64,000 nt of DNA from Thiomicrorhabdus immobilis (lineage in GTDB: Bacteria; Pseudomonadota; Gammaproteobacteria; Thiomicrospirales; Thiomicrospiraceae), in NCBI RefSeq assembly GCF_021654855.1, contig NZ_AP024202.1:1178001-1242000 (forward strand), given 5' to 3'. A program made the position numbers and the translations under genes. The notes under the pieces are model-generated. The model made no database searches. It had not been told where the DNA came from and saw only the letters and a list, made by a program, of their open reading frames with translations. Of the stretch, positions 1 to 64,000 are shown piece by piece. Within the stretch, counting starts at the first letter, position 1, and the number at the start of each line of letters is the position of its first letter.

Positions 1-1
1 A

Positions 2-106
2 GAAAATTACTCCGCAGAAAAATTCATTAAAGTTGATGGAATGGGGTTGCCGGCGGATGAGGTTACTCCAGCAGGCGATTTGTATGTAAGATTAATTGCC
101 AGTTAG
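2..106 (+). CDS. 3' end of an unidentified gene (partial)
   Basis: An open frame enters from the left edge and ends at TAG 104-106, giving 34 residues that end GDLYVRLIAS. The stretch DGMGLP...PAGDLYVR resembles the last beta-strands of DnaJ/CbpA-type C-terminal domains (family pattern GKGLP...GDLYV), but this is too short to name the gene. It lies on the same strand as clpS, with a 241-bp gap between them in which I see no further gene. Confidence 0.4.
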   Translation, partial: ENYSAEKFIKVDGMGLPADEVTPAGDLYVRLIAS

Positions 107-347
107 CTTGAATTTTACCTCATTGAACCCTATTTAAATTGAAACGAATTATAACCAATGGAATTCAAACTTTAATTTGACGACAAGCTCCGAACTGGAC
201 TTAATTACCTAAATTGATGATGGTTTCCGCCTTAAAGGAACTGTTTTTGCTTAAGTTTCAAATAAGCCAAAGCCGATGAGTCAATCGTACCTTGTCGAAA
301 TATTGTTAATGAAATTGATATAAAAATAACAGAAAGAAAGAGATTAA

Positions 348-665
348 ATGCCTTATTCACCCGAGCACGATGACGGTAATTTACTGTTAGAACATGCCAA
401 ACCAAAAGTTAAGCCACCGAAACGTTATCAAGTGGTATTGATGAACGATGATTACACACCGATGGAATTTGTGGTGGAGGTGTTGCAACGTTTCTTTGGT
501 CTGGATGAACTTAAAGCCAATGCGATTATGCTGGCGGTGCATCATGACGGAAAAGGCGTTTGTGGTGTTTATAGTCGCGAGGTGGCTGAAATGAAAGTTC
601 AACAAGTAAACAGTTATTCTCGTCAGAATCAACATCCATTAATGTGCCAATTAGAGGTTGCGTAA
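348..665 (+). CDS. clpS: ATP-dependent Clp protease adaptor ClpS
   Basis: ClpS is the N-recognin of the bacterial N-degron pathway. It binds proteins with bulky N-terminal Leu, Phe, Tyr or Trp and delivers them to ClpAP in the cytoplasm. The 105-residue product has the usual ClpS layout: a flexible acidic N-terminus (about 1-22), then the folded domain beginning PKRYQVVLMNDDYTPMEFV with the family's NDDYTPMEFV signature, and HHDGKGVCGVYSREVAE later on. A purine-rich AGAAAGAAAGAG stands before the ATG. It is followed 18 bp later by clpA, the standard pairing; aat, which creates such N-degrons, lies 6.7 kb away on the other strand. Confidence 0.97.
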   Translation: MPYSPEHDDGNLLLEHAKPKVKPPKRYQVVLMNDDYTPMEFVVEVLQRFFGLDELKANAIMLAVHHDGKGVCGVYSREVAEMKVQQVNSYSRQNQHPLMCQLEVA

Positions 666-683
666 GCAAAAGGGTCAAAAAAT

Positions 684-2918
684 ATGTTAAGTAAAGAATT
701 ACAAATGACTCTGAGCAATGCCTTTAGCGTTGCACATGAATATGAACATGAGTTTGTCACTTTAGAGCACTTGCTGTTGGAGATGCTTGGTGTGCCGGCT
801 GTGCAAGAGGTTATCAATGCTTGTGGCGCGGACGTGGTTAATATAGAAGAAGGTTTGGAGAAGTTTTTAGAGTCTGAGATGGTCTCGCGCAAACCGGATG
901 AATTACAGCCTACCATGAGTTTTCAGCGTGTGATTGAGCGTGCGATTTACCTGGTTCAGTCTAATGGCTATCCAGAGGTCACCGCGGTGCATGTATTGGC
1001 TTCTCTGTATGCGGAACAGGATTCACAAGCCGTGTATCTTCTAGAAAGTAACGGTGTGGAAAGGGTGGATGTATTGAGTTTCTTATCACACGGCGTTACC
1101 GCTGCCGAAAGTGATGACTACCTGCCTGCCACTAATGAAGATGAAGCCCAACTGGGTTCTGAAGGTGAGGCCAAAAAGTCGCCTTTGGAAAGCTTTACCA
1201 GCAATCTCAACCAAGCGGTTGTGGAAGGTAAAATCGATCCGATTATCGGTCGAGAATGGGAACTGAATCGTACCTTGGAGGTATTGAGTCGTCGCCGTAA
1301 AAACAACCCTTTGTTAGTGGGAGAGCCAGGCGTGGGTAAGACCGCGGTTGCCGAGGGTTTGGCTTATCAAATCGTACATAAAAATGTGCCTGAATCCTTA
1401 TCCGATGCTGTGGTATATAGTTTGGATATGGGGGCTTTGTTGGCGGGCACACGCTACCGTGGTGATTTTGAGAAACGTTTTAAAGCGTTGTTGAAAGCAT
1501 TGGAGAATGAACAGCACGCGATTTTGTTTATCGATGAAATTCATACGGTCATCGGCGCTGGAGCGGTTCAAGGCGGCGCGATGGATGCGTCTAATTTGAT
1601 GAAACCGTCGCTTTCATCGGGGCGCTTACGTTGTGTAGGGGCAACCACTTATGAAGAGTATCGTGGTGTCTTTGAAAAAGATCGCGCTTTGGCGCGTCGT
1701 TTCCAAAAGGTCGATGTCAAAGAACCGAGTCATCAAGAGAGTTTTGAAATTCTCAAGGGGCTAAAATCGAAGTACGAAGAACACCATAATGTGAAATACA
1801 CTTTGCCAGCCCTCAAAGAAGCGGTGGCATTGTCGGCACGTTATTTAACGGATCGCCACTTACCTGATAAAGCGATTGATGTGATTGATGAAGCGGGTGC
1901 CAAACAAGCTTTAACGGTTGCCAGTAAACGCAAAAAACAGATTGGCGTGCATGAAGTGCAACAGGTGGTTGCGAGTATTGCCCGTATTCCGGTGTCGCAG
2001 ATCACCCAAAAAGAGAAAGATAAACTTTTTGATCTAGAGGCGAATTTAAAGCGTGTGGTGTTCGGACAAGACCATGCCATTGAGAAATTGACCGCAGCGA
2101 TTCATTTAGCGCGTTCCGGGTTGAATAATCCGAATAAACCGACGGCATCGTTTTTATTCGCCGGGCCTACCGGTGTAGGTAAAACCGAACTGAGTCAGCA
2201 ATTGGCCAATCATATGGGTGTTGAGATGTTGCGTTTTGACATGTCTGAATACATGGAAAGACATACCGTTTCCAGATTGATTGGTGCGCCCCCTGGTTAT
2301 GTGGGGTATGACCAAGGTGGCCTGCTGACCGAAGCGGTGACCAAAAATCCGCACTCGGTGGTGTTGTTGGATGAGATTGAAAAAGCTCATCCTGATGTAT
2401 TCAATCTATTGTTGCAAGTCATGGATCATGGAACTCTGACCGATAATAATGGACGTAAGGCGGATTTCAGGAATATCACCTTGATTATGACGTCTAACGT
2501 GGGTGCTGAGCAGATGGCGAGGTCGAGTATGGGCTTTACCACTCAAGACCACACAATGGATTTTGATGCTGAACTCAAAAAGGTCTTTACTCCAGAATTC
2601 AGAAACCGTTTAGATGGCATTATCCAGTTCAATCGTCTCTCAGAAGCGTCGATGACATCGGTGGTGAACAAGTTCATCTACGCGTTAGAGAACGCTTTGG
2701 CGGATAAAAAAGTCAGTCTTAAAATCAGTGATGCGGCGCGTTCTTGGTTGGCCAAAAAAGGCTATGACCCACTTATGGGGGCAAGACCGATGGAGCGTTT
2801 AGTGCAAGAGAAGGTCAAGCAACCATTGGCGGAAAAGTTGTTGTTTGGTGAACTTCAGCAGGGTGGTGAAGTCTTTATTGATTGTAAAGATGATGCGTTG
2901 ACGTTTGAAAAGCTTTGA
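684..2918 (+). CDS. clpA: ATP-dependent Clp protease ATP-binding subunit ClpA
   Basis: ClpA is the hexameric AAA+ unfoldase that threads substrates, including those brought by ClpS, into the ClpP chamber. At 744 residues it is close to the E. coli protein. Visible parts are the Clp N-domain repeats (about 1-145), the first AAA+ module with Walker A GEPGVGKT near 213 and Walker B LFIDEIHT, and the second module with Walker A GPTGVGKT near 494 and [13 protein letters not shown], ending in a ClpB-D2-type small domain. No long coiled-coil M-domain is present, which separates it from ClpB. No clpP is in the window. The unit ends at a bidirectional terminator shared with infA. Confidence 0.97.
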
Positions 2919-3044
2919 CTGTCAAAACCTAAGGCGTTAGCCGCCTTGGCTGAAGCCCGAGCGCTTTCGTTTCACATTGAAAGCACTTCTGTGAAAGAGG
3001 CTGGGTCGCTAGAACTTATCGGTTGACCTTGATGGTCAGGCAAT

Positions 3045-3083
3045 AAAAAACCCCTTAATGTATTCCACATTAAGGGGTTTTTT
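3045..3083. terminator. Bidirectional rho-independent terminator, clpA/infA
   Basis: A perfect 10-bp stem, CCCCTTAATG (3051-3060) with CATTAAGGGG (3068-3077), has a 7-nt loop, an A-run on the left and a T-run on the right, so it can serve both the rightward clpA and the leftward infA transcript. Confidence 0.92.
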
Positions 3084-3116
3084 ATTTTAGAAAGGTTTTT
3101 AGCTAACTGACCGGGC

Positions 3117-3335
3117 TTATTTACCGCGGTAAGTGATACGCCCTTTAGTTAGGTCGTAAGGTGTTAATTCAACTTTAACAGCATCGCCGGCAAGAATTCG
3201 GATATAGTTTTTACGCATACGTCCTGAGATGTGCGCTAAGATTTGGTGTCCGTTTTCTAACTCCACTTTGAACATGGTGTTAGGTAAAGTTTCTAGAACG
3301 ACACCGTCGAATTCAATTACGTCTTGTTTTGCCAT
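3117..3335 (-). CDS. infA: Translation initiation factor IF-1
   Basis: IF-1 is a single OB-fold protein that binds the 30S A site during initiation. The 72-residue length is exactly the family norm, and signature segments are intact: [13 protein letters not shown] at the start, [14 protein letters not shown] in the middle and [11 protein letters not shown] at the end. It is convergent with clpA and lies downstream of the sdh operon on the same strand, 52 bp beyond the sdhE stop. infA next to clpA is a familiar arrangement in proteobacteria. Confidence 0.97.
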
Positions 3336-3387
3336 ATGCTTGTTTAAACCCTTTCTATAGAAAAATTGTGCGCGGATTATAACAAAT

Positions 3388-3774
3388 TTACTTGTTTGAA
3401 TTCAAATAATTATCTCTTATTTCATCAATCAGTTGTAGATAGACCTTTGGAAGCGGTCTTACCGATTGCAGATTGCTGGCTTCTACAAGGAGTAGCCAGT
3501 GAAACAGGTTTTGTTCACTCTCTTGTAGTAGTTGGTTGATTAATTCAACCTTTTCAATAGCTAAGGGCGGTTTTAAAGAATGAATATAACTTTGCAAAAG
3601 CAGTTCGGTCTCTAAATTTCCACGTTTGCAGAGGAATAAACTTTGTTTTTGCCAAATAATGAATTCTGAGGGGCTTTCTGGCGTTTCGATTGTGTGTCCT
3701 GCAGAATTTAACCAGGCCTGGTTAATTTGTTCAGGAGGATTACGGTGTGAATCATCTGTTTTGTGCATAGTCAT
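3388..3774 (-). CDS. sdhE: FAD assembly factor SdhE, N-terminally extended
   Basis: SdhE (YgfY/CptB family) promotes covalent attachment of FAD to SdhA. The protein carries the family's RGxxE motif ([11 protein letters not shown], near residue 52), then [14 protein letters not shown], matching the usual LL...D..L..WL pattern. It starts 2 bp after the sdhB stop, so it is the last gene of the sdh operon, which strongly supports the call. At 128 residues it is longer than typical SdhE (about 80-95); the extra is an N-terminal extension of about 40 residues. The first codons of that extension are uncertain: ATG at 3774 or 3768. A copy of the repeated palindrome ACCAGGCCTGGT encodes QAW inside the extension. 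Confidence 0.85.
3711..3722. repeat. Iterated palindrome ACCAGGCCTGGT, copy in sdhE
   Basis: An exact core copy, read as (N)QAW(L). Confidence 0.9.
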
Positions 3775-3776
3775 TT

Positions 3777-4475
3777 TTAAGACTCTTTAACCATGATAGA
3801 TTTAAGCTCTTGGATGGCTCGACTTGGATTTAAGCCTTTTGGGCAGGCATCGGTGCAGTTCTGAATATGGCGACAACGAAAGGTTTTGGTTGGGCTGTCG
3901 AGTTCTTTTAATCGTTCAATGTGTTTGATGTCGCGTGAATCTATCACAAAACGACTGGCGGCTAATAAGGCGGCAGGCCCGGAAAATTGATCGGGATTCC
4001 ACCAAAAAGAGGGGCAGCTGGTCGAGCAACAACCACAGAGAATGCATTCATAGCTACCATCCAGTTTGGCTCGCTCTTTAGGTGTTTGTAGGTGTTCTTG
4101 TGATGGGTTTAGTGGAGTGGCTTGTAGGAAAGGCTTGACGTCTTGGTACTGCTGGTAAAACAGCTTCATGTCTATGATCAGGTCTTTAATGATAGGCAGG
4201 CCGGGCAACGGTTTAATCACTATCGGCTGTTTGAGTGATGTAACGGGCGTTATGCAGCTTAAATGGTTTTTACCGTTCACATTCATACCATCCGATCCGC
4301 ATACGCCTTCCTGACAGGAAGAACGAAAACCCAGCGATGGGTCTTGTTCACGAACCATTTGCAACACCTCAAGTAGCATGGTATCTGGCTGAATCAGAGC
4401 GTCATCAACCTCAAAAAATTGCTCGTATGGCGCTTGATCATTTTCTGGGTTATAGCGATTAATAATCAGTTTCAC
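3777..4475 (-). CDS. sdhB: Succinate dehydrogenase iron-sulfur subunit
   Basis: SdhB carries electrons from SdhA to the membrane quinone site through three Fe-S clusters. All ligand sets are visible: the plant-ferredoxin [2Fe-2S] motif SCQEGVCGSDG...HLSC, the [4Fe-4S] motif CILCGCCSTSCP, and the [3Fe-4S]/[4Fe-4S] motif CRHIQNC...CPKGLNP. The 232-residue length is normal. The start is GTG, with GGAG five bases upstream, giving VKLIINRYNPE. It lies between sdhA (38 bp upstream) and sdhE (2 bp downstream) in one transcription unit. Confidence 0.97.
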   Translation of the reverse strand: MKLIINRYNPENDQAPYEQFFEVDDALIQPDTMLLEVLQMVREQDPSLGFRSSCQEGVCGSDGMNVNGKNHLSCITPVTSLKQPIVIKPLPGLPIIKDLIIDMKLFYQQYQDVKPFLQATPLNPSQEHLQTPKERAKLDGSYECILCGCCSTSCPSFWWNPDQFSGPAALLAASRFVIDSRDIKHIERLKELDSPTKTFRCRHIQNCTDACPKGLNPSRAIQELKSIMVKES

Positions 4476-4513
4476 GGCGGCTCCTTAAAATCCTGGTGTT
4501 GACGTCGCTCATA

Positions 4514-6388
4514 TCAATATTCCCGTTTTTTCGGGGTGAACGGTTCGCGGCTTATTGGGTTAAGGTTAACCTCTTTATAACTTAAACTGCGAGTTTGATG
4601 ATTGTATAAAGTATGTTTTAACCAGGCCTGGTCATCTCGTTGTTGATAATCAATACGCGAATGTGCACCGCGACTTTCTTGGCGAGCTAAGGCGGAGTTG
4701 GCGGTGGCAAAAGCAATCGCCAAAAGGTTTTCCAATTCTAAGGCGGAGAGTCGTTCTAAGTTAAAGATATCGCTATCATCGGTTAAACACACCGTCTGTA
4801 GACGTTTTTCGATAAAGGGCAGTTGTTGCAAGGCATGCCGCATTGAAGATTCTTCCCTAAACACACCACAGCCTTGTTCCATGATTTTTTGCAGGTCTTT
4901 TTTGATTAATGCAACGCTATCGCTAATGGGTGGTTTGTTGTGGTCTTCTGAATTGTTGATTGAGTTGTCGACTAGATTATCGACTGAATTATCAACGGCA
5001 TTGTGCCAACGCTCTATACGTTCCATGACCTGTTGTAAAGATGCTGTATCCAACTCGGCTTGGTGGTTCGCGGGGCTTAAGGCGATTTGTTCGGAGATGG
5101 TTTGTGCGGCTTTACGGCCAAATACCACTATATCCAAAAGCGAGTTGCCTCCAAGGCGATTGGCGCCATGCACCGAGACACAGGCGCATTCACCCACCGC
5201 GTACAAGCCTTTTACGACTTGTTGTGAGTTGTCTTGGTTTGGTGTGATTACCTGGCCTTTGAGGTTGGTAGGAATGCCGCCCATCATATAATGACATGTT
5301 GGGAAAACGGGGACGGCTTGTTCGATAGGGTCTATGCCTGCAAAGGTGATGCTTATGTCGCGAATGCCCGGCAGGCGGTTTTTTATGACTTCGCCATCTA
5401 AATGGGTCAAATCAAGTAAAACATGGTCTTTATTTGGACCGCAACCGCGCCCCTGTTGTACTTCGACGGCAATGGCGCGTGACACCACATCTCTGGAAGC
5501 AAGGTCTTTAACGTGGGGTGCATATTTTTCCATGAACGCTTCTCCAGACGCATTGCGCAAAACCCCACCTTCACCGCGAGCGGCTTCAGAAATCAACATG
5601 CCTTTTCCGGCAACCCCTGTTGGGTGGAACTGCCAAAATTCCATATCTTGCAATGTATAGCCGGCTCTTAAAACCATGCCCAAACCATCGCCGGTATTGA
5701 TGCCTGCATTGGTATTGGTTCTGAAAACTTGCCCGGCACCGCCGGTGGCTAAAAGAATATTGGGGCTTTTAAGGATTTGATATTCGCTGTTATGAATGTT
5801 CATAACCATGATGCCGTTAATGGCTCCTTGGGTATCTTTAAGTAAGTCAATGGCATAGAACTCTTCAAAAATGGTGGTGCCCAGACGGATGTTCTGTTGA
5901 TATAGTGAATGTAAAATCGCATGGCCGGTGCGGTCGGCGGCGGCACAGGTTCTGTGAGCTTGGTCTTCGCCATAATTTTGGCTCTGTCCGCCAAAAGCCC
6001 GTTGATAGATTTTGCCATTCTCTAAACGGGAAAACGGCACACCAAAGTGTTCGAGCTCTCTAACGATTTCGGCGGCTTCCTGGCACATGTACTCAATCGC
6101 GTCCTGGTCACCTAAATAGTCACTGCCTTTGATTGTGTCATACATGTGCCACTGCCAGTTATCCGGCGTGACATTGCCTAATGCGGCATTAATCCCGCCT
6201 TGAGCCGCTACGGTATGTGAGCGTGTAGGAAAAACCTTGGAGACCACCGCGATTTTGTGGCCGGACTCGGCAAGTTGTAATGCGGCTCGCAAGCCGGCGC
6301 CACCGGCACCGACAATCACCGCATCAAATGACAAGGTATTTTCTAATAGGTTTTTGGTAGCCGGGTTGTTGGTGGAGCTTTTGGGCAT
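4514..6388 (-). CDS. sdhA: Succinate dehydrogenase flavoprotein subunit
   Basis: SdhA oxidises succinate to fumarate in the TCA cycle at the inner face of the membrane. The 624-residue protein has the dinucleotide-binding GAGGAGLRAAL near the start, the RSHTVAAQGG segment with the histidine that carries covalent FAD, and the HPTGV and GGNSLLDIVVFG active-site/flavin regions. It is a little longer than E. coli SdhA (588). Part of the excess is an Asn/Asp-rich run near residues 465-485 (VDNS, VDNL, VDNS, INNS) that coincides with a 12-bp imperfect tandem repeat in the DNA. A palindrome copy at 4621-4632 encodes QAW near the C-terminus. Confidence 0.97.
   Translation of the reverse strand: MPKSSTNNPATKNLLENTLSFDAVIVGAGGAGLRAALQLAESGHKIAVVSKVFPTRSHTVAAQGGINAALGNVTPDNWQWHMYDTIKGSDYLGDQDAIEYMCQEAAEIVRELEHFGVPFSRLENGKIYQRAFGGQSQNYGEDQAHRTCAAADRTGHAILHSLYQQNIRLGTTIFEEFYAIDLLKDTQGAINGIMVMNIHNSEYQILKSPNILLATGGAGQVFRTNTNAGINTGDGLGMVLRAGYTLQDMEFWQFHPTGVAGKGMLISEAARGEGGVLRNASGEAFMEKYAPHVKDLASRDVVSRAIAVEVQQGRGCGPNKDHVLLDLTHLDGEVIKNRLPGIRDISITFAGIDPIEQAVPVFPTCHYMMGGIPTNLKGQVITPNQDNSQQVVKGLYAVGECACVSVHGANRLGGNSLLDIVVFGRKAAQTISEQIALSPANHQAELDTASLQQVMERIERWHNAVDNSVDNLVDNSINNSEDHNKPPISDSVALIKKDLQKIMEQGCGVFREESSMRHALQQLPFIEKRLQTVCLTDDSDIFNLERLSALELENLLAIAFATANSALARQESRGAHSRIDYQQRDDQAWLKHTLYNHQTRSLSYKEVNLNPISREPFTPKKREY
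4621..4632. repeat. Iterated palindrome, copy in sdhA
   Basis: An exact core copy, read as (D)QAW(L). Confidence 0.9.
4950..4996 (-). repeat. 12-bp imperfect tandem repeat inside sdhA
   Basis: On the coding strand four successive 12-base units (GTTGATAATTCA-like) encode VDNS, VDNL, VDNS and INNS. The repeat keeps the reading frame and lies in a surface-type linker before the helical domain. Confidence 0.75.
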
Positions 6389-6427
6389 GTTGGCTAAAAT
6401 CTCTTGGTTTAGTGGTCAAGTTGCTGG

Positions 6428-6781
6428 TTATGGTTGGAACGCCGGGATGACAGCCCAAGCAATCAGCGCGATGACATCAATACAGATAAAACTCAAAAAT
6501 AGCGCATATAGCCATAACCAAAATCGGACTCGATTGGCAGGCAAATAATCAATCATGATGTCTCTTAAACCCACCCAAGCATGGCTAATCAGTAAGCCGA
6601 ATGCTAACAAGCTAGCCAGGGTGAAAGCGGGGGTGAAAACTTGTTCGATCCAGTTTTTAAAAGAGGGTGTTTCCAGCAGGTTGATTGAGTGGCTCTGCCA
6701 AAAAAGTAACGGAAAATACAACGCTAGGTAAATGGCGCTTATTCGTTGCCAAATATGTGCTTTAACTCCCGTTAATTGCAT
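6428..6781 (-). CDS. sdhD: Succinate dehydrogenase membrane anchor subunit D
   Basis: This is one of the two small membrane subunits that hold haem b and the quinone site of complex II. The 117-residue protein has three hydrophobic helices (about 15-32, 52-72 and 90-112). SHAWVGLRDIMIDY contains the helix II histidine and Asp/Tyr typical of SdhD. An AGAGGT ribosome site stands before the ATG. It lies 31 bp after sdhC and 39 bp before sdhA. Confidence 0.93.
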   Translation of the reverse strand: MQLTGVKAHIWQRISAIYLALYFPLLFWQSHSINLLETPSFKNWIEQVFTPAFTLASLLAFGLLISHAWVGLRDIMIDYLPANRVRFWLWLYALFLSFICIDVIALIAWAVIPAFQP

Positions 6782-6812
6782 TGTCTTACCTCTTCATATC
6801 TTTGATAATTTT

Positions 6813-7205
6813 TTATGACCAGGCCTGGTAGCTAATAAACACCGTTAACAACCCCCAAATGCTTAATAGTAAGTAACTGATTTTTGCACTATTGATCAAT
6901 CGATAGCTATGAGGTTGGATGAAGTGTTCGGCAAATAGATGGCGGATACCACTGAGCCAATGAAAGCTGATAGCTGACCAAAATACCGAGTTCAAGCAGT
7001 TAATGAAACAGTGGTCGTGAATGCTGTCCATAGTGACGATCGGATGAAAAATAATCAGCTGGGCTAAAGCGAGATAACCAAGAAGGCTAATAATGAGTAT
7101 CAAACCGGTGATTCGGTGCAGAGCCGACAGTTTGGCATTTAACGGGAACTTAAAAGCCGTTAAACTCAAAAAGCGTGGACGATTTCCTGGGTGACGGTAC
7201 ATCAT
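6813..7205 (-). CDS. sdhC: Succinate dehydrogenase cytochrome b556 subunit C
   Basis: SdhC is the larger membrane anchor. It shows RPRFLSLTAFKFPLNAKLSALHRITGLIL, which includes the SxxHRxTG signature of quinone/haem binding, and three membrane helices. The open frame extends upstream to 7232, but the GGGAG site at 7209-7213 points to ATG at 7205 or 7202; the added upstream residues (MNYSRKWEL) have no ribosome site. It is the first gene of sdhCDAB-E. Its last codons, encoding QAWS, lie within a copy of the repeated palindrome (6818-6829). Confidence 0.92.
   Translation of the reverse strand: MMYRHPGNRPRFLSLTAFKFPLNAKLSALHRITGLILIISLLGYLALAQLIIFHPIVTMDSIHDHCFINCLNSVFWSAISFHWLSGIRHLFAEHFIQPHSYRLINSAKISYLLLSIWGLLTVFISYQAWS
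6818..6829. repeat. Iterated palindrome, copy at the end of sdhC
   Basis: An exact core copy, read as (Y)QAW(S), just before the stop. Confidence 0.9.
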
Positions 7206-7324
7206 TAACTCCCATTTGCGACTGTAGTTCATTCTACAACGCTTAAGAATGAAAACGCCAATGATTAATAATGGTTGATGTTATCTAGAGAGGTTTGGTA
7301 GCTGTAAAGAGAGGGTGTTGACAG

Positions 7325-8095
7325 TCAGGGAGCTCTGTTTTGAATGTGAGAAGCGATCCACTGCGGCCAATTGGGGTTCAACTGCCATTTTTGGGGAGGG
7401 AAGGTTTGTAGTGTCAGTTCGGAGATATGTTCCTCAAAACGGTTTCTGCTGATCAATTCAGCACCTAAACTGTTAAGGTGCGGCGTTTCGACTTGGGTAT
7501 CGATAAGAGAAAAGCCCCACTGTTTTAATTGTAGAGCCAAAGCGACTAAAGCAATCTTTGAAGCATCTGTCTGTTTGGCAAACATCGATTCGCCATAAAA
7601 CATCTTGCCAATCGCAACACCATACAGTCCGCCAGCCAGTTCATTGTCAATCCAAACTTCAACAGAGTGCGCGTGGCCTATATTATGAAGTGCGGTATAA
7701 GCGGCAAGCATCTCTGGACTAATCCAAGTGCCGTCTTGCCCCTCTCTGGGAACTTCTGAGCAAGCTTGCATGACGGCGGTAAAGTCTTTGTCAAAGGTAA
7801 CTTCCAGATGTTTTTCCTTGAGGTATTTGTTAATGGTTTTTCTTAAGCTTCGGTGAATTTTGAGTCTTTCGATAAACAGGACACTACGAGGGTTGGGGGT
7901 CCACCATAAGATAGGCTCACCAGGGTTAAACCAAGGAAAGATTCCTTTGCTATACGCCATTAATAGCCATTCAGGGGTTAAAGCAGCCCCGACAGCCAGT
8001 AAGCCATCTGGGTCTTTCATCGCCAAATTGCTGGGTGGGAAGCCAACCGGTTTAGGGTCGAGCCAAAAAGGAACTAAATTAGGGTTGCTGCTCAT
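7325..8095 (-). CDS. aat: Leucyl/phenylalanyl-tRNA-protein transferase
   Basis: Aat attaches Leu or Phe from aminoacyl-tRNA to proteins with N-terminal Arg or Lys, producing N-degrons recognised by ClpS. The 256-residue protein contains the family signatures FPPSNLAMKDPDGLLAVG, GIFPWF, ILWWTPNPRSVLF, GTWIS and GGLYGVAIGKMFYGESMF. It is encoded close to clpS-clpA, its functional partners, although on the other strand and separated by sdh. It sits 93 bp upstream of the sdhC open frame on the same strand, so cotranscription is possible. Confidence 0.97.
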   Translation of the reverse strand: MSSNPNLVPFWLDPKPVGFPPSNLAMKDPDGLLAVGAALTPEWLLMAYSKGIFPWFNPGEPILWWTPNPRSVLFIERLKIHRSLRKTINKYLKEKHLEVTFDKDFTAVMQACSEVPREGQDGTWISPEMLAAYTALHNIGHAHSVEVWIDNELAGGLYGVAIGKMFYGESMFAKQTDASKIALVALALQLKQWGFSLIDTQVETPHLNSLGAELISRNRFEEHISELTLQTFPPQKWQLNPNWPQWIASHIQNRAP

Positions 8096-8444
8096 AAATG
8101 TTCTTTAAGGAGGTTTCTTTGCTGTTACCACTCAATGATAGGAGTGTTGTAGTTTGTTAAATTCACTAAATAGAAAAGTACCGCTAAATGATTTTTTAGC
8201 ATTCCAATACAATTTTTATTGGAACTAATCGCTAGGCTTTCTCAAGATAAGATAGAATATCATAATTAAATAATTAACCTATTTTTGATATCACGCATAG
8301 CCTAAAAAATAATGAAAAAGCGGGCTAATGAATAGCAAACTTATTAGCGGATCAAGCTTTTCATCGGAAAAGTCACCAGGCCTGGTGACTCAGTGACGGC
8401 TTAATGTATTGCGTGAGATATTAAACATTCATCGAATCTAATTT
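8096..8444. other. Divergent intergenic region aat/dnaE
   Basis: This 349-bp spacer is AT-rich and without a convincing gene. It must hold the promoters of aat (leftward) and dnaE (rightward), but I cannot single out a -35/-10 pair with confidence. It contains the extended palindrome at 8371-8390, 55 bp before the dnaE start. Confidence 0.6.
8371..8390. repeat. Iterated palindrome, extended 20-bp intergenic copy
   Basis: The core ACCAGGCCTGGT (8375-8386) is extended to a perfect 20-bp palindrome with half-site AGTCACCAGG. It is one of ten exact core copies in the window. Confidence 0.9.
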
Positions 8445-11400
8445 ATGACCCAATTTGTTCATCTACACGTCCATTCAGAATATTCCGTTGTTGATAGTAC
8501 TTTAGGAATTAAACCCTTAATAGCATTGACCCAAGGTTGTGAGCAGCCTGCCATGGCGTTGACCGATCAGAATAATCTGTTTGCCTTGGTTAAGTTCTAT
8601 AACGCGGCAATGGGCGCGGGAATCAAGCCCATTATCGGTGCGGATGTGTATATCGAGGATCAATCGGGTGAAGTCTTTAAAACGGTTTTACTTTGCCAAA
8701 ACCCACAAGGCTACCTTAATCTCTCGCATCTAATCTCCCAGAGTTACCTACATAACCAGAAATTGTATAACAACCATATGCTTGCTCTGATTAAGCGGGA
8801 GTGGCTGGCTGAATTCAATGATGGCTTGATTGTGTTATCCGGCGGGCGAGAAGGGGATGTGGGGGTCGCCTTATTGGCCGAAAAGCCGAATTTGGTTGCC
8901 AGTAGAATGAAGTGGTGGCAAACCCATTTTGGCGATCGTTTCTATTTGGAATTGGTACGTACTGGGCGAGAAAACGAAGAGAGTTATATCGCTCAGGCGA
9001 TAGAGGTGGCAATCCGTTATGAAGTGCCGGTGGTGGCCACTAATGATGTGCGTTTTGCCAAACCAGAAGATTTTGAAGCCCATGAGGTGCGGACCTGTAT
9101 TCATGACGGCTATATTCTTGATGATCAAAGTCGCCCTAAAAACTACTCAGAAGAACAATATTTCAAGACCACCGAAGAAATGGTTGAGTTGTTTGCGGAT
9201 ATTCCCGAAGCTATTGCCAATACGGTCGAAATCGCGAAACGCTGCTCGCTTGATTTAACGCTGGGAACCTATTTCTTACCTGACTTCCCTGTGCCGGAAG
9301 GTATGACGATTGATGAATTCTTTATTGCTGAAAGTCATAAAGGGCTGGATGAGCGTCTAGCATTTTTGTTTGGACACCTCTCCAAAGAGGAGTTTGAGGT
9401 AAAGCATAAAGAGTATTACGAGCGGATAGAGTTCGAGCTTGGGATTATCCTGCAAATGGGGTTCCCGGGTTACTTCTTAATCGTTGCCGATTTCATTCAA
9501 TGGGGTAAAAACGAGGGGATTCCCGTTGGACCAGGTCGTGGTTCCGGTGCCGGTTCTTTGGTGGCCTATGCGTTGAAAATCACCGATTTAGACCCGATTC
9601 AATATGACTTGCTTTTCGAGCGTTTCTTAAACCCTGAACGTGTCTCCATGCCCGATTTCGATGTCGACTTCTGTATGGATCGTCGTGACGAGGTGATCGA
9701 TTATGTATCACGCCATTACGGACGTGATCATGTATCGCAGATTGTCACTTACGGAACCATGGCCGCCAAAGCCGTAGTGCGTGACGTAGGCCGTGTGCTT
9801 GGTTTAGGTTATGGCGTGGTAGATGGCATCGCCAAATTAATCCCGAACGAATTGGGTATCAAGTTGGCCGAGGCGCTTGAAAAAGAAGAAGAACTACAAA
9901 ATAAATACGATAACGATGAGGATGCTCGTCAATTACTCGAGTTGGCGCTCAAACTCGAAGGTACGGTTCGTAATACCGGTAAACATGCTGGTGGGGTGGT
10001 CATCGGCCCCAAACCGTTGGATCACTTTTGTCCGGTATTGTGCGAGCCGGATGGTTCGAGTGTGGTCACCCAGTTGGATAAAAACGATGTTGAAACAGCA
10101 GGCCTGGTCAAGTTCGACTTCTTGGGCTTAAGAACGCTGACGATTATCGATTGGGCATTGCAATCCATTAACGGTAATAAAAAACCGGGTGATGAAGGTT
10201 TTGTTGATATCGCACGTATCCCTTTACAGGATGAACCGACGTTTGACCTAATCAAAACCGGTAAAACCACCGGGGTATTCCAGTTGGAGTCAAGCGGGAT
10301 GCAAAGCTTGATTGTGCGCTTACGACCTGACTGTTTTGAAGACATTATCGCTTTGGTTGCTCTGTTCCGCCCAGGTCCGTTGGAGTCGGGCATGGTGGAT
10401 AACTTTATCGCCCGTAAGCATGGTAAAGAGAAGGTGTCTTATCCAGACGCACAGTGGCAGCATGAATCGTTGAAAGAGACGCTGTCGCCAACTTACGGCG
10501 TTATCTTGTACCAAGAGCAGGTAATGCAAATCGCGCAGATTTTAGCCGGCTACACCTTGGGTGGCGCCGATATGCTTCGTCGTGCGATGGGTAAGAAAAA
10601 GCCAGAAGAGATGGCTAAACAGCGTTCGGTCTTTAAAGACGGGGCGGAAAGCATTGGGGTTGATGGCGAGCTCGCCATGAAAATCTTTGACTTGGTTGAG
10701 AAGTTTGCCGGTTACGGATTCAACAAATCTCACTCGGCTGCCTACGCCTTGGTTTCCTATCAATCGGCTTGGTTGAAAACCCATTATCCAGCGGAGTTTA
10801 TGGCCGCACAGATTTCATCCGATATGGATAACACTGAAAAAGTGGTTCATATGGTGAATGAATGTTATGCGATGGGCTTAACCGTCTTGCCACCAAACAT
10901 CAATACCGGGCAGATTCACTTTAAACCCTTTGGGGAAAATACCGTTAATTACGGCCTTGGTGGTATCAAGGGGGTTGGGGGAGCCGCGCTTGAAGGGGTG
11001 ATTTCCGAAAGAGAAGCGACGGGCGACTATAAGGACTTATTTGATTTCTGTTTACGTGCTGGAAAAAAAGCCAATAAGCGTGTGATTGAAGCCTTGATAC
11101 GTTCTGGCGCGTTCGATGAGTTGCATGACAATCGTAATGCCATGCTGCAGAGTTTACCGATGGCGCTTAAGCAAGCTGAGCAACAGCATAAAAATGACGA
11201 AGTGGGTCAGAATGACCTGTTTGGCGATATGCTGTCGGTTGAAGAGTCGGGCGAGTCACAATTGCTGGATGTGCCTGAAATGCCTGAAAAATTAAGGCTG
11301 GCTGGCGAAAAAGAAACATTAGGCCTCTATATGACAGGTCATCCGATTGATATGTATCGTGAAGAGCTGAAACGCCTGGTACCAAATAGTTTGGCGAGTC

Positions 11401-11927
11401 TTCGTCCTGAAAAATGGAAAAAGGTATCCGCAGCGGGTCTGGTTGTTGAACTGCGCAGTAAAGTGACCCGTAACGGCCAACGCATGGGCTTTATCTCTTT
11501 GGATGACAAGACGGCTCGTTTGGAGGTGGTGATGCGCCCAACCGTTTTTGAAGCGATTAGAGAAACCATCAAACCGGATATGGTGGTTATGGTACAAGGT
11601 GAAGTGGCCGAAGACACTTTTAATGGCGGAATCAAACTCGATGCTGAAATTGTCGTGAGTTTGGCTGAAGCCCGAATTGAAAAAGCCCGAGCCATCAAAC
11701 TTAATGTCAATACTCATGATAAACCGTTAAATCAAACGAAAATTAATGAGTTGCAAGTGTTGTTAGGTGCTTATCAAGCAGAAAAAGGCTTACCTGTCGT
11801 AATCGATTACACGAATGAAATTGCGACGGTGCAGATGAAAACGCACGCTGAAAATCAGTTTTTTCCAGATGACGATTTGATTGAGGCTTTAAACGCGCAA
11901 GGATGGCAGCCGGAAGTTGTGATTTGA
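8445..11927 (+). CDS. dnaE: DNA polymerase III alpha subunit
   Basis: DnaE is the replicative polymerase catalytic subunit. The 1160-residue length matches the proteobacterial DnaE1 family. The PHP domain opens the protein ([19 protein letters not shown]). The polymerase carboxylates are visible as [14 protein letters not shown] (Asp near 403 and 405) and [10 protein letters not shown] (Asp near 557). [12 protein letters not shown] and the [18 protein letters not shown] fingers segment are intact. An OB-fold lies near 990-1070. No other replisome gene is adjacent, and it stands alone between a divergent spacer and the next two unknown genes. Confidence 0.98.
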
Positions 11928-12040
11928 TCAAGGTTAATCTTTTATGCTTTTGCAGGCTGAGTCTTATTATTAGCTAGCTTACAATCACTAATCTGTGATT
12001 TAATTAATCTATTAAAGACTTTTATACAAAGGGTGTTTCG

Positions 12041-13015
12041 TTGGCTTTTTGGTTCGAAAAAAATGATTTCAGACGTTTCCGTCGGATTGATATGTCTGTA
12101 AAGCTATTTGTGACACCGACAGCACCGATTGTTGATATGGATATTCACGCTTTAGGTATCGATTATTTTCCGAATAGCGTCAATAAAAAAATTAGACAAA
12201 ATCATCAGCGGTTACTGCATTGGGTCAACCATATCCAAGAGCAAAAAGAGATTCTTCAGCCTGTATTTTTGCAGGTTATCGACTCCGCTGAAATGTTAGG
12301 TGAAGCCGTTAAGCAGGTTTCTTTAGGTAAGAACCCTCTGCTTGATGAAGCTTTCGCTAAAAAAATCATGAGTAGCCTTAAGATGATTGGACGGATTAAA
12401 AGCTTAGAAGAACCAGCGCCTAAAACGTTTCAATATTTTTCTGAAGTAGAAAAAAAACTGACTCACTTTTATCGTTTGTTATTGCTTTCCTTGCATAAAT
12501 CGACACCCAAAACCTATCACTATTTTGAACCGGTTACGCAAACCTTCAAAATCGACGAGATGACTAAGAAATTCAGTCAGCCTGCATTTCAAAAAATACC
12601 GTTGGTTCAATCCATCAATTACATGCATAAATTGGTGGATGATTTTTGCACGGTATTCCAAGAGATGAATCAGGATTATTATTTAAGAGAGCACCCTGAA
12701 GCATGGCGAGTTCATGATGTAACGATCAGTGCTGGTGGTTTTTCAGCGTTGTTTCCTAAACGCTATTTGCCAGGAAAACAGTTAACGACATATATGTATT
12801 TTCAAAACCATGGTCGTGCTATGAATGTTCATACGACTTTTGCACGTTGTCAGACCAAACCCGACAAAATGTCGGAATTGAATGCCTTTTATTTTGAATT
12901 CCCAGAACCTCAAGATCAGCAGTTCTTAGAACTTGAGATTGAGAGGTTGCAGATTGAAAAAACCGTGGAGCATTGCATGACAAGCCAGTGGTTAGCGAAT
13001 TTTGGGGGGCGTTAA
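12041..13015 (+). CDS. Conserved hypothetical protein with PilZ-like C-terminal region
   Basis: A 324-residue soluble protein begins at TTG with AAAGGGTG upstream; no in-frame ATG occurs before codon 18. Two features suggest a degenerate PilZ (cyclic-di-GMP-binding) arrangement: RRFRRIDM near residue 11, resembling the RxxxR arm, and VHDVTISAGGFSALFPKRYLPGKQLTTYMYF near residue 230, resembling the (D/N)xSxxG strand followed by PG. The two parts are separated by about 200 mostly helical residues. Family assignment is an inference from these motifs. It abuts the next gene with no gap (TAA then ATG), so the two are cotranscribed. A GGDEF-EAL protein is encoded elsewhere in the window. Confidence 0.6.
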   Translation: MAFWFEKNDFRRFRRIDMSVKLFVTPTAPIVDMDIHALGIDYFPNSVNKKIRQNHQRLLHWVNHIQEQKEILQPVFLQVIDSAEMLGEAVKQVSLGKNPLLDEAFAKKIMSSLKMIGRIKSLEEPAPKTFQYFSEVEKKLTHFYRLLLLSLHKSTPKTYHYFEPVTQTFKIDEMTKKFSQPAFQKIPLVQSINYMHKLVDDFCTVFQEMNQDYYLREHPEAWRVHDVTISAGGFSALFPKRYLPGKQLTTYMYFQNHGRAMNVHTTFARCQTKPDKMSELNAFYFEFPEPQDQQFLELEIERLQIEKTVEHCMTSQWLANFGGR

Positions 13016-13399
13016 ATGGCGGTTGTTGTTGAAGCTACCTTTATGAATGGATTGCCTTTTTCTTTGAGGGCTGCGGCACAAGAGTTATATTTGAAGGAAA
13101 GCCTGGAGTCATTAGTGAAAATGCGTTTACATGATGTTTCTAAAGATTATCTAAACGCGTATTCATTAACGGAAGAGCAATGGAAAATGGTGTTAAATGT
13201 CTTGATTTTGACACAATTATCTCAGTTTACTTTGGGTAAACATATCAGTAAGGATGGTCGCGAACAGTTAATATTTCTGGTGGCTACCGTGCTTGATATG
13301 CAAGAAGCAAGTAACGATGAAATCTTGGAATTCCTAGAGGAAAAAGCCAAGATTTTTGCGGTTTGGTATGCCAAGTTATTAAAGCTAGGCAATAAATAG
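13016..13399 (+). CDS. Hypothetical protein, partner of the PilZ-like gene
   Basis: This 127-residue, probably all-helical soluble protein has no signal peptide and no motif I recognise. It starts at ATG directly after the TAA of the preceding gene, with a GGGGGGC purine run as ribosome site, so expression is probably coupled. It converges on the nitroreductase gene, with only 17 bp between the stops. I do not assign a function. Confidence 0.7.
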   Translation: MAVVVEATFMNGLPFSLRAAAQELYLKESLESLVKMRLHDVSKDYLNAYSLTEEQWKMVLNVLILTQLSQFTLGKHISKDGREQLIFLVATVLDMQEASNDEILEFLEEKAKIFAVWYAKLLKLGNK

Positions 13400-13416
13400 C
13401 CAGATACAGGGTTAAC

Positions 13417-14082
13417 TCAGTCGTAAAAAGCGCAAAACTCGTCTAACTCTATTCTGGAGGTGCGATATTGATTTACTAGATGACTTTTATCTTCGTAGCC
13501 CAAAGCCATTCCACCAATCAGTTTCTTATCGGCATCAATTTGTAGCGTCTGTTTAACCAGGCTTGGAAATTCACCTAAAGCCCCTTGTGGGCAAGTCGCC
13601 AATCCGTTTTCTTCCGCCAATAACATGATGTTTTGCAAAAACATGCCGTAGTCTAAATATGAACCGGTTTCTAGGCTTGAATCGATAAAAAACAGTAGCA
13701 TCACGGGAGCACCAAAGGCGTTATAGTTCGCTTCCCATTGCTTAAGACATTTTTCCTTATCTTCACGTTTGATATCTAGTGCAGTATAAAGACGAGTGCC
13801 TGTTTCCACCCTTCGGGCTTTGTATGGGGGAATCCACTCTGTTGGATAGTATTGATAATCCATGGTTTCCGTGTCTTTTGCCCTAAATGCATCAATCATC
13901 TGTCTAGAGAGTTTTTCTTTGGTGTTGCCTTCTACAACACAGACCTGCCAAGGCTGGGTGTTGACACCTGACGGTGCATATTTGGCAGTATCGAGAATGG
14001 TTCTGATAATCTCTTTATCAACGGGCTGATTAGTATAAGACCTGGTTGATTTTCGTTGTTTTATCGCTTGGCTGACATTCAT
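13417..14082 (-). CDS. Nitroreductase family protein
   Basis: This is an FMN-dependent NAD(P)H oxidoreductase of the nitroreductase fold. The 221-residue protein shows the family start QRKSTRSYTNQPVDKEII, the FMN-binding KYAPSGVNTQPW, and the C-terminal GGMALGYEDK region. The physiological substrate cannot be told from sequence. It reads leftward and converges on the preceding gene; 101 bp separate it from thpR upstream on the same strand. Confidence 0.9.
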   Translation of the reverse strand: MNVSQAIKQRKSTRSYTNQPVDKEIIRTILDTAKYAPSGVNTQPWQVCVVEGNTKEKLSRQMIDAFRAKDTETMDYQYYPTEWIPPYKARRVETGTRLYTALDIKREDKEKCLKQWEANYNAFGAPVMLLFFIDSSLETGSYLDYGMFLQNIMLLAEENGLATCPQGALGEFPSLVKQTLQIDADKKLIGGMALGYEDKSHLVNQYRTSRIELDEFCAFYD

Positions 14083-14183
14083 GTTTTTTTCTTTTTCTAG
14101 TCTCTGTAAGGGAGTTCTTTTGAGGGTGAATGGATGGGAATAACTAAATTTCTAGCTCGGATTTTTTGGTTTTTTCTTGATTT

Positions 14184-14762
14184 TTACTTTTTCAGAGGCC
14201 TTAAATGAATTGTCTTAAGAGGTGTGTAAATAGGCGCATTTTCCGTCAATTCACTTTGGTATAAACAAATAGAGTTAACATTAAGCCAACAATTTTCAAA
14301 ATGTGCAACTTCATTCGGGATGGTTAAATTGTTCAAATTGGTTTGCCTATCAATTCTTCCAAGGCTGATATGTGGCCTAAAAGTCAGTTGCGGTTTGACT
14401 AGGCCAATAGTCTCCAATTTTCTTTCAAGTAGCTTTTCGATATGAATGAGTAAATCGTTTGATTGTGCTGAAGCGACAATGGTATGTGCGGAAAGAGGGG
14501 AAGGAAAAAGTTCAATGGCTGTTATCTGGATGCTAAACGAAGAAATGGGTTCGGCAATGAAGCATTTGTCGATTAGGTGCAAGATTTCATTAACCTTATC
14601 GTTTTCTAATTTTCCTCCTAGAAAACGGATTGTCAGATGATAGTTGGAGGGTTCGAACCACTTGATTTGATGTGACCAGGCCTGCCTTTTTAAAAGCGCC
14701 ACCTTCTTATTTAGTATGTCGGTTGTGATCGAATCAATAGGTAACGCAATGAAAGCTCTCAT
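14184..14762 (-). CDS. thpR: RNA 2',3'-cyclic phosphodiesterase (2'-5' RNA ligase family)
   Basis: ThpR/LigT enzymes open 2',3'-cyclic phosphates on RNA. The 192-residue protein has the two catalytic HxT/S motifs of the 2H phosphoesterase superfamily: HLTIRFLG near residue 42 and HISLGR near 131. It starts MRAFIALPID, typical of the family. It reads in the same direction as the nitroreductase gene. A near copy of the palindrome (14675-14686, two mismatches) encodes QAW. Confidence 0.92.
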   Translation of the reverse strand: MRAFIALPIDSITTDILNKKVALLKRQAWSHQIKWFEPSNYHLTIRFLGGKLENDKVNEILHLIDKCFIAEPISSFSIQITAIELFPSPLSAHTIVASAQSNDLLIHIEKLLERKLETIGLVKPQLTFRPHISLGRIDRQTNLNNLTIPNEVAHFENCWLNVNSICLYQSELTENAPIYTPLKTIHLRPLKK

Positions 14763-14967
14763 GTTTTTCTTTTTTACATCGTGAAGTCGCCAAACCTTTA
14801 GTTTATAGAATCTGTGTTCAGGATGAAAGATTTATAGCAGAGTACCTGTAATTAAGGGGGTTGGGGTATAAGAAAATTTTGTTTAGCATTGTTTTATTTC
14901 TATCTCATAAAAGTGCTAATTACCCTTTAAATTTAAAATTACGATGGTACACTTTGCACATTAACTT

Positions 14968-15118
14968 CTGCGCGGTCGAAAAAGCGCACAAAAAATTGAA
15001 GTGATTCTCCAAGTCCTAAGTAGCTGGTCCGAGTATCCTAATATAATTAGGAGACTTTAGCATGAAGGCGTTGATGAACACGAAGGTCTCGACACCGAAT
15101 GCTAAAAGTCGAGAATGA
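14968..15118 (+). ncRNA. Predicted structured leader RNA upstream of acs
   Basis: The 456-bp gap before acs holds several mutually compatible or competing stems. TGCGC (14969-14973) pairs with GCGCA (14984-14988). AAGTCCTAA (15011-15019) can pair with TTAGGAGACTT (15047-15057). CCTAAT (15037-15042) can pair with ATTAGG (15046-15051). ACTTTAGCAT (15054-15063) matches ATGCTAAAAGT (15099-15109), and TCTCGAC (15087-15093) matches GTCGAGA (15108-15114); the last two share bases and cannot form together. This suggests a switching leader or small RNA, but no family is recognised. Confidence 0.45.
15062..15118 (+). CDS. Possible 18-codon leader peptide before acs
   Basis: ATG at 15062 is preceded at good distance by AGGAG (15049-15053) and opens an 18-codon frame (MKALMNTKVSTPNAKSRE) ending at TGA 15118. 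The frame runs through the arms of two alternative stems, as expected for a translated attenuator or leader. There is no recognisable run of regulatory codons. It may be chance; the ribosome site and position are the only support. Confidence 0.3.
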   Translation: MKALMNTKVSTPNAKSRE

Positions 15119-15218
15119 GTATAGATTTCCTGGCAATCCTGGGAACTTTTGCTTGCCTTTGTATCACATACGTTTCATGCAATAGTCTCAATTGAGAATA
15201 ATTATTGTAGGAGACGCC

Positions 15219-17171
15219 ATGTCTAATATTGAATCTATACTAACCGAAACACGCCTTTTCCAGCCATCAGACGCAATCAAACAAAGCGTTGCTATCAATG
15301 AAGAAATGCTGGCAGAAATGCGCGCCAAGGCAAGTGAAGATCATGTTGGCTTTTGGTCTGATTTAGCAAAAGAAAAGCTTGTTTGGACAAAACCTTTTAC
15401 CGTTGGGTTAGATGAATCTAACGCACCTCACTATAAATGGTTCACTGATGGTGAATTAAATGTTTCATACAATTGCATTGATCGTCACTTAGAAACTAAA
15501 AGCGATAAAACCGCGATTATCTTTGAAGGCGATCAAGGTGATGTTGAACGCTATTCCTATAAAGAGCTTCACGATCAAGTTTGCCGTTTTGCAAATACGT
15601 TAACCGCTCAGGGCATCGAGCAGGGTGATCGTGTCATCATCTATATGCCGATGATTCCTCAAGCGGTTATCGCAATGCAGGCTTGTGCTCGTATTGGAGC
15701 AATCCATTCTGTCGTGTTCGGCGGTTTCTCAGCTGAGGCTTTACGTGATCGTATCGAAAACGCGAATGCTAAGTTGGTGATTACCACTAATGGTAGTCGT
15801 CGAGGTGGCAAAACAATCCCTCTAAAGGGCGCTGTTGATGCGGCCTTGGAAAAGGGTTGTGACCATGTTAAAAAGGTCATTGTCTATCGTCGTACTGATG
15901 ATGAAGTTTCAATGAAAGAGGGGCGAGATATTGACTGGATGGACGCTGAAGCGGGCATGAGCAATTATCATGATCCTGTTTCTGTCAATGCAGAACATCC
16001 TTTGTTCCTCTTATACACTTCTGGTTCAACAGGCACTCCTAAAGGTGTTCAGCACAGTAGTGGCGGCTATTTACTCAATGCCCACCTGACTAATGAGTGG
16101 ATGTTCGATTTAAATGATGATGATGTTTTCTGGTGTACAGCTGATGTGGGCTGGATTACGGGTCATAGTTACGTTGCTTATGGACCTTTATCGGTTGGCG
16201 CTACGATTGTCATGTTCGAAGGTGTGCCAACTTATCCTGATGCAGGTCGTTTCTGGCAGGTTTGTCAGGATCATGGTGTCACTGTTTTCTATACAGCTCC
16301 AACCGCCATCCGTGCCTTAATGAAATTCGGTGCGGACTTACCAAATCAATATGACTTATCTAAATTACGTTTATTGGGCACGGTGGGTGAGCCGATCAAC
16401 CCAGAAGCTTGGATGTGGTATCACGATGTAATCGGTCGTGGCGAATGTCCAATTATCGATACCTGGTGGCAGACTGAAACGGGCGCACACATGATCGCAC
16501 CATTCCCAATCACACCATTGAAACCAGGTTCATGTACTCAGCCATTACCGGGTATCGATGCCGCTATTCTAGATGAAGAAGGTAACGAACTTGGGCGCGG
16601 TGAAGGTGGTCTATTGGTCATTAAAAAGCCTTGGCCATCGATGATCCGAAATGTTTGGGGCGATGATGAACGTTATAAGAGTACCTATTTCCCTTTAAAA
16701 GATTTGCCATATTACGTGGTGGGAGATAGTGCTTATCAAGATGATGATGGCTACTTCTGGATTCTTGGGCGTGTAGATGATGTATTAAATGTTTCTGGTC
16801 ACCGCTTGGGGACTATGGAAATTGAATCTGCGCTTGTTTCCCATCATTTGGTCGCTGAGGCAGCAATCGTTGGGCGTCCTCATGATATTAAAGGTGAGGC
16901 CGTCGCGGCATTTGTTGTCTTAAATGTCGATATCCCTAAAGGTGAAGCTCGTACAGCTCTGATTGCTGAGCTACGTGATCACGTTGCCAAAGAAATCGGC
17001 CCTATCGCTAAGCCAGACGATATTCGTTTTGGTACCAATTTACCAAAAACGCGTTCAGGTAAGATCATGCGCCGCCTGCTAAGAACCATAGCGAAGGGTG
17101 AAGAGATTACACAGGATACTTCAACTCTTGAAGATCCAAGTATTCTGGAACAGTTCCAGAAGAAGAAATAG
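15219..17171 (+). CDS. acs: Acetyl-coenzyme A synthetase
   Basis: Acs activates acetate to acetyl-CoA through acetyl-AMP. The start is ATG 15219, with TAGGAGA upstream; the longer frame from TTG 15192 would place that ribosome site inside the coding region. The 650-residue protein has the AMP-binding signature [11 protein letters not shown] near 265, DTWWQTETG near 412, [13 protein letters not shown], and the C-terminal [10 protein letters not shown], whose lysine near 613 is the usual acetylation target. A structured leader precedes it, and the acetate permease genes follow on the same strand after 232 bp. Confidence 0.97.
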
Positions 17172-17201
17172 CGTTTATATCATTTAAACGTTATGTACCA
17201 A

Positions 17202-17239
17202 ATTAAAATCAATCTGGTCTAGATTGGGTTGATTTTAAT
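17202..17239. terminator. Inverted repeat between acs and the DUF485 gene
   Basis: An 11-bp perfect inverted repeat, ATTAAAATCAA (17202-17212) with TTGATTTTAAT (17229-17239), brackets a second small dyad (CAATCT/AGATTG). It may be the acs terminator, though AT-rich and with a weak T-run, or an operator for the downstream acetate-permease unit. Confidence 0.45.
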
Positions 17240-17403
17240 ACCTCTTGAATTCAACAACACTTTTTTAGCGAATAGAACAAAGCCCTATGCGTTTTATATA
17301 GAAACGAATAGGTAATAAAAAAGAAACTTGTTGGGTTTAGGAGTATTAGTAGCATTCATATCTTATGGATGTTGTGTTTTAAGTCTCAATGAGGAGAGAT
17401 ACT

Positions 17404-17709
17404 TTGGATCAAGCTAAGATTGAGAAGATTAAAAGTCTTCCACAATATCAGCAGCTGGTTAAGGAGCGTACAGGTTTAGCCTGGAAACTTTCTATTGCCA
17501 TGCTTGTTGTATATTACGGGTACATTATGCTGTTGGCATTTGACCCTGCGTTCTTCACGACAATTGTTAGTGGAGAGTATGTAACTATTGGTTTCCCTGT
17601 AGGTGTTGGCATTATTGTGTTCGCATTCCTATTGACGGGATACTACGTTAAGAAAGCGAACTCGGATTTTGATGAGTTGACGGCTCAAATTAAGAAAGAG
17701 GTTGAATAA
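17404..17709 (+). CDS. DUF485 membrane protein (YjcH family)
   Basis: This small inner-membrane protein is usually encoded just before ActP. The start is taken as TTG 17404 because GAGGAGA (17391-17397) lies at the right distance; an in-frame ATG at 17389 would sit on top of that ribosome site. The 101-residue protein has two membrane helices ([18 protein letters not shown] and [19 protein letters not shown]) and the family-type N-terminus with [14 protein letters not shown]. Its stop overlaps the actP start (TAATG), so translation is coupled. Confidence 0.9.
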
Positions 17710-19361
17710 TGGCTACGATGATGAAAACATTATTTGCTTTCTTGATGACGGCGTTACCAATGTTGGCATATGCAGCAGGTGATATTGAAGGTGGTGAAAA
17801 GGCGGCAACTAACTGGCCGGCTATCACTATGTTTGTTATCTTTGTTGGTGCAACTTTGTATATCACTTACTGGGCAGCTCAACGTACTAAATCAGCTAAA
17901 GACTTCTATGCCGCTGGTGGTGGTATTACCGGTCTACAGAATGGTTTGGCAATTGCGGGTGACTATATGTCAGCGGCGTCATTCCTGGGTATTACAGGTA
18001 TGGTTTACCTAAAAGGTTACGATGGTTTGATTTTCGCTATCGGTTTCTTGGTTGGTTGGCCTATTATCCTGTTCTTGATGTCTGAACGTCTACGTAACCT
18101 TGGTAAATATACTTTTGCTGACGTTGCGGCTTACCGTTTCAAGCAAACACCAATCCGTGTTTTATCGGCATTTGGTGGTATCGCTGTGGTAATCCTTTAT
18201 CTTATCGCTCAGATGGTGGGTGCAGGTAAGTTAATCGAGCTACTATTCGGTTTAGACTTCAACTATGCGGTAGTTATGGTTGGTGCGTTGATTATTGCTT
18301 ATGTATCGTTCGGTGGTATGTTGGCAACAACTTGGGTACAGATCATCAAAGCGGTATTGCTATTAGGTGGTTCTACATTCATCGCATTAATGGTAATGGT
18401 AAACATGGGCTTCAGCTTCGAAACTCTGTTTAAAACAGCTGTTGAAAACCGTGAAGGCGCTATGAATATCTTATATTCTGGTGGTTTCGTATCAGATCCT
18501 GTTAACGCTATCTCTTTAGGTATCGCTCTGATGTTCGGTACAGCGGGTCTGCCGCATATCCTAATGCGATTCTTCACTGTTCCAGATGCTAAAGAAGCGC
18601 GTAAATCGGTATTCTTCGCAACAGGTTTCATCGGTTACTTCTATATCCTAGCTTTCATTATCGGTTTTGGTGCTATCGCATTGGTAACGGCTGATATGTA
18701 CATGGCTGGTGATAAGTTGGTTGGTGGTAACAACATGGCGGCAATCCACTTGTCTCATGTATTAGGTGGTGACTTCTTCCTAGGGTTTATCTCTGCGGTA
18801 GCATTTGCAACTATCCTAGCGGTTGTATCAGGTCTAACATTAGCGGGTGCTTCTGCACTTTCTCATGATATCTATGCAAACGTAATCAACCCTAATGCAA
18901 CGGAAGAGCAAGAAACTCGTGTAGCGAAAACAGCGACTTTGATTATCGGTGCTTTAGCGATTGTTTTCGGTATCGGATTCAAAGATCAAAACATCGCATT
19001 CGTTGTAGCGCTAGCGTTCACTATTGCAGCATCTGCTAACTTCCCAGTATTGATCATGTCAATGTTCTGGAAAAACATGACCACACGTGGTGCGGTTATC
19101 GGTGGTTGGTTAGGTCTAATCTCAGCGGTTGTTATGGTTGTACTTGGGCCTGTTGTTTGGACGCAAATCCTTGATATGGGTGCGGCGATTGTTCCTTACA
19201 AATTCCCAGCGCTATTCACTGTTGTAATCGCGTTCGTTGGTATCTGGTTCTTCTCAATCACGGACAAATCGGCTCGTGCGCAAGAAGATAAAGATGGCTT
19301 TGAAGCACAGTTTATCCGTTCGCAAACCGGTATCGGTGCGGAAGGCGCTTCTGAACATTAA
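17709..19361 (+). CDS. actP: Cation/acetate symporter ActP
   Basis: ActP is a sodium:solute symporter (SSS family) taking up acetate and related short acids. The 550-residue protein begins with a signal-like hydrophobic stretch ending AYA, followed by about 13 membrane helices. SSS hallmarks are [31 protein letters not shown] and the helix with [15 protein letters not shown]. It is coupled by overlap to the DUF485 gene and encoded near acs, so uptake and activation of acetate are neighbours. A strong terminator follows. Confidence 0.95.
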
Positions 19362-19410
19362 TGGATGTTTGGAGCTTAAGCTGAAATAACTTTTAAAGTT
19401 ATTGTTAAGA

Positions 19411-19445
19411 AAAGGGTGGTTACTTCGGTAACCACCCTTTTTTTA
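19411..19445 (+). terminator. Rho-independent terminator after actP
   Basis: The stem AAGGGTGGTTAC / GTAACCACCCTT has a TTCG tetraloop (19424-19427) and an eight-base T-run, making it one of the strongest terminators in the window. Confidence 0.95.
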
Positions 19446-19517
19446 TGGGTAGAATTAAGTTTTAATGGTTTATTGATAATATTACAGATAACCTCTTTTT
19501 AAGTCCTTGGAGCAAAG

Positions 19518-21401
19518 ATGGCTATTGAACAGCAGCTCGAATTTCTCTCACAAATCACACCTTTCAATTTACTTGATGATATGGCCTTGAAGTCTGCGGC
19601 ATCCAGCCTGGATGTAATCTATTTTCCGGAGAATCAAAACGTCTCTTTAGGGCAGAAGGGGGCTAATAAAATTGAATACCTATTCTTTGTCATCAAAGGT
19701 CGTGTCGCTGAAAAGAAAAACCAGGAAGTTGTGGCTCGTTATAGTGTGAGAAGTTATTTTGGGGATGCTGAGTTGATTGCGAAACAAAGCGCTTCAAGCT
19801 CCGCTCTGGAGTCAGGCTCTGAGTACCATACTCTTGAGGAGTCCATTCTGTATCGGATGCCTGCCGAGGTGTTCAATGAGCTATACGATCATAATCCACA
19901 ATTTGCCAATCACTTTAGTGCCTCCTTGGTCGATAAGCTCAATCGTATCCATGAATCCATTCAAAACGCCTCTTCAACCGAGGTGATGATGGATACGGTC
20001 TGTTCCGCTCCACTTAAACCATTCGTTGCCGTTAATGAAAATGTTTCTTTGCAAACGGTTATCCAAAAGATGGTGGAGGCCAAATCTGATGCCTGTGTAG
20101 TGGAGTTTGAGGAATCTGAGATTGGTATTATCACTTCGACGGATATTATGAAATTATTGGCAAGTGGTGAATGGGAGCAGTTGAAAGAGTGTTTCAGCTT
20201 GAGTGAGGTCGTCAATAGGCCTGTGCAAACGGTGCATGAGTTCGATTACTTGTTTAATGCTCTGTTGAAGATGACTCGTTATCAAATTGACCGTTTGGTG
20301 GTACGCAGTGAAAACGGCTATGTAGGGTTTTTACATCAAAAAGATTTAATGGGATTGTTTGCCAACCAATCAGGTCTGGTCTTATTGAAAGTTGAGCAGG
20401 CTGAGGATGTTGAATCTTTAGCGGTTGTCGCCAGTCAGGTGGATGAGTTGATTAAGAACCTGAATCGTAAAGGGATTAAAACACATTACATCGCTAAACT
20501 GGTGAATGAATTGCATCGCAAAATGATTCATAAGTTGGTTGAGATTCTGTTGCCGATTCATTTACATCCTAAGCTGTGTTTGTTCGTGATGGGCAGTGAA
20601 GGACGGGCTGAACAGGTGGTGCGCACTGACCAGGATAATGCGTTGATTATGAGTGATGATTTATCCGTTGCTGATCAAACTTTGGTGGCTGAGTTTGCGG
20701 AAAATTTTACCCAAGCGATGTTGCAAATCGGCTTTCCGCTATGTCCTGGTGACATCATGCTTTCCAATCCGGATTGGCGTAAGACTCCTGAAGGGTTCAA
20801 GGCTACATTATTGAATTGGTTCAATGCTCCTAGCGAACAAAGTTTTATGAATATAGCGATTTTGTATGATGCGGAACCGGTTTTTGGGGAAGCAGAGTGG
20901 CTAGGGCACTTAAAAGCCAAGTTGTTGTACAAGGTGAATGAGCAACCGTTTTTTTTACGCAAGTTTGCCGTTCCTGCTGTGCAGTTTAAGACGCCGGTTG
21001 GATTTTTTGGTGGTTTAAAGACAGAGTCTAAGTCCGGTTCGGAATATATCGATATCAAAAAAGGCGGTATCTTTCCGATTGTTCACGGAGTGCGTTGTTA
21101 TGCCTTGGAAGCCAATCTCACTCAGAACAATACCCATTGGCGAATCAAGGCGTTAATCGACAAAGGTGTTTTTACCAAGGAATTTGGGGTTGAGTTGGGC
21201 GAGACACTTAATTTCTTAAATACGCTACGTTTAGAAAGCATGTTGGCACAAATGGCTCTAGATGATGCGATACCTAGTAATTTAGTGTTGGTTTCGGGGC
21301 TTTCTCATTTGCAGCAAGATGTCTTAAAACAGGCTTTGCATGTGGTGGATGGATTTAAGAAAAAACTCAGCCATCATTTCAAAGTCAATGAGGTGCTTTA
21401 A
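19518..21401 (+). CDS. cNMP-binding/CBS/DUF294 nucleotidyltransferase-like protein
   Basis: A 627-residue cytoplasmic signalling protein. It has a cyclic-nucleotide-binding (CAP_ED) domain at about 1-145 (GRVAEKK, SYFGDAELI), a CBS pair at about 160-290 (ESEIGIITSTDIMKLLASG), a DUF294 putative nucleotidyltransferase domain with GSEGRAEQVVRTDQDNAL near 365, and the DUF294 C-terminal helical domain. GSxxR...TDxD resembles the GlnD/GlnE-type nucleotidyltransferase motif, but its target is unknown. Proteins of this kind are often encoded beside actP and a DnaQ-like exonuclease, as here, suggesting a role in regulating acetate metabolism. It directly abuts the next gene. Confidence 0.88.
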   Translation: MAIEQQLEFLSQITPFNLLDDMALKSAASSLDVIYFPENQNVSLGQKGANKIEYLFFVIKGRVAEKKNQEVVARYSVRSYFGDAELIAKQSASSSALESGSEYHTLEESILYRMPAEVFNELYDHNPQFANHFSASLVDKLNRIHESIQNASSTEVMMDTVCSAPLKPFVAVNENVSLQTVIQKMVEAKSDACVVEFEESEIGIITSTDIMKLLASGEWEQLKECFSLSEVVNRPVQTVHEFDYLFNALLKMTRYQIDRLVVRSENGYVGFLHQKDLMGLFANQSGLVLLKVEQAEDVESLAVVASQVDELIKNLNRKGIKTHYIAKLVNELHRKMIHKLVEILLPIHLHPKLCLFVMGSEGRAEQVVRTDQDNALIMSDDLSVADQTLVAEFAENFTQAMLQIGFPLCPGDIMLSNPDWRKTPEGFKATLLNWFNAPSEQSFMNIAILYDAEPVFGEAEWLGHLKAKLLYKVNEQPFFLRKFAVPAVQFKTPVGFFGGLKTESKSGSEYIDIKKGGIFPIVHGVRCYALEANLTQNNTHWRIKALIDKGVFTKEFGVELGETLNFLNTLRLESMLAQMALDDAIPSNLVLVSGLSHLQQDVLKQALHVVDGFKKKLSHHFKVNEVL

Positions 21402-22052
21402 GTGGGGTGGGGATTAAAACATTGGTTTGTTGACAAGTTGCACCAATGGCGGAAAAGGCAATTAAAGGATTCGCAATATGGGTTTATCTTTGATCAAGCG
21501 ATTTCTGGAAAGTATGTCTGTTTTGATTGTGAAACCACCGGTTTGAACCCTAAAAAAGACAAGATCATTACCTTGAGTGCCATTAAGGTTGAAGGTAACC
21601 AGCTCTTAACAAGTCAAAGTTTGAACTTGACCATCAAGCAAGATCAGTCGATTTCTGCAGCAAGTATTCAAGTGCATCAGATTCGTAATATGGATGTTGA
21701 ACAGAATGTTCACACTTATGAGGATGAGCGTGAGGCGATTACCCAGTTTCTGCAGTTTATCCATCAGGCGACTTTAGTCGGTTACTATCTGGAGTTTGAT
21801 ATTGAGATGGTTAATCAAGTGATTAAGCCTTGGTTGGGAGTTAAATTACCTAATCCGAGAATTGAGGTGTCTGAGCTTTTTTATCAGCGTGAGCTTGCCA
21901 AACAAAACTACGGGGTAAAGCAGGTTGATATCGATTTGCGCTTTGAGCGGATTTTGAATAAGTTGGATTTGCCTAATATCGGTCAACACGATGCGTTTAG
22001 CGATGCTTTGATGACAGCGTTGATTTTTGTTAAATTACAACAGGATAGGTGA
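21402..22052 (+). CDS. DEDDh 3'-5' exonuclease (DnaQ-like)
   Basis: A 216-residue exonuclease of the DnaQ fold. All three motifs are intact: FDCETTGLNP (Exo I) near 46, YYLEFDIEMVNQ (Exo II), and HDAFSDALMTALI (Exo III) with the DEDDh histidine. The start is GTG 21402, immediately after the TAA of the DUF294 gene. It is not the polymerase proofreading subunit by context; its pairing with DUF294 proteins suggests a linked nucleotide or RNA function, which is an inference. Confidence 0.88.
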   Translation: MGWGLKHWFVDKLHQWRKRQLKDSQYGFIFDQAISGKYVCFDCETTGLNPKKDKIITLSAIKVEGNQLLTSQSLNLTIKQDQSISAASIQVHQIRNMDVEQNVHTYEDEREAITQFLQFIHQATLVGYYLEFDIEMVNQVIKPWLGVKLPNPRIEVSELFYQRELAKQNYGVKQVDIDLRFERILNKLDLPNIGQHDAFSDALMTALIFVKLQQDR

Positions 22053-22117
22053 TTTTTTATATAGTGATTGTCATTATTTGGTAACTAAAGAATCAGTAAA
22101 ATTTCATGCTTAAGTTC

Positions 22118-22145
22118 TTGACAAATAAACAAAAAACGATATAAT
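22118..22145 (+). promoter_or_regulatory. Sigma70 promoter of the rimP-nusA-infB unit
   Basis: A perfect -35 box TTGACA (22118-22123) and a perfect -10 box TATAAT (22140-22145) are separated by 16 bp. Transcription would start near 22152, about 138 bp before rimP. Confidence 0.88.
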
Positions 22146-22217
22146 TTGCGGCAGATTTTTTAAAAAGTTTTATCGAGAGTTGTTTTAAAAGTAATTTAAA
22201 GCAGCGGCTTGAATTTT

Positions 22218-22250
22218 AAAAAACCCCGTTTTTACGGGGTTTTTTGTTAT
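22218..22250 (+). terminator. Terminator hairpin in the rimP leader (likely attenuator)
   Basis: A perfect 12-bp stem, AAAAAACCCCGT / ACGGGGTTTTTT with a TTTT loop, runs into a T-run. It lies between the strong promoter and the rimP start, so most transcripts would stop after about 95 nt unless readthrough occurs. Gammaproteobacteria often have a tRNA-Met gene (metY) at this position; none is seen here. Confidence 0.85.
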
Positions 22251-22289
22251 TTGAACTTTGTAAAACAAAGCCTATTGGAAAGAGTTTAC

Positions 22290-22745
22290 GTGACGATTGA
22301 AGAAAAAATTGAAAACACCTTAAGACCGACCGTTGAATCGATGGGATTTGATTGGTGGGGAATGGAGTATATGCCAGCCGGAAGACATACTTTATTGCGT
22401 GTGTTTATTGAAAAAGCGGATGGAACGGTTAATTCAGATGAAACCTATGATGTCTGCAAGCAAATTAGCGCGATTTTGGATGTGGAAGATGTGATCAGCA
22501 GCGAATTCCGCTTAGAGGTTTCATCACCAGGCATGGATAGATTGTTATTCACACCTGCACAATATGCTCGTTATGAAGGTAATGAGGTGCAGGTTCGTAC
22601 AAGTATGGCCATTTTAGGGCGTAAGCGTTTTAAAGGTCTTATGTCTAAAGTGACTGAATCAGGTATTGAAATGGAAATTGATGGTGAACTTTTTGAGATT
22701 CCTTTCGACCTGATTGATAAAGCCAACGTAGTACCAAAATTTTAA
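22290..22745 (+). CDS. rimP: Ribosome maturation factor RimP
   Basis: RimP helps mature the 30S subunit. The start is GTG 22290, with GGAAAGAG upstream; the open frame extends further left to 22209 but passes through the leader terminator. The 151-residue protein shows VESMGFDWWGMEY near the start, the central DVEDVISSEFRLEVSSPGMDRLL signature, and a C-terminal SH3-like domain. It is first in rimP-nusA-infB-rbfA-truB, the conserved order. Confidence 0.95.
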   Translation: MTIEEKIENTLRPTVESMGFDWWGMEYMPAGRHTLLRVFIEKADGTVNSDETYDVCKQISAILDVEDVISSEFRLEVSSPGMDRLLFTPAQYARYEGNEVQVRTSMAILGRKRFKGLMSKVTESGIEMEIDGELFEIPFDLIDKANVVPKF

Positions 22746-22806
22746 TCCCACTTTTTGTTTAAATTAAATAGATTGAAGAAACAAACAGAATTAGAGCGAG
22801 ACAGAA

Positions 22807-24294
22807 ATGAGTAAAGAAATCTTAGCCGTTGTTGAAATCATGGCCAATGAAAAAGGTGTTGATGAAGAAATTATTTTTGATGCGATTGAAACGGCTTTAG
22901 CGACGGCAACCCGTAGAAATAACGATGATGAAATCGATGTGCGTGTTTCAATCGACCGTCATACAGGTGATTATGAAACTTTCCGTCGTTGGGAAGTTAT
23001 CGAAGATGACGTGGCCATTGAGGACAATGTTGGTTGGTATATCCGTGAAATGGACGCTATCGAGGAAGATCCTAATATCGAAGTGGGTCAATATATCGAA
23101 GAGCCGATGGAGTCTATTGAATTTGGACGTATCGGCGCACAAACCGCTAAACAAGTAATCATTCAGAAAGTACGTGAAGCTGAGCGTAAGAAAGTGGTAG
23201 AAGTTTACGAGAAGCGTGTGGGTGAAGTGTTAACAGGCCAGGTGAAGCGAATCGATCGCGGTGATGTCATTCTTGATATGGGTGACAATGTGGATGCGGT
23301 GATTATGCGTAACCAGCTTGTCGGTCGTGAAACTTTCCGTATCGGTGATCGTGTTCGTGCTTACTTGCAAGAAGTTTCTTTCCGCCCTCGTGGACCACAG
23401 CTGTTTATGTCGCGTGCTTGTAAAGAGATGTTGATTGAGCTTTTCAAAATCGAAGTACCGGAAATTGCAGATGATTTGATTGATATCATGAGCGCCGCTC
23501 GTGACGTTGGTTTCCGCGCTAAGATTGCGGTACGTGCCAATGACCCACGTCTTGACCCAATCGGTGCTTGCGTAGGTATGCGTGGTGGTCGTGTCCAGGC
23601 AGTGACCAATGAATTAGCCGGTGAACGTATCGATATCATCCTTTGGGATCCAAATGATGCTCAATTTGTCATTAATGCGATGGCGCCAGCTGAAGTGACT
23701 TCAATCATGGTGGATGAAGATCGTCATACGATGGATTTAGCGGTTGAAGATGAGCAACTTTCGCAAGCGATTGGTAAAAATGGACAAAACATCCGTCTAG
23801 CGAGTGAGCTGACAGGTTGGGAGTTGAATGTAATGACCCAGACTGATATGGCTGAAAAACATGAAACTGAATCTAAAGATCAAATTGATATCTTCGTTAA
23901 CGCTTTAGATATTGATGAAGATTTTGCAGAAGTACTGGTTTCTGAAGGCTTTACTTCACTTGAAGAAGTGGCTTATGTTCCTGCTGCGGAGATGTTGGAT
24001 ATTGATGGTTTTGACGAAGACTTGGTTTCAGAGTTGAAACAGCGTGCAAAAGATGCGTTGTTGACGCAAGCGATTGCCGCAGAAGAGAAAACAGCCTTAG
24101 CTGAACCTGCAGAAGATTTGTTGGCTTTAGAAGGTATGACTGAAGAGATGGCTAAGCAATTGGCTGGTAACGGTGTGGTTACTCAAGAAGACTTAGCAGA
24201 ACTTGGCACAGATGAGTTATTAGAGTATGTAGATATGGATGAAGCTGCTGCAGGAGAATTAATCCTGAAAGCTCGCGCTCCATGGTTTGAATAA
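22807..24294 (+). CDS. nusA: Transcription termination/antitermination factor NusA
   Basis: NusA binds RNA polymerase and nascent RNA, affecting pausing, termination and antitermination. At 495 residues it equals E. coli NusA. Domains in order are the N-terminal RNAP-binding domain (about 1-130), S1 ([14 protein letters not shown]...), two KH domains ([15 protein letters not shown] and [18 protein letters not shown]) and two acidic C-terminal repeats, [23 protein letters not shown] and the related [19 protein letters not shown]. NusA may govern readthrough of the leader terminator upstream of its own operon; this is inferred from position. Confidence 0.98.
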
Positions 24295-24309
24295 AAAAAG
24301 GAAGATTAA

Positions 24310-26808
24310 ATGGCCGAAGTATCAATAAAACAATTTTCAGAGACACTTAACCTTTCTGTTGACAAACTAATTTCGCAACTTAATGAATCGGGAGTGAAGG
24401 GTAAAACCGAAGCAGACACGATTTCAGAAGATGAGAAGCGTACTTTATTAAATTATTTAAAAGGACTTCATGGGGAAGTGGCAGAAGATGCACCTAAAAA
24501 GGTGACCTTGCGTCGTAAGCAAACGCTAAATCTCTCTGCGGGTTCTGGTAGTGGTAAACGTACCGTTAATGTTGAAGTTCGTAAAAAACGTACTTATGTG
24601 AAAAAACCAGAAACGACCGAAGAAGTAGTCGAGGAAGTCATCGAGCCGATTCAAACAGAGGCTGTTGTTGAAACGCCGGTTGTTGAAGAGGTTGTTGTGG
24701 AAACGGTTTCGGAAACACCTGTAGATGTGGTTGCAGAAGAAGTGCCAGAAGAGATTATGCCTAAAAAGATTGATAAAACTGCGGCACCAGAAATTGTTGC
24801 GGCACCAGTTGCAGCTAAGGAAGATCATTCTAAAGCCGCTAAAAAGGCTAAAGATCAGAAGCATCATGACAGCCGTAAGAAAAATGACGGTGTCGATGGT
24901 CCTAAAGGCAAAGCTGCAACTAAGGGGCGTAGCTTCAATGAAGGTAACGGCAATGGTCGTCGTCCAGGTAAAGGCCGTAAAGGTCAGGCTGATAAACGTC
25001 ATGTTGCGCAGTTGGATAATGAACATGGTTTCCAAAAGCCAACTGAACCGGTTGTCAAGGAAGTTAAGGTTCCAGAAAGTATCACTCTGGCGGCATTAGC
25101 CGAACAGATGTCCGTTAAGACGGGTGAAGTCATCAAGTTTATGATGATGGAACTTGGCACCATGGCGACAATCAACCAAGTGCTTGATCAAGAAACAGCA
25201 ATGCTGATTGTTGAAGAAATGGGACACAAAGCGATTCCGTTTACTGAGATTACGGTTGAAGATGAAGTCGTCAACCAAGAGTATCATGGTGCTACGGTAA
25301 CACGTTCTCCGGTTGTGACCATTATGGGTCACGTTGACCACGGTAAAACATCCTTGCTTGACTATATCCGTAAGGCAAAAGTGGTGAGTGGTGAAGCGGG
25401 TGGTATCACCCAGCATATCGGTGCTTACCATGTAGACACCGATAAGGGTGGTGTTACGTTTATCGATACTCCAGGTCACGCGGCGTTTACCGCGATGCGT
25501 GCACGTGGTGCGGATATCACCGATGTTATCGTAATCGTAGTGGCTGCCGATGACGGTGTTATGCCGCAAACTAAAGAAGCGATTCAACATGCTAAAGCTT
25601 CTGGCGTGGGTATTGTGGTTGCCGTAAACAAAATGGATAAAGAAACCGCTAACATGGATCGCGTTATGCAGGAGTTGGTGGCAGAAGAAGTCATTCCTGA
25701 AGCTTGGGGTGGTGACGTGCAGTTTGTTCCTGTTTCAGCTAAAACAGGTATGGGTATTGATGATTTGCTTGATGCAATCTCTTTACAGTCTGAAATGTTG
25801 GAGCTTGAAGCGCCAACAGAAGGACCTGCTAAGGGTGTCGTAGTCGAGTCGCGTCTTGATAAAGGTCGTGGTACGGTCGCAACGGTACTGGTTCAGTCTG
25901 GAACATTGAAAAAAGGTGATATCGTACTTTGTGGTATGGAGTATGGCCGTGTTCGTCTATTGGTTAACGATGCCGGTCAGTCTGTTGAAGAAGCCGGTCC
26001 TTCTATTCCAGTTGAGATTTTAGGTCTTTCTGGTGTGCCGGTTGCGGGTGATGAGATGATTACCGTTGAGAGTGAACGTAAAGCTCGTGAAGCCGCTGTA
26101 TTCCGTCAAGGTAAGTTTAAAGAGTTGAAGATTGCCCGTCAGCAGAAATCTAAATTGGAAAATATGTTCAATAAGATGGCTGAAGGTGATATCCAAAACG
26201 TTAACATTATTCTTAAGGCGGACGTACAAGGTTCTATTGAAGCGATTTCCGATGCATTAACCAAGCTTTCTAATGACGAGATTAAAGTAAATGTGATCTC
26301 TTCAGGTGTGGGTGGAATCAATGAATCTGACGCCAACCTTGCGATTGCTTCTGACGCATTGATCTTCGGTTTCAACGTCCGTGCAGACGCATCTGCGAAA
26401 CGCATTATCGATAGTGAAGGCATCGGCCTTAAATATTACAGTATCATCTATGAAATCGTTGATGAAGTTAAACGTGCCGTTGAAGGTAAGTTGGCTCCAG
26501 ACATTCAGGAAAATATTGTCGGTGTTGCAGACGTACGTGAAGTCTTTAAAGCACCTAAAATCGGTCTTATCGCTGGTTGTATGGTTACCGAAGGTACCGT
26601 TAAACGCAATAATCCTATCCGTGTTCTACGTGACAATGTGGTAATTTACGAAGGTAATCTTGAGTCGTTACGTCGTTTCAAAGATGACGCCAATGAAGTT
26701 AACAAAGGTATGGAGTGTGGTATCGGTGTTAAAGATTACAATGACGTTAAAGTGGGTGACCAGATTGAGTGTTACGAGCGCGTAGAAGTTAAGCGTACTT
26801 TAGATTAA
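24310..26808 (+). CDS. infB: Translation initiation factor IF-2
   Basis: IF-2 is the GTPase that brings fMet-tRNA to the 30S subunit and promotes subunit joining. The 832-residue protein has an IF2_N domain (about 1-50), a charged Lys/Glu/Gly-rich linker (about 60-255), a second IF2_N-type domain, and a GTPase core with GHVDHGKTS near 340, [12 protein letters not shown] and VSAKTG, followed by the C-terminal beta-barrel domains. It follows nusA by 15 bp. Confidence 0.98.
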
Positions 26809-26904
26809 TTGAAGATACATCATTAATCACCGATATAAAGGTTCAAATTAACTAAGCCGGCCTGGTAAAAAGGGTTCTGCAGAATTAAAACCTTTATTCA
26901 GATT

Positions 26905-26949
26905 GCCCCAGTATAATTATCCGTTGGTAATTGTAATTTGGGGCTTTTT
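26905..26949 (+). terminator. Terminator-like hairpin just upstream of rbfA
   Basis: GCCCCA (26905-26910) pairs with TGGGGC (26939-26944), with partial AT pairing inside, followed by TTTTT, 23 bp before the rbfA start. A TATAAT sequence (26912-26917) sits inside the loop. It may be an attenuator, or an internal promoter overlapping a weak terminator. Confidence 0.5.
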
Positions 26950-26971
26950 GATTTTAAAAGAGAAAGAAATT

Positions 26972-27334
26972 ATGAGTAATCAAACCGTGAGCCGTCCTAC
27001 TCGAGTGGCTCAAGAGATTCGTAGAACCATTGCCCAATTGTTGGTGCAAGAGGTTAAAGATCCTCGTTTTCAAAACATCAGCATTACCGATTGTAAAATC
27101 AGTAAAGATCTAAGCATTGCGAAGATTCATTTTGCCTTGATGGGGTTTAATGAAAATGACCCTGAGGTGGCTGAAACTTTGGCGGCTTTAGAAAAAGCGG
27201 AAGGATTCTTCCGTTCTGAAATTGGTAAGCGTTTACGTTTACGCATTGTGCCGCATGTGCGTTTTTACTATGACAATATTCCAGAACATGCCCAGCATAT
27301 GGAAATGCTCATCAATAAGGCGTTAAATTCATAA
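26972..27334 (+). CDS. rbfA: Ribosome-binding factor A
   Basis: RbfA is a cold-adaptation and 30S maturation factor. The start is ATG 26972 with AGAGAAAG upstream; a longer frame from TTG 26903 runs through a terminator-like hairpin and is unlikely. The 120-residue protein shows RVAQEIRRTIAQLLVQEVKDPR near the start and LRIVPHVRFYYDN, the usual C-terminal strand. Its TAA is directly followed by the truB ATG. Confidence 0.95.
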   Translation: MSNQTVSRPTRVAQEIRRTIAQLLVQEVKDPRFQNISITDCKISKDLSIAKIHFALMGFNENDPEVAETLAALEKAEGFFRSEIGKRLRLRIVPHVRFYYDNIPEHAQHMEMLINKALNS

Positions 27335-28246
27335 ATGAGTCAGTTTCGTCGTCCACCAAAACGTGTGGTAAATGGTATTGTTTTGCTTAATAAGCCTGCA
27401 GGCGTGTCATCCAATGGTATCTTGCAACAGGTAATTCGGGTCTTTAATGCAAAAAAAGGTGGCCATACTGGCGCCTTAGATCCTTTTGCAACCGGCTTGT
27501 TGCCTATTTGTTTGGGTGAAGCGACTAAGGTCTCAGGTCTATTGCTCGATTCAGATAAGCGTTATACGGCAACCCTGAAGTTAGGTGAACAGTCGGATAC
27601 CGGTGATACGGAAGGTGAAATCATTCAAACCTTACCCGTACCTGAACTTTCTGAAGCGTTGATTGAAAAAGTGTTCGCCCAGTTTATCGGTGATATACAA
27701 CAGGTTCCACCTATGTATTCGGCACTTAAACATCAAGGTAAACCGTTGTATTTTTATGCTCGTCAAGGGATAGAAATCGAGCGTCCAGCACGCCCGATAC
27801 GAATTCTGAACCTGTCGTTGGTCTCGTTTACCCAAAATCAAATAATCTTTGATGTGCATAGTTCCAAAGGGACTTATGTCAGAACGTTAGGTGAAGACAT
27901 CGCTAAGGCCTTGGGAACGGTTGGGCATTTAACGGCACTGCATCGTACCCAAACGGGGAGTTTAAAAGGTGACGAGATGTTGAGTCTGGAAGAGATTGAA
28001 ACTCAGCTCGATAACTGTCTACACCCGATAGATGAAGCGATTCAGCATCTACAGCGTTTTGATTTGACGGCTGAGCAGGCCGATTTAATTCGTCATGGCG
28101 GCAAGTTGGATTTTGCCAAACCGGAAACCGACCTGGTTCGTTTTTATGAGAACGACATCTGTATCGCCGTTGGAGAATGGCAGGCTGATAAACAGCTATT
28201 AAAGCCCAAGCGAGTGTTTAATTTACCTGAAAGTGTGGCAGGCTGA
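27335..28246 (+). CDS. truB: tRNA pseudouridine-55 synthase TruB
   Basis: TruB converts U55 of tRNA T-loops to pseudouridine. The 303-residue protein has NGIVLLNKPAGVSSN, the catalytic GGHTGALDPFATGLLP with Asp near 48, and SKGTYVRTLGEDIAKALG. A C-terminal domain follows. It abuts rbfA upstream and overlaps the next gene by one base (TGATG), so all are cotranscribed. Confidence 0.97.
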   Translation: MSQFRRPPKRVVNGIVLLNKPAGVSSNGILQQVIRVFNAKKGGHTGALDPFATGLLPICLGEATKVSGLLLDSDKRYTATLKLGEQSDTGDTEGEIIQTLPVPELSEALIEKVFAQFIGDIQQVPPMYSALKHQGKPLYFYARQGIEIERPARPIRILNLSLVSFTQNQIIFDVHSSKGTYVRTLGEDIAKALGTVGHLTALHRTQTGSLKGDEMLSLEEIETQLDNCLHPIDEAIQHLQRFDLTAEQADLIRHGGKLDFAKPETDLVRFYENDICIAVGEWQADKQLLKPKRVFNLPESVAG

Positions 28247-29100
28247 TGATTTTCGCCAAGGCCGACGGCATTCTTGATCTGCGTAGCTTAGATGACTATA
28301 AAACAGGTCACTTAACGGGTTCCACATGGTTAACCTGGGACGATTTGCCTGAAAGTCTCAATGCCTTGCCAGCCGCACCTGCAACACTTTATCTCGTTGG
28401 TGAAAAAGACCCTATTGAAGCGGCCAGTCTGTTGCTCGATACCAAAGGTTACCAAGTCAGCGGTTCTTTAGTGATTGACTCCCCAAGCGCCATGCAAGAT
28501 TGGGGTACACAGCTACCAGGCCTGGTTGAAACGGGGTCGACTTCAAAAACACTTTGGTCACCCAGTTTGTTAGTCAAAGAGTTTATTGATTTGATTCAAA
28601 AAGAATCTCTTTCGTTTGCCGAATCGGCGCAACGCCCAGAAGTTTTGGATATTGGTTGCGGTGGCGGTCGTGATGCGATTTATCTAGCTAAAAACCGTAT
28701 GAATGTCATCGCGATCGATCATGAGGCCAAAGTGCTGAAGCGCGCTAAGGCGCTAGCAACATTATCCGGGGCATCGGTTAAATTCAAATGTTGCGATATC
28801 AAGAAAGATGGCTGTTTGCCTAATCAGAAATTTGATCTGATTACGGTGGTACGCTTTTTAAATCGAGAGCTGTTTTCTTATATTAAGGAAATGACCAGGC
28901 CTGGTGGGTTTGTTTTGTTTCAAACGTTTGTTGAAGGTGTGGAACAGTTTAGTTCGCCTAAAAACCCCAATTTTATTTTGGGTAAGACAGAACTGGCCGA
29001 AGTTTTTTCGGGCTTTAATGTAATTATTGATAGAATAGAACAATTAGACGATGGGCGGCCTGTGGCCTCTTTTATAGCTCAAAAGCCCCTGGTCAGTTAA
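28246..29100 (+). CDS. Rhodanese-like domain fused to SAM-dependent methyltransferase
   Basis: A 284-residue protein of two parts. The N-terminal 100 residues look like a rhodanese domain (ILDLRSLDDYKTGHLTGSTWL), but the expected active-site cysteine loop is absent, so it is probably not a sulfurtransferase. From about 125 on is a class I methyltransferase with motif I VLDIGCGGGRDAIYLA and FDLITVVRFLNREL, akin to TehB-type enzymes. The substrate is unknown. Translation is coupled to truB. Two exact copies of the iterated palindrome fall in this one gene (28515 and 28894), read in different codon frames (PGLV and TRPGG). Confidence 0.8.
   Translation: MIFAKADGILDLRSLDDYKTGHLTGSTWLTWDDLPESLNALPAAPATLYLVGEKDPIEAASLLLDTKGYQVSGSLVIDSPSAMQDWGTQLPGLVETGSTSKTLWSPSLLVKEFIDLIQKESLSFAESAQRPEVLDIGCGGGRDAIYLAKNRMNVIAIDHEAKVLKRAKALATLSGASVKFKCCDIKKDGCLPNQKFDLITVVRFLNRELFSYIKEMTRPGGFVLFQTFVEGVEQFSSPKNPNFILGKTELAEVFSGFNVIIDRIEQLDDGRPVASFIAQKPLVS
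28515..28526. repeat. Iterated palindrome, first copy in the methyltransferase gene
   Basis: An exact core copy, read as PGLV. Confidence 0.9.
28894..28905. repeat. Iterated palindrome, second copy in the methyltransferase gene
   Basis: An exact core copy, read as TRPG, i.e. the third codon frame. Confidence 0.9.
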
Positions 29101-29154
29101 CAAAAAGAAAAATAATAATCTAACGTAGTTACTACGGTTATAGGAGAATGTTTA

Positions 29155-29646
29155 ATGATTTCAATGTCAGCTAAAGAACTTTTTGAATTTTTTCAAGAAC
29201 ATAGCATTTGTGAATCACTTACTAAAGATGAAGTAGAGAGATTGATTCCTTACCTTCAAGAAAAAGAATACCAAGGTGGTGAAGTGATTTCAGACGCTGG
29301 CGAAGTGGGTGAGGCGCTTGGTTTTGTGATTCAAGGAAAAGTTCAGTTCACAAGCTCGGACGGCCAAGATACCGCTCCTGTAGGTAAGCAAGGGGTAGGG
29401 ACATTGATTGGTGAAATGTCTTTCTTTGACAGAAAACCTCGTAACTTACGCATGGAAGCGTGTAAAAAAGGTGTTAAGTTTCTGATATTGACTCGTCCTA
29501 TGTATGATCGTCTAAAAGTGGAAGAGCCGTTTATGGCGGTGAATATTCTAGAGAATGCGATTGTGAGTTTAGATACTCTAGTACGTCATATGGGCGACGA
29601 TATTTCAGCTCTGAACCACTATATGCACGGTTTTGGTAAACATTGA
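29155..29646 (+). CDS. Cyclic-nucleotide-binding (CAP_ED) domain protein
   Basis: A 163-residue protein consisting essentially of one cNMP-binding beta-roll: GGEVISDAGEVGEALGFVIQGKVQF, then GTLIGEMSFFDRKPRNLRMEA, corresponding to the phosphate-binding cassette region (GE...R). There is no DNA-binding helix-turn-helix, so it is not a CRP-type transcription factor; it probably senses or scaffolds. It has AGGAG before the ATG and stands 54 bp after the methyltransferase gene. Confidence 0.85.
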   Translation: MISMSAKELFEFFQEHSICESLTKDEVERLIPYLQEKEYQGGEVISDAGEVGEALGFVIQGKVQFTSSDGQDTAPVGKQGVGTLIGEMSFFDRKPRNLRMEACKKGVKFLILTRPMYDRLKVEEPFMAVNILENAIVSLDTLVRHMGDDISALNHYMHGFGKH

Positions 29647-29698
29647 TAAAAAGTTTATAAACGCTTGTATTTTAATTGAAAATCAGTAAAATGCTCGG

Positions 29699-29746
29699 AT
29701 TCGTCCCTATCATCGGTCGTGGAGGCGAATTTTTGTTAAGACCGAT
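29699..29746 (+). promoter_or_regulatory. Predicted S15-type pseudoknot in the rpsO leader
   Basis: ATTCG (29699-29703) pairs with CGAAT (29726-29730), and ATCGGTC in the loop of that stem (29712-29718) pairs with GACCGAT downstream (29740-29746). This is an H-type pseudoknot layout ending 17 bp before the rpsO ATG. In E. coli, S15 represses its own mRNA by binding a pseudoknot near the start codon, so the same autoregulation is likely. Confidence 0.7.
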
Positions 29747-29763
29747 CCAATGGAGTAAACACT

Positions 29764-30030
29764 ATGTTTGACGCAGAAGTTAAAGCTAAAATCGTTGCAG
29801 AATATGCAACAAAAGAAGGTGACACTGGTTCACCAGAAGTTCAAGTTGCACTTTTAACTGCACGTATTAAATACCTTACTGAGCACTTTAAAGCACATAA
29901 ACAAGATAACCATTCTCGTACTGGTCTATTACGTTTAGTTAGCCGTCGTCGTAAGCTTTTAGACTACGTTCACAAGAAAGACGGTGAAAGATATTTAGCT
30001 CTTATCAAGCGTTTAGGTCTACGTAAGTAA
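29764..30030 (+). CDS. rpsO: 30S ribosomal protein S15
   Basis: S15 is a primary 16S rRNA-binding protein of the small subunit platform. The 88-residue protein matches the family length and carries [36 protein letters not shown] and [10 protein letters not shown]. It is preceded by a predicted autoregulatory pseudoknot and followed by a strong terminator and then pnp, the classic rpsO-pnp arrangement. Confidence 0.98.
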
Positions 30031-30071
30031 TTCATCTATAAAATGATTACTTAAGTTATATCTTAAGCTCA

Positions 30072-30103
30072 AAAAAAGCCCTGCCTCGCAGGGCTTTTTT
30101 TTT
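30072..30103 (+). terminator. Rho-independent terminator after rpsO
   Basis: The stem AAAGCCCTGC / GCAGGGCTTT has a CTC loop and a nine-base T-run. It separates rpsO from pnp; partial readthrough would link them, as known in E. coli. Confidence 0.95.
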
Positions 30104-30183
30104 GCCCAAATAATCATAGATTAGTTTTAATTGGTGGGTAATAAATAGTAGAATGATTCAACTTTGAACGAGCAAAATTGCCT

Positions 30184-30258
30184 GTAACCCGATAGCCTGA
30201 ATCCCTAAGCACTCCAAGGTGTTAAACGGTTTGTTTAGGGATTCAGGTTTCAGACAAT
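30184..30258 (+). promoter_or_regulatory. Long hairpin in the pnp leader (probable RNase III site)
   Basis: A 13-bp perfect inverted repeat, CCTGAATCCCTAA (30196-30208) with TTAGGGATTCAGG (30235-30247), has further outer pairing of ATTG-CTG with CAG-CAAT. It lies about 50 bp before pnp. In E. coli the pnp leader forms a long hairpin cleaved by RNase III, which lets PNPase repress itself. Confidence 0.75.
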
Positions 30259-30309
30259 GTAATCCTCAAAGTATTGAAGATGAAACCATTGATATATAAA
30301 GGACAGAAT

Positions 30310-32403
30310 ATGGCCAAGTTTACTAAAACGTTCCAGTACGGAAGTCATCAAGTGACATTAGAAACCGGAGAAATCGCTCGTCAAGCTGACGGTGCGGTTA
30401 TGATTGGTATGGGAGATACTCGTATCTTGGTTACTGCGGTAGCGGCTAAAACGGCAAAAGCGGGACAAGACTTTTTTCCATTGACAGTAAACTACCAAGA
30501 GAAAGCTTATGCGGCAGGCCGTATTCCAGGTGGCTTTTTGAAGCGTGAAGGGCGTCCTTCTGAAAAAGAAACCCTAACCTCACGTCTGATTGACCGTCCG
30601 ATTCGTCCTTTGTTTCCTAAAGGTTTTCTGAATGAAGTTCAAATTATCGCAACGGTTGTGGCGTTAGATCCTGAAGTAGGCACTGAAGTGGCCGCCATGC
30701 TGGGTACTTCTGCGGCATTAGCGATTTCGGGTATTCCTTTTGATGGCCCGATTGGTGCGGCTATCGTTGGTTATCGTGATGATGAGTTTCTACTCAACCC
30801 AAGCCCGGAAAGCTTGCAAACATCTGATTTGGAACTAAGTGTTGCCGGTACTAAAGATGCGGTATTAATGGTTGAATCAGAAGCGGCAGAGTTACCGGAA
30901 GATGTGATGTTGGGTGCGGTTATGTACGGTCACCAGCAGATGCAAGTGGCGATTCAAGCGATTGAAGAATTCGCTCAAGAAGCTGGTAAGCCACGTTGGG
31001 AATGGGAAGCGCCAGCGGTAAACACCGAATTGAAAGATGCTGTGTTTGGTCTAATTCGCTCTGATGTAGAAGCGGCTTATAGCATTGCCGATAAGATGGA
31101 GCGTTATAGTGCATTAGATGCGGCAAAAGCGAAAATGATGGCTGAACTGGCCGTGTCAGAAGACAATGCCGATGGTTTTGATGAAAAAGACCTGGATGGT
31201 ATGTTCGGTAAGGTACAAAAGGACATCGTACGTGGTCGTGTCATTGCGGGTGAGCCACGTATTGATGGACGTGATACTAAAACGGTTCGAGCAATCAACT
31301 GTCAAGTAGGTGTGTTGCCTCAGGTTCACGGTTCAGCACTGTTTACCCGTGGTGAAACGCAAGCTTTGGTGGTGACGACTTTAGGTACTGAGAAAGATGC
31401 CAAGATTGTTGACGAGTTGACCGGTTCTTATCATGACCGTTTCATGCTGCATTATAACTTCCCTCCGTTCTCGGTCGGTGAGTGTGGGCGTACTGGTAGC
31501 CCTGGTCGTCGTGAAATCGGTCACGGTATGTTGGCGCGTCGCGGTGTTGCGGCATTGTTACCAACGGCTGAAGAATTCCCATACACCATCCGTGTGGTTT
31601 CAGAGATTACCGAATCAAACGGTTCAAGTTCGATGGCATCGGTTTGCGGTACTTCCATGTCATTAATGCACGCGGGTGTGCCAATTGCGGCGCCAATCGC
31701 GGGTATTGCTATGGGCTTGATTAAAGAAGAGAGTGGTTTTGCGGTGCTTTCAGATATCTTGGGTGACGAAGATCACCTTGGCGATATGGACTTTAAGGTT
31801 GCGGGTACGGATGAAGGTATCACGGCTTTACAGATGGATATTAAAATCACCGGTATCACCGAAGAGATTATGCAGATCGCTTTAGATCAAGCTAAAGCAG
31901 GGCGCTTACACATCCTGGGTGAGATGGAAAAAGCGATCAGCAGTTCGAATGAATCGGTAGCGGGTACCGCTCCACGTTTCTTCAGCGTAAAGGTCAAGCC
32001 AGAAAAAGTACGTGAAATCATCGGTAAGGGCGGTGCAACCATTCGTTCGATTACTGAAGAGACTGGATGTGTGATTGAAATCGATGATGACGGTAATGTT
32101 AAGATTGCCGCAAAAGATGACGAATCGGCGAATGCGGCTAAGGCTCGTATTGCTGAAATCACTGCGGAACCTGAAATCGGTAAGACTTATGATGCAGTGG
32201 TTAAGAAAATCGTTGATTTCGGTGCTTTCGTTGCCTATATGCCTGGTCGTGAAGGTTTGGTTCATGTATCTCAAATCGCAGAAGAGCGTGTTGAAGATGT
32301 GAATGAGTTCTTGAAAGAAGGTCAGGAAATTCGTGTTAAGTTAACCGATATCGACAAGCAAGGTCGTGTGAAACTTTCTATGAAAGACGCTGATAAAGAG
32401 TAG
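30310..32403 (+). CDS. pnp: Polyribonucleotide nucleotidyltransferase (PNPase)
   Basis: PNPase degrades RNA 3'-5' with phosphate, within or outside the degradosome. The start is ATG 30310 with AAGGAC upstream; the open frame begins at 30274 but has no ribosome site there. The 697-residue protein has two RNase PH-like cores ([22 protein letters not shown] and [27 protein letters not shown]), a KH domain ([20 protein letters not shown], near 565) and an S1 domain to the end. Confidence 0.98.
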
Positions 32404-32431
32404 AAAGATAATCTCAAGACTATTCTCAGTA

Positions 32432-32458
32432 AAGGTCGCCTTATGGCGGCCTTTTTTG
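32432..32458 (+). terminator. Rho-independent terminator after pnp
   Basis: AAGGTCGCC / GGCGGCCTT form a 9-bp stem with one G-U pair and a TTAT loop, followed by a T-run. Confidence 0.9.
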
Positions 32459-32535
32459 TTTATAATCACGCAATAAATTTAAAGATAAGCCCTCTTTTTA
32501 TGATGAATTTTCATCATATACAACACGGAAACAGT

Positions 32536-35475
32536 ATGAGCCAAAATCAATCATTATCGAATAACAACAATCACCCCGCTTTTGAATTCAAGGGTGAGCA
32601 CGAAATTGATTCACTGAATTTAACCATTCAACACTTTGAGCATAAAGTGACCGGAGCGGCACATTACCACTTAGCGGCCGATGACCCGCAGAATGTATTC
32701 TTGGTGGCTTTACGTACCGTGCCAATGGATTCGACCGGGGTGGCGCATATTTTGGAACATACCACTTTATGCGGCAGTGAAAAATACCCAGTACGCGACC
32801 CGTTCTTTATGATGATTCGCCGTTCTTTAAACACCTTTATGAACGCGTTCACCTCAAGTGATTGGACGGCATATCCGTTTGCCACTGAAAACCGTAAAGA
32901 CTTTCAAAATCTATTACAGGTGTATATGGATGCGGTGTTTTTCCCCAATCTCGATCCGTTGGATTTTGCCCAAGAAGGTCACCGTTTTGAGTTTGAAGAG
33001 ATGACCAATCCCGATTCGCCTTTAACCTATAAGGGCGTGGTTTTCAATGAGATGAAAGGGGCGATGAGTTCACCTGTTTCTACTTTATGGCAGGCCTTTT
33101 CTTCTGAACTTTATCCAACCAGCACTTATCACTATAACAGTGGCGGTGAACCGGAAGATATTCCCAATCTAACGCACCAGCAATTGGTTGATTTTCATAA
33201 ATTACATTACCATCCTTCCAATGCGGTTTTTATGACCTATGGTGATATCCCCGCGGCCGAGCACCAATCGCAATTTGAAGAACTTGCTTTGGCACGTTTT
33301 CAAGACACCGTGCCGCAAGTGCATGTCGGTTTGGAATCTCGTTACTCCGAGCCAAAAGTGGTGGAAACCAGCTATGCACTAGATGAGGAAGATGTTTCCG
33401 CCAAAACGCATATCGTTTTGGGTTGGCTGTTAGGTCAAAACCAAGATCCATTGAATGTATTGCGTGGCCATTTGTTGTCTTCGGTGTTGTTGGATAATAG
33501 TGCTTCACCTTTGCGTAAGTTACTGGAAGAGACCGAGTTGGCGAATGCACCGTCACCATTATGTGGCTTTGAAGAGTCGAATAAAGAGATGGCATTTGTG
33601 GTGGGTGTGCAAGGTTCGGAAGCCGAACATGCACCAGCCGTTGAAGCCATGATATTGACCGAGTTACAGCGTATTGCCGATGAAGGGGTTGAACAGTCTC
33701 AAGTCGAAGCGATGTTGCATCAGTTGGAATTGTCACAGCGTGAAGTGGGTGGAGATGGATATCCTTACGGTTTGCAGTTGATTTTGCATTCCTTAGCCGG
33801 TGCATTGCATGAAGGTGATCCTATTGCGCTGTTAGATACCGATGCGGCGTTAAAACAATTGGAAAACGAGGTGAAATCGCCTGACTTCATACCTGGCCTG
33901 GTTAAGTCCTTATTATTGGATAATCGCCATAGGGTGCGTTTGACCATGAAGCCGGACACAGAATTATCGGCGAAAAAAGAGCAAGCTGAAAAGGCGAAAC
34001 TTGCGGAAATTCAGGCTAAGCTAACGGATGCAGAAAAACAAGCGATTATCGAGCAAGCTGTCGCTTTGGAGGCGCGTCAGGCACAAGAAGATGATCCGAC
34101 GATTTTACCCGAAGTGACTAAGGATGATATTCCAGCGGATATCAAAGTCTATAAGGCGGAGCACTCTAGCATTGCTGACATGGCGGTGAAAAGCTACCAG
34201 TGTGGCACTAATGGGTTGACTTACGAGCAATTGATTATTGACCTGCCGAACTTGACTGAACAAGAGCAGGAATTAATGCCTCTGTTCAATAGTTGTTTGA
34301 CCGAGGTGGGCACGCAGCAACGTGACTATATTGAGATGCAATCTCACCAGGCAGAGGTTTCTGGCGGTATCTCGGCACGTTCAAGTGTGCACTCAAAAAT
34401 CGGTGAGCCGCAAGGTTACCATAGCCACTTCATCTTGTCGTCAAAGGCATTGAACCGCAATCAGCAACTTATGGCCGAGCTGTTGCACGAAACCTTGAAT
34501 GAGGCGCGTTTTGATGAGAGCAATCGTCTTAAAGATTTGGTGTCGCAAATTCGCTCTTCGGTTGATCATGGCATTACCGGAAACGGTCATGGCTTGGCGA
34601 TGATGGCTGCCGTGCAAAACTATACGCCGGCGGCGCGTTGGAAATATGCCCGTTCTGGTTTTGCTGGTATTCAATACATTAAAAAACTGCATGAAGAGTT
34701 AAAGTCAGAAGATGCGATGAGTGCTTTTTCGGCTGGTTTAAGTTCGATTCAAAGTAAAATCAAACAGTCTGCCAAACAAGCCTTGGTCATCAGCGATGAG
34801 CCTGGCATGGAGTCGGCTTTGCAATCGATGGATAATGTTTGGAATCAATCTACAGGCGTGACCAATCAGGCACCGTTTGAGTTTGACGCTAGCCAAAACG
34901 CGGTAAACCAGGCCTGGGTAACCAGTACGCAAGTTAACTTCTGTGCATTAGCTTACCCTGCAGTGCCCGCTGATCACGAAGATGCGCCTAAGTTATCTGT
35001 TTTAGGTGCGTGTTTACGTAATGGTTTCTTGCACTCGGCGATTCGTGAAAAGGGCGGTGCTTACGGTGGTGGTGCCAGCTACAATGCCGAAGCGAATGCG
35101 TTTGTGTTCTATTCATATCGTGATCCACGCTTATTGGAGACCTACAGCGATTTTAAACGAGCACATGAATGGTTGATGAGTGCGGAAGCCACCCAAGCTA
35201 AAGTCGATGAAGCGATTTTGAATGTCATCAGTGCTATGGATAAACCCGGTTCACCGGCAGGTGAGATGAAAAAAGCCTTTTACCAAGACTTATATGGTCG
35301 TACACATGAAATTCGCATGGCCTATCGCCATGGGGTTATTTCTACCACCATTGCGGAGTTAAGGGCGTTGGCAGAGAAGTATTTGACCAACGATAATATT
35401 TCGTCGGTTGTATTAACCAATAGTCAAAATGCGGATAAATTAAAAGACAATGGATTTGAGGTTTTCAAGCTTTAA
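32536..35475 (+). CDS. M16C family zinc metalloprotease (PreP-like)
   Basis: A 979-residue insulinase-superfamily peptidase of the presequence-protease type, which degrades peptides in an enclosed chamber. The inverted zinc motif HxxEH is H71-ILE-H75 in AHILEHTTLCGSEKYPVRDPF, and the downstream YKGVVFNEMKGAMSSP region supplies the third ligand. The C-terminal half is the non-catalytic repeat, with REKGGAYGGGASYN. The start ATG 32536 (GGAAA upstream) is preferred over upstream in-frame codons that run back through the pnp terminator. No signal peptide is seen, so it is probably cytoplasmic. Confidence 0.92.
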   Translation: MSQNQSLSNNNNHPAFEFKGEHEIDSLNLTIQHFEHKVTGAAHYHLAADDPQNVFLVALRTVPMDSTGVAHILEHTTLCGSEKYPVRDPFFMMIRRSLNTFMNAFTSSDWTAYPFATENRKDFQNLLQVYMDAVFFPNLDPLDFAQEGHRFEFEEMTNPDSPLTYKGVVFNEMKGAMSSPVSTLWQAFSSELYPTSTYHYNSGGEPEDIPNLTHQQLVDFHKLHYHPSNAVFMTYGDIPAAEHQSQFEELALARFQDTVPQVHVGLESRYSEPKVVETSYALDEEDVSAKTHIVLGWLLGQNQDPLNVLRGHLLSSVLLDNSASPLRKLLEETELANAPSPLCGFEESNKEMAFVVGVQGSEAEHAPAVEAMILTELQRIADEGVEQSQVEAMLHQLELSQREVGGDGYPYGLQLILHSLAGALHEGDPIALLDTDAALKQLENEVKSPDFIPGLVKSLLLDNRHRVRLTMKPDTELSAKKEQAEKAKLAEIQAKLTDAEKQAIIEQAVALEARQAQEDDPTILPEVTKDDIPADIKVYKAEHSSIADMAVKSYQCGTNGLTYEQLIIDLPNLTEQEQELMPLFNSCLTEVGTQQRDYIEMQSHQAEVSGGISARSSVHSKIGEPQGYHSHFILSSKALNRNQQLMAELLHETLNEARFDESNRLKDLVSQIRSSVDHGITGNGHGLAMMAAVQNYTPAARWKYARSGFAGIQYIKKLHEELKSEDAMSAFSAGLSSIQSKIKQSAKQALVISDEPGMESALQSMDNVWNQSTGVTNQAPFEFDASQNAVNQAWVTSTQVNFCALAYPAVPADHEDAPKLSVLGACLRNGFLHSAIREKGGAYGGGASYNAEANAFVFYSYRDPRLLETYSDFKRAHEWLMSAEATQAKVDEAILNVISAMDKPGSPAGEMKKAFYQDLYGRTHEIRMAYRHGVISTTIAELRALAEKYLTNDNISSVVLTNSQNADKLKDNGFEVFKL

Positions 35476-35495
35476 ATCTAGCGTGAATTGATCGG

Positions 35496-35538
35496 CAAAA
35501 AGCCCTAATCATTGGTTTGATTAGGGGCTTTTTTTGTT
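35496..35538. terminator. Bidirectional terminator, protease gene / roxA
   Basis: AAAAAGCCCTAATCA pairs with TGATTAGGGGCTTTTT (one bulged G). It lies between two convergent genes, with A- and T-runs on the two sides. Confidence 0.9.
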
Positions 35539-35571
35539 TTGTATTATTAGATTTTTGGAGAACAGGTTAAG

Positions 35572-36741
35572 TTATTCTATAAAGATTAAATACTGCAACT
35601 TCCATAAATCAAATAGCAATTTGATATTTCCTTCATTGTCACCTGCCAACATAATCTCATCTTGGGTTAAGAAAGATTGGTTGGCAAGCTGAGCGATAAA
35701 TTGGGCGGAAGCCCCGAAGCTATCCCAAACGGCACCATTGATGTAAAGCTGGGTATTACCGTCAATTTCAGCATAGGCAAAACGGCAAACCGGATCTTTC
35801 ACCAGGCCTGGTTCGACTTGCAACGCCCCCATGAAGTCTTCAATATCGGGTGTTTCCTCTTCGGTTAAAGGCTCTGGAAGTTGTTGGGCGGCAACCTGGT
35901 CAAGCTGGGTGGCAAAACGCCCAAACCAGGTTTTCAGTAGAGTTTTATCTTCCAACACACTTTTTAATAGTGTTTGCGCCTGTTCGCTGGCGGCATCGGT
36001 CACTTCACCAGGGTTAAGGTTTTCTGGCCAAGTGGGGTCGATGTATAAATCCTTAAAGCAGCCCATCTCTGAAAGGTGGTCACCAAAGCTATCCCACAAT
36101 TCTTGACCACGATAGGTACGGTAGCCGATTGAGTAAGTCATACACTCATCATCTAACGCAACCCCGTGATGCCCCCATTTTGGCGGAATATAAAGAATGT
36201 CGCCTTTTTCAAAAACGTAATCTTCTTCAACGGTAAAGGTTTGCATCAAGCGTAAATCGACACCTTGAATATAGTTGTCTTCAGAGCAGTCTTGAGAGGT
36301 GAGTTTCCAGTTGCGTTTACCTGCTGCTTGGAGTAAAAACACATCATAATGGTCAAAATGTGGACCAACGTTTCCACCTTTGGTGGCGTAGCTAATCATA
36401 ATGTCGTCAATACGCCAGCGGGGTAAAAAATCAAAATCGTTCAACACATCGGTGACTTCTGGTACCAAACGGTCCATGCCTTGAATCAATAAAGTCCAAT
36501 TCTCTTCAGGAAGGGTTTCATACGTCTCTTCGCTAAAAGGGCCTTTTTTGAGCTCGTAATCGGTATCGGAGTGTTGTATTACGATACGGCTTTCCACTTC
36601 GTCTTCCAAAGAGAGTCCTGCTAACTCCTCGGCTGAAACCGGTGTTTCAAAGTCGGGCAAGGCGCCACGAATGACTAACGGTTTCTTTTGCCAGTAATCT
36701 GAAAGAAAAGTTTTTAAATCAATATCTTGAAACTGAATCAT
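35572..36741 (-). CDS. roxA: Ribosomal protein L16 arginine 3-hydroxylase (JmjC/cupin)
   Basis: RoxA (YcfD) is a 2-oxoglutarate/Fe(II) oxygenase that hydroxylates an Arg of ribosomal protein L16. Iron ligands are visible: HxD in GNVGPHFDHYDVFLLQ (near residues 128-130) and the distal His in PPKWGHHGVAL (near 191). RSGxR-type family features include YWQKKPLVIRGALP at the start. The 389-residue length fits the family. The start is ATG 36741; TTG six bases upstream is also in frame. A palindrome copy (35801-35812) encodes PGLV. Confidence 0.92.
   Translation of the reverse strand: MIQFQDIDLKTFLSDYWQKKPLVIRGALPDFETPVSAEELAGLSLEDEVESRIVIQHSDTDYELKKGPFSEETYETLPEENWTLLIQGMDRLVPEVTDVLNDFDFLPRWRIDDIMISYATKGGNVGPHFDHYDVFLLQAAGKRNWKLTSQDCSEDNYIQGVDLRLMQTFTVEEDYVFEKGDILYIPPKWGHHGVALDDECMTYSIGYRTYRGQELWDSFGDHLSEMGCFKDLYIDPTWPENLNPGEVTDAASEQAQTLLKSVLEDKTLLKTWFGRFATQLDQVAAQQLPEPLTEEETPDIEDFMGALQVEPGLVKDPVCRFAYAEIDGNTQLYINGAVWDSFGASAQFIAQLANQSFLTQDEIMLAGDNEGNIKLLFDLWKLQYLIFIE
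35801..35812. repeat. Iterated palindrome, copy in roxA
   Basis: An exact core copy, read as PGLV. Confidence 0.9.
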
Positions 36742-36767
36742 AATCAATATTCTCTAAGGTTTTTGTT

Positions 36768-36940
36768 GAACCACGAAGTCACGAAGACACGAAGTTTTAA
36801 GATTTATAAAGTTAGGATGGGGTGTTGTAGAAAGGGTGTTTATGGTGAAAATATAAAATTTGTTAACCATTAAGAACGAAGTCACACCCGCCGTTTAAAA
36901 ATCTTCGTGACTTCGTGACTTCGTGTCTTTGTGGTTAACC
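36768..36940. repeat. Foldback element with CACGAAG tandem units at both ends
   Basis: The roxA-purB spacer is bracketed by two inverted arms. The left arm (36770-36794) reads AACCACGAAGTCACGAAG and continues with another ACGAAG unit. The right arm (36903-36937) is its imperfect reverse complement, with four CTTCGTG-like units ending TTTGTGGTT. About 110 bp without an open frame lie between. It resembles widespread AACCACGAAG-type intergenic repeats or a small non-autonomous foldback element. Confidence 0.75.
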
Positions 36941-36944
36941 TAGA

Positions 36945-38381
<1,437 letters not shown>

Positions 38382-38625
38382 TTAATGGCGATGATTATAC
38401 CTTAAAATCCATATTTATTTTATGCTTTAAAGGTTAAAGCGTGGTTTGTTTTCAGCTCTTTTAATAAGGTGAAAAGACGCTCGGTTTGGAGCAAAGTCGC
38501 CAGGCCAGGATAGAGGCGATATATAATGCGATCAATCATCATGAGAAACTGACAGTTGGGTAAATAATCGGGTGCTGCATATTGAATACCCCAAACAGAT
38601 TCATAATAGGAATATTGACGCAACG

Positions 38626-39546
38626 ATGAATAAAAACTCTCAGGCGAGTTCACAGAGCCAAAACCTTGATTTAAATAAACCTTGTTTGGCTGATTCACAA
38701 AGCCGAGGAGAGTTGTTTGCGTTGAGTCTGACCTTGATAGAGGCTTGGTTCCCAATCTTTGCTTTTTTCACGGTGGCCGCGTTGGGAGGTTTGCATGCTT
38801 ATTTCTATAGCCTTTTAGTAGCAGTGTTGTTTTTATTCATCTGGTGGGTTTGGCGAGGAAAACAGGCCGAAATTCGATTGACTTCGGCTTATAAAAACCT
38901 TGGATTAACCACGTTATTTATCACCTCCTTATTTGCACTGACGTTTATCGGCCTGCAATATACAACCGCGACGAATGTGGCGATCATTCTGTTTTTACAA
39001 ATCTTGTTTAGTTATTTGTTTTTAGGCCGTCGTCAAGAGGAACGGTTGAATTTAAAACAGGTCAGCGGTGCGTTACTGATGACCTTGGGCGCATTGCTGA
39101 TTCTATTTCCAGGCTCTTTAAAAGCCAATATTGGTGATTTATTCGTTTTGGGCGCGGCGATGTTGGCTCCAATCGCCAACCTGTATCAAAAAAAGGCGAG
39201 GGCGCAGGTTTCCAGTGAAACGATTCTGTTGGTTCGTAGCGTAATCGCTTTACCGTTTATTTACCTTTTAGCGAGCTTGTTTGAGCTTGCTCCGAGTATT
39301 GAAATGCTTGAATCGCAGTTTGTCTGGTTGCTATTAACCGGGTTTTTGGTGTTTTTTGTCGCCAAAGTGCTGTGGGTGGAGGCCATTTATATTTTACCGA
39401 TTACCAAAGTCAATGCGCTGTTTGCCTTTGCTCCTTTGATGACGATGGGATTGGCTTATCTGGTGTTAAACCAAGTGCCTAATCTATATCAAATACTGGG
39501 TATGTTGCCTATTCTGATGGGTGGATATCTTATAACTCGGCGTTAA
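38626..39546 (+). CDS. EamA/DMT-family transporter
   Basis: A 306-residue inner-membrane protein with about ten hydrophobic helices in two EamA halves. LQYTTATNVAIILFLQILFSYLFLGRR at the end of the first half and INALFAFAPLMTMGLAYLVLNQ-like helices in the second are characteristic. It ends ILMGGYLITRR. The ATG at 38626 is the likely start, though its ribosome site (AGG) is rather distant; the frame stays open to 38572. The substrate cannot be told from sequence. Confidence 0.82.
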   Translation: MNKNSQASSQSQNLDLNKPCLADSQSRGELFALSLTLIEAWFPIFAFFTVAALGGLHAYFYSLLVAVLFLFIWWVWRGKQAEIRLTSAYKNLGLTTLFITSLFALTFIGLQYTTATNVAIILFLQILFSYLFLGRRQEERLNLKQVSGALLMTLGALLILFPGSLKANIGDLFVLGAAMLAPIANLYQKKARAQVSSETILLVRSVIALPFIYLLASLFELAPSIEMLESQFVWLLLTGFLVFFVAKVLWVEAIYILPITKVNALFAFAPLMTMGLAYLVLNQVPNLYQILGMLPILMGGYLITRR

Positions 39547-39567
39547 CTTAATGGTTTTAACAGAGTA

Positions 39568-39579
39568 ACCAGGCCTGGT
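39568..39579. repeat. Iterated palindrome, intergenic copy before acnB
   Basis: An exact ACCAGGCCTGGT core lies between the transporter gene and acnB, 180 bp before the acnB start. Confidence 0.9.
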
Positions 39580-39758
39580 CGTTAAAAGTGAATAAATGTC
39601 ACTCAACTGGATACGGGAAATTGTAAGCAATTTAGGGTGGTTTTATCGCGCTTAAAAGCCGGATTAGCCCTCTTGAATAAGAATCATTGATGATAATTTT
39701 TTTGTGCCAAAAGCCGTATTCCTTTATACTTCCCTAAAAAAATATATAAGGAATTTAA

Positions 39759-42557
39759 ATGAGTTTATATACAGAATACATGGATGAAATCGAGACTCGT
39801 AAGAAAGAGCTTGGATTGCACCCAAAACCGATTGATAGTGCTGAATTGTTGTCTGAGATTATTGCCCAAATCAAAGAGTCTGGAAATAAGTATCGCGAAG
39901 ACTCTTTAAAGTTCTTTATTTACAATACACTGCCAGGTACAACACCTGCAGCGGGCGTTAAGGCGCAATTTTTAAAAGAGATTATTTTAGGTGAAGCGGT
40001 TGTAGAAGAAATTACGCCAACCTTCGCTTTTGAATTGTTGTCACACATGAAGGGTGGTCCTTCTATAGAAGTGCTATTGGATTTGGCTCTGTCTGATAAT
40101 GAAGAGGTTGCCAACCCTGCCGCAGAGGTTTTGAAAACGCAAGTGTTTCTTTATGAAGCTGATACGGAACGTCTTGAAACCGCCTATAAATCGGGTAATC
40201 AAATCGCTAAAGATATTCTTGAAAGTTACGCTCGAGCAGACTTCTTTACCAAACTTCCAGAGTTGGATGAAGAGATTAAGGTGGTAACTTATGTTGCCGC
40301 AGAAGGGGATATCTCTACCGATTTACTTTCTCCAGGTAACCAAGCGCACTCTCGCTCAGACCGTGAACTGCACGGCCAGTGTATGATTAGCCCTGAAGCT
40401 CAGGTTAACATCAAAGAATTACAAAAAGACAACCCTGATGCCAAAGTCATGTTGATTGCTGAAAAAGGCACCATGGGTGTTGGGTCTTCACGTATGTCAG
40501 GTGTGAACAACGTGGCACTTTGGACCGGTGAGCCAATCAGTCCTTACGTACCTTTTGTTAACAAAGCGCCAATTGTTGCGGGAACAAACGGTATCTCGCC
40601 TATCTTTTTAACTACGGTTGATGTAACAGGTGGTATTGGAATCGACCTGCAAAACTGGGTTAAAAAGCTAGATGCCAATGGTAAGCCAGTCGTAGATGAT
40701 AATGGTGATGTTGTTCTAGAACAGGCTTATTCAGTTGATACCGGAACGGTTCTGACAATCAACACTAAAAAGAAAAAACTATATAACGGTGATAAAGAAC
40801 TGGCTGATATCTCTGCCTCATTTACGCCTCAAAAAGTTGAATTCATGCGTGCAGGTGGTTCTTACGCGGTTGTATTTGGTAAAAAATTGCAGACTTTTGC
40901 GGCGGAAACACTTGGTGTAGAAACTCCACTGGTATTTGCACCGGCCAAGGAAATTTCGCATCCTGGTCAGGGGTTGACGGCGGTTGAAAAAATATTTAAT
41001 AAAAATGCGGTTGGCGTCAAATCTAAAACACCATTGCATGCTGGATCTGATGTTCGTGTAAAAGTGAACATAGTGGGTTCTCAGGACACAACTGGGTTGA
41101 TGACCGCTCAAGAGCTTGAAGCGATGGCCGCGACTGTGATTTCTCCAACAGTGGACGGTGCTTACCAGTCAGGTTGTCATACTGCGTCTGTTTGGGATTC
41201 AAAAGCCCAGGCTAATATCCCTAAGCTGATGAGTTTTATGCATAAGTTCGGCATGATTACCGCTCGTGACCCTAAAAACGTTTACCACCCTATGACTGAT
41301 GTTATTCATAAGGTGTTGAATGATATTACCGTTGATGAGTGGGCGATTATTATTGGTGGTGACTCACATACACGTATGTCAAAAGGGGTGGCATTTGGAG
41401 CTGACTCTGGAACTGTTGCTTTAGCACTAGCGACGGGTGAGGCAACAATGCCGATTCCTGATTCGGTAAAAGTGACCTTTAAAGGTCATATGAAAAGCCA
41501 CATGGACTTCCGTGATGTGGTACATGCCACGCAAGCTCAAATGTTAAAAGAGTTTGGCGAAAACGTCTTCCAGGGACGCATCATTGAAGTGCATATCGGA
41601 ACTCTGTTGGCAGATCAGGCTTTCACCTTTACCGACTGGACAGCGGAAATGAAGGCGAAGGCGTCAATCAATATTTCTGAAGACAAAACTTTGATTGAGT
41701 CATTGGAGATTGCGAAGCACCGAATTCAAATCATGATTGATAAGGGTATGGATAATGACATCCATATGCTTCAAGGTTTGATTGAAAGAGCGGATAAGCG
41801 CATTGCGGAGATTAAATCAGGAGAGAAACCTGCTTTAAGACCTGATGATAACGCTAAATACTATGCTGAAGTGGTTGTCGACTTAGATCAAATTGATGAG
41901 CCAATGATTGCCGATCCGGATGTGAATAACCCTGATGTTTCAAAACGTTACACGCATGACTCTATCAGAGGTCTTTCTTCTTATGGTGGAACCAAGACGG
42001 TAGACCTTGGTTTTGTTGGATCTTGTATGGTTCACAAGGGTGACATGCAGATCATTGCGCAGATGCTTAGAAACCTTGAAGCGAAGAATGGTTCTGTTGA
42101 ATTTAAGGCTCCGCTAGTCATTGCGCCGCCAACGTATAACATTGTTGATGAACTGAAAGCCGAAGGCGATTGGGAAATACTTCAAAAATATGCTGGTTTT
42201 GAGTTCGATGACAATGCACCTAAAAATGAGGCTCGTACCAAGTACGAAAACATCATGTATCTTGAGCGCCCGGGTTGTAACCTTTGTATGGGGAACCAGG
42301 AAAAAGCAGAAAAAGGTGACACGGTATTAGCGACTTCGACACGTCTGTTCCAAGGTCGTGTGGTAGAGGATTCGGCAGAGAAGAAAGGGGAGTCGTTATT
42401 GGCTTCAACCCCTGTTGTTGTGCTTTCCACTATTCTTGGTCGCATACCTACTTTGGAGGAATACAAAGAAGCCGTTAGTGGTATTCACTTAACCGACTTT
42501 GCTCCTCCAGCTAAGGAACTAAGCTCAGAACCTGCTACAATCAAGTTCAATATATAA
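39759..42557 (+). CDS. acnB: Aconitate hydratase B / 2-methylisocitrate dehydratase
   Basis: AcnB interconverts citrate and isocitrate with a [4Fe-4S] cluster. Cluster cysteines are visible in GSCMVHKGDM and in RPGCNLCMGNQ; SDRELHGQCMI and IIIGGDSHTRMSKGVAFG are other signatures. At 932 residues it is clearly longer than E. coli AcnB (865). From memory, its N-terminus (IETRKKELGLHPKPIDSAELL) and the NTKKKKLYNGDKEL insertion resemble the longer AcnB type of Bacteroidetes. AAGGAA precedes the ATG. A terminator follows. Confidence 0.95.
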   Translation: MSLYTEYMDEIETRKKELGLHPKPIDSAELLSEIIAQIKESGNKYREDSLKFFIYNTLPGTTPAAGVKAQFLKEIILGEAVVEEITPTFAFELLSHMKGGPSIEVLLDLALSDNEEVANPAAEVLKTQVFLYEADTERLETAYKSGNQIAKDILESYARADFFTKLPELDEEIKVVTYVAAEGDISTDLLSPGNQAHSRSDRELHGQCMISPEAQVNIKELQKDNPDAKVMLIAEKGTMGVGSSRMSGVNNVALWTGEPISPYVPFVNKAPIVAGTNGISPIFLTTVDVTGGIGIDLQNWVKKLDANGKPVVDDNGDVVLEQAYSVDTGTVLTINTKKKKLYNGDKELADISASFTPQKVEFMRAGGSYAVVFGKKLQTFAAETLGVETPLVFAPAKEISHPGQGLTAVEKIFNKNAVGVKSKTPLHAGSDVRVKVNIVGSQDTTGLMTAQELEAMAATVISPTVDGAYQSGCHTASVWDSKAQANIPKLMSFMHKFGMITARDPKNVYHPMTDVIHKVLNDITVDEWAIIIGGDSHTRMSKGVAFGADSGTVALALATGEATMPIPDSVKVTFKGHMKSHMDFRDVVHATQAQMLKEFGENVFQGRIIEVHIGTLLADQAFTFTDWTAEMKAKASINISEDKTLIESLEIAKHRIQIMIDKGMDNDIHMLQGLIERADKRIAEIKSGEKPALRPDDNAKYYAEVVVDLDQIDEPMIADPDVNNPDVSKRYTHDSIRGLSSYGGTKTVDLGFVGSCMVHKGDMQIIAQMLRNLEAKNGSVEFKAPLVIAPPTYNIVDELKAEGDWEILQKYAGFEFDDNAPKNEARTKYENIMYLERPGCNLCMGNQEKAEKGDTVLATSTRLFQGRVVEDSAEKKGESLLASTPVVVLSTILGRIPTLEEYKEAVSGIHLTDFAPPAKELSSEPATIKFNI

Positions 42558-42591
42558 ATTAGCCGAAGTCTTTATCGGACACTGCAGCAGA

Positions 42592-42640
42592 AAAGCCTAA
42601 ATAACCTATATTCAACTTTATGGGTTATTTTGGCTTTTTT
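42592..42640 (+). terminator. Rho-independent terminator after acnB
   Basis: AAAGCCTAAATAACC pairs with GGTTATTTTGGCTTT (one mismatch), followed by a T-run. Confidence 0.88.
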
Positions 42641-42997
42641 ATTGCGGTTCGCTTTTTTGTATCAGACTTTGGGGTTTCGGAAACATAATTCGGTTTCAAG
42701 TTACCTCTTAGCAGTTAAGCCAATAAAAACCGACTATGATTTAATTCAAAGTCGGTTTTTTTATGTCTGGAATAAAGTGCCAGCGGGTAAAAATCCTAGC
42801 GGATCTTGTCTCAAACAGCCATGGCAACAAGTATCTGTTGTTTTCTAAGTGTGTATGTGAAGTTTTATAAAGGGACTTATCAATATTATTTTGGTCAATT
42901 AACAGATGTTAAATGCTGAAAAATTTATAATAGCTAGCGAAAAAAGGTTGTGTACTCATAATTGTGTATTGAAGAGATTGAAAATTTAGGGAATAAA
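42641..42997. other. Intergenic region acnB/lipoprotein gene
   Basis: No convincing gene is seen. A second strong terminator hairpin (42726-42765) lies 85 bp after the acnB terminator. It would be redundant for acnB and may instead end a short transcript from within this region. The 72-codon frame spanning it is low-complexity and unlike a real protein. Confidence 0.5.
42726..42765 (+). terminator. Second terminator in the acnB downstream region
   Basis: AAAACCGACT (42726-42735) pairs with AGTCGGTTTT (42750-42759), continuing into a seven-base T-run, with a 14-nt loop. Confidence 0.8.
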
Positions 42998-44992
42998 ATG
43001 CGTTTAACAAGGTTTGTTACAGTATCAATTATTGGATTGTCTTTAATGGGGTGCGCCTCGACCTCAGATAATGGAAGCTCGTCAAGTTCACGTAAATTGA
43101 ATCAAGCGGATATTGATTTGATTGTCGAAAGAGCAAAAGCTGAAGAACGTGCACGTATTAATCGAGAATTAATGTATCAAGCGAAACAAAAAAGAGTGTT
43201 TGATGATATTTTGGCCAGACAATATACCCAAACAACCTTGGCGGACAAATCTAAAAAAACCAACGTTTCTCAACCCATTCAGGCGCTAGATCATCAAAAA
43301 CAGATTAAAAAAATCATTCCAGAAAATAGACAGCCTGTTTTATATAAAAAACTTAATGGCGTTGAATATTTCCGTTGTGCGGCCAATTCCTTAACACCGG
43401 TTACAACCGAAAAAGGGCTGGTAACTTACTCTACAGATAAGCTAGAGCTAAGTGCCACTCTTTGTAAATCCAGTCGTGATAAGTCGACAATCCTTAAATT
43501 GCAGAATAGCTTGTATAAGCTCGGTTATTTGAAATCCGACACTCTGACTAAAGATCAGCTGATTGATGGCATTTGGGGAGAAACCACCTTAGTGGCGGTA
43601 AAAGAATATCAACAAGACAAAGGCCTGTTGTTAGGGCAGTTGACCATTGAAACTTTAGAGCATATCGGGGTGTTTGATGTACAAACCGCACCGCTTGATA
43701 TGTTGGGTGTGAATGAGATTCAATTGGTTAAAGTGGCTACAGAAGAAAAAGCCGAGCCTAAATCAGAAACTACAGCCGAAACCGCTGCGATTAATCAGGT
43801 CGGAATGGCTGAAACCACGGATGAGCTGCCGAAGGTAGAGGGTTCAGAGGAAAAACCCGGCCAAAGTGAGGTTCAAAAACCTGCGGTGATTGCCGTTCAC
43901 GATCAAGTTGAACCAGTAGAACAGCTGGCTAGCGCTGCTGACACTCATGGTTCAGCTATCATCAGTGCACCTGAAGTGGCTAAACAAGCCGTTGTGATTG
44001 AAAAAATCATACCTACTTCACGTAAGCTGGTGCTTTATAAAGAATTGGAAGGGGTGCGTTATTTCCGTTGTGCAGCCAACGCCTTGACACCAAATGAGAT
44101 AAAACCGGGTGTATGGACTTATGAAAAAACCAAAACCGAATTGAGCGCGACCCTGTGTAAGATGAGCCGTGATGTTGCAACGATGACGGCCTTGCAGTAT
44201 GAGTTATATAGCAAAGGTTATCTGAAGTCGGATACCTTAACTCAGGACCAATTAATTGATGGTGTTTGGGGTGAGTCTACTTTGATGGCACTTAAAGAAT
44301 ATCAACAACAGAACGGTCTGCTTTTCGGTCAGTTGACGATTGAATCGCTTGAACATCTTGGCGTGTTTTCGGCTGACCCGATGCGAATCAAGCCAGCCAA
44401 TAGCGTGGTAGTGCATTCTCAGACAGCAAGTGAAACAGCAACACCGGTTGATAAAGACATTTTGCCATTAGCACAAAGCGGACATAAGGTCGCCGAGAAG
44501 ATGGTTGAGAAGATGGATGTGCATCAAACCGCTGGCGAAACCATGCCTGTCGTAGATAACGGTGATATCGCTAAGACGATTAAGCTGGTGAGAGTCCCTG
44601 GCGACACTTTTAAGGTGACGGATGCGGTCGACACCGCCAAGTATCTTGTTTATGGCACGGTTGATGGTAACAAGGTATGGCGTTGTCGTGCACGTTCAGA
44701 AGTGCCACAGACATCGGAAAATGGTGAGAATGTATATAACGGTGTCATGGAGTTCCGTGCCACCTTATGCAAGGTGAGCCGGAGTGCTGAAATTATTAAA
44801 GCGTTGCAGTTGGCTTTAAAAGAGAAAGGGTATCTGAAACCGAGTCCTCCTTTGGATTTGGTTGTGGTTGACGGAGTCTGGGGAATCAATACCTTGGATG
44901 CGGTTAAGGCCTATCAGAAAGCGAATGGTTTAGCTTACGGACAGTTAACCCTGGAAGTCTTTGAACATTTAGGTGTTTTTGAGAAAGAGTAA
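42998..44992 (+). CDS. Lipoprotein with three peptidoglycan-binding-like repeats
   Basis: A 664-residue envelope protein. The start is ATG 42998 (TAGGGA upstream); a lipoprotein signal ends in the lipobox LMGC with Cys19. Three repeats of about 115 residues follow, at about 114-227, 343-458 and 546-662, separated by Glu/Ala/Thr/Val-rich linkers. Each repeat begins with a VEYFRCAAN-like strand, carries a second conserved Cys in ATLCK(M/S/V)SR, then a PG_binding_1-like part (LQ...GYL...DGVWG..T..AVK.YQ...GL..GQLT.E..EHLGVF). The Cys pair probably forms a disulfide within each unit. It is likely anchored in the outer membrane and bound to the cell wall; no catalytic domain is present. Confidence 0.85.
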   Translation: MRLTRFVTVSIIGLSLMGCASTSDNGSSSSSRKLNQADIDLIVERAKAEERARINRELMYQAKQKRVFDDILARQYTQTTLADKSKKTNVSQPIQALDHQKQIKKIIPENRQPVLYKKLNGVEYFRCAANSLTPVTTEKGLVTYSTDKLELSATLCKSSRDKSTILKLQNSLYKLGYLKSDTLTKDQLIDGIWGETTLVAVKEYQQDKGLLLGQLTIETLEHIGVFDVQTAPLDMLGVNEIQLVKVATEEKAEPKSETTAETAAINQVGMAETTDELPKVEGSEEKPGQSEVQKPAVIAVHDQVEPVEQLASAADTHGSAIISAPEVAKQAVVIEKIIPTSRKLVLYKELEGVRYFRCAANALTPNEIKPGVWTYEKTKTELSATLCKMSRDVATMTALQYELYSKGYLKSDTLTQDQLIDGVWGESTLMALKEYQQQNGLLFGQLTIESLEHLGVFSADPMRIKPANSVVVHSQTASETATPVDKDILPLAQSGHKVAEKMVEKMDVHQTAGETMPVVDNGDIAKTIKLVRVPGDTFKVTDAVDTAKYLVYGTVDGNKVWRCRARSEVPQTSENGENVYNGVMEFRATLCKVSRSAEIIKALQLALKEKGYLKPSPPLDLVVVDGVWGINTLDAVKAYQKANGLAYGQLTLEVFEHLGVFEKE

Positions 44993-45035
44993 ACACAACG
45001 AATTAGTATCCGTTTATAGCGGGGATTTGATTGGA

Positions 45036-45066
45036 AAACAGCCCGCAAATGCGGGCTGTTTGATTT
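45036..45066. terminator. Bidirectional terminator, lipoprotein gene / sppA
   Basis: A perfect 11-bp stem, AAACAGCCCGC / GCGGGCTGTTT with AAAT loop, lies between convergent genes. Confidence 0.93.
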
Positions 45067-45086
45067 TGTGGTTTTGTCTGCTATTA

Positions 45087-45110
45087 AAAGCTACCAGGCC
45101 TGGTAGCTTT
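45087..45110. repeat. Iterated palindrome, extended 24-bp intergenic copy
   Basis: The core ACCAGGCCTGGT (45093-45104) is extended to a perfect 24-bp palindrome with half-site AAAGCTACCAGG. It lies between the convergent lipoprotein and sppA genes, beyond their terminator, and could itself form a hairpin. Confidence 0.92.
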
Positions 45111-45136
45111 GATGGTCAATGCTTGGAGCTTAGAGC

Positions 45137-46090
45137 TTAATGCATGGTTGATAGGAACATAGAAAGCTTGCTAGCGGTTTGTGTGCCGATATCCCCCATC
45201 AGTTCTTCAATTACCGATTTTTTACCTTCATAAAAACGGATGTTTTCATTACCGATGACATCCCTGGCGACATGGCCCAGGTCACCTAAACCATCGATCA
45301 ATCCGTTTTCGGTCGCTTCGTCACCCAGCCAAACTAGGCCGGTATAGGTGTCAGGTGTTTCTTTGATTCTGTCACCACGACCATCACGCACCGCATTGAT
45401 AAACTGTTGGTGGGTACGCTCTAAAACGTGTTCCTGGAAGAATTTACGTCCTGCCTCATCTTTTTCGCTAAATGGATCGATAAAGGTCTTGTGTTCACCA
45501 GCATGCATTGAGCGGTTTTCAACCCCAAGTTTTTCCATCAGGCTGGTTACACCAAAGGTATCCATTCTTACACCAATAGAACCCACCATTGAACCTTCAT
45601 TGGCATAAATTTTATCTGCTGCCACGGCAATGTAATAGCAGCCAGAAGCACATAAATCTTCGACGACCACATAAGCCGGTTTATGGTATTTGGTTTTTAA
45701 ACGTTCAATTTCATCATTGATCAATGCTGATTGAACTGGGCTGCCTCCAGGTGAGTTGGCCAAGATAACGACGGCTTCACTTGCTTTGTTTTTGAATGCC
45801 TCTTGGAGTAATGGCTTAATTGCTTCAGCACTGGTTTTTGTACCTGGCATGATAGGACCATCCAATTTCACCACCGCTACATGGGGTTTACTGTTATTCA
45901 GCGAATCAAACTCATCACCAGAAGAGATGTTTTGGCTCGCGATATAGACAAAAAATATGATGTAACCGGCAACCGCTAACTTAAGTAAATTGGCAAAACG
46001 ACGACTCCAACGTTCTTGTTTTACTAAAGATTCAACGGCAATCGCCAAACGATTAAATCCTTGTTGTGAGTTTTGAGGCTCTTGATCCAT
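45137..46090 (-). CDS. sppA: S49 family signal peptide peptidase (SppA)
   Basis: SppA digests cleaved signal peptides in the membrane. The 317-residue single-core protein (half-length 36K type) has one membrane helix near 40-58 (LLKLAVAGYIIFFVYIA), VAVVKLDGPI, NSPGGSPVQSALI, and the catalytic serine region DLCASGCYYIAVAADKI with GSMVGSIGV after it. It diverges from uvrC with a 56-bp gap that must hold both promoters. Confidence 0.93.
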   Translation of the reverse strand: MDQEPQNSQQGFNRLAIAVESLVKQERWSRRFANLLKLAVAGYIIFFVYIASQNISSGDEFDSLNNSKPHVAVVKLDGPIMPGTKTSAEAIKPLLQEAFKNKASEAVVILANSPGGSPVQSALINDEIERLKTKYHKPAYVVVEDLCASGCYYIAVAADKIYANEGSMVGSIGVRMDTFGVTSLMEKLGVENRSMHAGEHKTFIDPFSEKDEAGRKFFQEHVLERTHQQFINAVRDGRGDRIKETPDTYTGLVWLGDEATENGLIDGLGDLGHVARDVIGNENIRFYEGKKSVIEELMGDIGTQTASKLSMFLSTMH

Positions 46091-46146
46091 TTTTTATCCT
46101 TTATAATGTGTGCATATAAGCAATCAATTCTAACCGTTTCTAGTTT

Positions 46147-48036
46147 ATGACCCAAGATAATATCCAAACAAACAATGAAAATAATCAAACATCTGTCAGT
46201 GTCGACACTCCAGTCGACGAATTTGATATTGAGGCTTTTTTAAAGCAATTGACAGAAAGACCTGGGGTCTATCGGATGATAAACGCCAAAGGTACGATTA
46301 TTTATGTGGGTAAAGCTAAGAACTTAAAGCGTCGAGTTTCCAGTTACTTCAAAAAGCGACACGATGAGATTAAAACCGCCAAAATGGTGATGCAAATCGC
46401 ACGTGTGGAAGTTACGGTTACTGATACGGATAGTGAAGCTTTTATATTAGAAAATACATTAATAAAGCGTTATAAGCCTAAGTATAATATACTTTTTAGA
46501 GATGATAAATCCTACCCTTATATTTTTGTTTCCACTTCAAAGACGTTTCCGGCTTTGAGTTATCACCGTGGCGCTAAACGCCGTGTTGGTGAGTATTTCG
46601 GACCTTTTCCCAATGCGTCTGCCGTGCATCAGACATTGCAATCGTTGCAAAAAATCTTTCCGGTAAGACAGTGTGCCGAGAGTGTTTTTAACCATCGTTC
46701 TCGACCTTGTTTGCAATATCAAATCAAACGTTGTTCTGGACCTTGTGTTGAAGGTTTGGTAACCAAAGAACAGTATCAGGAAGATGTTCGTCATACTTTA
46801 GGGTTTCTGCAAGGCAAGAGTTTTGAGGTGATTGAAGAGCTTGGACAAAAAATGGAACAAGCTTCCGCAGAGTTGGAGTTCGAACAAGCGGCACGCTATC
46901 GTGATCAAGTTTCAGCTTTAAGAGCGATACAAAGCCAGCATCTTATCAATCAACCCGGGTCGAAAGATATGGATGTGATTGCGGTAGCAGAGCAAGCCTC
47001 TCAGGTTTGCGTATGCCTGATGATGTATCGGGGAGGTAATCTATGGGGCAGTGAGCACTATTATCCAAAACTTTCAGATGTGTATGAAAAACAGGAAGTG
47101 ATTGCCGCTTTCATCACTCAGCATTACCAGGAACACCCCGTTCCAGCTGAACTGGTTCTAGATTGTGACTTGGAAGATAAAGCCGTTATCCAGGCCTGGT
47201 TAAAAGAACAAAGACAAAAAGCGGTGCTGATAAAAGGTGCCCATAACCAGGTTAATAAAGGTTTGGTGCAACTAGCCACCACTAATGCTTTGTCGGGGCT
47301 AAAACAACATATGACGCAACGCGCAACGCAAATCCAAAGGGTGCAAGCTTTGCAAGAAGTGTTAGCGTTGGTCAATCCGCCCAATTACATGGAATGTTTT
47401 GATATTAGCCATACACAAGGTCAAATGACAATTGCCAGTTGTGTGGTGTTCAATGATGGAATTCCGAATACCCAGGCCTATCGAAAATTCAATATAGAAG
47501 GTATTCAGCCAGGAGATGACTATGCCGCCATGCATCAAGCCATGCAACGTCGCTATGCACGCTTAAAGAAAGAGGAGGATGCGTTACCGGACTTAATTGT
47601 GGTTGACGGGGGTAAAGGACAGCTCTCTCAAGCGATTGATGTTTTAAAGTCATTGGAACTTGAGCACGTGCCATTGGTCTCTGTGGCCAAAGGGGAAGGG
47701 CGCAAGGCTGGATTGGAAATCCTCTATACACCGTACAATCTAGAGGGGATTGATTTGGAGTCAGATGATATCGCATTACATCTAATCAACCATATTCGAG
47801 ATGAGGCTCACCGTTTTGCCATTACCTCACATAGGGCGAAAAGAACCAAGGCACAAACGCAATCCAGCCTAGAAGCAATCGAAGGAATTGGTCCTAAAAC
47901 ACGTAAGCAACTATTGGTGCATTTTGGCGGCTTAACCGAGGTAAAAGAGGCCTCGGTTTCAGAACTCCAAAAAGTGAAGGGTATAAGTTTAGAAAAAGCC
48001 CAAAAAATCTATGATTTCTTTCATGGCGGTTTTTAA
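46147..48036 (+). CDS. uvrC: Excinuclease ABC subunit C
   Basis: UvrC makes both incisions in nucleotide excision repair. The 629-residue protein has the GIY-YIG domain (RPGVYRMINAKGTIIYVGKAKNLKRRV, about 38-64), the UVR motif for UvrB contact (ELEFEQAARYRDQVSAL, near 240), the RNase H-like nuclease with ECFDISHTQG and VVDGGKGQ, and C-terminal helix-hairpin-helix repeats (EAIEGIGPKTRKQLL). About 30 Asn/Gln/Thr-rich residues precede the first domain, and a later start is possible. pgsA follows, the conserved uvrC-pgsA order. Confidence 0.97.
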   Translation: MTQDNIQTNNENNQTSVSVDTPVDEFDIEAFLKQLTERPGVYRMINAKGTIIYVGKAKNLKRRVSSYFKKRHDEIKTAKMVMQIARVEVTVTDTDSEAFILENTLIKRYKPKYNILFRDDKSYPYIFVSTSKTFPALSYHRGAKRRVGEYFGPFPNASAVHQTLQSLQKIFPVRQCAESVFNHRSRPCLQYQIKRCSGPCVEGLVTKEQYQEDVRHTLGFLQGKSFEVIEELGQKMEQASAELEFEQAARYRDQVSALRAIQSQHLINQPGSKDMDVIAVAEQASQVCVCLMMYRGGNLWGSEHYYPKLSDVYEKQEVIAAFITQHYQEHPVPAELVLDCDLEDKAVIQAWLKEQRQKAVLIKGAHNQVNKGLVQLATTNALSGLKQHMTQRATQIQRVQALQEVLALVNPPNYMECFDISHTQGQMTIASCVVFNDGIPNTQAYRKFNIEGIQPGDDYAAMHQAMQRRYARLKKEEDALPDLIVVDGGKGQLSQAIDVLKSLELEHVPLVSVAKGEGRKAGLEILYTPYNLEGIDLESDDIALHLINHIRDEAHRFAITSHRAKRTKAQTQSSLEAIEGIGPKTRKQLLVHFGGLTEVKEASVSELQKVKGISLEKAQKIYDFFHGGF

Positions 48037-48125
48037 AGTCTTCAAATTTAATTTCAATCAACAAGATTTTTGTCAGGTGTGGTAGTATTCATGCCATTAT
48101 TTTATTTGCAGTTAAAAGAGTAATT

Positions 48126-48698
48126 ATGTCAATTAAATCCTTACCGATGATGATGACCTGGAGTCGTGTTGTACTGATTCCAGTCTTTCTGGTTTGTTAT
48201 TACGCTCCTATTGAAGATGCCCGTTTTTGGGCTGGTCTAGCTTTTATGGTTGCGGCCATCACGGATTGGTTTGATGGCTACTTAGCCAGAAAACTAGGTT
48301 CTGATAGCAAGTTAGGCGCTTTTTTAGACCCTGTTGCGGATAAATTGATTGTGGCCGCGGCCTTGATTGTCGTGGCGGCAGAATATCATGACAATATCTA
48401 TGTCATCATTTCAGCCGTATTGATTATGATGCGAGAAATCGGCATCTCCGCTCTACGTGAATGGATGGCCGAGAACAATGCTCGAGAAGTGGTCGCCGTA
48501 TCTAAACTGGGTAAAATCAAAACGGCTTCTCAGTTAGCGGCGTTGACCTGGTTGTTATATGGCGGTACTTTGTGGGGTGTAAATTGGGGAGAACTAGGTT
48601 TCCCAATGCTGTATTTTGCTGCGCTATTGACGGTTATCACCTGGGTGCAATATACCGTAGCCGCTTTACCTGAAATTATTCGTTCAACAGAATCATAG
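48126..48698 (+). CDS. pgsA: CDP-diacylglycerol-glycerol-3-phosphate 3-phosphatidyltransferase
   Basis: PgsA makes phosphatidylglycerol phosphate in the inner membrane. The 190-residue protein contains the full CDP-alcohol phosphatidyltransferase motif DxxDGxxAR...GxxxDxxxD (TDWFDGYLARKLG...LGAFLDPVADK) and about five membrane helices. It lies 89 bp after uvrC and is followed by a tRNA promoter. Confidence 0.95.
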   Translation: MSIKSLPMMMTWSRVVLIPVFLVCYYAPIEDARFWAGLAFMVAAITDWFDGYLARKLGSDSKLGAFLDPVADKLIVAAALIVVAAEYHDNIYVIISAVLIMMREIGISALREWMAENNAREVVAVSKLGKIKTASQLAALTWLLYGGTLWGVNWGELGFPMLYFAALLTVITWVQYTVAALPEIIRSTES

Positions 48699-48767
48699 AC
48701 TTAGCGTGTAAGTGGTTTTTTACCCCAAAAAAATAAAATTCTTTTTAATTTTTTTCATAAAAAGTGC

Positions 48768-48795
48768 TTGACCTTTATGCTTCAGCCCCTATAAT
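48768..48795 (+). promoter_or_regulatory. Sigma70 promoter of the tRNA cluster
   Basis: TTGACC (48768-48773) and TATAAT (48790-48795) are spaced 16 bp. The following GC-rich ACGCCCC discriminator is typical of stable-RNA promoters under stringent control. Confidence 0.9.
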
Positions 48796-48807
48796 ACGCC
48801 CCATCAA

Positions 48808-48882
48808 GCGGGAATAGCTCAGCGGTAGAGCACAACCTTGCCAAGGTTGGGGTCGCGAGTTCGATCCTCGTTTCCCGCTCCA
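48808..48882 (+). tRNA. tRNA-Gly (GCC)
   Basis: The acceptor stem GCGGGAA/TTCCCGC, D-loop AGCGGTAGAGC, and anticodon stem CAACC/GGTTG with loop TTGCCAA (anticodon GCC at 48840-48842) are visible, with the T-loop TTCGATC and an encoded CCA. Confidence 0.97.
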
Positions 48883-48885
48883 AAT

Positions 48886-48959
48886 GGCGGAATGGCAGAG
48901 TGGCTATGCAGCGGATTGCAAATCCGTGGACCTCGGTTCGACTCCGGGTTCCGCCTCCA
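48886..48959 (+). tRNA. tRNA-Cys (GCA)
   Basis: The acceptor stem GGCGGAA/TTCCGCC, anticodon loop TTGCAAA (anticodon GCA), T-loop TTCGACT and an encoded CCA are visible. It follows tRNA-Gly by 3 bp. Confidence 0.97.
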
Positions 48960-49026
48960 ATTTACTTACTTACCAAGTTTGTTGAATTGACAAAAATTTG
49001 AAAAGCATGGCGATGCAAATCACTAT

Positions 49027-49113
49027 GCCCAGGTGGCGAAATTGGTAGACGCAGGGGACTTAAAATCCCCCGGTAGAAATACTGTGCCGGTTCGACTCCG
49101 GCCCTGGGCACCA
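49027..49113 (+). tRNA. tRNA-Leu (TAA)
   Basis: A class II tRNA of 87 nt with acceptor stem GCCCAGG/CCTGGGC, anticodon stem GGGGA/TCCCC and loop CTTAAAA (anticodon TAA), a long variable arm, T-loop TTCGACT and encoded CCA. It is the third gene of a Gly-Cys-Leu cluster. Confidence 0.97.
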
Positions 49114-49119
49114 TATTCT

Positions 49120-49158
49120 AAAGGCTAGGTTAGATTGTTCTAACCTGGCTTTTTTTAT
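49120..49158 (+). terminator. Terminator after the tRNA cluster
   Basis: AAGGCTAGGTTAG pairs with CTAACCTGGCTT (near-perfect) around an ATTGTT loop, followed by seven Ts. Confidence 0.9.
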
Positions 49159-49322
49159 TTCTACTTCCTGGTTTTTGTTGTCTATTGTTTTCAGTCAGTC
49201 TATTAATGGTGCAAAACACTGTTAAGAACCTCTTTAAGCAAGCTCTTTAGATGTGTTTTGTTTGATATGAGTTTATAAAGCGCTTTTAGCTCAAGCAGTA
49301 TGAGAAGAGGTTTTATTGTAGA

Positions 49323-51848
49323 TTAACAGTTAGGGTTACTGTTTTTTTCATGGTTTTCAAGATACTTCTGGAAAGACGTTTTGCATATTGGTTTGCTAAT
49401 GAAGTAACCCTGCATTTGATCGCAGCCCATAGCCTTGATCATATCCATAGATTTCTGCGTTTCAATGCCTTCTGCAACAACATTTAGTCCAAGATTGTGA
49501 CCTAAATTGATAATAGCACTCACAATCTTTTTATCATTTGCATCCTGGTTAATCTCAATGATAAATGATTTGTCTATTTTTAACTCATTGACAGGTAGTT
49601 TTTTTAAATAGGCGAGTGAGGAAAAGCCTGTTCCAAAATCATCAATCGAGATATGGACACCCAATTTATTGAGTTTCTGCAAGACTTCTAGCGATATGGC
49701 GAGGTTCTCCATCATGATGCTTTCGGTGATTTCAAGAGTTAAAAAGTGATATTCGAGGGCATATTTGTCCATGAACTCTTTCACTTTAGTGGTCAGGTCT
49801 TTATTTGAAAGGTCTCTTACCGATAGGTTTACTGCCACAGATATCTTGTGGCCAGATTTATGCCATTGGCTACATGCGGAGATGGCTTTTTCTATCATGC
49901 TTAATGTGAGTTTATGGATAACACCGGCACGTTCAGCGCTTTCAATGACTTTTTCAGGTGAAATGAAACCATAATCTTTATGCTTCCAGCGCAATAAACC
50001 TTCTGCTCCGCATAAATTTTGAGTGACTGCATCAATCTTGGGTTGAAAGTAGATATCAAACTGATCGTGTTCTAAGGCTTCGATAATATCATGGTTGAGA
50101 CTCAGTCTGGCTTTGCTGTAGGTGTTTTGTGAGGAGTCATAAAACACATAACCCGCACGTTCACGTTTGGCCGTATACATGGCCATGTCGGCATGTTGTA
50201 AGAGTGTTTCAATGTCTATTCCATCATCGGGGTAGTTCACAATGCCAATACTGATGCCAATGCTGACCTTTTGATTGTCGATATCAATGGTATCACTTAA
50301 CTTTTGAATGATGCTCTCGGCAAGCTTAGATGCGGTCTCCTTTTTAGTTTCAGGCAGAAGGATTGCGAACTCATCACCCCCTAGTCTTGCCAAAGTATCC
50401 GATTTACGGATAGAGTTTTTGATGCGTTGCGAAACTTCTATTAAAAGATGGTCTCCTGCAGCATGTCCAAGAGTATCGTTAATATCTTTAAAGAAATCTA
50501 AATCCATCAAAAACATGGAAAAAGGCGTGTTTTGTCTTTCTGAATGGAGTAGTTGATACTCAATTCTCTGATTGAGAAGAAAACGATTCGGTAACCCTGT
50601 TAAGTGATCGTGCATCGCTTGATGTTCTAAGGCGTTTTGACGTTGTGTCACTTCTTCATCCATTTCAATAAAGGCATCTATCAATTGGCCAACCTCAAGG
50701 GTTTTTGAAGATTCGATATTGGGTAGGTCAATATCAAAGGCTTTGGAGCGAAGTGCCAAAGTCACTTTATGGATAGGGGTGAAAACCATCCATTGCATTG
50801 AGATTAAAATAGCCGCAATGAACAACATGAAAAGCGCAATAATGACAAAAATCAGTTTATTGAACTGGTCGTCACTTTTCTTTAATTCTTGATCTGTATT
50901 TTGTTTCTCATCATTTAGGGTTTTGTCTATTTCATTCAGGTTTTGGACTACTTGTTCTACTAGTGGAAAAACTTGGGTCTTGATGATAAGAGTGTCTGAA
51001 CGCCATTTGTCGGATTCTGAAATTTCCCTTAGAGTTACGAAGTTTTCATACCACGATTGGCTGGTTGTTATTGCCGATTTAAGAATGTCATTCGCTTCAA
51101 AACTGTCTTCATGGCGATAGAGTCGATTGAGAGTTTTGATGTTATTGGTAAATAGGGTATAGATGTCTTTAAGGCTGTTTCCTTGTTCATCGAGAATATC
51201 CGATGAAAATGATGCAAGCCTGTTGGCCATATAGATACGTGTTTGCGAGATGGCGCTGATCCATACTGAGTAAGATTTCAATAATAATGGGTATATCTGA
51301 GGTGATTTTACCTGTAGGTCGCCAGATTCGATTTCATTAATCAAGATTTCAAAACCAGATTTTATCGAGTTTTGTTGGTTCTCCATTATATTGGCTGATA
51401 TGTCTAATCCTGGGTATTGTTTATTAATGTCCAGGCGGAATTTAACCAAGATATTGATTTTGCTTTTAAGGATGTAGAAGTTTTTTGATGTCCGCTCGGA
51501 AATCGCTTTTAAGTCTTTGTGAAAAGGGTGTTTAGATTCACTGAGCGCGGTTAACTTGTTGATTGCATTATTAGTGTTGATGTCAATTTTATGAATAAGG
51601 TCTTCATTTAACGGATCAAGTAAAAAAAGGTTTATATCTTGATTGATTGTCAGTAGGGTGTTTCTTAATCCTTCAAGATTAGACTGCTCTTTTAAGATGC
51701 CCTTGTAAGCAGAATTTACTGCGTCTCTGGTCGTGACCAAATTGTTGTAACTGAAAGATACAAATAAGATGACAAACAATCCAAGAAATATCGTGAGTGA
51801 AATATAGCGCTTGCGAAGGCTTGGTGGATTTTTAGTGGTTTTTATCAT
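49323..51848 (-). CDS. Membrane GGDEF-EAL cyclic-di-GMP enzyme
   Basis: An 841-residue inner-membrane sensor. One helix at about 14-32 and another at about 336-358 flank a mostly helical periplasmic domain, followed by a HAMP-like linker. The GGDEF domain is complete (RLGGDEFAILL near 490) and has an RxxD inhibition site (RKSD) five residues before it. The EAL domain carries EGLLRW, NLSVRDL, LEITESIMM, DDFGTGFSSL, ELKIDKSF and VAEGIET, so metal and catalytic residues look intact despite EGL for EAL. Both synthesis and hydrolysis of c-di-GMP are possible. It stands alone, convergent with the tRNA cluster. Confidence 0.93.
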   Translation of the reverse strand: MIKTTKNPPSLRKRYISLTIFLGLFVILFVSFSYNNLVTTRDAVNSAYKGILKEQSNLEGLRNTLLTINQDINLFLLDPLNEDLIHKIDINTNNAINKLTALSESKHPFHKDLKAISERTSKNFYILKSKINILVKFRLDINKQYPGLDISANIMENQQNSIKSGFEILINEIESGDLQVKSPQIYPLLLKSYSVWISAISQTRIYMANRLASFSSDILDEQGNSLKDIYTLFTNNIKTLNRLYRHEDSFEANDILKSAITTSQSWYENFVTLREISESDKWRSDTLIIKTQVFPLVEQVVQNLNEIDKTLNDEKQNTDQELKKSDDQFNKLIFVIIALFMLFIAAILISMQWMVFTPIHKVTLALRSKAFDIDLPNIESSKTLEVGQLIDAFIEMDEEVTQRQNALEHQAMHDHLTGLPNRFLLNQRIEYQLLHSERQNTPFSMFLMDLDFFKDINDTLGHAAGDHLLIEVSQRIKNSIRKSDTLARLGGDEFAILLPETKKETASKLAESIIQKLSDTIDIDNQKVSIGISIGIVNYPDDGIDIETLLQHADMAMYTAKRERAGYVFYDSSQNTYSKARLSLNHDIIEALEHDQFDIYFQPKIDAVTQNLCGAEGLLRWKHKDYGFISPEKVIESAERAGVIHKLTLSMIEKAISACSQWHKSGHKISVAVNLSVRDLSNKDLTTKVKEFMDKYALEYHFLTLEITESIMMENLAISLEVLQKLNKLGVHISIDDFGTGFSSLAYLKKLPVNELKIDKSFIIEINQDANDKKIVSAIINLGHNLGLNVVAEGIETQKSMDMIKAMGCDQMQGYFISKPICKTSFQKYLENHEKNSNPNC

Positions 51849-52197
51849 TTGTAAACAGTATGAGTTCTTTGGTCAAAATTATAGGTAAGTATAGATTATC
51901 AGGATGGCCGTTTAAAACAAATTCCATTTCTTTTATTTATATATAAGAAGCGGTAAATGGAGTTTGCTTGATCGATATCGATTAGATTTTTTGTAGTCTA
52001 GATATTAAATTCCGGCCAATGTTGTTTTTTATTAAAAGCTGCACCATTAAGGTTCAAATTTTAGTTGTTTTGTTTCTGTATGGATCACTTTTTATAGTCT
52101 TTTTTACTATAAGTTTATGTTTATATTAGATAATGGTTGCAGTGGCACTCTTTTGGATTAGGTTTTTTAAAAAGTATTGTTTTCAAGGGTGAAAAAT
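51849..52197. other. Divergent spacer between GGDEF-EAL and ANTAR genes
   Basis: This 349-bp, very AT-rich spacer shows no gene. It contains a 12-bp palindrome ATCGATATCGAT (near 51973-51984) and a TATAGT...ACTATA hairpin (about 52095-52114). The promoters of both flanking genes must be here, but I cannot place them. Confidence 0.5.
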
Positions 52198-52788
52198 ATG
52201 CAGTTAACTTTCTCGGTGCTTCTTATAAGCGATAATCCAACAGAAACCGGTTCTATTCAAGAGGGGCTGAGTAGGGCTGGCGCCTCACAGGTTCACAAAT
52301 GCTCCTCAAGCGAAAATTTCTTACAAAAACTAGATTCGCTAAGTATCGATTTGATTATCCTTGATATTGATAAGCCGTCCGTTGATTTGTTTGAACAGTT
52401 CTCGATTGTCAGGGATTTTTGCCCAAAGCCTGTTGTGTGTTTTAGTAATGATTCCGATTCAAAAATTATAGAAAAATCGGTTAAAGCGGGCGTTGCGGCC
52501 TACATTGTGGATGGTAAGGCTCCAGAACGAGTAAAACCGATTATCGATGTCGCAATCATGCGTTTTAATGAGTGCCAGGCTGTACGTAAAGAGTTGGCAT
52601 CTGTTAAAGATAAGCTATCAGAACGAGCTGTGATTGAAAAGGCTAAGGGGTTGTTGATGGAACATAAAAACATGAGTGAGAACGAGGCTTATAAAACCTT
52701 GAGAAAAATGGCGATGGATCAAGGCAAGAAAATATCGGTGATTTCTCACGAAGTTTGCGGTGTTTTAATCGGCTTGGAAGGGATTTAG
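52198..52788 (+). CDS. ANTAR-domain response regulator (NasT-like)
   Basis: A 196-residue regulator: a receiver domain (about 1-120) with the phosphoacceptor region LIILDIDKPS, a coiled linker, and a C-terminal ANTAR RNA-binding domain (RAVIEKAKGLLMEHKNMSENEAYKTLRKMAMDQGKKI). ANTAR proteins act by binding paired hairpins in leader RNAs and preventing termination; NasT does this for nitrate assimilation. No histidine kinase, NasS-like sensor or nitrate genes are nearby, so its signal and targets are unknown. The start is ATG 52198 (AAGGGTG upstream) rather than TTG 52177. Confidence 0.9.
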   Translation: MQLTFSVLLISDNPTETGSIQEGLSRAGASQVHKCSSSENFLQKLDSLSIDLIILDIDKPSVDLFEQFSIVRDFCPKPVVCFSNDSDSKIIEKSVKAGVAAYIVDGKAPERVKPIIDVAIMRFNECQAVRKELASVKDKLSERAVIEKAKGLLMEHKNMSENEAYKTLRKMAMDQGKKISVISHEVCGVLIGLEGI

Positions 52789-52813
52789 TAACTGTAGGGC
52801 ACCTTATATAAAA

Positions 52814-52850
52814 AAGCCACTGCAAACAGAGTGATTTGCAGTGGCGTTTT
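52814..52850. terminator. Bidirectional terminator, ANTAR gene / DUF3087 gene
   Basis: A perfect 11-bp stem, GCCACTGCAAA / TTTGCAGTGGC, with A-run left and T-run right, lies between convergent genes. Confidence 0.92.
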
Positions 52851-52882
52851 GTTGGAGTCTTAAGCTTTATGAACTTGAGTTT

Positions 52883-53404
52883 TCATTGGTTTTTATAAGC
52901 GTCTGACCAAGCAAAATCAAATTCAACTTGGTTTAGTTCCAATTCCAATGCTTGCATTTTGTCTTCAAGCTCACGTTTCTCTGCGACCACGTCAATCAGG
53001 GCCTGATTGTTATCTTCCAAACGGTGCATTTGCTCGAGACCTAAGTGATAAAAACGCAAAATTTTCATCGCTTGTTGGTCGCCATCCTCAACGGCCTGTT
53101 TGACATTGTTGAGGACATTGGAAATATACATCAAGTTACGTTTTAGACGCCAGGCGTAAATACCTTCTTTCATCCACTCTTTATCGGCAAAAAAGACTTT
53201 TACAATTCCTGCCGTGATCAGTAAACCGACAAACGCCCCCATAAAATTTAAAACCAAATGGTTGCTGGAATATTCACCAAATAAATCCACCGCCATGGTT
53301 GCGGTAAAAAAACCAATAACGATAAAAATCGCCATTACGATAAGGGTCGCTTTACGCGTCTGTTTACGGTAATAAATTGGGTCAATCTCTTCTATTTTAA
53401 ACAT
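52883..53404 (-). CDS. DUF3087-like inner-membrane protein
   Basis: A 173-residue protein with two membrane helices (about 22-42 and 52-70) and a C-terminal cytoplasmic helical/coiled-coil part (EDNNQALIDVVAEKRELEDKMQALELEL). The start IDPIYYRKQTRKATLIVMAIF resembles the DUF3087 family; function unknown. It reads leftward, downstream of the Sel1 gene with a 41-bp gap. Confidence 0.75.
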   Translation of the reverse strand: MFKIEEIDPIYYRKQTRKATLIVMAIFIVIGFFTATMAVDLFGEYSSNHLVLNFMGAFVGLLITAGIVKVFFADKEWMKEGIYAWRLKRNLMYISNVLNNVKQAVEDGDQQAMKILRFYHLGLEQMHRLEDNNQALIDVVAEKRELEDKMQALELELNQVEFDFAWSDAYKNQ

Positions 53405-53445
53405 CGTATACCAGGTTAGTTGTTAAAAAATTAATGCTGCCGATT

Positions 53446-54279
53446 CTACTGGTTTAGCGTGTTTATGTCATCTGATGATGGCATTTTATTTAGAAATTGG
53501 TTTAGAGAAGGGCTGTTGCTATCAATATCGTAATAACGCTTACAGCCAGCTAAAAGATTGAGTTGACAGCTTTGGGCGTACCACTTTTTGGACTCGGTTA
53601 AATCTCTACTGGCTAGAACACCGCCTAAATAGACGTTGCCTAGAAGAAAGTTTGCTTCCGCATCATTTTGCTGAGCCGCCTCTTTTAAATGCTTAACCGC
53701 TAAAGAGGCGTTTTTCTCAACTCCATTGCCCTCTATTAAATGTTTAGACATAGCGATGAGTGCTTTGGGATGATGAAGGTTGACCGCTTTATTCAACCAG
53801 TAAAGACTTTGCTGTTGATTTTTAGTGGTACCAATTCCAAATTCATAGGCATGGGTTAAACGTAACATGGCAAGAGGTTCGCCACGTTCGGCGGCTTGAG
53901 TGAACCAATAAAAACCTTTTTTGAGGTTTTGCTGAGTGCCTAATCCATCAGTGTATAAAACTCCGGTGTTATAGAGGGTCATGATAAATGGCTTGTCGGT
54001 AAGGTTTTGCTTGATAACCTGGCGTGAAAGTTTCAGATGCCAATAAAAAGCATAGTCGATATTGGTTAAGGCACCACTTTTGGGATCGCCAAACACTCTA
54101 GCCATTGCATAGCCTGAATTGGCATCGCCTTTAATCGCCTTTAGGCAAGTTTCATTACCTTGGTTTTTAAAAATACGATTACAAGTATTGGCGTTGAAAA
54201 CCGTTTCAGCATAAGAAGTGATTGGTAAAAGAAGGGTGAACAGTAAAGTAATTGTGTGTTTTTTCATCATATTGGTCAT
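53446..54279 (-). CDS. Exported Sel1-repeat protein
   Basis: A 277-residue protein with a Sec signal peptide (MKKHTITLLFTLLLPITSYA). Sel1-like (TPR-type) repeats follow: GLGTQQNLKKGFYWFTQAAERGEPLAMLRL, GIGTTKNQQQSLYWLNKAV, GNGVEKNASLAVKHLKEAAQQNDAEANFLLG and a fourth after it. Cys residues near the start and end may form disulfides. Sel1 proteins are protein-protein interaction scaffolds; the partner is unknown. The exact start (MTNMMKK or MKK) is uncertain. Confidence 0.85.
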   Translation of the reverse strand: MTNMMKKHTITLLFTLLLPITSYAETVFNANTCNRIFKNQGNETCLKAIKGDANSGYAMARVFGDPKSGALTNIDYAFYWHLKLSRQVIKQNLTDKPFIMTLYNTGVLYTDGLGTQQNLKKGFYWFTQAAERGEPLAMLRLTHAYEFGIGTTKNQQQSLYWLNKAVNLHHPKALIAMSKHLIEGNGVEKNASLAVKHLKEAAQQNDAEANFLLGNVYLGGVLASRDLTESKKWYAQSCQLNLLAGCKRYYDIDSNSPSLNQFLNKMPSSDDINTLNQ

Positions 54280-54401
54280 TCAGGTCATTCAGTTAATTAA
54301 AGTACGTAAAAACAATAATCTTGTAATGATAATGTATTTAAACTGATTTTATATTTTAATTTATGTTTTGTTTGAAAATGCTATATACTTGCTGCTGATT
54401 T

Positions 54402-54490
54402 TATGTCGGAGTGCCTTTAGGCTGAGATCGCGAAAGCGGGATCCGTAGAACCTGATCTGGATAATGCCAGCGAAGGGAACAATCAGATTT
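54402..54490 (+). promoter_or_regulatory. TPP riboswitch (THI element)
   Basis: The conserved pieces are in order: GTCGGAGTGCC, GGCTGAGATCGCGAAAGCGGGATC, CGTAGAACCTGATCTGGATAATGCC and AGCGAAGGGAACAATC. It precedes thiC and would shut off the thi operon when thiamine pyrophosphate is plentiful. A small hairpin ACACAA-ATC-TTGTGT (54491-54505) follows; I see no clear terminator with a T-run, so control may act on translation. TATACT at 54383-54388 is a plausible -10. Confidence 0.97.
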
Positions 54491-54689
54491 ACACAAATCT
54501 TGTGTCAATAGTAAAAACGTTTAGAACGAAGGTTTTCAAAACTGGAATTTATCAGAAATACAATAAGATAAGACAAATTCTTGTTGTGTGTTTTAAGTTT
54601 TGAATTGAATTGCTATTGCCTCTTAATCTGAATCTACATGTCTAAACAGCTTCGCCTTTTATTTACGAATGATTTAAAAATAAGGCTGA

Positions 54690-56636
<1,947 letters not shown>

Positions 56637-56639
56637 ATC

Positions 56640-57848
56640 ATGCTTGCAACAAAACCTAAGGTGGCCATTTTAGGTGCGGGTTTATTAGGGAGGATGTTAA
56701 CCGTCTCCCTTATGCAGGAGTTTGACGTTTCTTTGTTCGATAAAGACAGCGGCGATGCTGAACATAGCGCGGGTTATTTAGCTGCCGCCATGTTGGCGCC
56801 GCTGGCGGAATCAGCGGACTGTTCGCTTGAGATAATGCAAATGGGTGAAGCAGCTTTGGCCTTATGGCCAGAGTTTTTGGCTCAGCTGGATAGCAAAGTC
56901 TACTTTCAGCAAGCGGGCAGTTTGATTGTGGCTTTTGAACAGGATATGGCCGCTTTAACGCAGTTTAAATCGCGTTTAAAAGGTCATGGCTTTGAAACCT
57001 TGAATGCAATGCAAATAAACAGTCTGGAGCCTGAGATTACTTCTCGTTTCGCTAAGGGATTATACCTGCCCAATGAAGCACAATTGGACAATAGGCAGTT
57101 GCTGGAAGCGTTGGCTATCCAAATAAGAAACAATGATGTGGCTTGGCATTGTCATGCCGATGTAGAGGTTAATTCTGATGAGGTATTGATTAACCATCAG
57201 CCTTTGAATGACTTCGACTGGATTATCGATTGTCGTGGATTCGGATTACAAAAGGACCTCGAAGCCGTTTCGGCTGTTAAGTCAAAGTTGGATAAAGACG
57301 CCATCTCTTTTCGAGGGGTAAGGGGCGAGGTGGTGCGAGTGCACGCGCCGGCGGTGACTTTGAACAGGCCTGTTAGGTTAATGCATCCCCGTTATCCGAT
57401 TTACATCGCACCTAAGGAAAATCATCATTTCGTGATAGGGGCCACACAGTTGGAATCGGAGGATAATCGTAAACCAACCGTACGTTCGGTGCTTGAACTT
57501 TTATCGGCTTGTTTCAGTGTGCATAGTGGTTTTGCAGAGGCGGAAATTGTGAGTATTGATGCCGGGTTACGTCCAGCCTTTTTGGATAATCACCCTAAAA
57601 TTTTTCAGCACAAAAATCGAATTACCGTTAATGGCTTGTTTAGACATGGCTATTTATTGGCTCCAATGATGGTTAAGGCCTGTCTGCAGTTGATTAAGCA
57701 AGTAGATAAGCAAGCAGATAGGCAAGAAAACTGCCCAACAGAGAGCGGTGTCACAAGCAATGAAAGTCAGTTTGTAAACCCACCAGGCCTGGTCAGTTTT
57801 GTAAACCCATATAAAAAACCGTACAAAAATCTAAATAAAGCAAGTTAG
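56640..57848 (+). CDS. thiO: FAD-dependent glycine oxidase ThiO
   Basis: ThiO oxidises glycine to the imine used for the thiazole ring. The 402-residue protein opens with the FAD-binding motif VAILGAGLLGRMLTVSLMQ and AGYLAAAMLAPL; later VIGATQLESEDNRKPTVRSVLELLSA and DAGLRPAFLDNHPKIF are typical of the DAO fold. AAGGAAG in the end of thiC is its ribosome site. The C-terminal 40 residues (after KQVDKQADRQ) are a polar tail; a palindrome copy there (57782-57793) encodes PGLV. Use of ThiO rather than ThiH implies an oxygen-dependent route. Confidence 0.92.
   Translation: MLATKPKVAILGAGLLGRMLTVSLMQEFDVSLFDKDSGDAEHSAGYLAAAMLAPLAESADCSLEIMQMGEAALALWPEFLAQLDSKVYFQQAGSLIVAFEQDMAALTQFKSRLKGHGFETLNAMQINSLEPEITSRFAKGLYLPNEAQLDNRQLLEALAIQIRNNDVAWHCHADVEVNSDEVLINHQPLNDFDWIIDCRGFGLQKDLEAVSAVKSKLDKDAISFRGVRGEVVRVHAPAVTLNRPVRLMHPRYPIYIAPKENHHFVIGATQLESEDNRKPTVRSVLELLSACFSVHSGFAEAEIVSIDAGLRPAFLDNHPKIFQHKNRITVNGLFRHGYLLAPMMVKACLQLIKQVDKQADRQENCPTESGVTSNESQFVNPPGLVSFVNPYKKPYKNLNKAS
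57782..57793. repeat. Iterated palindrome, copy in thiO
   Basis: An exact core copy, read as PGLV in the polar C-terminal tail. Confidence 0.9.
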
Positions 57849-57871
57849 CTAAGCTCTCTTGAGGATAGAGA

Positions 57872-58069
57872 ATGAATATTACAATCAATCAACAGATACT
57901 CACCTTTGATAAAGAAATCAAGTTAACGGAAGTGTTGGAAATTTATAAGGCATCTCAGCCTTACGCCATCCTGTTAAATGGTGAGTTTTTACCGCAGTCA
58001 GAGCATGGCTGTACCTGGTTAAAAGACAGCGATAAAATAGACGTTGTTGGCGCCATTCAAGGAGGCTGA
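57872..58069 (+). CDS. thiS: Sulfur carrier protein ThiS
   Basis: ThiS is a ubiquitin-fold protein carrying sulfur as a C-terminal thiocarboxylate. The 65-residue protein ends AIQGG, with the required Gly-Gly. GAGGATAGAG precedes the ATG. It lies between thiO and thiG. Confidence 0.95.
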
Positions 58070-58071
58070 AA

Positions 58072-58863
58072 ATGCAAGATAGCTTTTCAATTTATGGAAC
58101 CAAGTTAAACAGCCGTCTATTTGTGGGGAGCGCTTTGTATCCTTCACCACAAATTATGCAAGACGCCATTAAAGCGTCAGGTGCGCAAGTGGTGACTTTG
58201 TCAATTAGTCGGCAAAACCCGCAACAGCAGGGCGGACAAAATTTTTGGAGTATTATCCAATCATTGGGTGTGCACCTTTTACCGAATACCGCAGGTTGCC
58301 ACTCGGTTAAAGATGCCGTCAATATGGCAAAAATGAGTAGAGAAATCTTCCAAACCGACTGGGTGAAGTTGGAATTGGTGGGGGATGATTACAATTTACA
58401 GCCCGACCCGATTGACTTGGTCAAAGCGGCTGAAATTCTATTAAATGATGGATTCAAGGTGTTGCCATACTGTACCGATGACTTAGTGATCGCACGCCAT
58501 CTAGTGGAATTAGGGTGCGAAGTATTAATGCCTTGGGGATCACCGATTGGTACAGGAAAAGGACTGTTAAACCCTTACGCCTTACAAGCGATTCGAGATC
58601 GTTTTCCTGATATTACTTTGATAGTGGATTCTGGGATTGGTGTGCCTTCTCATGCGGTACAGGCTATGGAGATGGGCTATGATGCCATTCTACTCAATAC
58701 GGCAATTGCACATGCCAATCAACCTGAACGAATGGCAATCGCTTTCAAAAAAGCAATTGAAGCGGGGCGTGGAGCTTATTTAGCAGGGCCGATGGCGGAA
58801 CAGAAATCGGCCAACCCCAGCACACCAACGATTGATTCACCATTTTGGCACCATTCAGCATAG
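58072..58863 (+). CDS. thiG: Thiazole synthase ThiG
   Basis: ThiG forms the thiazole phosphate from deoxyxylulose phosphate, ThiS-thiocarboxylate and the glycine imine. The 263-residue TIM barrel shows [14 protein letters not shown], the [10 protein letters not shown] segment with the Schiff-base lysine, [42 protein letters not shown] and a C-terminal tail. It starts 2 bp after thiS, with GGAGG upstream. A weak AACCAA/TTGGTT hairpin (about 58908-58942) may end the operon. Confidence 0.97.
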
Positions 58864-58999
58864 TTTGATCGCCGTTGATGTCGACAATGTAATGTATAAA
58901 AAATATAACCAAACGACTAATTATAATGAGCTTGGTTTTATTTGATGCTCGCCTTAATTTCAGCGTATTTCTTGATTTGAGTCTAGTTTTTATCTAAAT

Positions 59000-59044
59000 A
59001 TCACCTGTAAGGGTGGTATTTATTAGGCTAAATTCTTATATACT
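59000..59044 (+). promoter_or_regulatory. Dyad operator and -10 of the Gln/Gly-rich protein gene
   Basis: ATCACC-TGTAAG-GGTGGT (59000-59017) is an imperfect dyad. Its centre lies 30.5 bp upstream of the first base of a -10-like TATACT (59039-59044), i.e. about -42 from the expected start. The same arrangement stands before the exported protein gene at 60623. Confidence 0.65.
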
Positions 59045-59089
59045 ATAAATGTAAATAAATTACATATGTTCGATTTAAAGGAGAACAAC

Positions 59090-59470
59090 ATGAAAGTGGT
59101 TAATGGTCTAAAAACAGGTGTGGTTGGTTTGGCTTTATTATTCGCATTTGGTTCAGCGGCGTCGTTGGCTTATGCAGAGGATGCGGTTCAGTTGCAAACG
59201 CAACAGAATACTCAACTACAAACTCAACAACGAATGGGTCCGGCAGTTCCTCAGGGTGATGGTGTTCAGAAACAGGTTCAGAAAAAACACCTTTATCAGC
59301 ATCAAAATCAGTTTGAAAAGCAATTAGAAAAAGCTGAAAACGGTAAACGTGATGTGTCATCAGCTGCAGGTACAAATAATGGTCAGCGTCAAGCTAGCGG
59401 TGCTCAGGGTGGACAACGTCAAGGCTCTGGAAGTATGAATCGTTCTGGAGGCGGTGGCGGAAAACGTTAA
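59090..59470 (+). CDS. Small secreted Gln/Gly-rich protein
   Basis: A 126-residue protein with a Sec signal peptide ending AYA-ED. The mature part has a Gln/Thr-rich segment with repeats (QLQTQQ twice), a Lys/Gln-rich middle, and a Gly/Ser/Gln-rich tail ending SGGGGGKR. It is low-complexity and probably disordered; no cysteine. ATG 59090 has AAAGGAG upstream, a strong site. Its promoter shares a dyad with the exported sorting-substrate gene, so they are probably coregulated by the LuxR protein encoded between them. Function unknown. Confidence 0.8.
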   Translation: MKVVNGLKTGVVGLALLFAFGSAASLAYAEDAVQLQTQQNTQLQTQQRMGPAVPQGDGVQKQVQKKHLYQHQNQFEKQLEKAENGKRDVSSAAGTNNGQRQASGAQGGQRQGSGSMNRSGGGGGKR

Positions 59471-59527
59471 CTTGCCTAATCATCTTAAAATAGATGTGAT
59501 CCATTAAATTAAAGATGATTCAACATT

Positions 59528-59563
59528 AAGCCAGTCTAACCACAAGTTAGATTGGCTTTTTGT
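59528..59563. terminator. Terminator between the secreted-protein and luxR-type genes
   Basis: AAGCCAGTCTAAC pairs with GTTAGATTGGCTT (one G-U) around CACAA, with a T-run; it lies between convergent genes. Confidence 0.9.
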
Positions 59564-59585
59564 TTTGGAAGTTGATAACGAAGTT

Positions 59586-60365
59586 TTAGGAAAGTAATCC
59601 AGCATTTACTTTATTGGCGAGTTCTAATTTTGAATTAACTTCATATTTAGCATAGATATGCTTAACATGCGTTTTAACCGTGTTAACACTGATATGCATC
59701 TCTTTAGCGATATCACTATAAGATTTGGCGGCCAGCAGTTTTTTTAATATGTGTTTTTCTTTGGCGGTCAATAAAGGGATGTCATTATTGATCTGAATGC
59801 ATTTTCCCTGAAACATCCGGGTTTTCTCATCATGAAAAGGGCGGATAACCGTCTCTATCATTTTTTTTATTTTAGTCAGTTTTTCAATTTCGGGTTGGCT
59901 TGCTCCCAAGAAACCAAAAAATATGCAGCCAATAATTTGCTGTTCAAACGAAAAAAGAGGAAAAACGACCATATGATTAAAAGCGTGACTCTCTTCAAAA
60001 TGCTTGATTTTCTGTTTTGAAATAGAATCGATTAAAAGGTCTTCAATGGAATCTGTTACAGTGTATTCTTCTCCTGCAGTGAAGGCTTTAGCATTTTTCT
60101 TTTTAAGGGTGTCCAGAACCAGTGTATGGCTTTGTAGGTGATAGCGTTTTAACAATCCGTGAAAGATATTGGATTTCTCGAGAATGAATTCAAGTTGCAG
60201 GCTGTCTTTTTGGAGGATACATAATCCGCCCATGTCCGCGCCAGACTCTTCGAATATATAATGTGATTCATTACGAAAAATAGCCTCAATACTGTGGCCG
60301 GCCATTAGGCAGGATTGAATATTGATGGTTTGTTGTAGCATGTCAATATCGGTAACATCTTGCAT
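59586..60365 (-). CDS. LuxR-family transcriptional regulator with GAF-like sensor
   Basis: A 259-residue regulator. The C-terminal 60 residues are a LuxR/GerE helix-turn-helix (LTAKEKHILKKLLAAKSYSDIAKEMHISVNTVKTHVKHIY). The N-terminal 180 residues look GAF-like (MVVFPLFSFEQQIIGCIFFGFLG); acyl-homoserine-lactone-binding signatures are not evident. The start is ATG 60365 with AAAGGGC upstream; the frame continues open to 60449. It lies between the small secreted protein gene and the exported sorting-substrate gene, both carrying the same dyad, so it is their likely activator. Confidence 0.85.
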   Translation of the reverse strand: MQDVTDIDMLQQTINIQSCLMAGHSIEAIFRNESHYIFEESGADMGGLCILQKDSLQLEFILEKSNIFHGLLKRYHLQSHTLVLDTLKKKNAKAFTAGEEYTVTDSIEDLLIDSISKQKIKHFEESHAFNHMVVFPLFSFEQQIIGCIFFGFLGASQPEIEKLTKIKKMIETVIRPFHDEKTRMFQGKCIQINNDIPLLTAKEKHILKKLLAAKSYSDIAKEMHISVNTVKTHVKHIYAKYEVNSKLELANKVNAGLLS

Positions 60366-60484
60366 TTTTTGCCCTTTGCTGAGTGTGTGCTTATTCTGGA
60401 TGCGGAAAAGCTTCGCAGAAAAATAAATTGCCAAGTTGTTCTCAATCAAGTTTTGTTATAGTTGCCCATTAAATAAATACAATT

Positions 60485-60529
60485 ATCACCAAAAAGGGTG
60501 ATGAATACTATTACGTATCCATATATAGT
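60485..60529 (+). promoter_or_regulatory. Dyad operator and -10 of the sorting-substrate gene
   Basis: ATCACC-AAAAAG-GGTGAT (60485-60502) is a perfect dyad. Its centre is 30.5 bp upstream of a -10-like TATAGT (60524-60529), identical to the arrangement before the small secreted gene. It lies in the divergent spacer, so it could also control the luxR-type gene. Confidence 0.65.
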
Positions 60530-60622
60530 AAACATTATAGAAAAGTAAATATATTTATATATATATTTATACTTAAAAGATTTAAAAAATAAAAACAAAC
60601 CTTAGAGAGGTCAGAGGAAATT

Positions 60623-62149
60623 ATGAATTTGAATAAGATTTTTAAACGTAGTGCACTAAGTGCGGCACTTTTGGTTGTTAGTGTTCCAGTGTATTCTGGT
60701 CAGATTATCGGTGTTCAGCAAGGTTTGCCTAGTCCTATTTTAACTGGTGCTGATGAGTACAAAAATGGTTTTGGTGGTTGGGATTATGGCAATGTCAATG
60801 TAAGAATTGTTGATGCTGAAACTAAGCAAACAGATGTTGTAGGCAAGAGTTTTGATTCTATTACAGGTTCTTACACGGCAATGACTTACGGAGAGAGTTT
60901 TGTCAGTGAGGTTATGGATGGCCCAGCAGGGACTGTAATGGGTAGACTAACAGGTAAGGATTGGCCAGTTGGTGAGCCAGCAGGCGTCAGGGTTATTACA
61001 ACAGATGCCATTGAGGACCAAAGTAATGGGCGTCCTAATAGTTGTATTTTAAGTACTTCTTATCATAAGTTTTCGGAGGACTCAAATTATTCAGGTCCGA
61101 CTCCAGATGATGGGTATTTAGATTCTGCTAATCCCAACCCAACACTTTGCGACAGCCCTTTTCAGACTCATAAACGTTTCAAAGTAAGTGCATTACCAAC
61201 ATCAATCGATGATGCCGATGGTACAGTAAATAATGCGATTGATATTGTTTTTAACTTGGATACAGGTGCCACATCGACTGCTGAAACGGCACTGCGTCGT
61301 TATTCGGTATTGCAGAAATTAAACAACTATACGGGGTCAAGATTAGCGGGTTATAAGATTGAGCTAGGTTTTGGTGTAGGGAATAACTTTGCAAAAATTG
61401 ATACCACTAATACGACTTTAACAGATCAGCTACACCTTTCAGTAGGAGCAGGTGATGGTTCTGATTTTTGGTCATCAGGTGATTTAGCAACATTTTCAGC
61501 AGGTCTATTTGGTCCTGCAGATCCTCCAAAGCACCCTAATGACGGATTCTTTAGTAATGCTACGGCAAACTATCCTGTAACGTTAACAGATGCCGGTCTT
61601 CTTGAGTCATCTGGTGTGTTAGCTAGTAATTATACAAGCTTGTTTGGTGATTGGATCCCAAGTAATGTCGCTCCTAGCGGGGTCTTTTATGATGATGACA
61701 ATGACCCGACAACAGATGCTGTTCTGGTTGCTTTCTGGAATAATGGCCAATGGTTATATGGACAAGCCCAGAGTTTTGCTCCTGTGCCAGATGCAACACT
61801 TACACAATGGGCAGACAATAGTTTATATAGTGTAGGTGTCATTGAAGATTTATTGAACCTAGGTTTAAGTTATATGGTTGAAGTTGGTGATGTGAACACC
61901 ATTGTTACACAGAGTAGCTACAATAACTTTACCATTCGCATGATTCCTGTTGTTTCAACTGATACAACTGCAGTGACATGGGGTGATGCACCAACAGATT
62001 TAAGTGCTTATGCGAGTGCTACTGGTGGAACAACGACAACTTCTTCTGGTGGTTCAGCGAGCTTTGTGAGTCAGTATGGATTTGTTGCGCTATTGTTGGT
62101 TTTCCTAGGTTTAGGTGGCTGGATTGTTAGAAACAAAATGTCTAAATAA
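60623..62149 (+). CDS. Exported protein with C-terminal sorting-like tail
   Basis: A 508-residue protein with a Sec signal peptide (to about VYSG) and a large Asp/Asn/Gly/Thr-rich, mostly beta extracellular region. Only two Cys are seen in the mature part (NSCILSTSY and TLCDSPF). It ends with a Gly/Thr/Ser linker (ATGGTTTTSSGGSA), then SFVSQYGFVALLLVFLGLGGWIV and RNKMSK: short motif, hydrophobic helix, basic end, the layout of exosortase signals. The motif aligns in form with IPTLSxWG-CTERM but is not identical. An exosortase-like gene follows 131 bp later. GAGAGG precedes the ATG. Confidence 0.8.
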   Translation: MNLNKIFKRSALSAALLVVSVPVYSGQIIGVQQGLPSPILTGADEYKNGFGGWDYGNVNVRIVDAETKQTDVVGKSFDSITGSYTAMTYGESFVSEVMDGPAGTVMGRLTGKDWPVGEPAGVRVITTDAIEDQSNGRPNSCILSTSYHKFSEDSNYSGPTPDDGYLDSANPNPTLCDSPFQTHKRFKVSALPTSIDDADGTVNNAIDIVFNLDTGATSTAETALRRYSVLQKLNNYTGSRLAGYKIELGFGVGNNFAKIDTTNTTLTDQLHLSVGAGDGSDFWSSGDLATFSAGLFGPADPPKHPNDGFFSNATANYPVTLTDAGLLESSGVLASNYTSLFGDWIPSNVAPSGVFYDDDNDPTTDAVLVAFWNNGQWLYGQAQSFAPVPDATLTQWADNSLYSVGVIEDLLNLGLSYMVEVGDVNTIVTQSSYNNFTIRMIPVVSTDTTAVTWGDAPTDLSAYASATGGTTTTSSGGSASFVSQYGFVALLLVFLGLGGWIVRNKMSK

Positions 62150-62206
62150 TCGTGCGATAAGCAATTAAAAGCGTTGTTCAAGACGTTTTTAAGTCCACCT
62201 AATATG

Positions 62207-62248
62207 AAACCCTTACAAATTGTTATTACAGCTGTAAGGGTTTTTTTA
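62207..62248 (+). terminator. Terminator between substrate and exosortase genes
   Basis: A perfect 11-bp stem, AAACCCTTACA (62207-62217) with TGTAAGGGTTT (62233-62243), is followed by seven Ts. Readthrough would give low expression of the enzyme relative to its substrate. Confidence 0.9.
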
Positions 62249-62280
62249 TGCTTTTCTTATTAAAAAAGAGGTCTCTTTAA

Positions 62281-62925
62281 GTGTTGTGGTTTGTAGTTCG
62301 CTATGTTCTATGGTTAGTACTGCTATTCGCTCTGTTTTTTATTGAATCCATTTCTCCTCTTTATTTTGTGCAAACCTGGCAAACGGATTTAACCATTTAC
62401 CTCACCCATTTATGGATTGATGGTTTTGATATTCCCGTCAAGATGGTTGGAAACACCGTTTATTTGGACCATGGATTCAATATCTGGATTTTGGATGGCT
62501 GTAATGGTCTAGCCGCCTATTTACTGTTCGGTGTGGCGATATTAGCTTACCCAACCGTTTGGTTGAGTAGATTGATTTGGTTGCTTGAGGGGTATTTCTA
62601 TCTAGTTGTTATAAACTCGATACGAATTGATTTTGTAGTGTATTTAACCATGTTTGATGCGGACTACTTTTACTGTGCTCATGATTGTATTGGGCGTTTA
62701 TGTATGGTGGCAACGACCTTGTTATTGTTTATGTTGTTTACCTTCCGTGTGCAACTCAGTCGACAGGCTCGTAATCAATACGATCGCAGAAAGGGAGAGC
62801 GTGATAGAAGACATGCTCATGCCCATGAATGGCGCGAAGCTAAAGAGGAACGCAGGCATAATAAAGAACCAAGGCGTAAACAGCAAGATAGAAGGGAGAA
62901 ACCTCCTGAAAGGTTGAAGCTGTAA
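62281..62925 (+). CDS. Exosortase-like (XrtH-type) membrane transpeptidase
   Basis: A 214-residue inner-membrane protein with about five helices. The exosortase/archaeosortase triad is present: Cys74 in LDGCNGLAAYLL, Arg115 in INSIRIDF and His134 in CAHDCIGR. The short size and these contexts resemble exosortase H, which processes IPTLxxWG-CTERM proteins. Unusual is a highly charged C-terminal tail of about 55 residues (DRRKGERDRR, EERRHNKEPRRKQQDRREK), presumably cytoplasmic. The start is GTG 62281 with AGAGG upstream. It follows its presumed single substrate. Confidence 0.82.
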   Translation: MLWFVVRYVLWLVLLFALFFIESISPLYFVQTWQTDLTIYLTHLWIDGFDIPVKMVGNTVYLDHGFNIWILDGCNGLAAYLLFGVAILAYPTVWLSRLIWLLEGYFYLVVINSIRIDFVVYLTMFDADYFYCAHDCIGRLCMVATTLLLFMLFTFRVQLSRQARNQYDRRKGERDRRHAHAHEWREAKEERRHNKEPRRKQQDRREKPPERLKL

Positions 62926-63014
62926 TATTAAAGTATCCATTGCCGATTCTTTTCCAGATTGACAGAGTTTTGTGTGTCTTGTAGACTCCTAGCACTCTTC
63001 AATTTGGATTAGTT

Positions 63015-63746
63015 ATGGCGGCAAATATTCATATCCAGAAAACCGATTTTTCCCTTCCTGTTATTCAACTATCGCAATGTGATGTTGCAGAATTAAAACA
63101 AGAGCTTGAGCAATTTGCATTAAGTGACTCTGATGAAAGCATTGCTGTACCTTGTATTCTCGCAATTGACAATGAGTTTACCGAGCCAACTTTTTTAGCC
63201 CAATCATTGGAGTGTTTTCGACAGCATGGTTTTTTACCTATTGGCCTTAAGACAGAGTTGGATGGCATTATCCAACAGGCTAAGTATGCTGGGCTGGCAG
63301 TGTTTAGTGAGAAATTGAATCAATTAGAACTGTTTGATGCCGTTTTGTTACAGCAGCAGGTTAAAACTCCGATTGCAGAACAGAATGTCAGTCCCAAACC
63401 GTCCGAGAAAAAAATGCCCGTCATTTTGCACCGTAGCATCACCAGTGGCGAACAAATCTACGCTGAACATAACGACTTGGTCGTTTTAGGTGATGTTGCC
63501 GTTGATGCTGAAGTGATTGCGGATGGAAATATCTACATTGGCGGAAGCCTGATGGGCAAAGCGTATGCTGGAAATTCCGGCTTAATGAATGTGGACGAAA
63601 TCAGTGTGCGAGCGACTTCATTTGAACCTCAGTTGATCAGTATTGCAGGTTTCTATCAATTGTATGAAGACATCCCAACTAAATACCTGGGCTTGGCTGT
63701 CAAAGTGAAGTTTGAAGCACAGCGATTCGAATACCGTTTAGAGTAG
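63015..63746 (+). CDS. minC: Septum site-determining protein MinC
   Basis: MinC inhibits FtsZ assembly away from midcell. The 243-residue protein has the N-terminal FtsZ-interacting domain (about 1-110), a linker (KTPIAEQNVSPKPSEKK), and the C-terminal beta-helix domain with SGEQIYAEHNDLVVLGDVAVDAEVIADGNIYIGGSLMGKAYAG and LISIAGFYQLYEDIP. A terminator follows directly, and minD/minE are not adjacent within the window, which is unusual. Confidence 0.95.
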   Translation: MAANIHIQKTDFSLPVIQLSQCDVAELKQELEQFALSDSDESIAVPCILAIDNEFTEPTFLAQSLECFRQHGFLPIGLKTELDGIIQQAKYAGLAVFSEKLNQLELFDAVLLQQQVKTPIAEQNVSPKPSEKKMPVILHRSITSGEQIYAEHNDLVVLGDVAVDAEVIADGNIYIGGSLMGKAYAGNSGLMNVDEISVRATSFEPQLISIAGFYQLYEDIPTKYLGLAVKVKFEAQRFEYRLE

Positions 63747-63798
63747 ATTGAGCTGTAACCTAGCAAAGGGTTAACCGTTGGTTCTATCAGTTATAAAA

Positions 63799-63834
63799 AA
63801 AACCGTTTAGTCAGAAGATTAAACGGTTTTTTTT
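63799..63834. terminator. Bidirectional terminator after minC
   Basis: A perfect 11-bp stem, AAAACCGTTTA / TAAACGGTTTT, with an A-run before and a T-run after, lies between convergent genes. Confidence 0.92.
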
Positions 63835-63868
63835 ATATGTGTTGCTTGATTACCAGGCCGGATGGGTT

Positions 63869-64000
63869 TTATTCATTCGGCTCAACCTTAACCAAGATGC
63901 CAAATAATGGGTGGTCGATGTAATGTAGTTCACCCGGTTTGATTTTTCGTGACTCTTTTAGGTTAAAACGCCAATGGGTAGGGTGCTCCCCATTAGATAA
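63869..64000 (-). CDS. C-terminal end of a CsiV-like protein (partial)
   Basis: A frame entering from the right edge on the minus strand ends at TAA (63869-63871). The 43 visible residues include HWRFNLKESRKIKPGELHYIDHPLFGILVKVEP. SRKIKPGELHYIDHPLFG matches the C-terminal signature of the CsiV peptidoglycan-binding family (pattern RR.RSGELHYLDHPLFG) as I remember it. The gene is cut by the window edge. Confidence 0.7.
   Translation of the reverse strand, partial: LSNGEHPTHWRFNLKESRKIKPGELHYIDHPLFGILVKVEPNE

Follow-up and report, generated by a model that had tools for sequence, protein, structure and literature searches.

A putative exosortase-family sorting module of Thiomicrorhabdus immobilis with two apparent cargos and the plan of the MrtJ/JDVT-CTERM system

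The locus described here lies at positions 59000 to 62925 of the window, the whole stretch of 64,000 nucleotides of the Thiomicrorhabdus immobilis genome that was analysed. It very probably encodes a LuxR-controlled module for surface display, in which an enzyme of the exosortase family would sort two proteins, choice-of-anchor F (F) and choice-of-anchor O (O). The module would share its plan with another, in which MrtJ, an unrelated glutamic protease, handles JDVT-CTERM tails of F and O, the exosortase having taken over first F and then O, with MrtJ lost. The four genes expected at the locus from an earlier note on this DNA were all present as open reading frames, and the following features were located.

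59000..59017, + strand: upstream of the Gln/Gly-rich gene, palindromic box ATCACCTGTAAGGGTGGT, followed after 21 nt by TATACT
59090..59470, + strand: Gln/Gly-rich low-complexity secreted protein, 126 aa from the ATG at 59090; the open reading frame opens at 59066 (two candidate starts, 59066 or 59090)
59586..60449, - strand: LuxR-type regulator divergent from the F gene, with its GerE HTH in residues 227-279; likely start at 60365
60485..60502, + strand: palindromic box ATCACCAAAAAGGGTGAT, matching ATCACCN6GGTGAT exactly, as no other site of the genome does
60524..60529, + strand: putative -10 element TATAGT, 21 nt after the box, whose centre would fall near -42.5
60623..62149, + strand: exported choice-of-anchor F protein, 508 aa, NF033657 match at residues 113-440
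62042..62062, + strand: SSGGSAS motif, proposed recognition site, preceding the C-terminal hydrophobic helix of F
62063..62146, + strand: hydrophobic helix at the C terminus of F, with its basic end (RNKMSK)
62210..62240, + strand: terminator-like hairpin with a T run after it, in the gap that separates the F gene from the enzyme gene
62281..62925, + strand: exosortase-family enzyme, 214 aa, GTG start, with Cys74, Arg115 and His134 and a charged C-terminal extension

Hairpins resembling the one at 62210..62240 were also present in G009, G030, G021 and G014. The hairpin of the window is absent from the list of the consensus scanner because its loop exceeds the scanner limit of 8. In the following, G000 denotes the window's own genome, and the genus set comprises 32 Thiomicrorhabdus genomes; single absences among these are soft, since 8 of the 32 fall below the standard of 90% completeness and at most 5% contamination.

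The enzyme and the tail of the adjoining exported protein

By its profile matches the enzyme agrees with the general signature of exosortases and falls into none of the named subfamilies. It scored 35.7 bits against TIGR04178, the exosortase/archaeosortase superfamily signature (cut-off 23), and this cut-off was passed by 8 of the 9 enzymes of the genus; the G021 enzyme was missed, as an E value of 0.001 was not reached. PF09721 (Exosortase_EpsH) gave 0 matches in the window genome and none for the enzyme protein; among the control genomes PF09721 matched in 1 of 14 and TIGR04178 in 3. Cys74, Arg115 and His134 were invariant in all nine Thiomicrorhabdus enzymes and also in a seven-row alignment including two Sulfuricurvum enzymes, and they aligned with the Cys, Arg and His of two true XrtH proteins. 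Both the family assignment made in the earlier note and the three residues it had named were thus borne out, the latter in sequence alignments. The structure model of the enzyme had a mean pLDDT of 90.1; Foldseek with this model found no PDB match at E 0.001, and a search by sequence found none at E 1.

Kinship to XrtH (TIGR04177) did not extend beyond the general family. XrtH was the best NCBIfam subfamily match of the window enzyme, and the two have superfamily, small size and conserved Cys/Arg/His in common, but it is very improbable that the enzyme belongs to the XrtH type and has IPTL-CTERM-like tails as its target. Its 50 bits remain below the curated cut-off of 86, while the true XrtH proteins of G062 and G052 score 193 and 196.5. 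Two enzymes each from clade B and from Sulfuricurvum were scanned and reached only 31 to 45, and the tails differ, having no IPTL-like motif. The other named subfamilies that gave matches, XrtX among them, also stayed under their curated cut-offs.

The exported protein of the window matched the NCBIfam model for choice-of-anchor F (NF033657) with 227.9 bits (cut-off 50), and it carries the C-terminal tail of linker, motif, helix and basic end that had been claimed for it. Of the 32 genus genomes, 9 have the enzyme, and exactly these 9 have F. The earlier note had proposed the exported protein as the cognate substrate and had named unlinked enzyme homologues as evidence to the contrary; the enzyme gene adjoins the F gene in all nine genus genomes and in both Sulfuricurvum loci, that is in 11 of 11 loci of the enzyme group, two of which (those of Sulfuricurvum) were found via F. 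A scan of genome contigs with the enzyme alone as query found no relative, and the relatives were obtained with the F alignment as query.

Among the nine genus genomes the identities of enzyme and F tail were correlated (0.82, permutation p 0.0002, n = 9), whereas the same comparison gave -0.30 for enzyme and F core and -0.28 for F core and tail. We concluded that, at the level of sequence identity, the F tails track the enzyme and not the F core. The enzyme most likely processes the tail of the adjoining F protein. We infer that F would be exported by its signal peptide and kept in the inner membrane by the C-terminal helix, and that the enzyme would recognise the Ser/Gly motif just before this helix (SSGGSAS here). 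Cys74 would attack at the motif with the assistance of Arg115 and His134, the helix would be removed, and F would then be passed to an anchor. To our knowledge, what exosortases attach to their substrates in bacteria is still unsettled. The structure model of the F core was only moderate (mean pLDDT 67.3, and below 50 in the first 50 residues and in residues 119-184). Its best solved matches were mostly beta-sandwich pilins and adhesins, besides pore-forming proteins and capsids, with Z of 4.6 or less, which is too weak to name a function of the core.

A tail with Gly-Gly and Ser also resembles the GlyGly-CTERM signal, and the motif published for that signal, "often SGGS" (PMC3237569), is contained in SSGGSAS. 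It is nevertheless hardly credible that the tail is cut by rhombosortase while the exosortase-like neighbour does something else. Rhombosortase is a serine rhomboid protease and was not found in the genus set: TIGR03902 matched in 0 of the 32 genomes, a result without positive control, as the control genomes also had no match over the cut-off. The GlyGly-CTERM model gave no match for F of the window at E up to 1 and none for O of G000, G030 and G009 at E up to 10. In addition, the F tails of clade B have no Gly pair, yet they stand beside the same enzyme group.

A second cargo and the exchange with MrtJ

The earlier note described the locus as self-contained and as having one apparent substrate, and neither description could be kept. 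The search of the genome for further proteins with the same tail, which the note had proposed, found a second one: an O protein (G000:C1:2146441-2148621), encoded 0.9 Mb from the locus, ends in the same SSGGSAS motif as F, and partners of the locus sit elsewhere in the genome. A dedicated single-target system, with one target per genome, was rejected on the grounds that this tail search gave two strong tails in G000.

The 9 genus genomes (of 32) that have F and the enzyme are also those that have O. Its tail is of the SSGGSAS type in G000, G009, G030 and G021, all four of them without MrtJ, and JDVT-like in G018, G025, G017, G005 and G014, with an adjacent MrtJ gene in all five. The gene order in G014 is F, exosortase, O with JDVT tail, MrtJ. 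GGSAS is common to the O tails and F tails of G000, G009, G030 and G021 without exception. Model A3, made from F tails, picked up the G021 O tail at E 0.001 and, weakly, the G009 one at E 4.6, and did not find those of G000 and G030; the O tails match model A4 by construction, as A4 was built with them included. A strictly dedicated pair of one enzyme and one substrate, with the likeness of the O tail due to coincidence or convergence, would fit the four clade B genomes and G018, in which O has retained its JDVT-like tail alongside MrtJ. It is unlikely in view of the GGSAS shared by both cargos in the other four genomes, from which MrtJ is absent. In the reading that we prefer, one enzyme would serve two cargos in the window genome, F beside it and O at a distance.

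The correlation of F tail and enzyme could reflect recombination inside the F gene that carried tail and enzyme together, as the two adjoin. This objection is answered by the O tail, which is unlinked to the enzyme, but the O tails probably stand for one evolutionary event (four related genomes).

Outside the genus, 13 loci had F with a JDVT-like tail, and a relative of MrtJ was encoded directly downstream in 10 of them; in loci of Sulfurovum, Vibrio and Hydrogenophaga such a tail is usually followed by MrtJ in the place of the exosortase. The JDVT model was run on 5 of the 13 F tails and the MrtJ model on 6 of the 10 downstream proteases, and all of these passed. For the JDVT-like loci L041 and L055 no MrtJ was found in the fetched DNA. 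The JDVT-CTERM model gave no match for F of the window or O of G000, and MrtJ had no match in G000; G031 has MrtJ above the cut-off, yet without F or O. PMC11980579 reports a neighbourhood of two genes, one for MrtJ and the other for a JDVT-CTERM protein. The system of the window and the MrtJ/JDVT-CTERM system (NF033192, NF033191) are alike in the cargos F and O, in the enzyme slot directly after F, and in a tail made of motif, helix and basic end. They are unlike in the enzymes, which are unrelated, MrtJ being a glutamic intramembrane protease. The JDVT tails seen here have a Cys after the Gly run, and the tails on the exosortase side have none.

The tails of F and O fit the enzyme found with them, exosortase or MrtJ, and a sorting enzyme seems to have been displaced by an unrelated one, one cargo at a time. 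In Thiomicrorhabdus, F would have been taken over by the exosortase first, and in the branch leading to the window genome O would have been taken over too and MrtJ lost. With somewhat less assurance, we consider it rather likely that two unrelated intramembrane enzymes, a cysteine exosortase and the glutamic CPBP protease MrtJ, are interchangeable in function for F and O, that the tail alone picks the enzyme, and that all this is under one LuxR-type regulator, with a box shared with Campylobacterota. The genus would then preserve the stages of the exchange: in G014 the two enzymes stand next to each other, in G018 a single cargo has been switched, and in G000 both cargos have been switched and MrtJ is gone.

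Dedicated enzyme-substrate pairs and families that switch tails are already known. For rhombosortase/GlyGly-CTERM, PMC3237569 reports dedicated single-target pairs that often lie side by side, and families of proteins whose tail changes together with the cognate enzyme. The pairing of enzyme and tail reported here was not found in the literature searched, within which the group of enzymes, the motif and the takeover in steps seem to be new. The same cargo ends in an exosortase tail in some of the related bacteria and in a Cys-type tail in others, which amounts to a natural tail-swap experiment. These bacteria have small genomes, with only one or two such substrates found in each, and the mature C terminus of O in species of each tail type would reveal whether the anchor is of one kind for both classes of enzyme.

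The LuxR-type regulator and its box

The neighbouring regulator was confirmed as LuxR-type by its GerE HTH (47.7 bits, Pfam gathering score 23.5); no autoinducer-binding domain was among its Pfam matches at E up to 1. The palindromic box was found 21-22 nt before a -10 element upstream of F in 8 of 9 genus genomes, and 0 times in 100 shuffles of the set. Outside the genus, where a LuxR relative is linked, the F promoter has the box in 3 of 4 cases; where none is linked, in 0 of 12. The exceptions were locus L041, with a LuxR relative and no box, and G018, with the box and no LuxR relative within the 14 kb seen. The position is like that of the lux box, from which LuxR activates as a palindrome centred near -42.5 (PMC4471428), and activation at the box before F in the window is probable. 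Unlike the lux box, the 18-bp box has a different sequence, and the regulator is without the match to an autoinducer-binding domain.

The genome contains 31 sites within one mismatch of the box (control 5). A -10-like hexamer at 20-22 nt was seen in 5 of the 15 sites examined out of these 31: at F, the Gln/Gly-rich gene, an O lipoprotein, a DUF2202 gene and L073. The first four likely form a LuxR regulon in this genome. L073 was set aside, being a copy of another iterated palindrome. At the O promoter the box matches 9/12 in the window genome and 10/12 in G009, and the O promoters of G030, G021 and G014 have no box.

Coregulation of the Gln/Gly-rich partner, as the earlier note proposed, agrees with the same box at its promoter and at that of F in this genome; the box was found at the promoters of 2 of 7 relatives examined. 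The Gln/Gly-rich relatives share a Gly-rich end whose last residues are Lys-Arg or Lys-His, and a similar Gln/Gly-rich protein is encoded in the Sulfurovum locus L039 (E 4.5e-4).

Module genes and their distribution

All four reading frames named in the earlier note, encoding a Gln/Gly-rich protein, a LuxR-type regulator, an exported protein and an enzyme, were present in the window. The 508-residue exported protein was assigned to the NCBIfam family choice-of-anchor F (227.9 bits, cut-off 50; F hereafter), and its closest named relatives were four Thiomicrorhabdus records. The F core is a predicted beta-rich domain without a confident match among solved structures. With 35.7 bits against a cut-off of 23, the enzyme passed the general exosortase/archaeosortase signature, but it stayed below the cut-off of every exosortase subfamily. 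XrtH was its best subfamily match, at 50 bits against a cut-off of 86, so that XrtH kinship beyond the general family was not supported.

At an E value of 0.001 the enzyme was detected in 12 of the 76 genomes searched, nine of them among the 32 genomes of the genus and three distant. Two of the distant matches were true XrtH proteins (193 and 196.5 bits; genomes G062 and G052), and the third (G071) had an E value of 1.3e-4. F was found in 9 of the 76 genomes, the same nine genus members as the enzyme; a further class-wide sample yielded F in 5 of 369 genomes, T. immobilis (G000) counted. The F and enzyme genes were adjacent in all nine genomes; the earlier note had also described the proposed substrate and enzyme as consecutive. 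The full module, with the LuxR gene divergent, was present in seven genomes with minC directly after it. In G014 the contig starts just upstream of F, and G018 has only F and the enzyme, at a different place adjoining a choice-of-anchor O lipoprotein.

The minC gene (window 63015-63746) lay directly 3' of the module in these seven of nine genomes, although the opposite flank differed, with thi genes in some genomes and genes resembling pgsA and GGDEF genes elsewhere (apart from minC, flank genes were named by reading the sequence, not by a family search). Six other genus genomes, outside the nine, have reading frames of about 300 aa for another protein with the exosortase signature.

Positions of the different exosortase-signature protein (genome:contig:position)
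G006:C131:2625
G028:C89:13070
G012:C155:11920
G027:C1:95803
G007:C69:6797
G029:C2:17571

Tails, enzymes and a probable second cargo

Across the nine genomes, pairwise identities of the enzyme and the F tail were correlated (Spearman 0.82, permutation p 0.0002). No correlation was seen between enzyme and F core (-0.30) or between F core and F tail (-0.28). The enzymes form clade A (G000, G009, G030, G021, G018) and clade B (G017, G014, G025, G005), with a mean identity of 64% within and 41% between clades. Grouped by these clades, the F tails showed 62% and 40%, and the F cores 54% in both cases. The best explanation of these sequence patterns is that F cores were swapped between lineages, while tails probably remained with their enzymes. 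The correlation of enzyme and tail alone is no proof of recognition, because the two are neighbours.

An F-tail profile gave one strong match per genome in all nine, plus a weak one (E 0.001) in G021, which was choice-of-anchor O. This protein (O) occurred in nine of the 32 genus genomes, exactly those with F. In G000, G009, G030 and G021 the O tail reads SSGG(G)SAS or STGGGSAS, followed by a hydrophobic stretch and a basic end, and GGSAS was invariant in nine aligned clade A tails (five F, four O). A clade A tail profile matched two strong tails in each of these four genomes and one in G018; among the other 27 genus genomes no match was better than 1.6e-5, the value for F of the clade B genome G025. 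Tails from which the profile was built match it by construction; what it adds is that no third tail was found, nor any tail in a genome that lacks the enzyme. The view that the enzyme has one apparent substrate was thus not sustained, as the 2.54 Mb, single-contig genome G000 holds two strong tails, on F and on the unlinked O.

In G018, G025, G017, G005 and G014 the O tail was JDVT-CTERM-like, with a relative of the glutamic intramembrane protease MrtJ directly downstream; the G014 tail, the one scanned of these five, passed the JDVT model. The genus-wide search found MrtJ over cut-off in the same five genomes and in G031, and none in G000, G009, G030 or G021. The G031 gene (G031:C5:316202-316474) belongs to a genome without F or O.

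A charged, Arg/His/Glu-rich C-terminal extension of the enzyme (window 62750-62922) was limited to G000, G009, G030 and G021, and these are also the four genomes where O bears the exosortase-type tail. The O lipoprotein gave a BNR/Asp-box match below that model's cut-off. As a guess, the module cargo may serve adhesion or binding at the cell surface.

A shared palindrome and the LuxR regulator

A palindromic box, (A/T)TC(A/C)CC-N6-GG(G/T)GA(A/T), was located 21 or 22 nt ahead of a -10-like hexamer in eight of nine F promoters; in G014 no box was present in the 221 nt upstream of the assumed start. None of 100 shuffles of the F-promoter set reached one site of that score. The window contained two boxes within one mismatch against 0.10 expected, and in the G000 genome the exact form ATCACCN6GGTGAT was confined to a single site, the F promoter. 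Spaced in this way, the box would be centred near -42.5, where the lux box of LuxR-type promoters usually lies (PMC4471428).

Boxes scoring 11 or 12 of 12 also preceded the O lipoprotein gene in 4 of 6 copies examined (G000 included), O in 4 of 9 (G000 not among them) and the Gln/Gly gene in 2 of 7 (G000 included). Another box (G000:C1:1397498), with a weak -10 TAAACT (4 of 6) at 22 nt, preceded a gene for a secreted DUF2202-type protein. This protein shares 58% identity across 169 residues with the DUF2202 protein encoded next to O, and its GGKGRR end closely resembles that of the Gln/Gly protein. Among 15 sites examined in G000, all boxes with a -10 hexamer preceded members of the F/O gene set, except one that was a copy of an unrelated iterated palindrome. 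A 12-bp palindrome, ACCAGGCCTGGT, is highly iterated, with 10 copies in the window (0.01 expected); it was also seen in loci of G009, G030, G021 and G018, and not in the clade B loci L027-L030.

Window positions of ACCAGGCCTGGT
3711, 4621, 6818, 8375, 28515, 28894, 35801, 39568, 45093, 57782

Outside Thiomicrorhabdus, where 16 of 19 F loci were included, the box was present in 3 of 4 loci with a linked LuxR relative versus 0 of 12 without. On the best reading, LuxR would therefore act as an activator at this box.

A hairpin with a T run separates the F and enzyme genes in G000, G009, G030, G021 and G014, its arms varying in sequence with pairing kept; none was found there in G018, G017, G025 or G005. 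A consensus scanner did not list the window hairpin, the loop of which exceeds the scanner limit. Such a hairpin could adjust dosage towards abundant substrate and little enzyme.

F loci in other genera and the proposed scheme

Named genomes supplied 23 F loci: four from Thiomicrorhabdus, two from Sulfuricurvum, 13 with a JDVT-like Gly-Cys tail on F, and four other or cut (L045, L049, L053, L054). Both Sulfuricurvum loci combine a clade B-like F tail with an adjoining exosortase. In 10 of the 13 JDVT-like loci an MrtJ relative lay directly 3' of F; the fetched DNA of L040 stops directly after F, and L041 and L055 had no MrtJ relative within the fetched DNA. JDVT-like loci also contained a LuxR relative (L037, L039, L040, L041), O (L038, L043), the Gln/Gly protein (L039) and, in some, DUF2202-like genes. 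In an otherwise similar gene set, the enzyme position is thus occupied by one or the other of two unrelated proteases. No Cys occurs in the Gly-rich tail of the Thiotrichaceae F protein of L049 (7761-9839), and the 13 kb fetched contained neither an exosortase relative nor an MrtJ relative.

On the model of archaeosortase and myxosortase (PMC11980579), F would be exported, retained by its tail, cleaved near the motif and handed to an anchor. Cys74, Arg115 and His134 would take part in catalysis, a role suggested by their conservation. Earlier work describes dedicated enzyme-target pairs and families switching tail together with enzyme (both 2011, PMC3237569), a GlyGly-CTERM tail working independently of its passenger (PMC13393428), and a neighbourhood of two genes, one for MrtJ and one for a JDVT protein (PMC11980579). 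Within the literature searched, the unnamed exosortase group, its SSGGSAS-type motif carried by two cargos that are not linked, the probable replacement of MrtJ in steps and the shared LuxR box are new, though Haft 2024 may overlap.

A ferritin-like DUF2202 protein was encoded near O in eight of nine genomes (absent from the 13 kb of G018) and also near F in some other genera; the G000 copy was assigned with 198 bits and the remaining copies by BLAST.

DUF2202 genes (fetched locus, coordinates)
L121 4581-5225
L074 1692-2513
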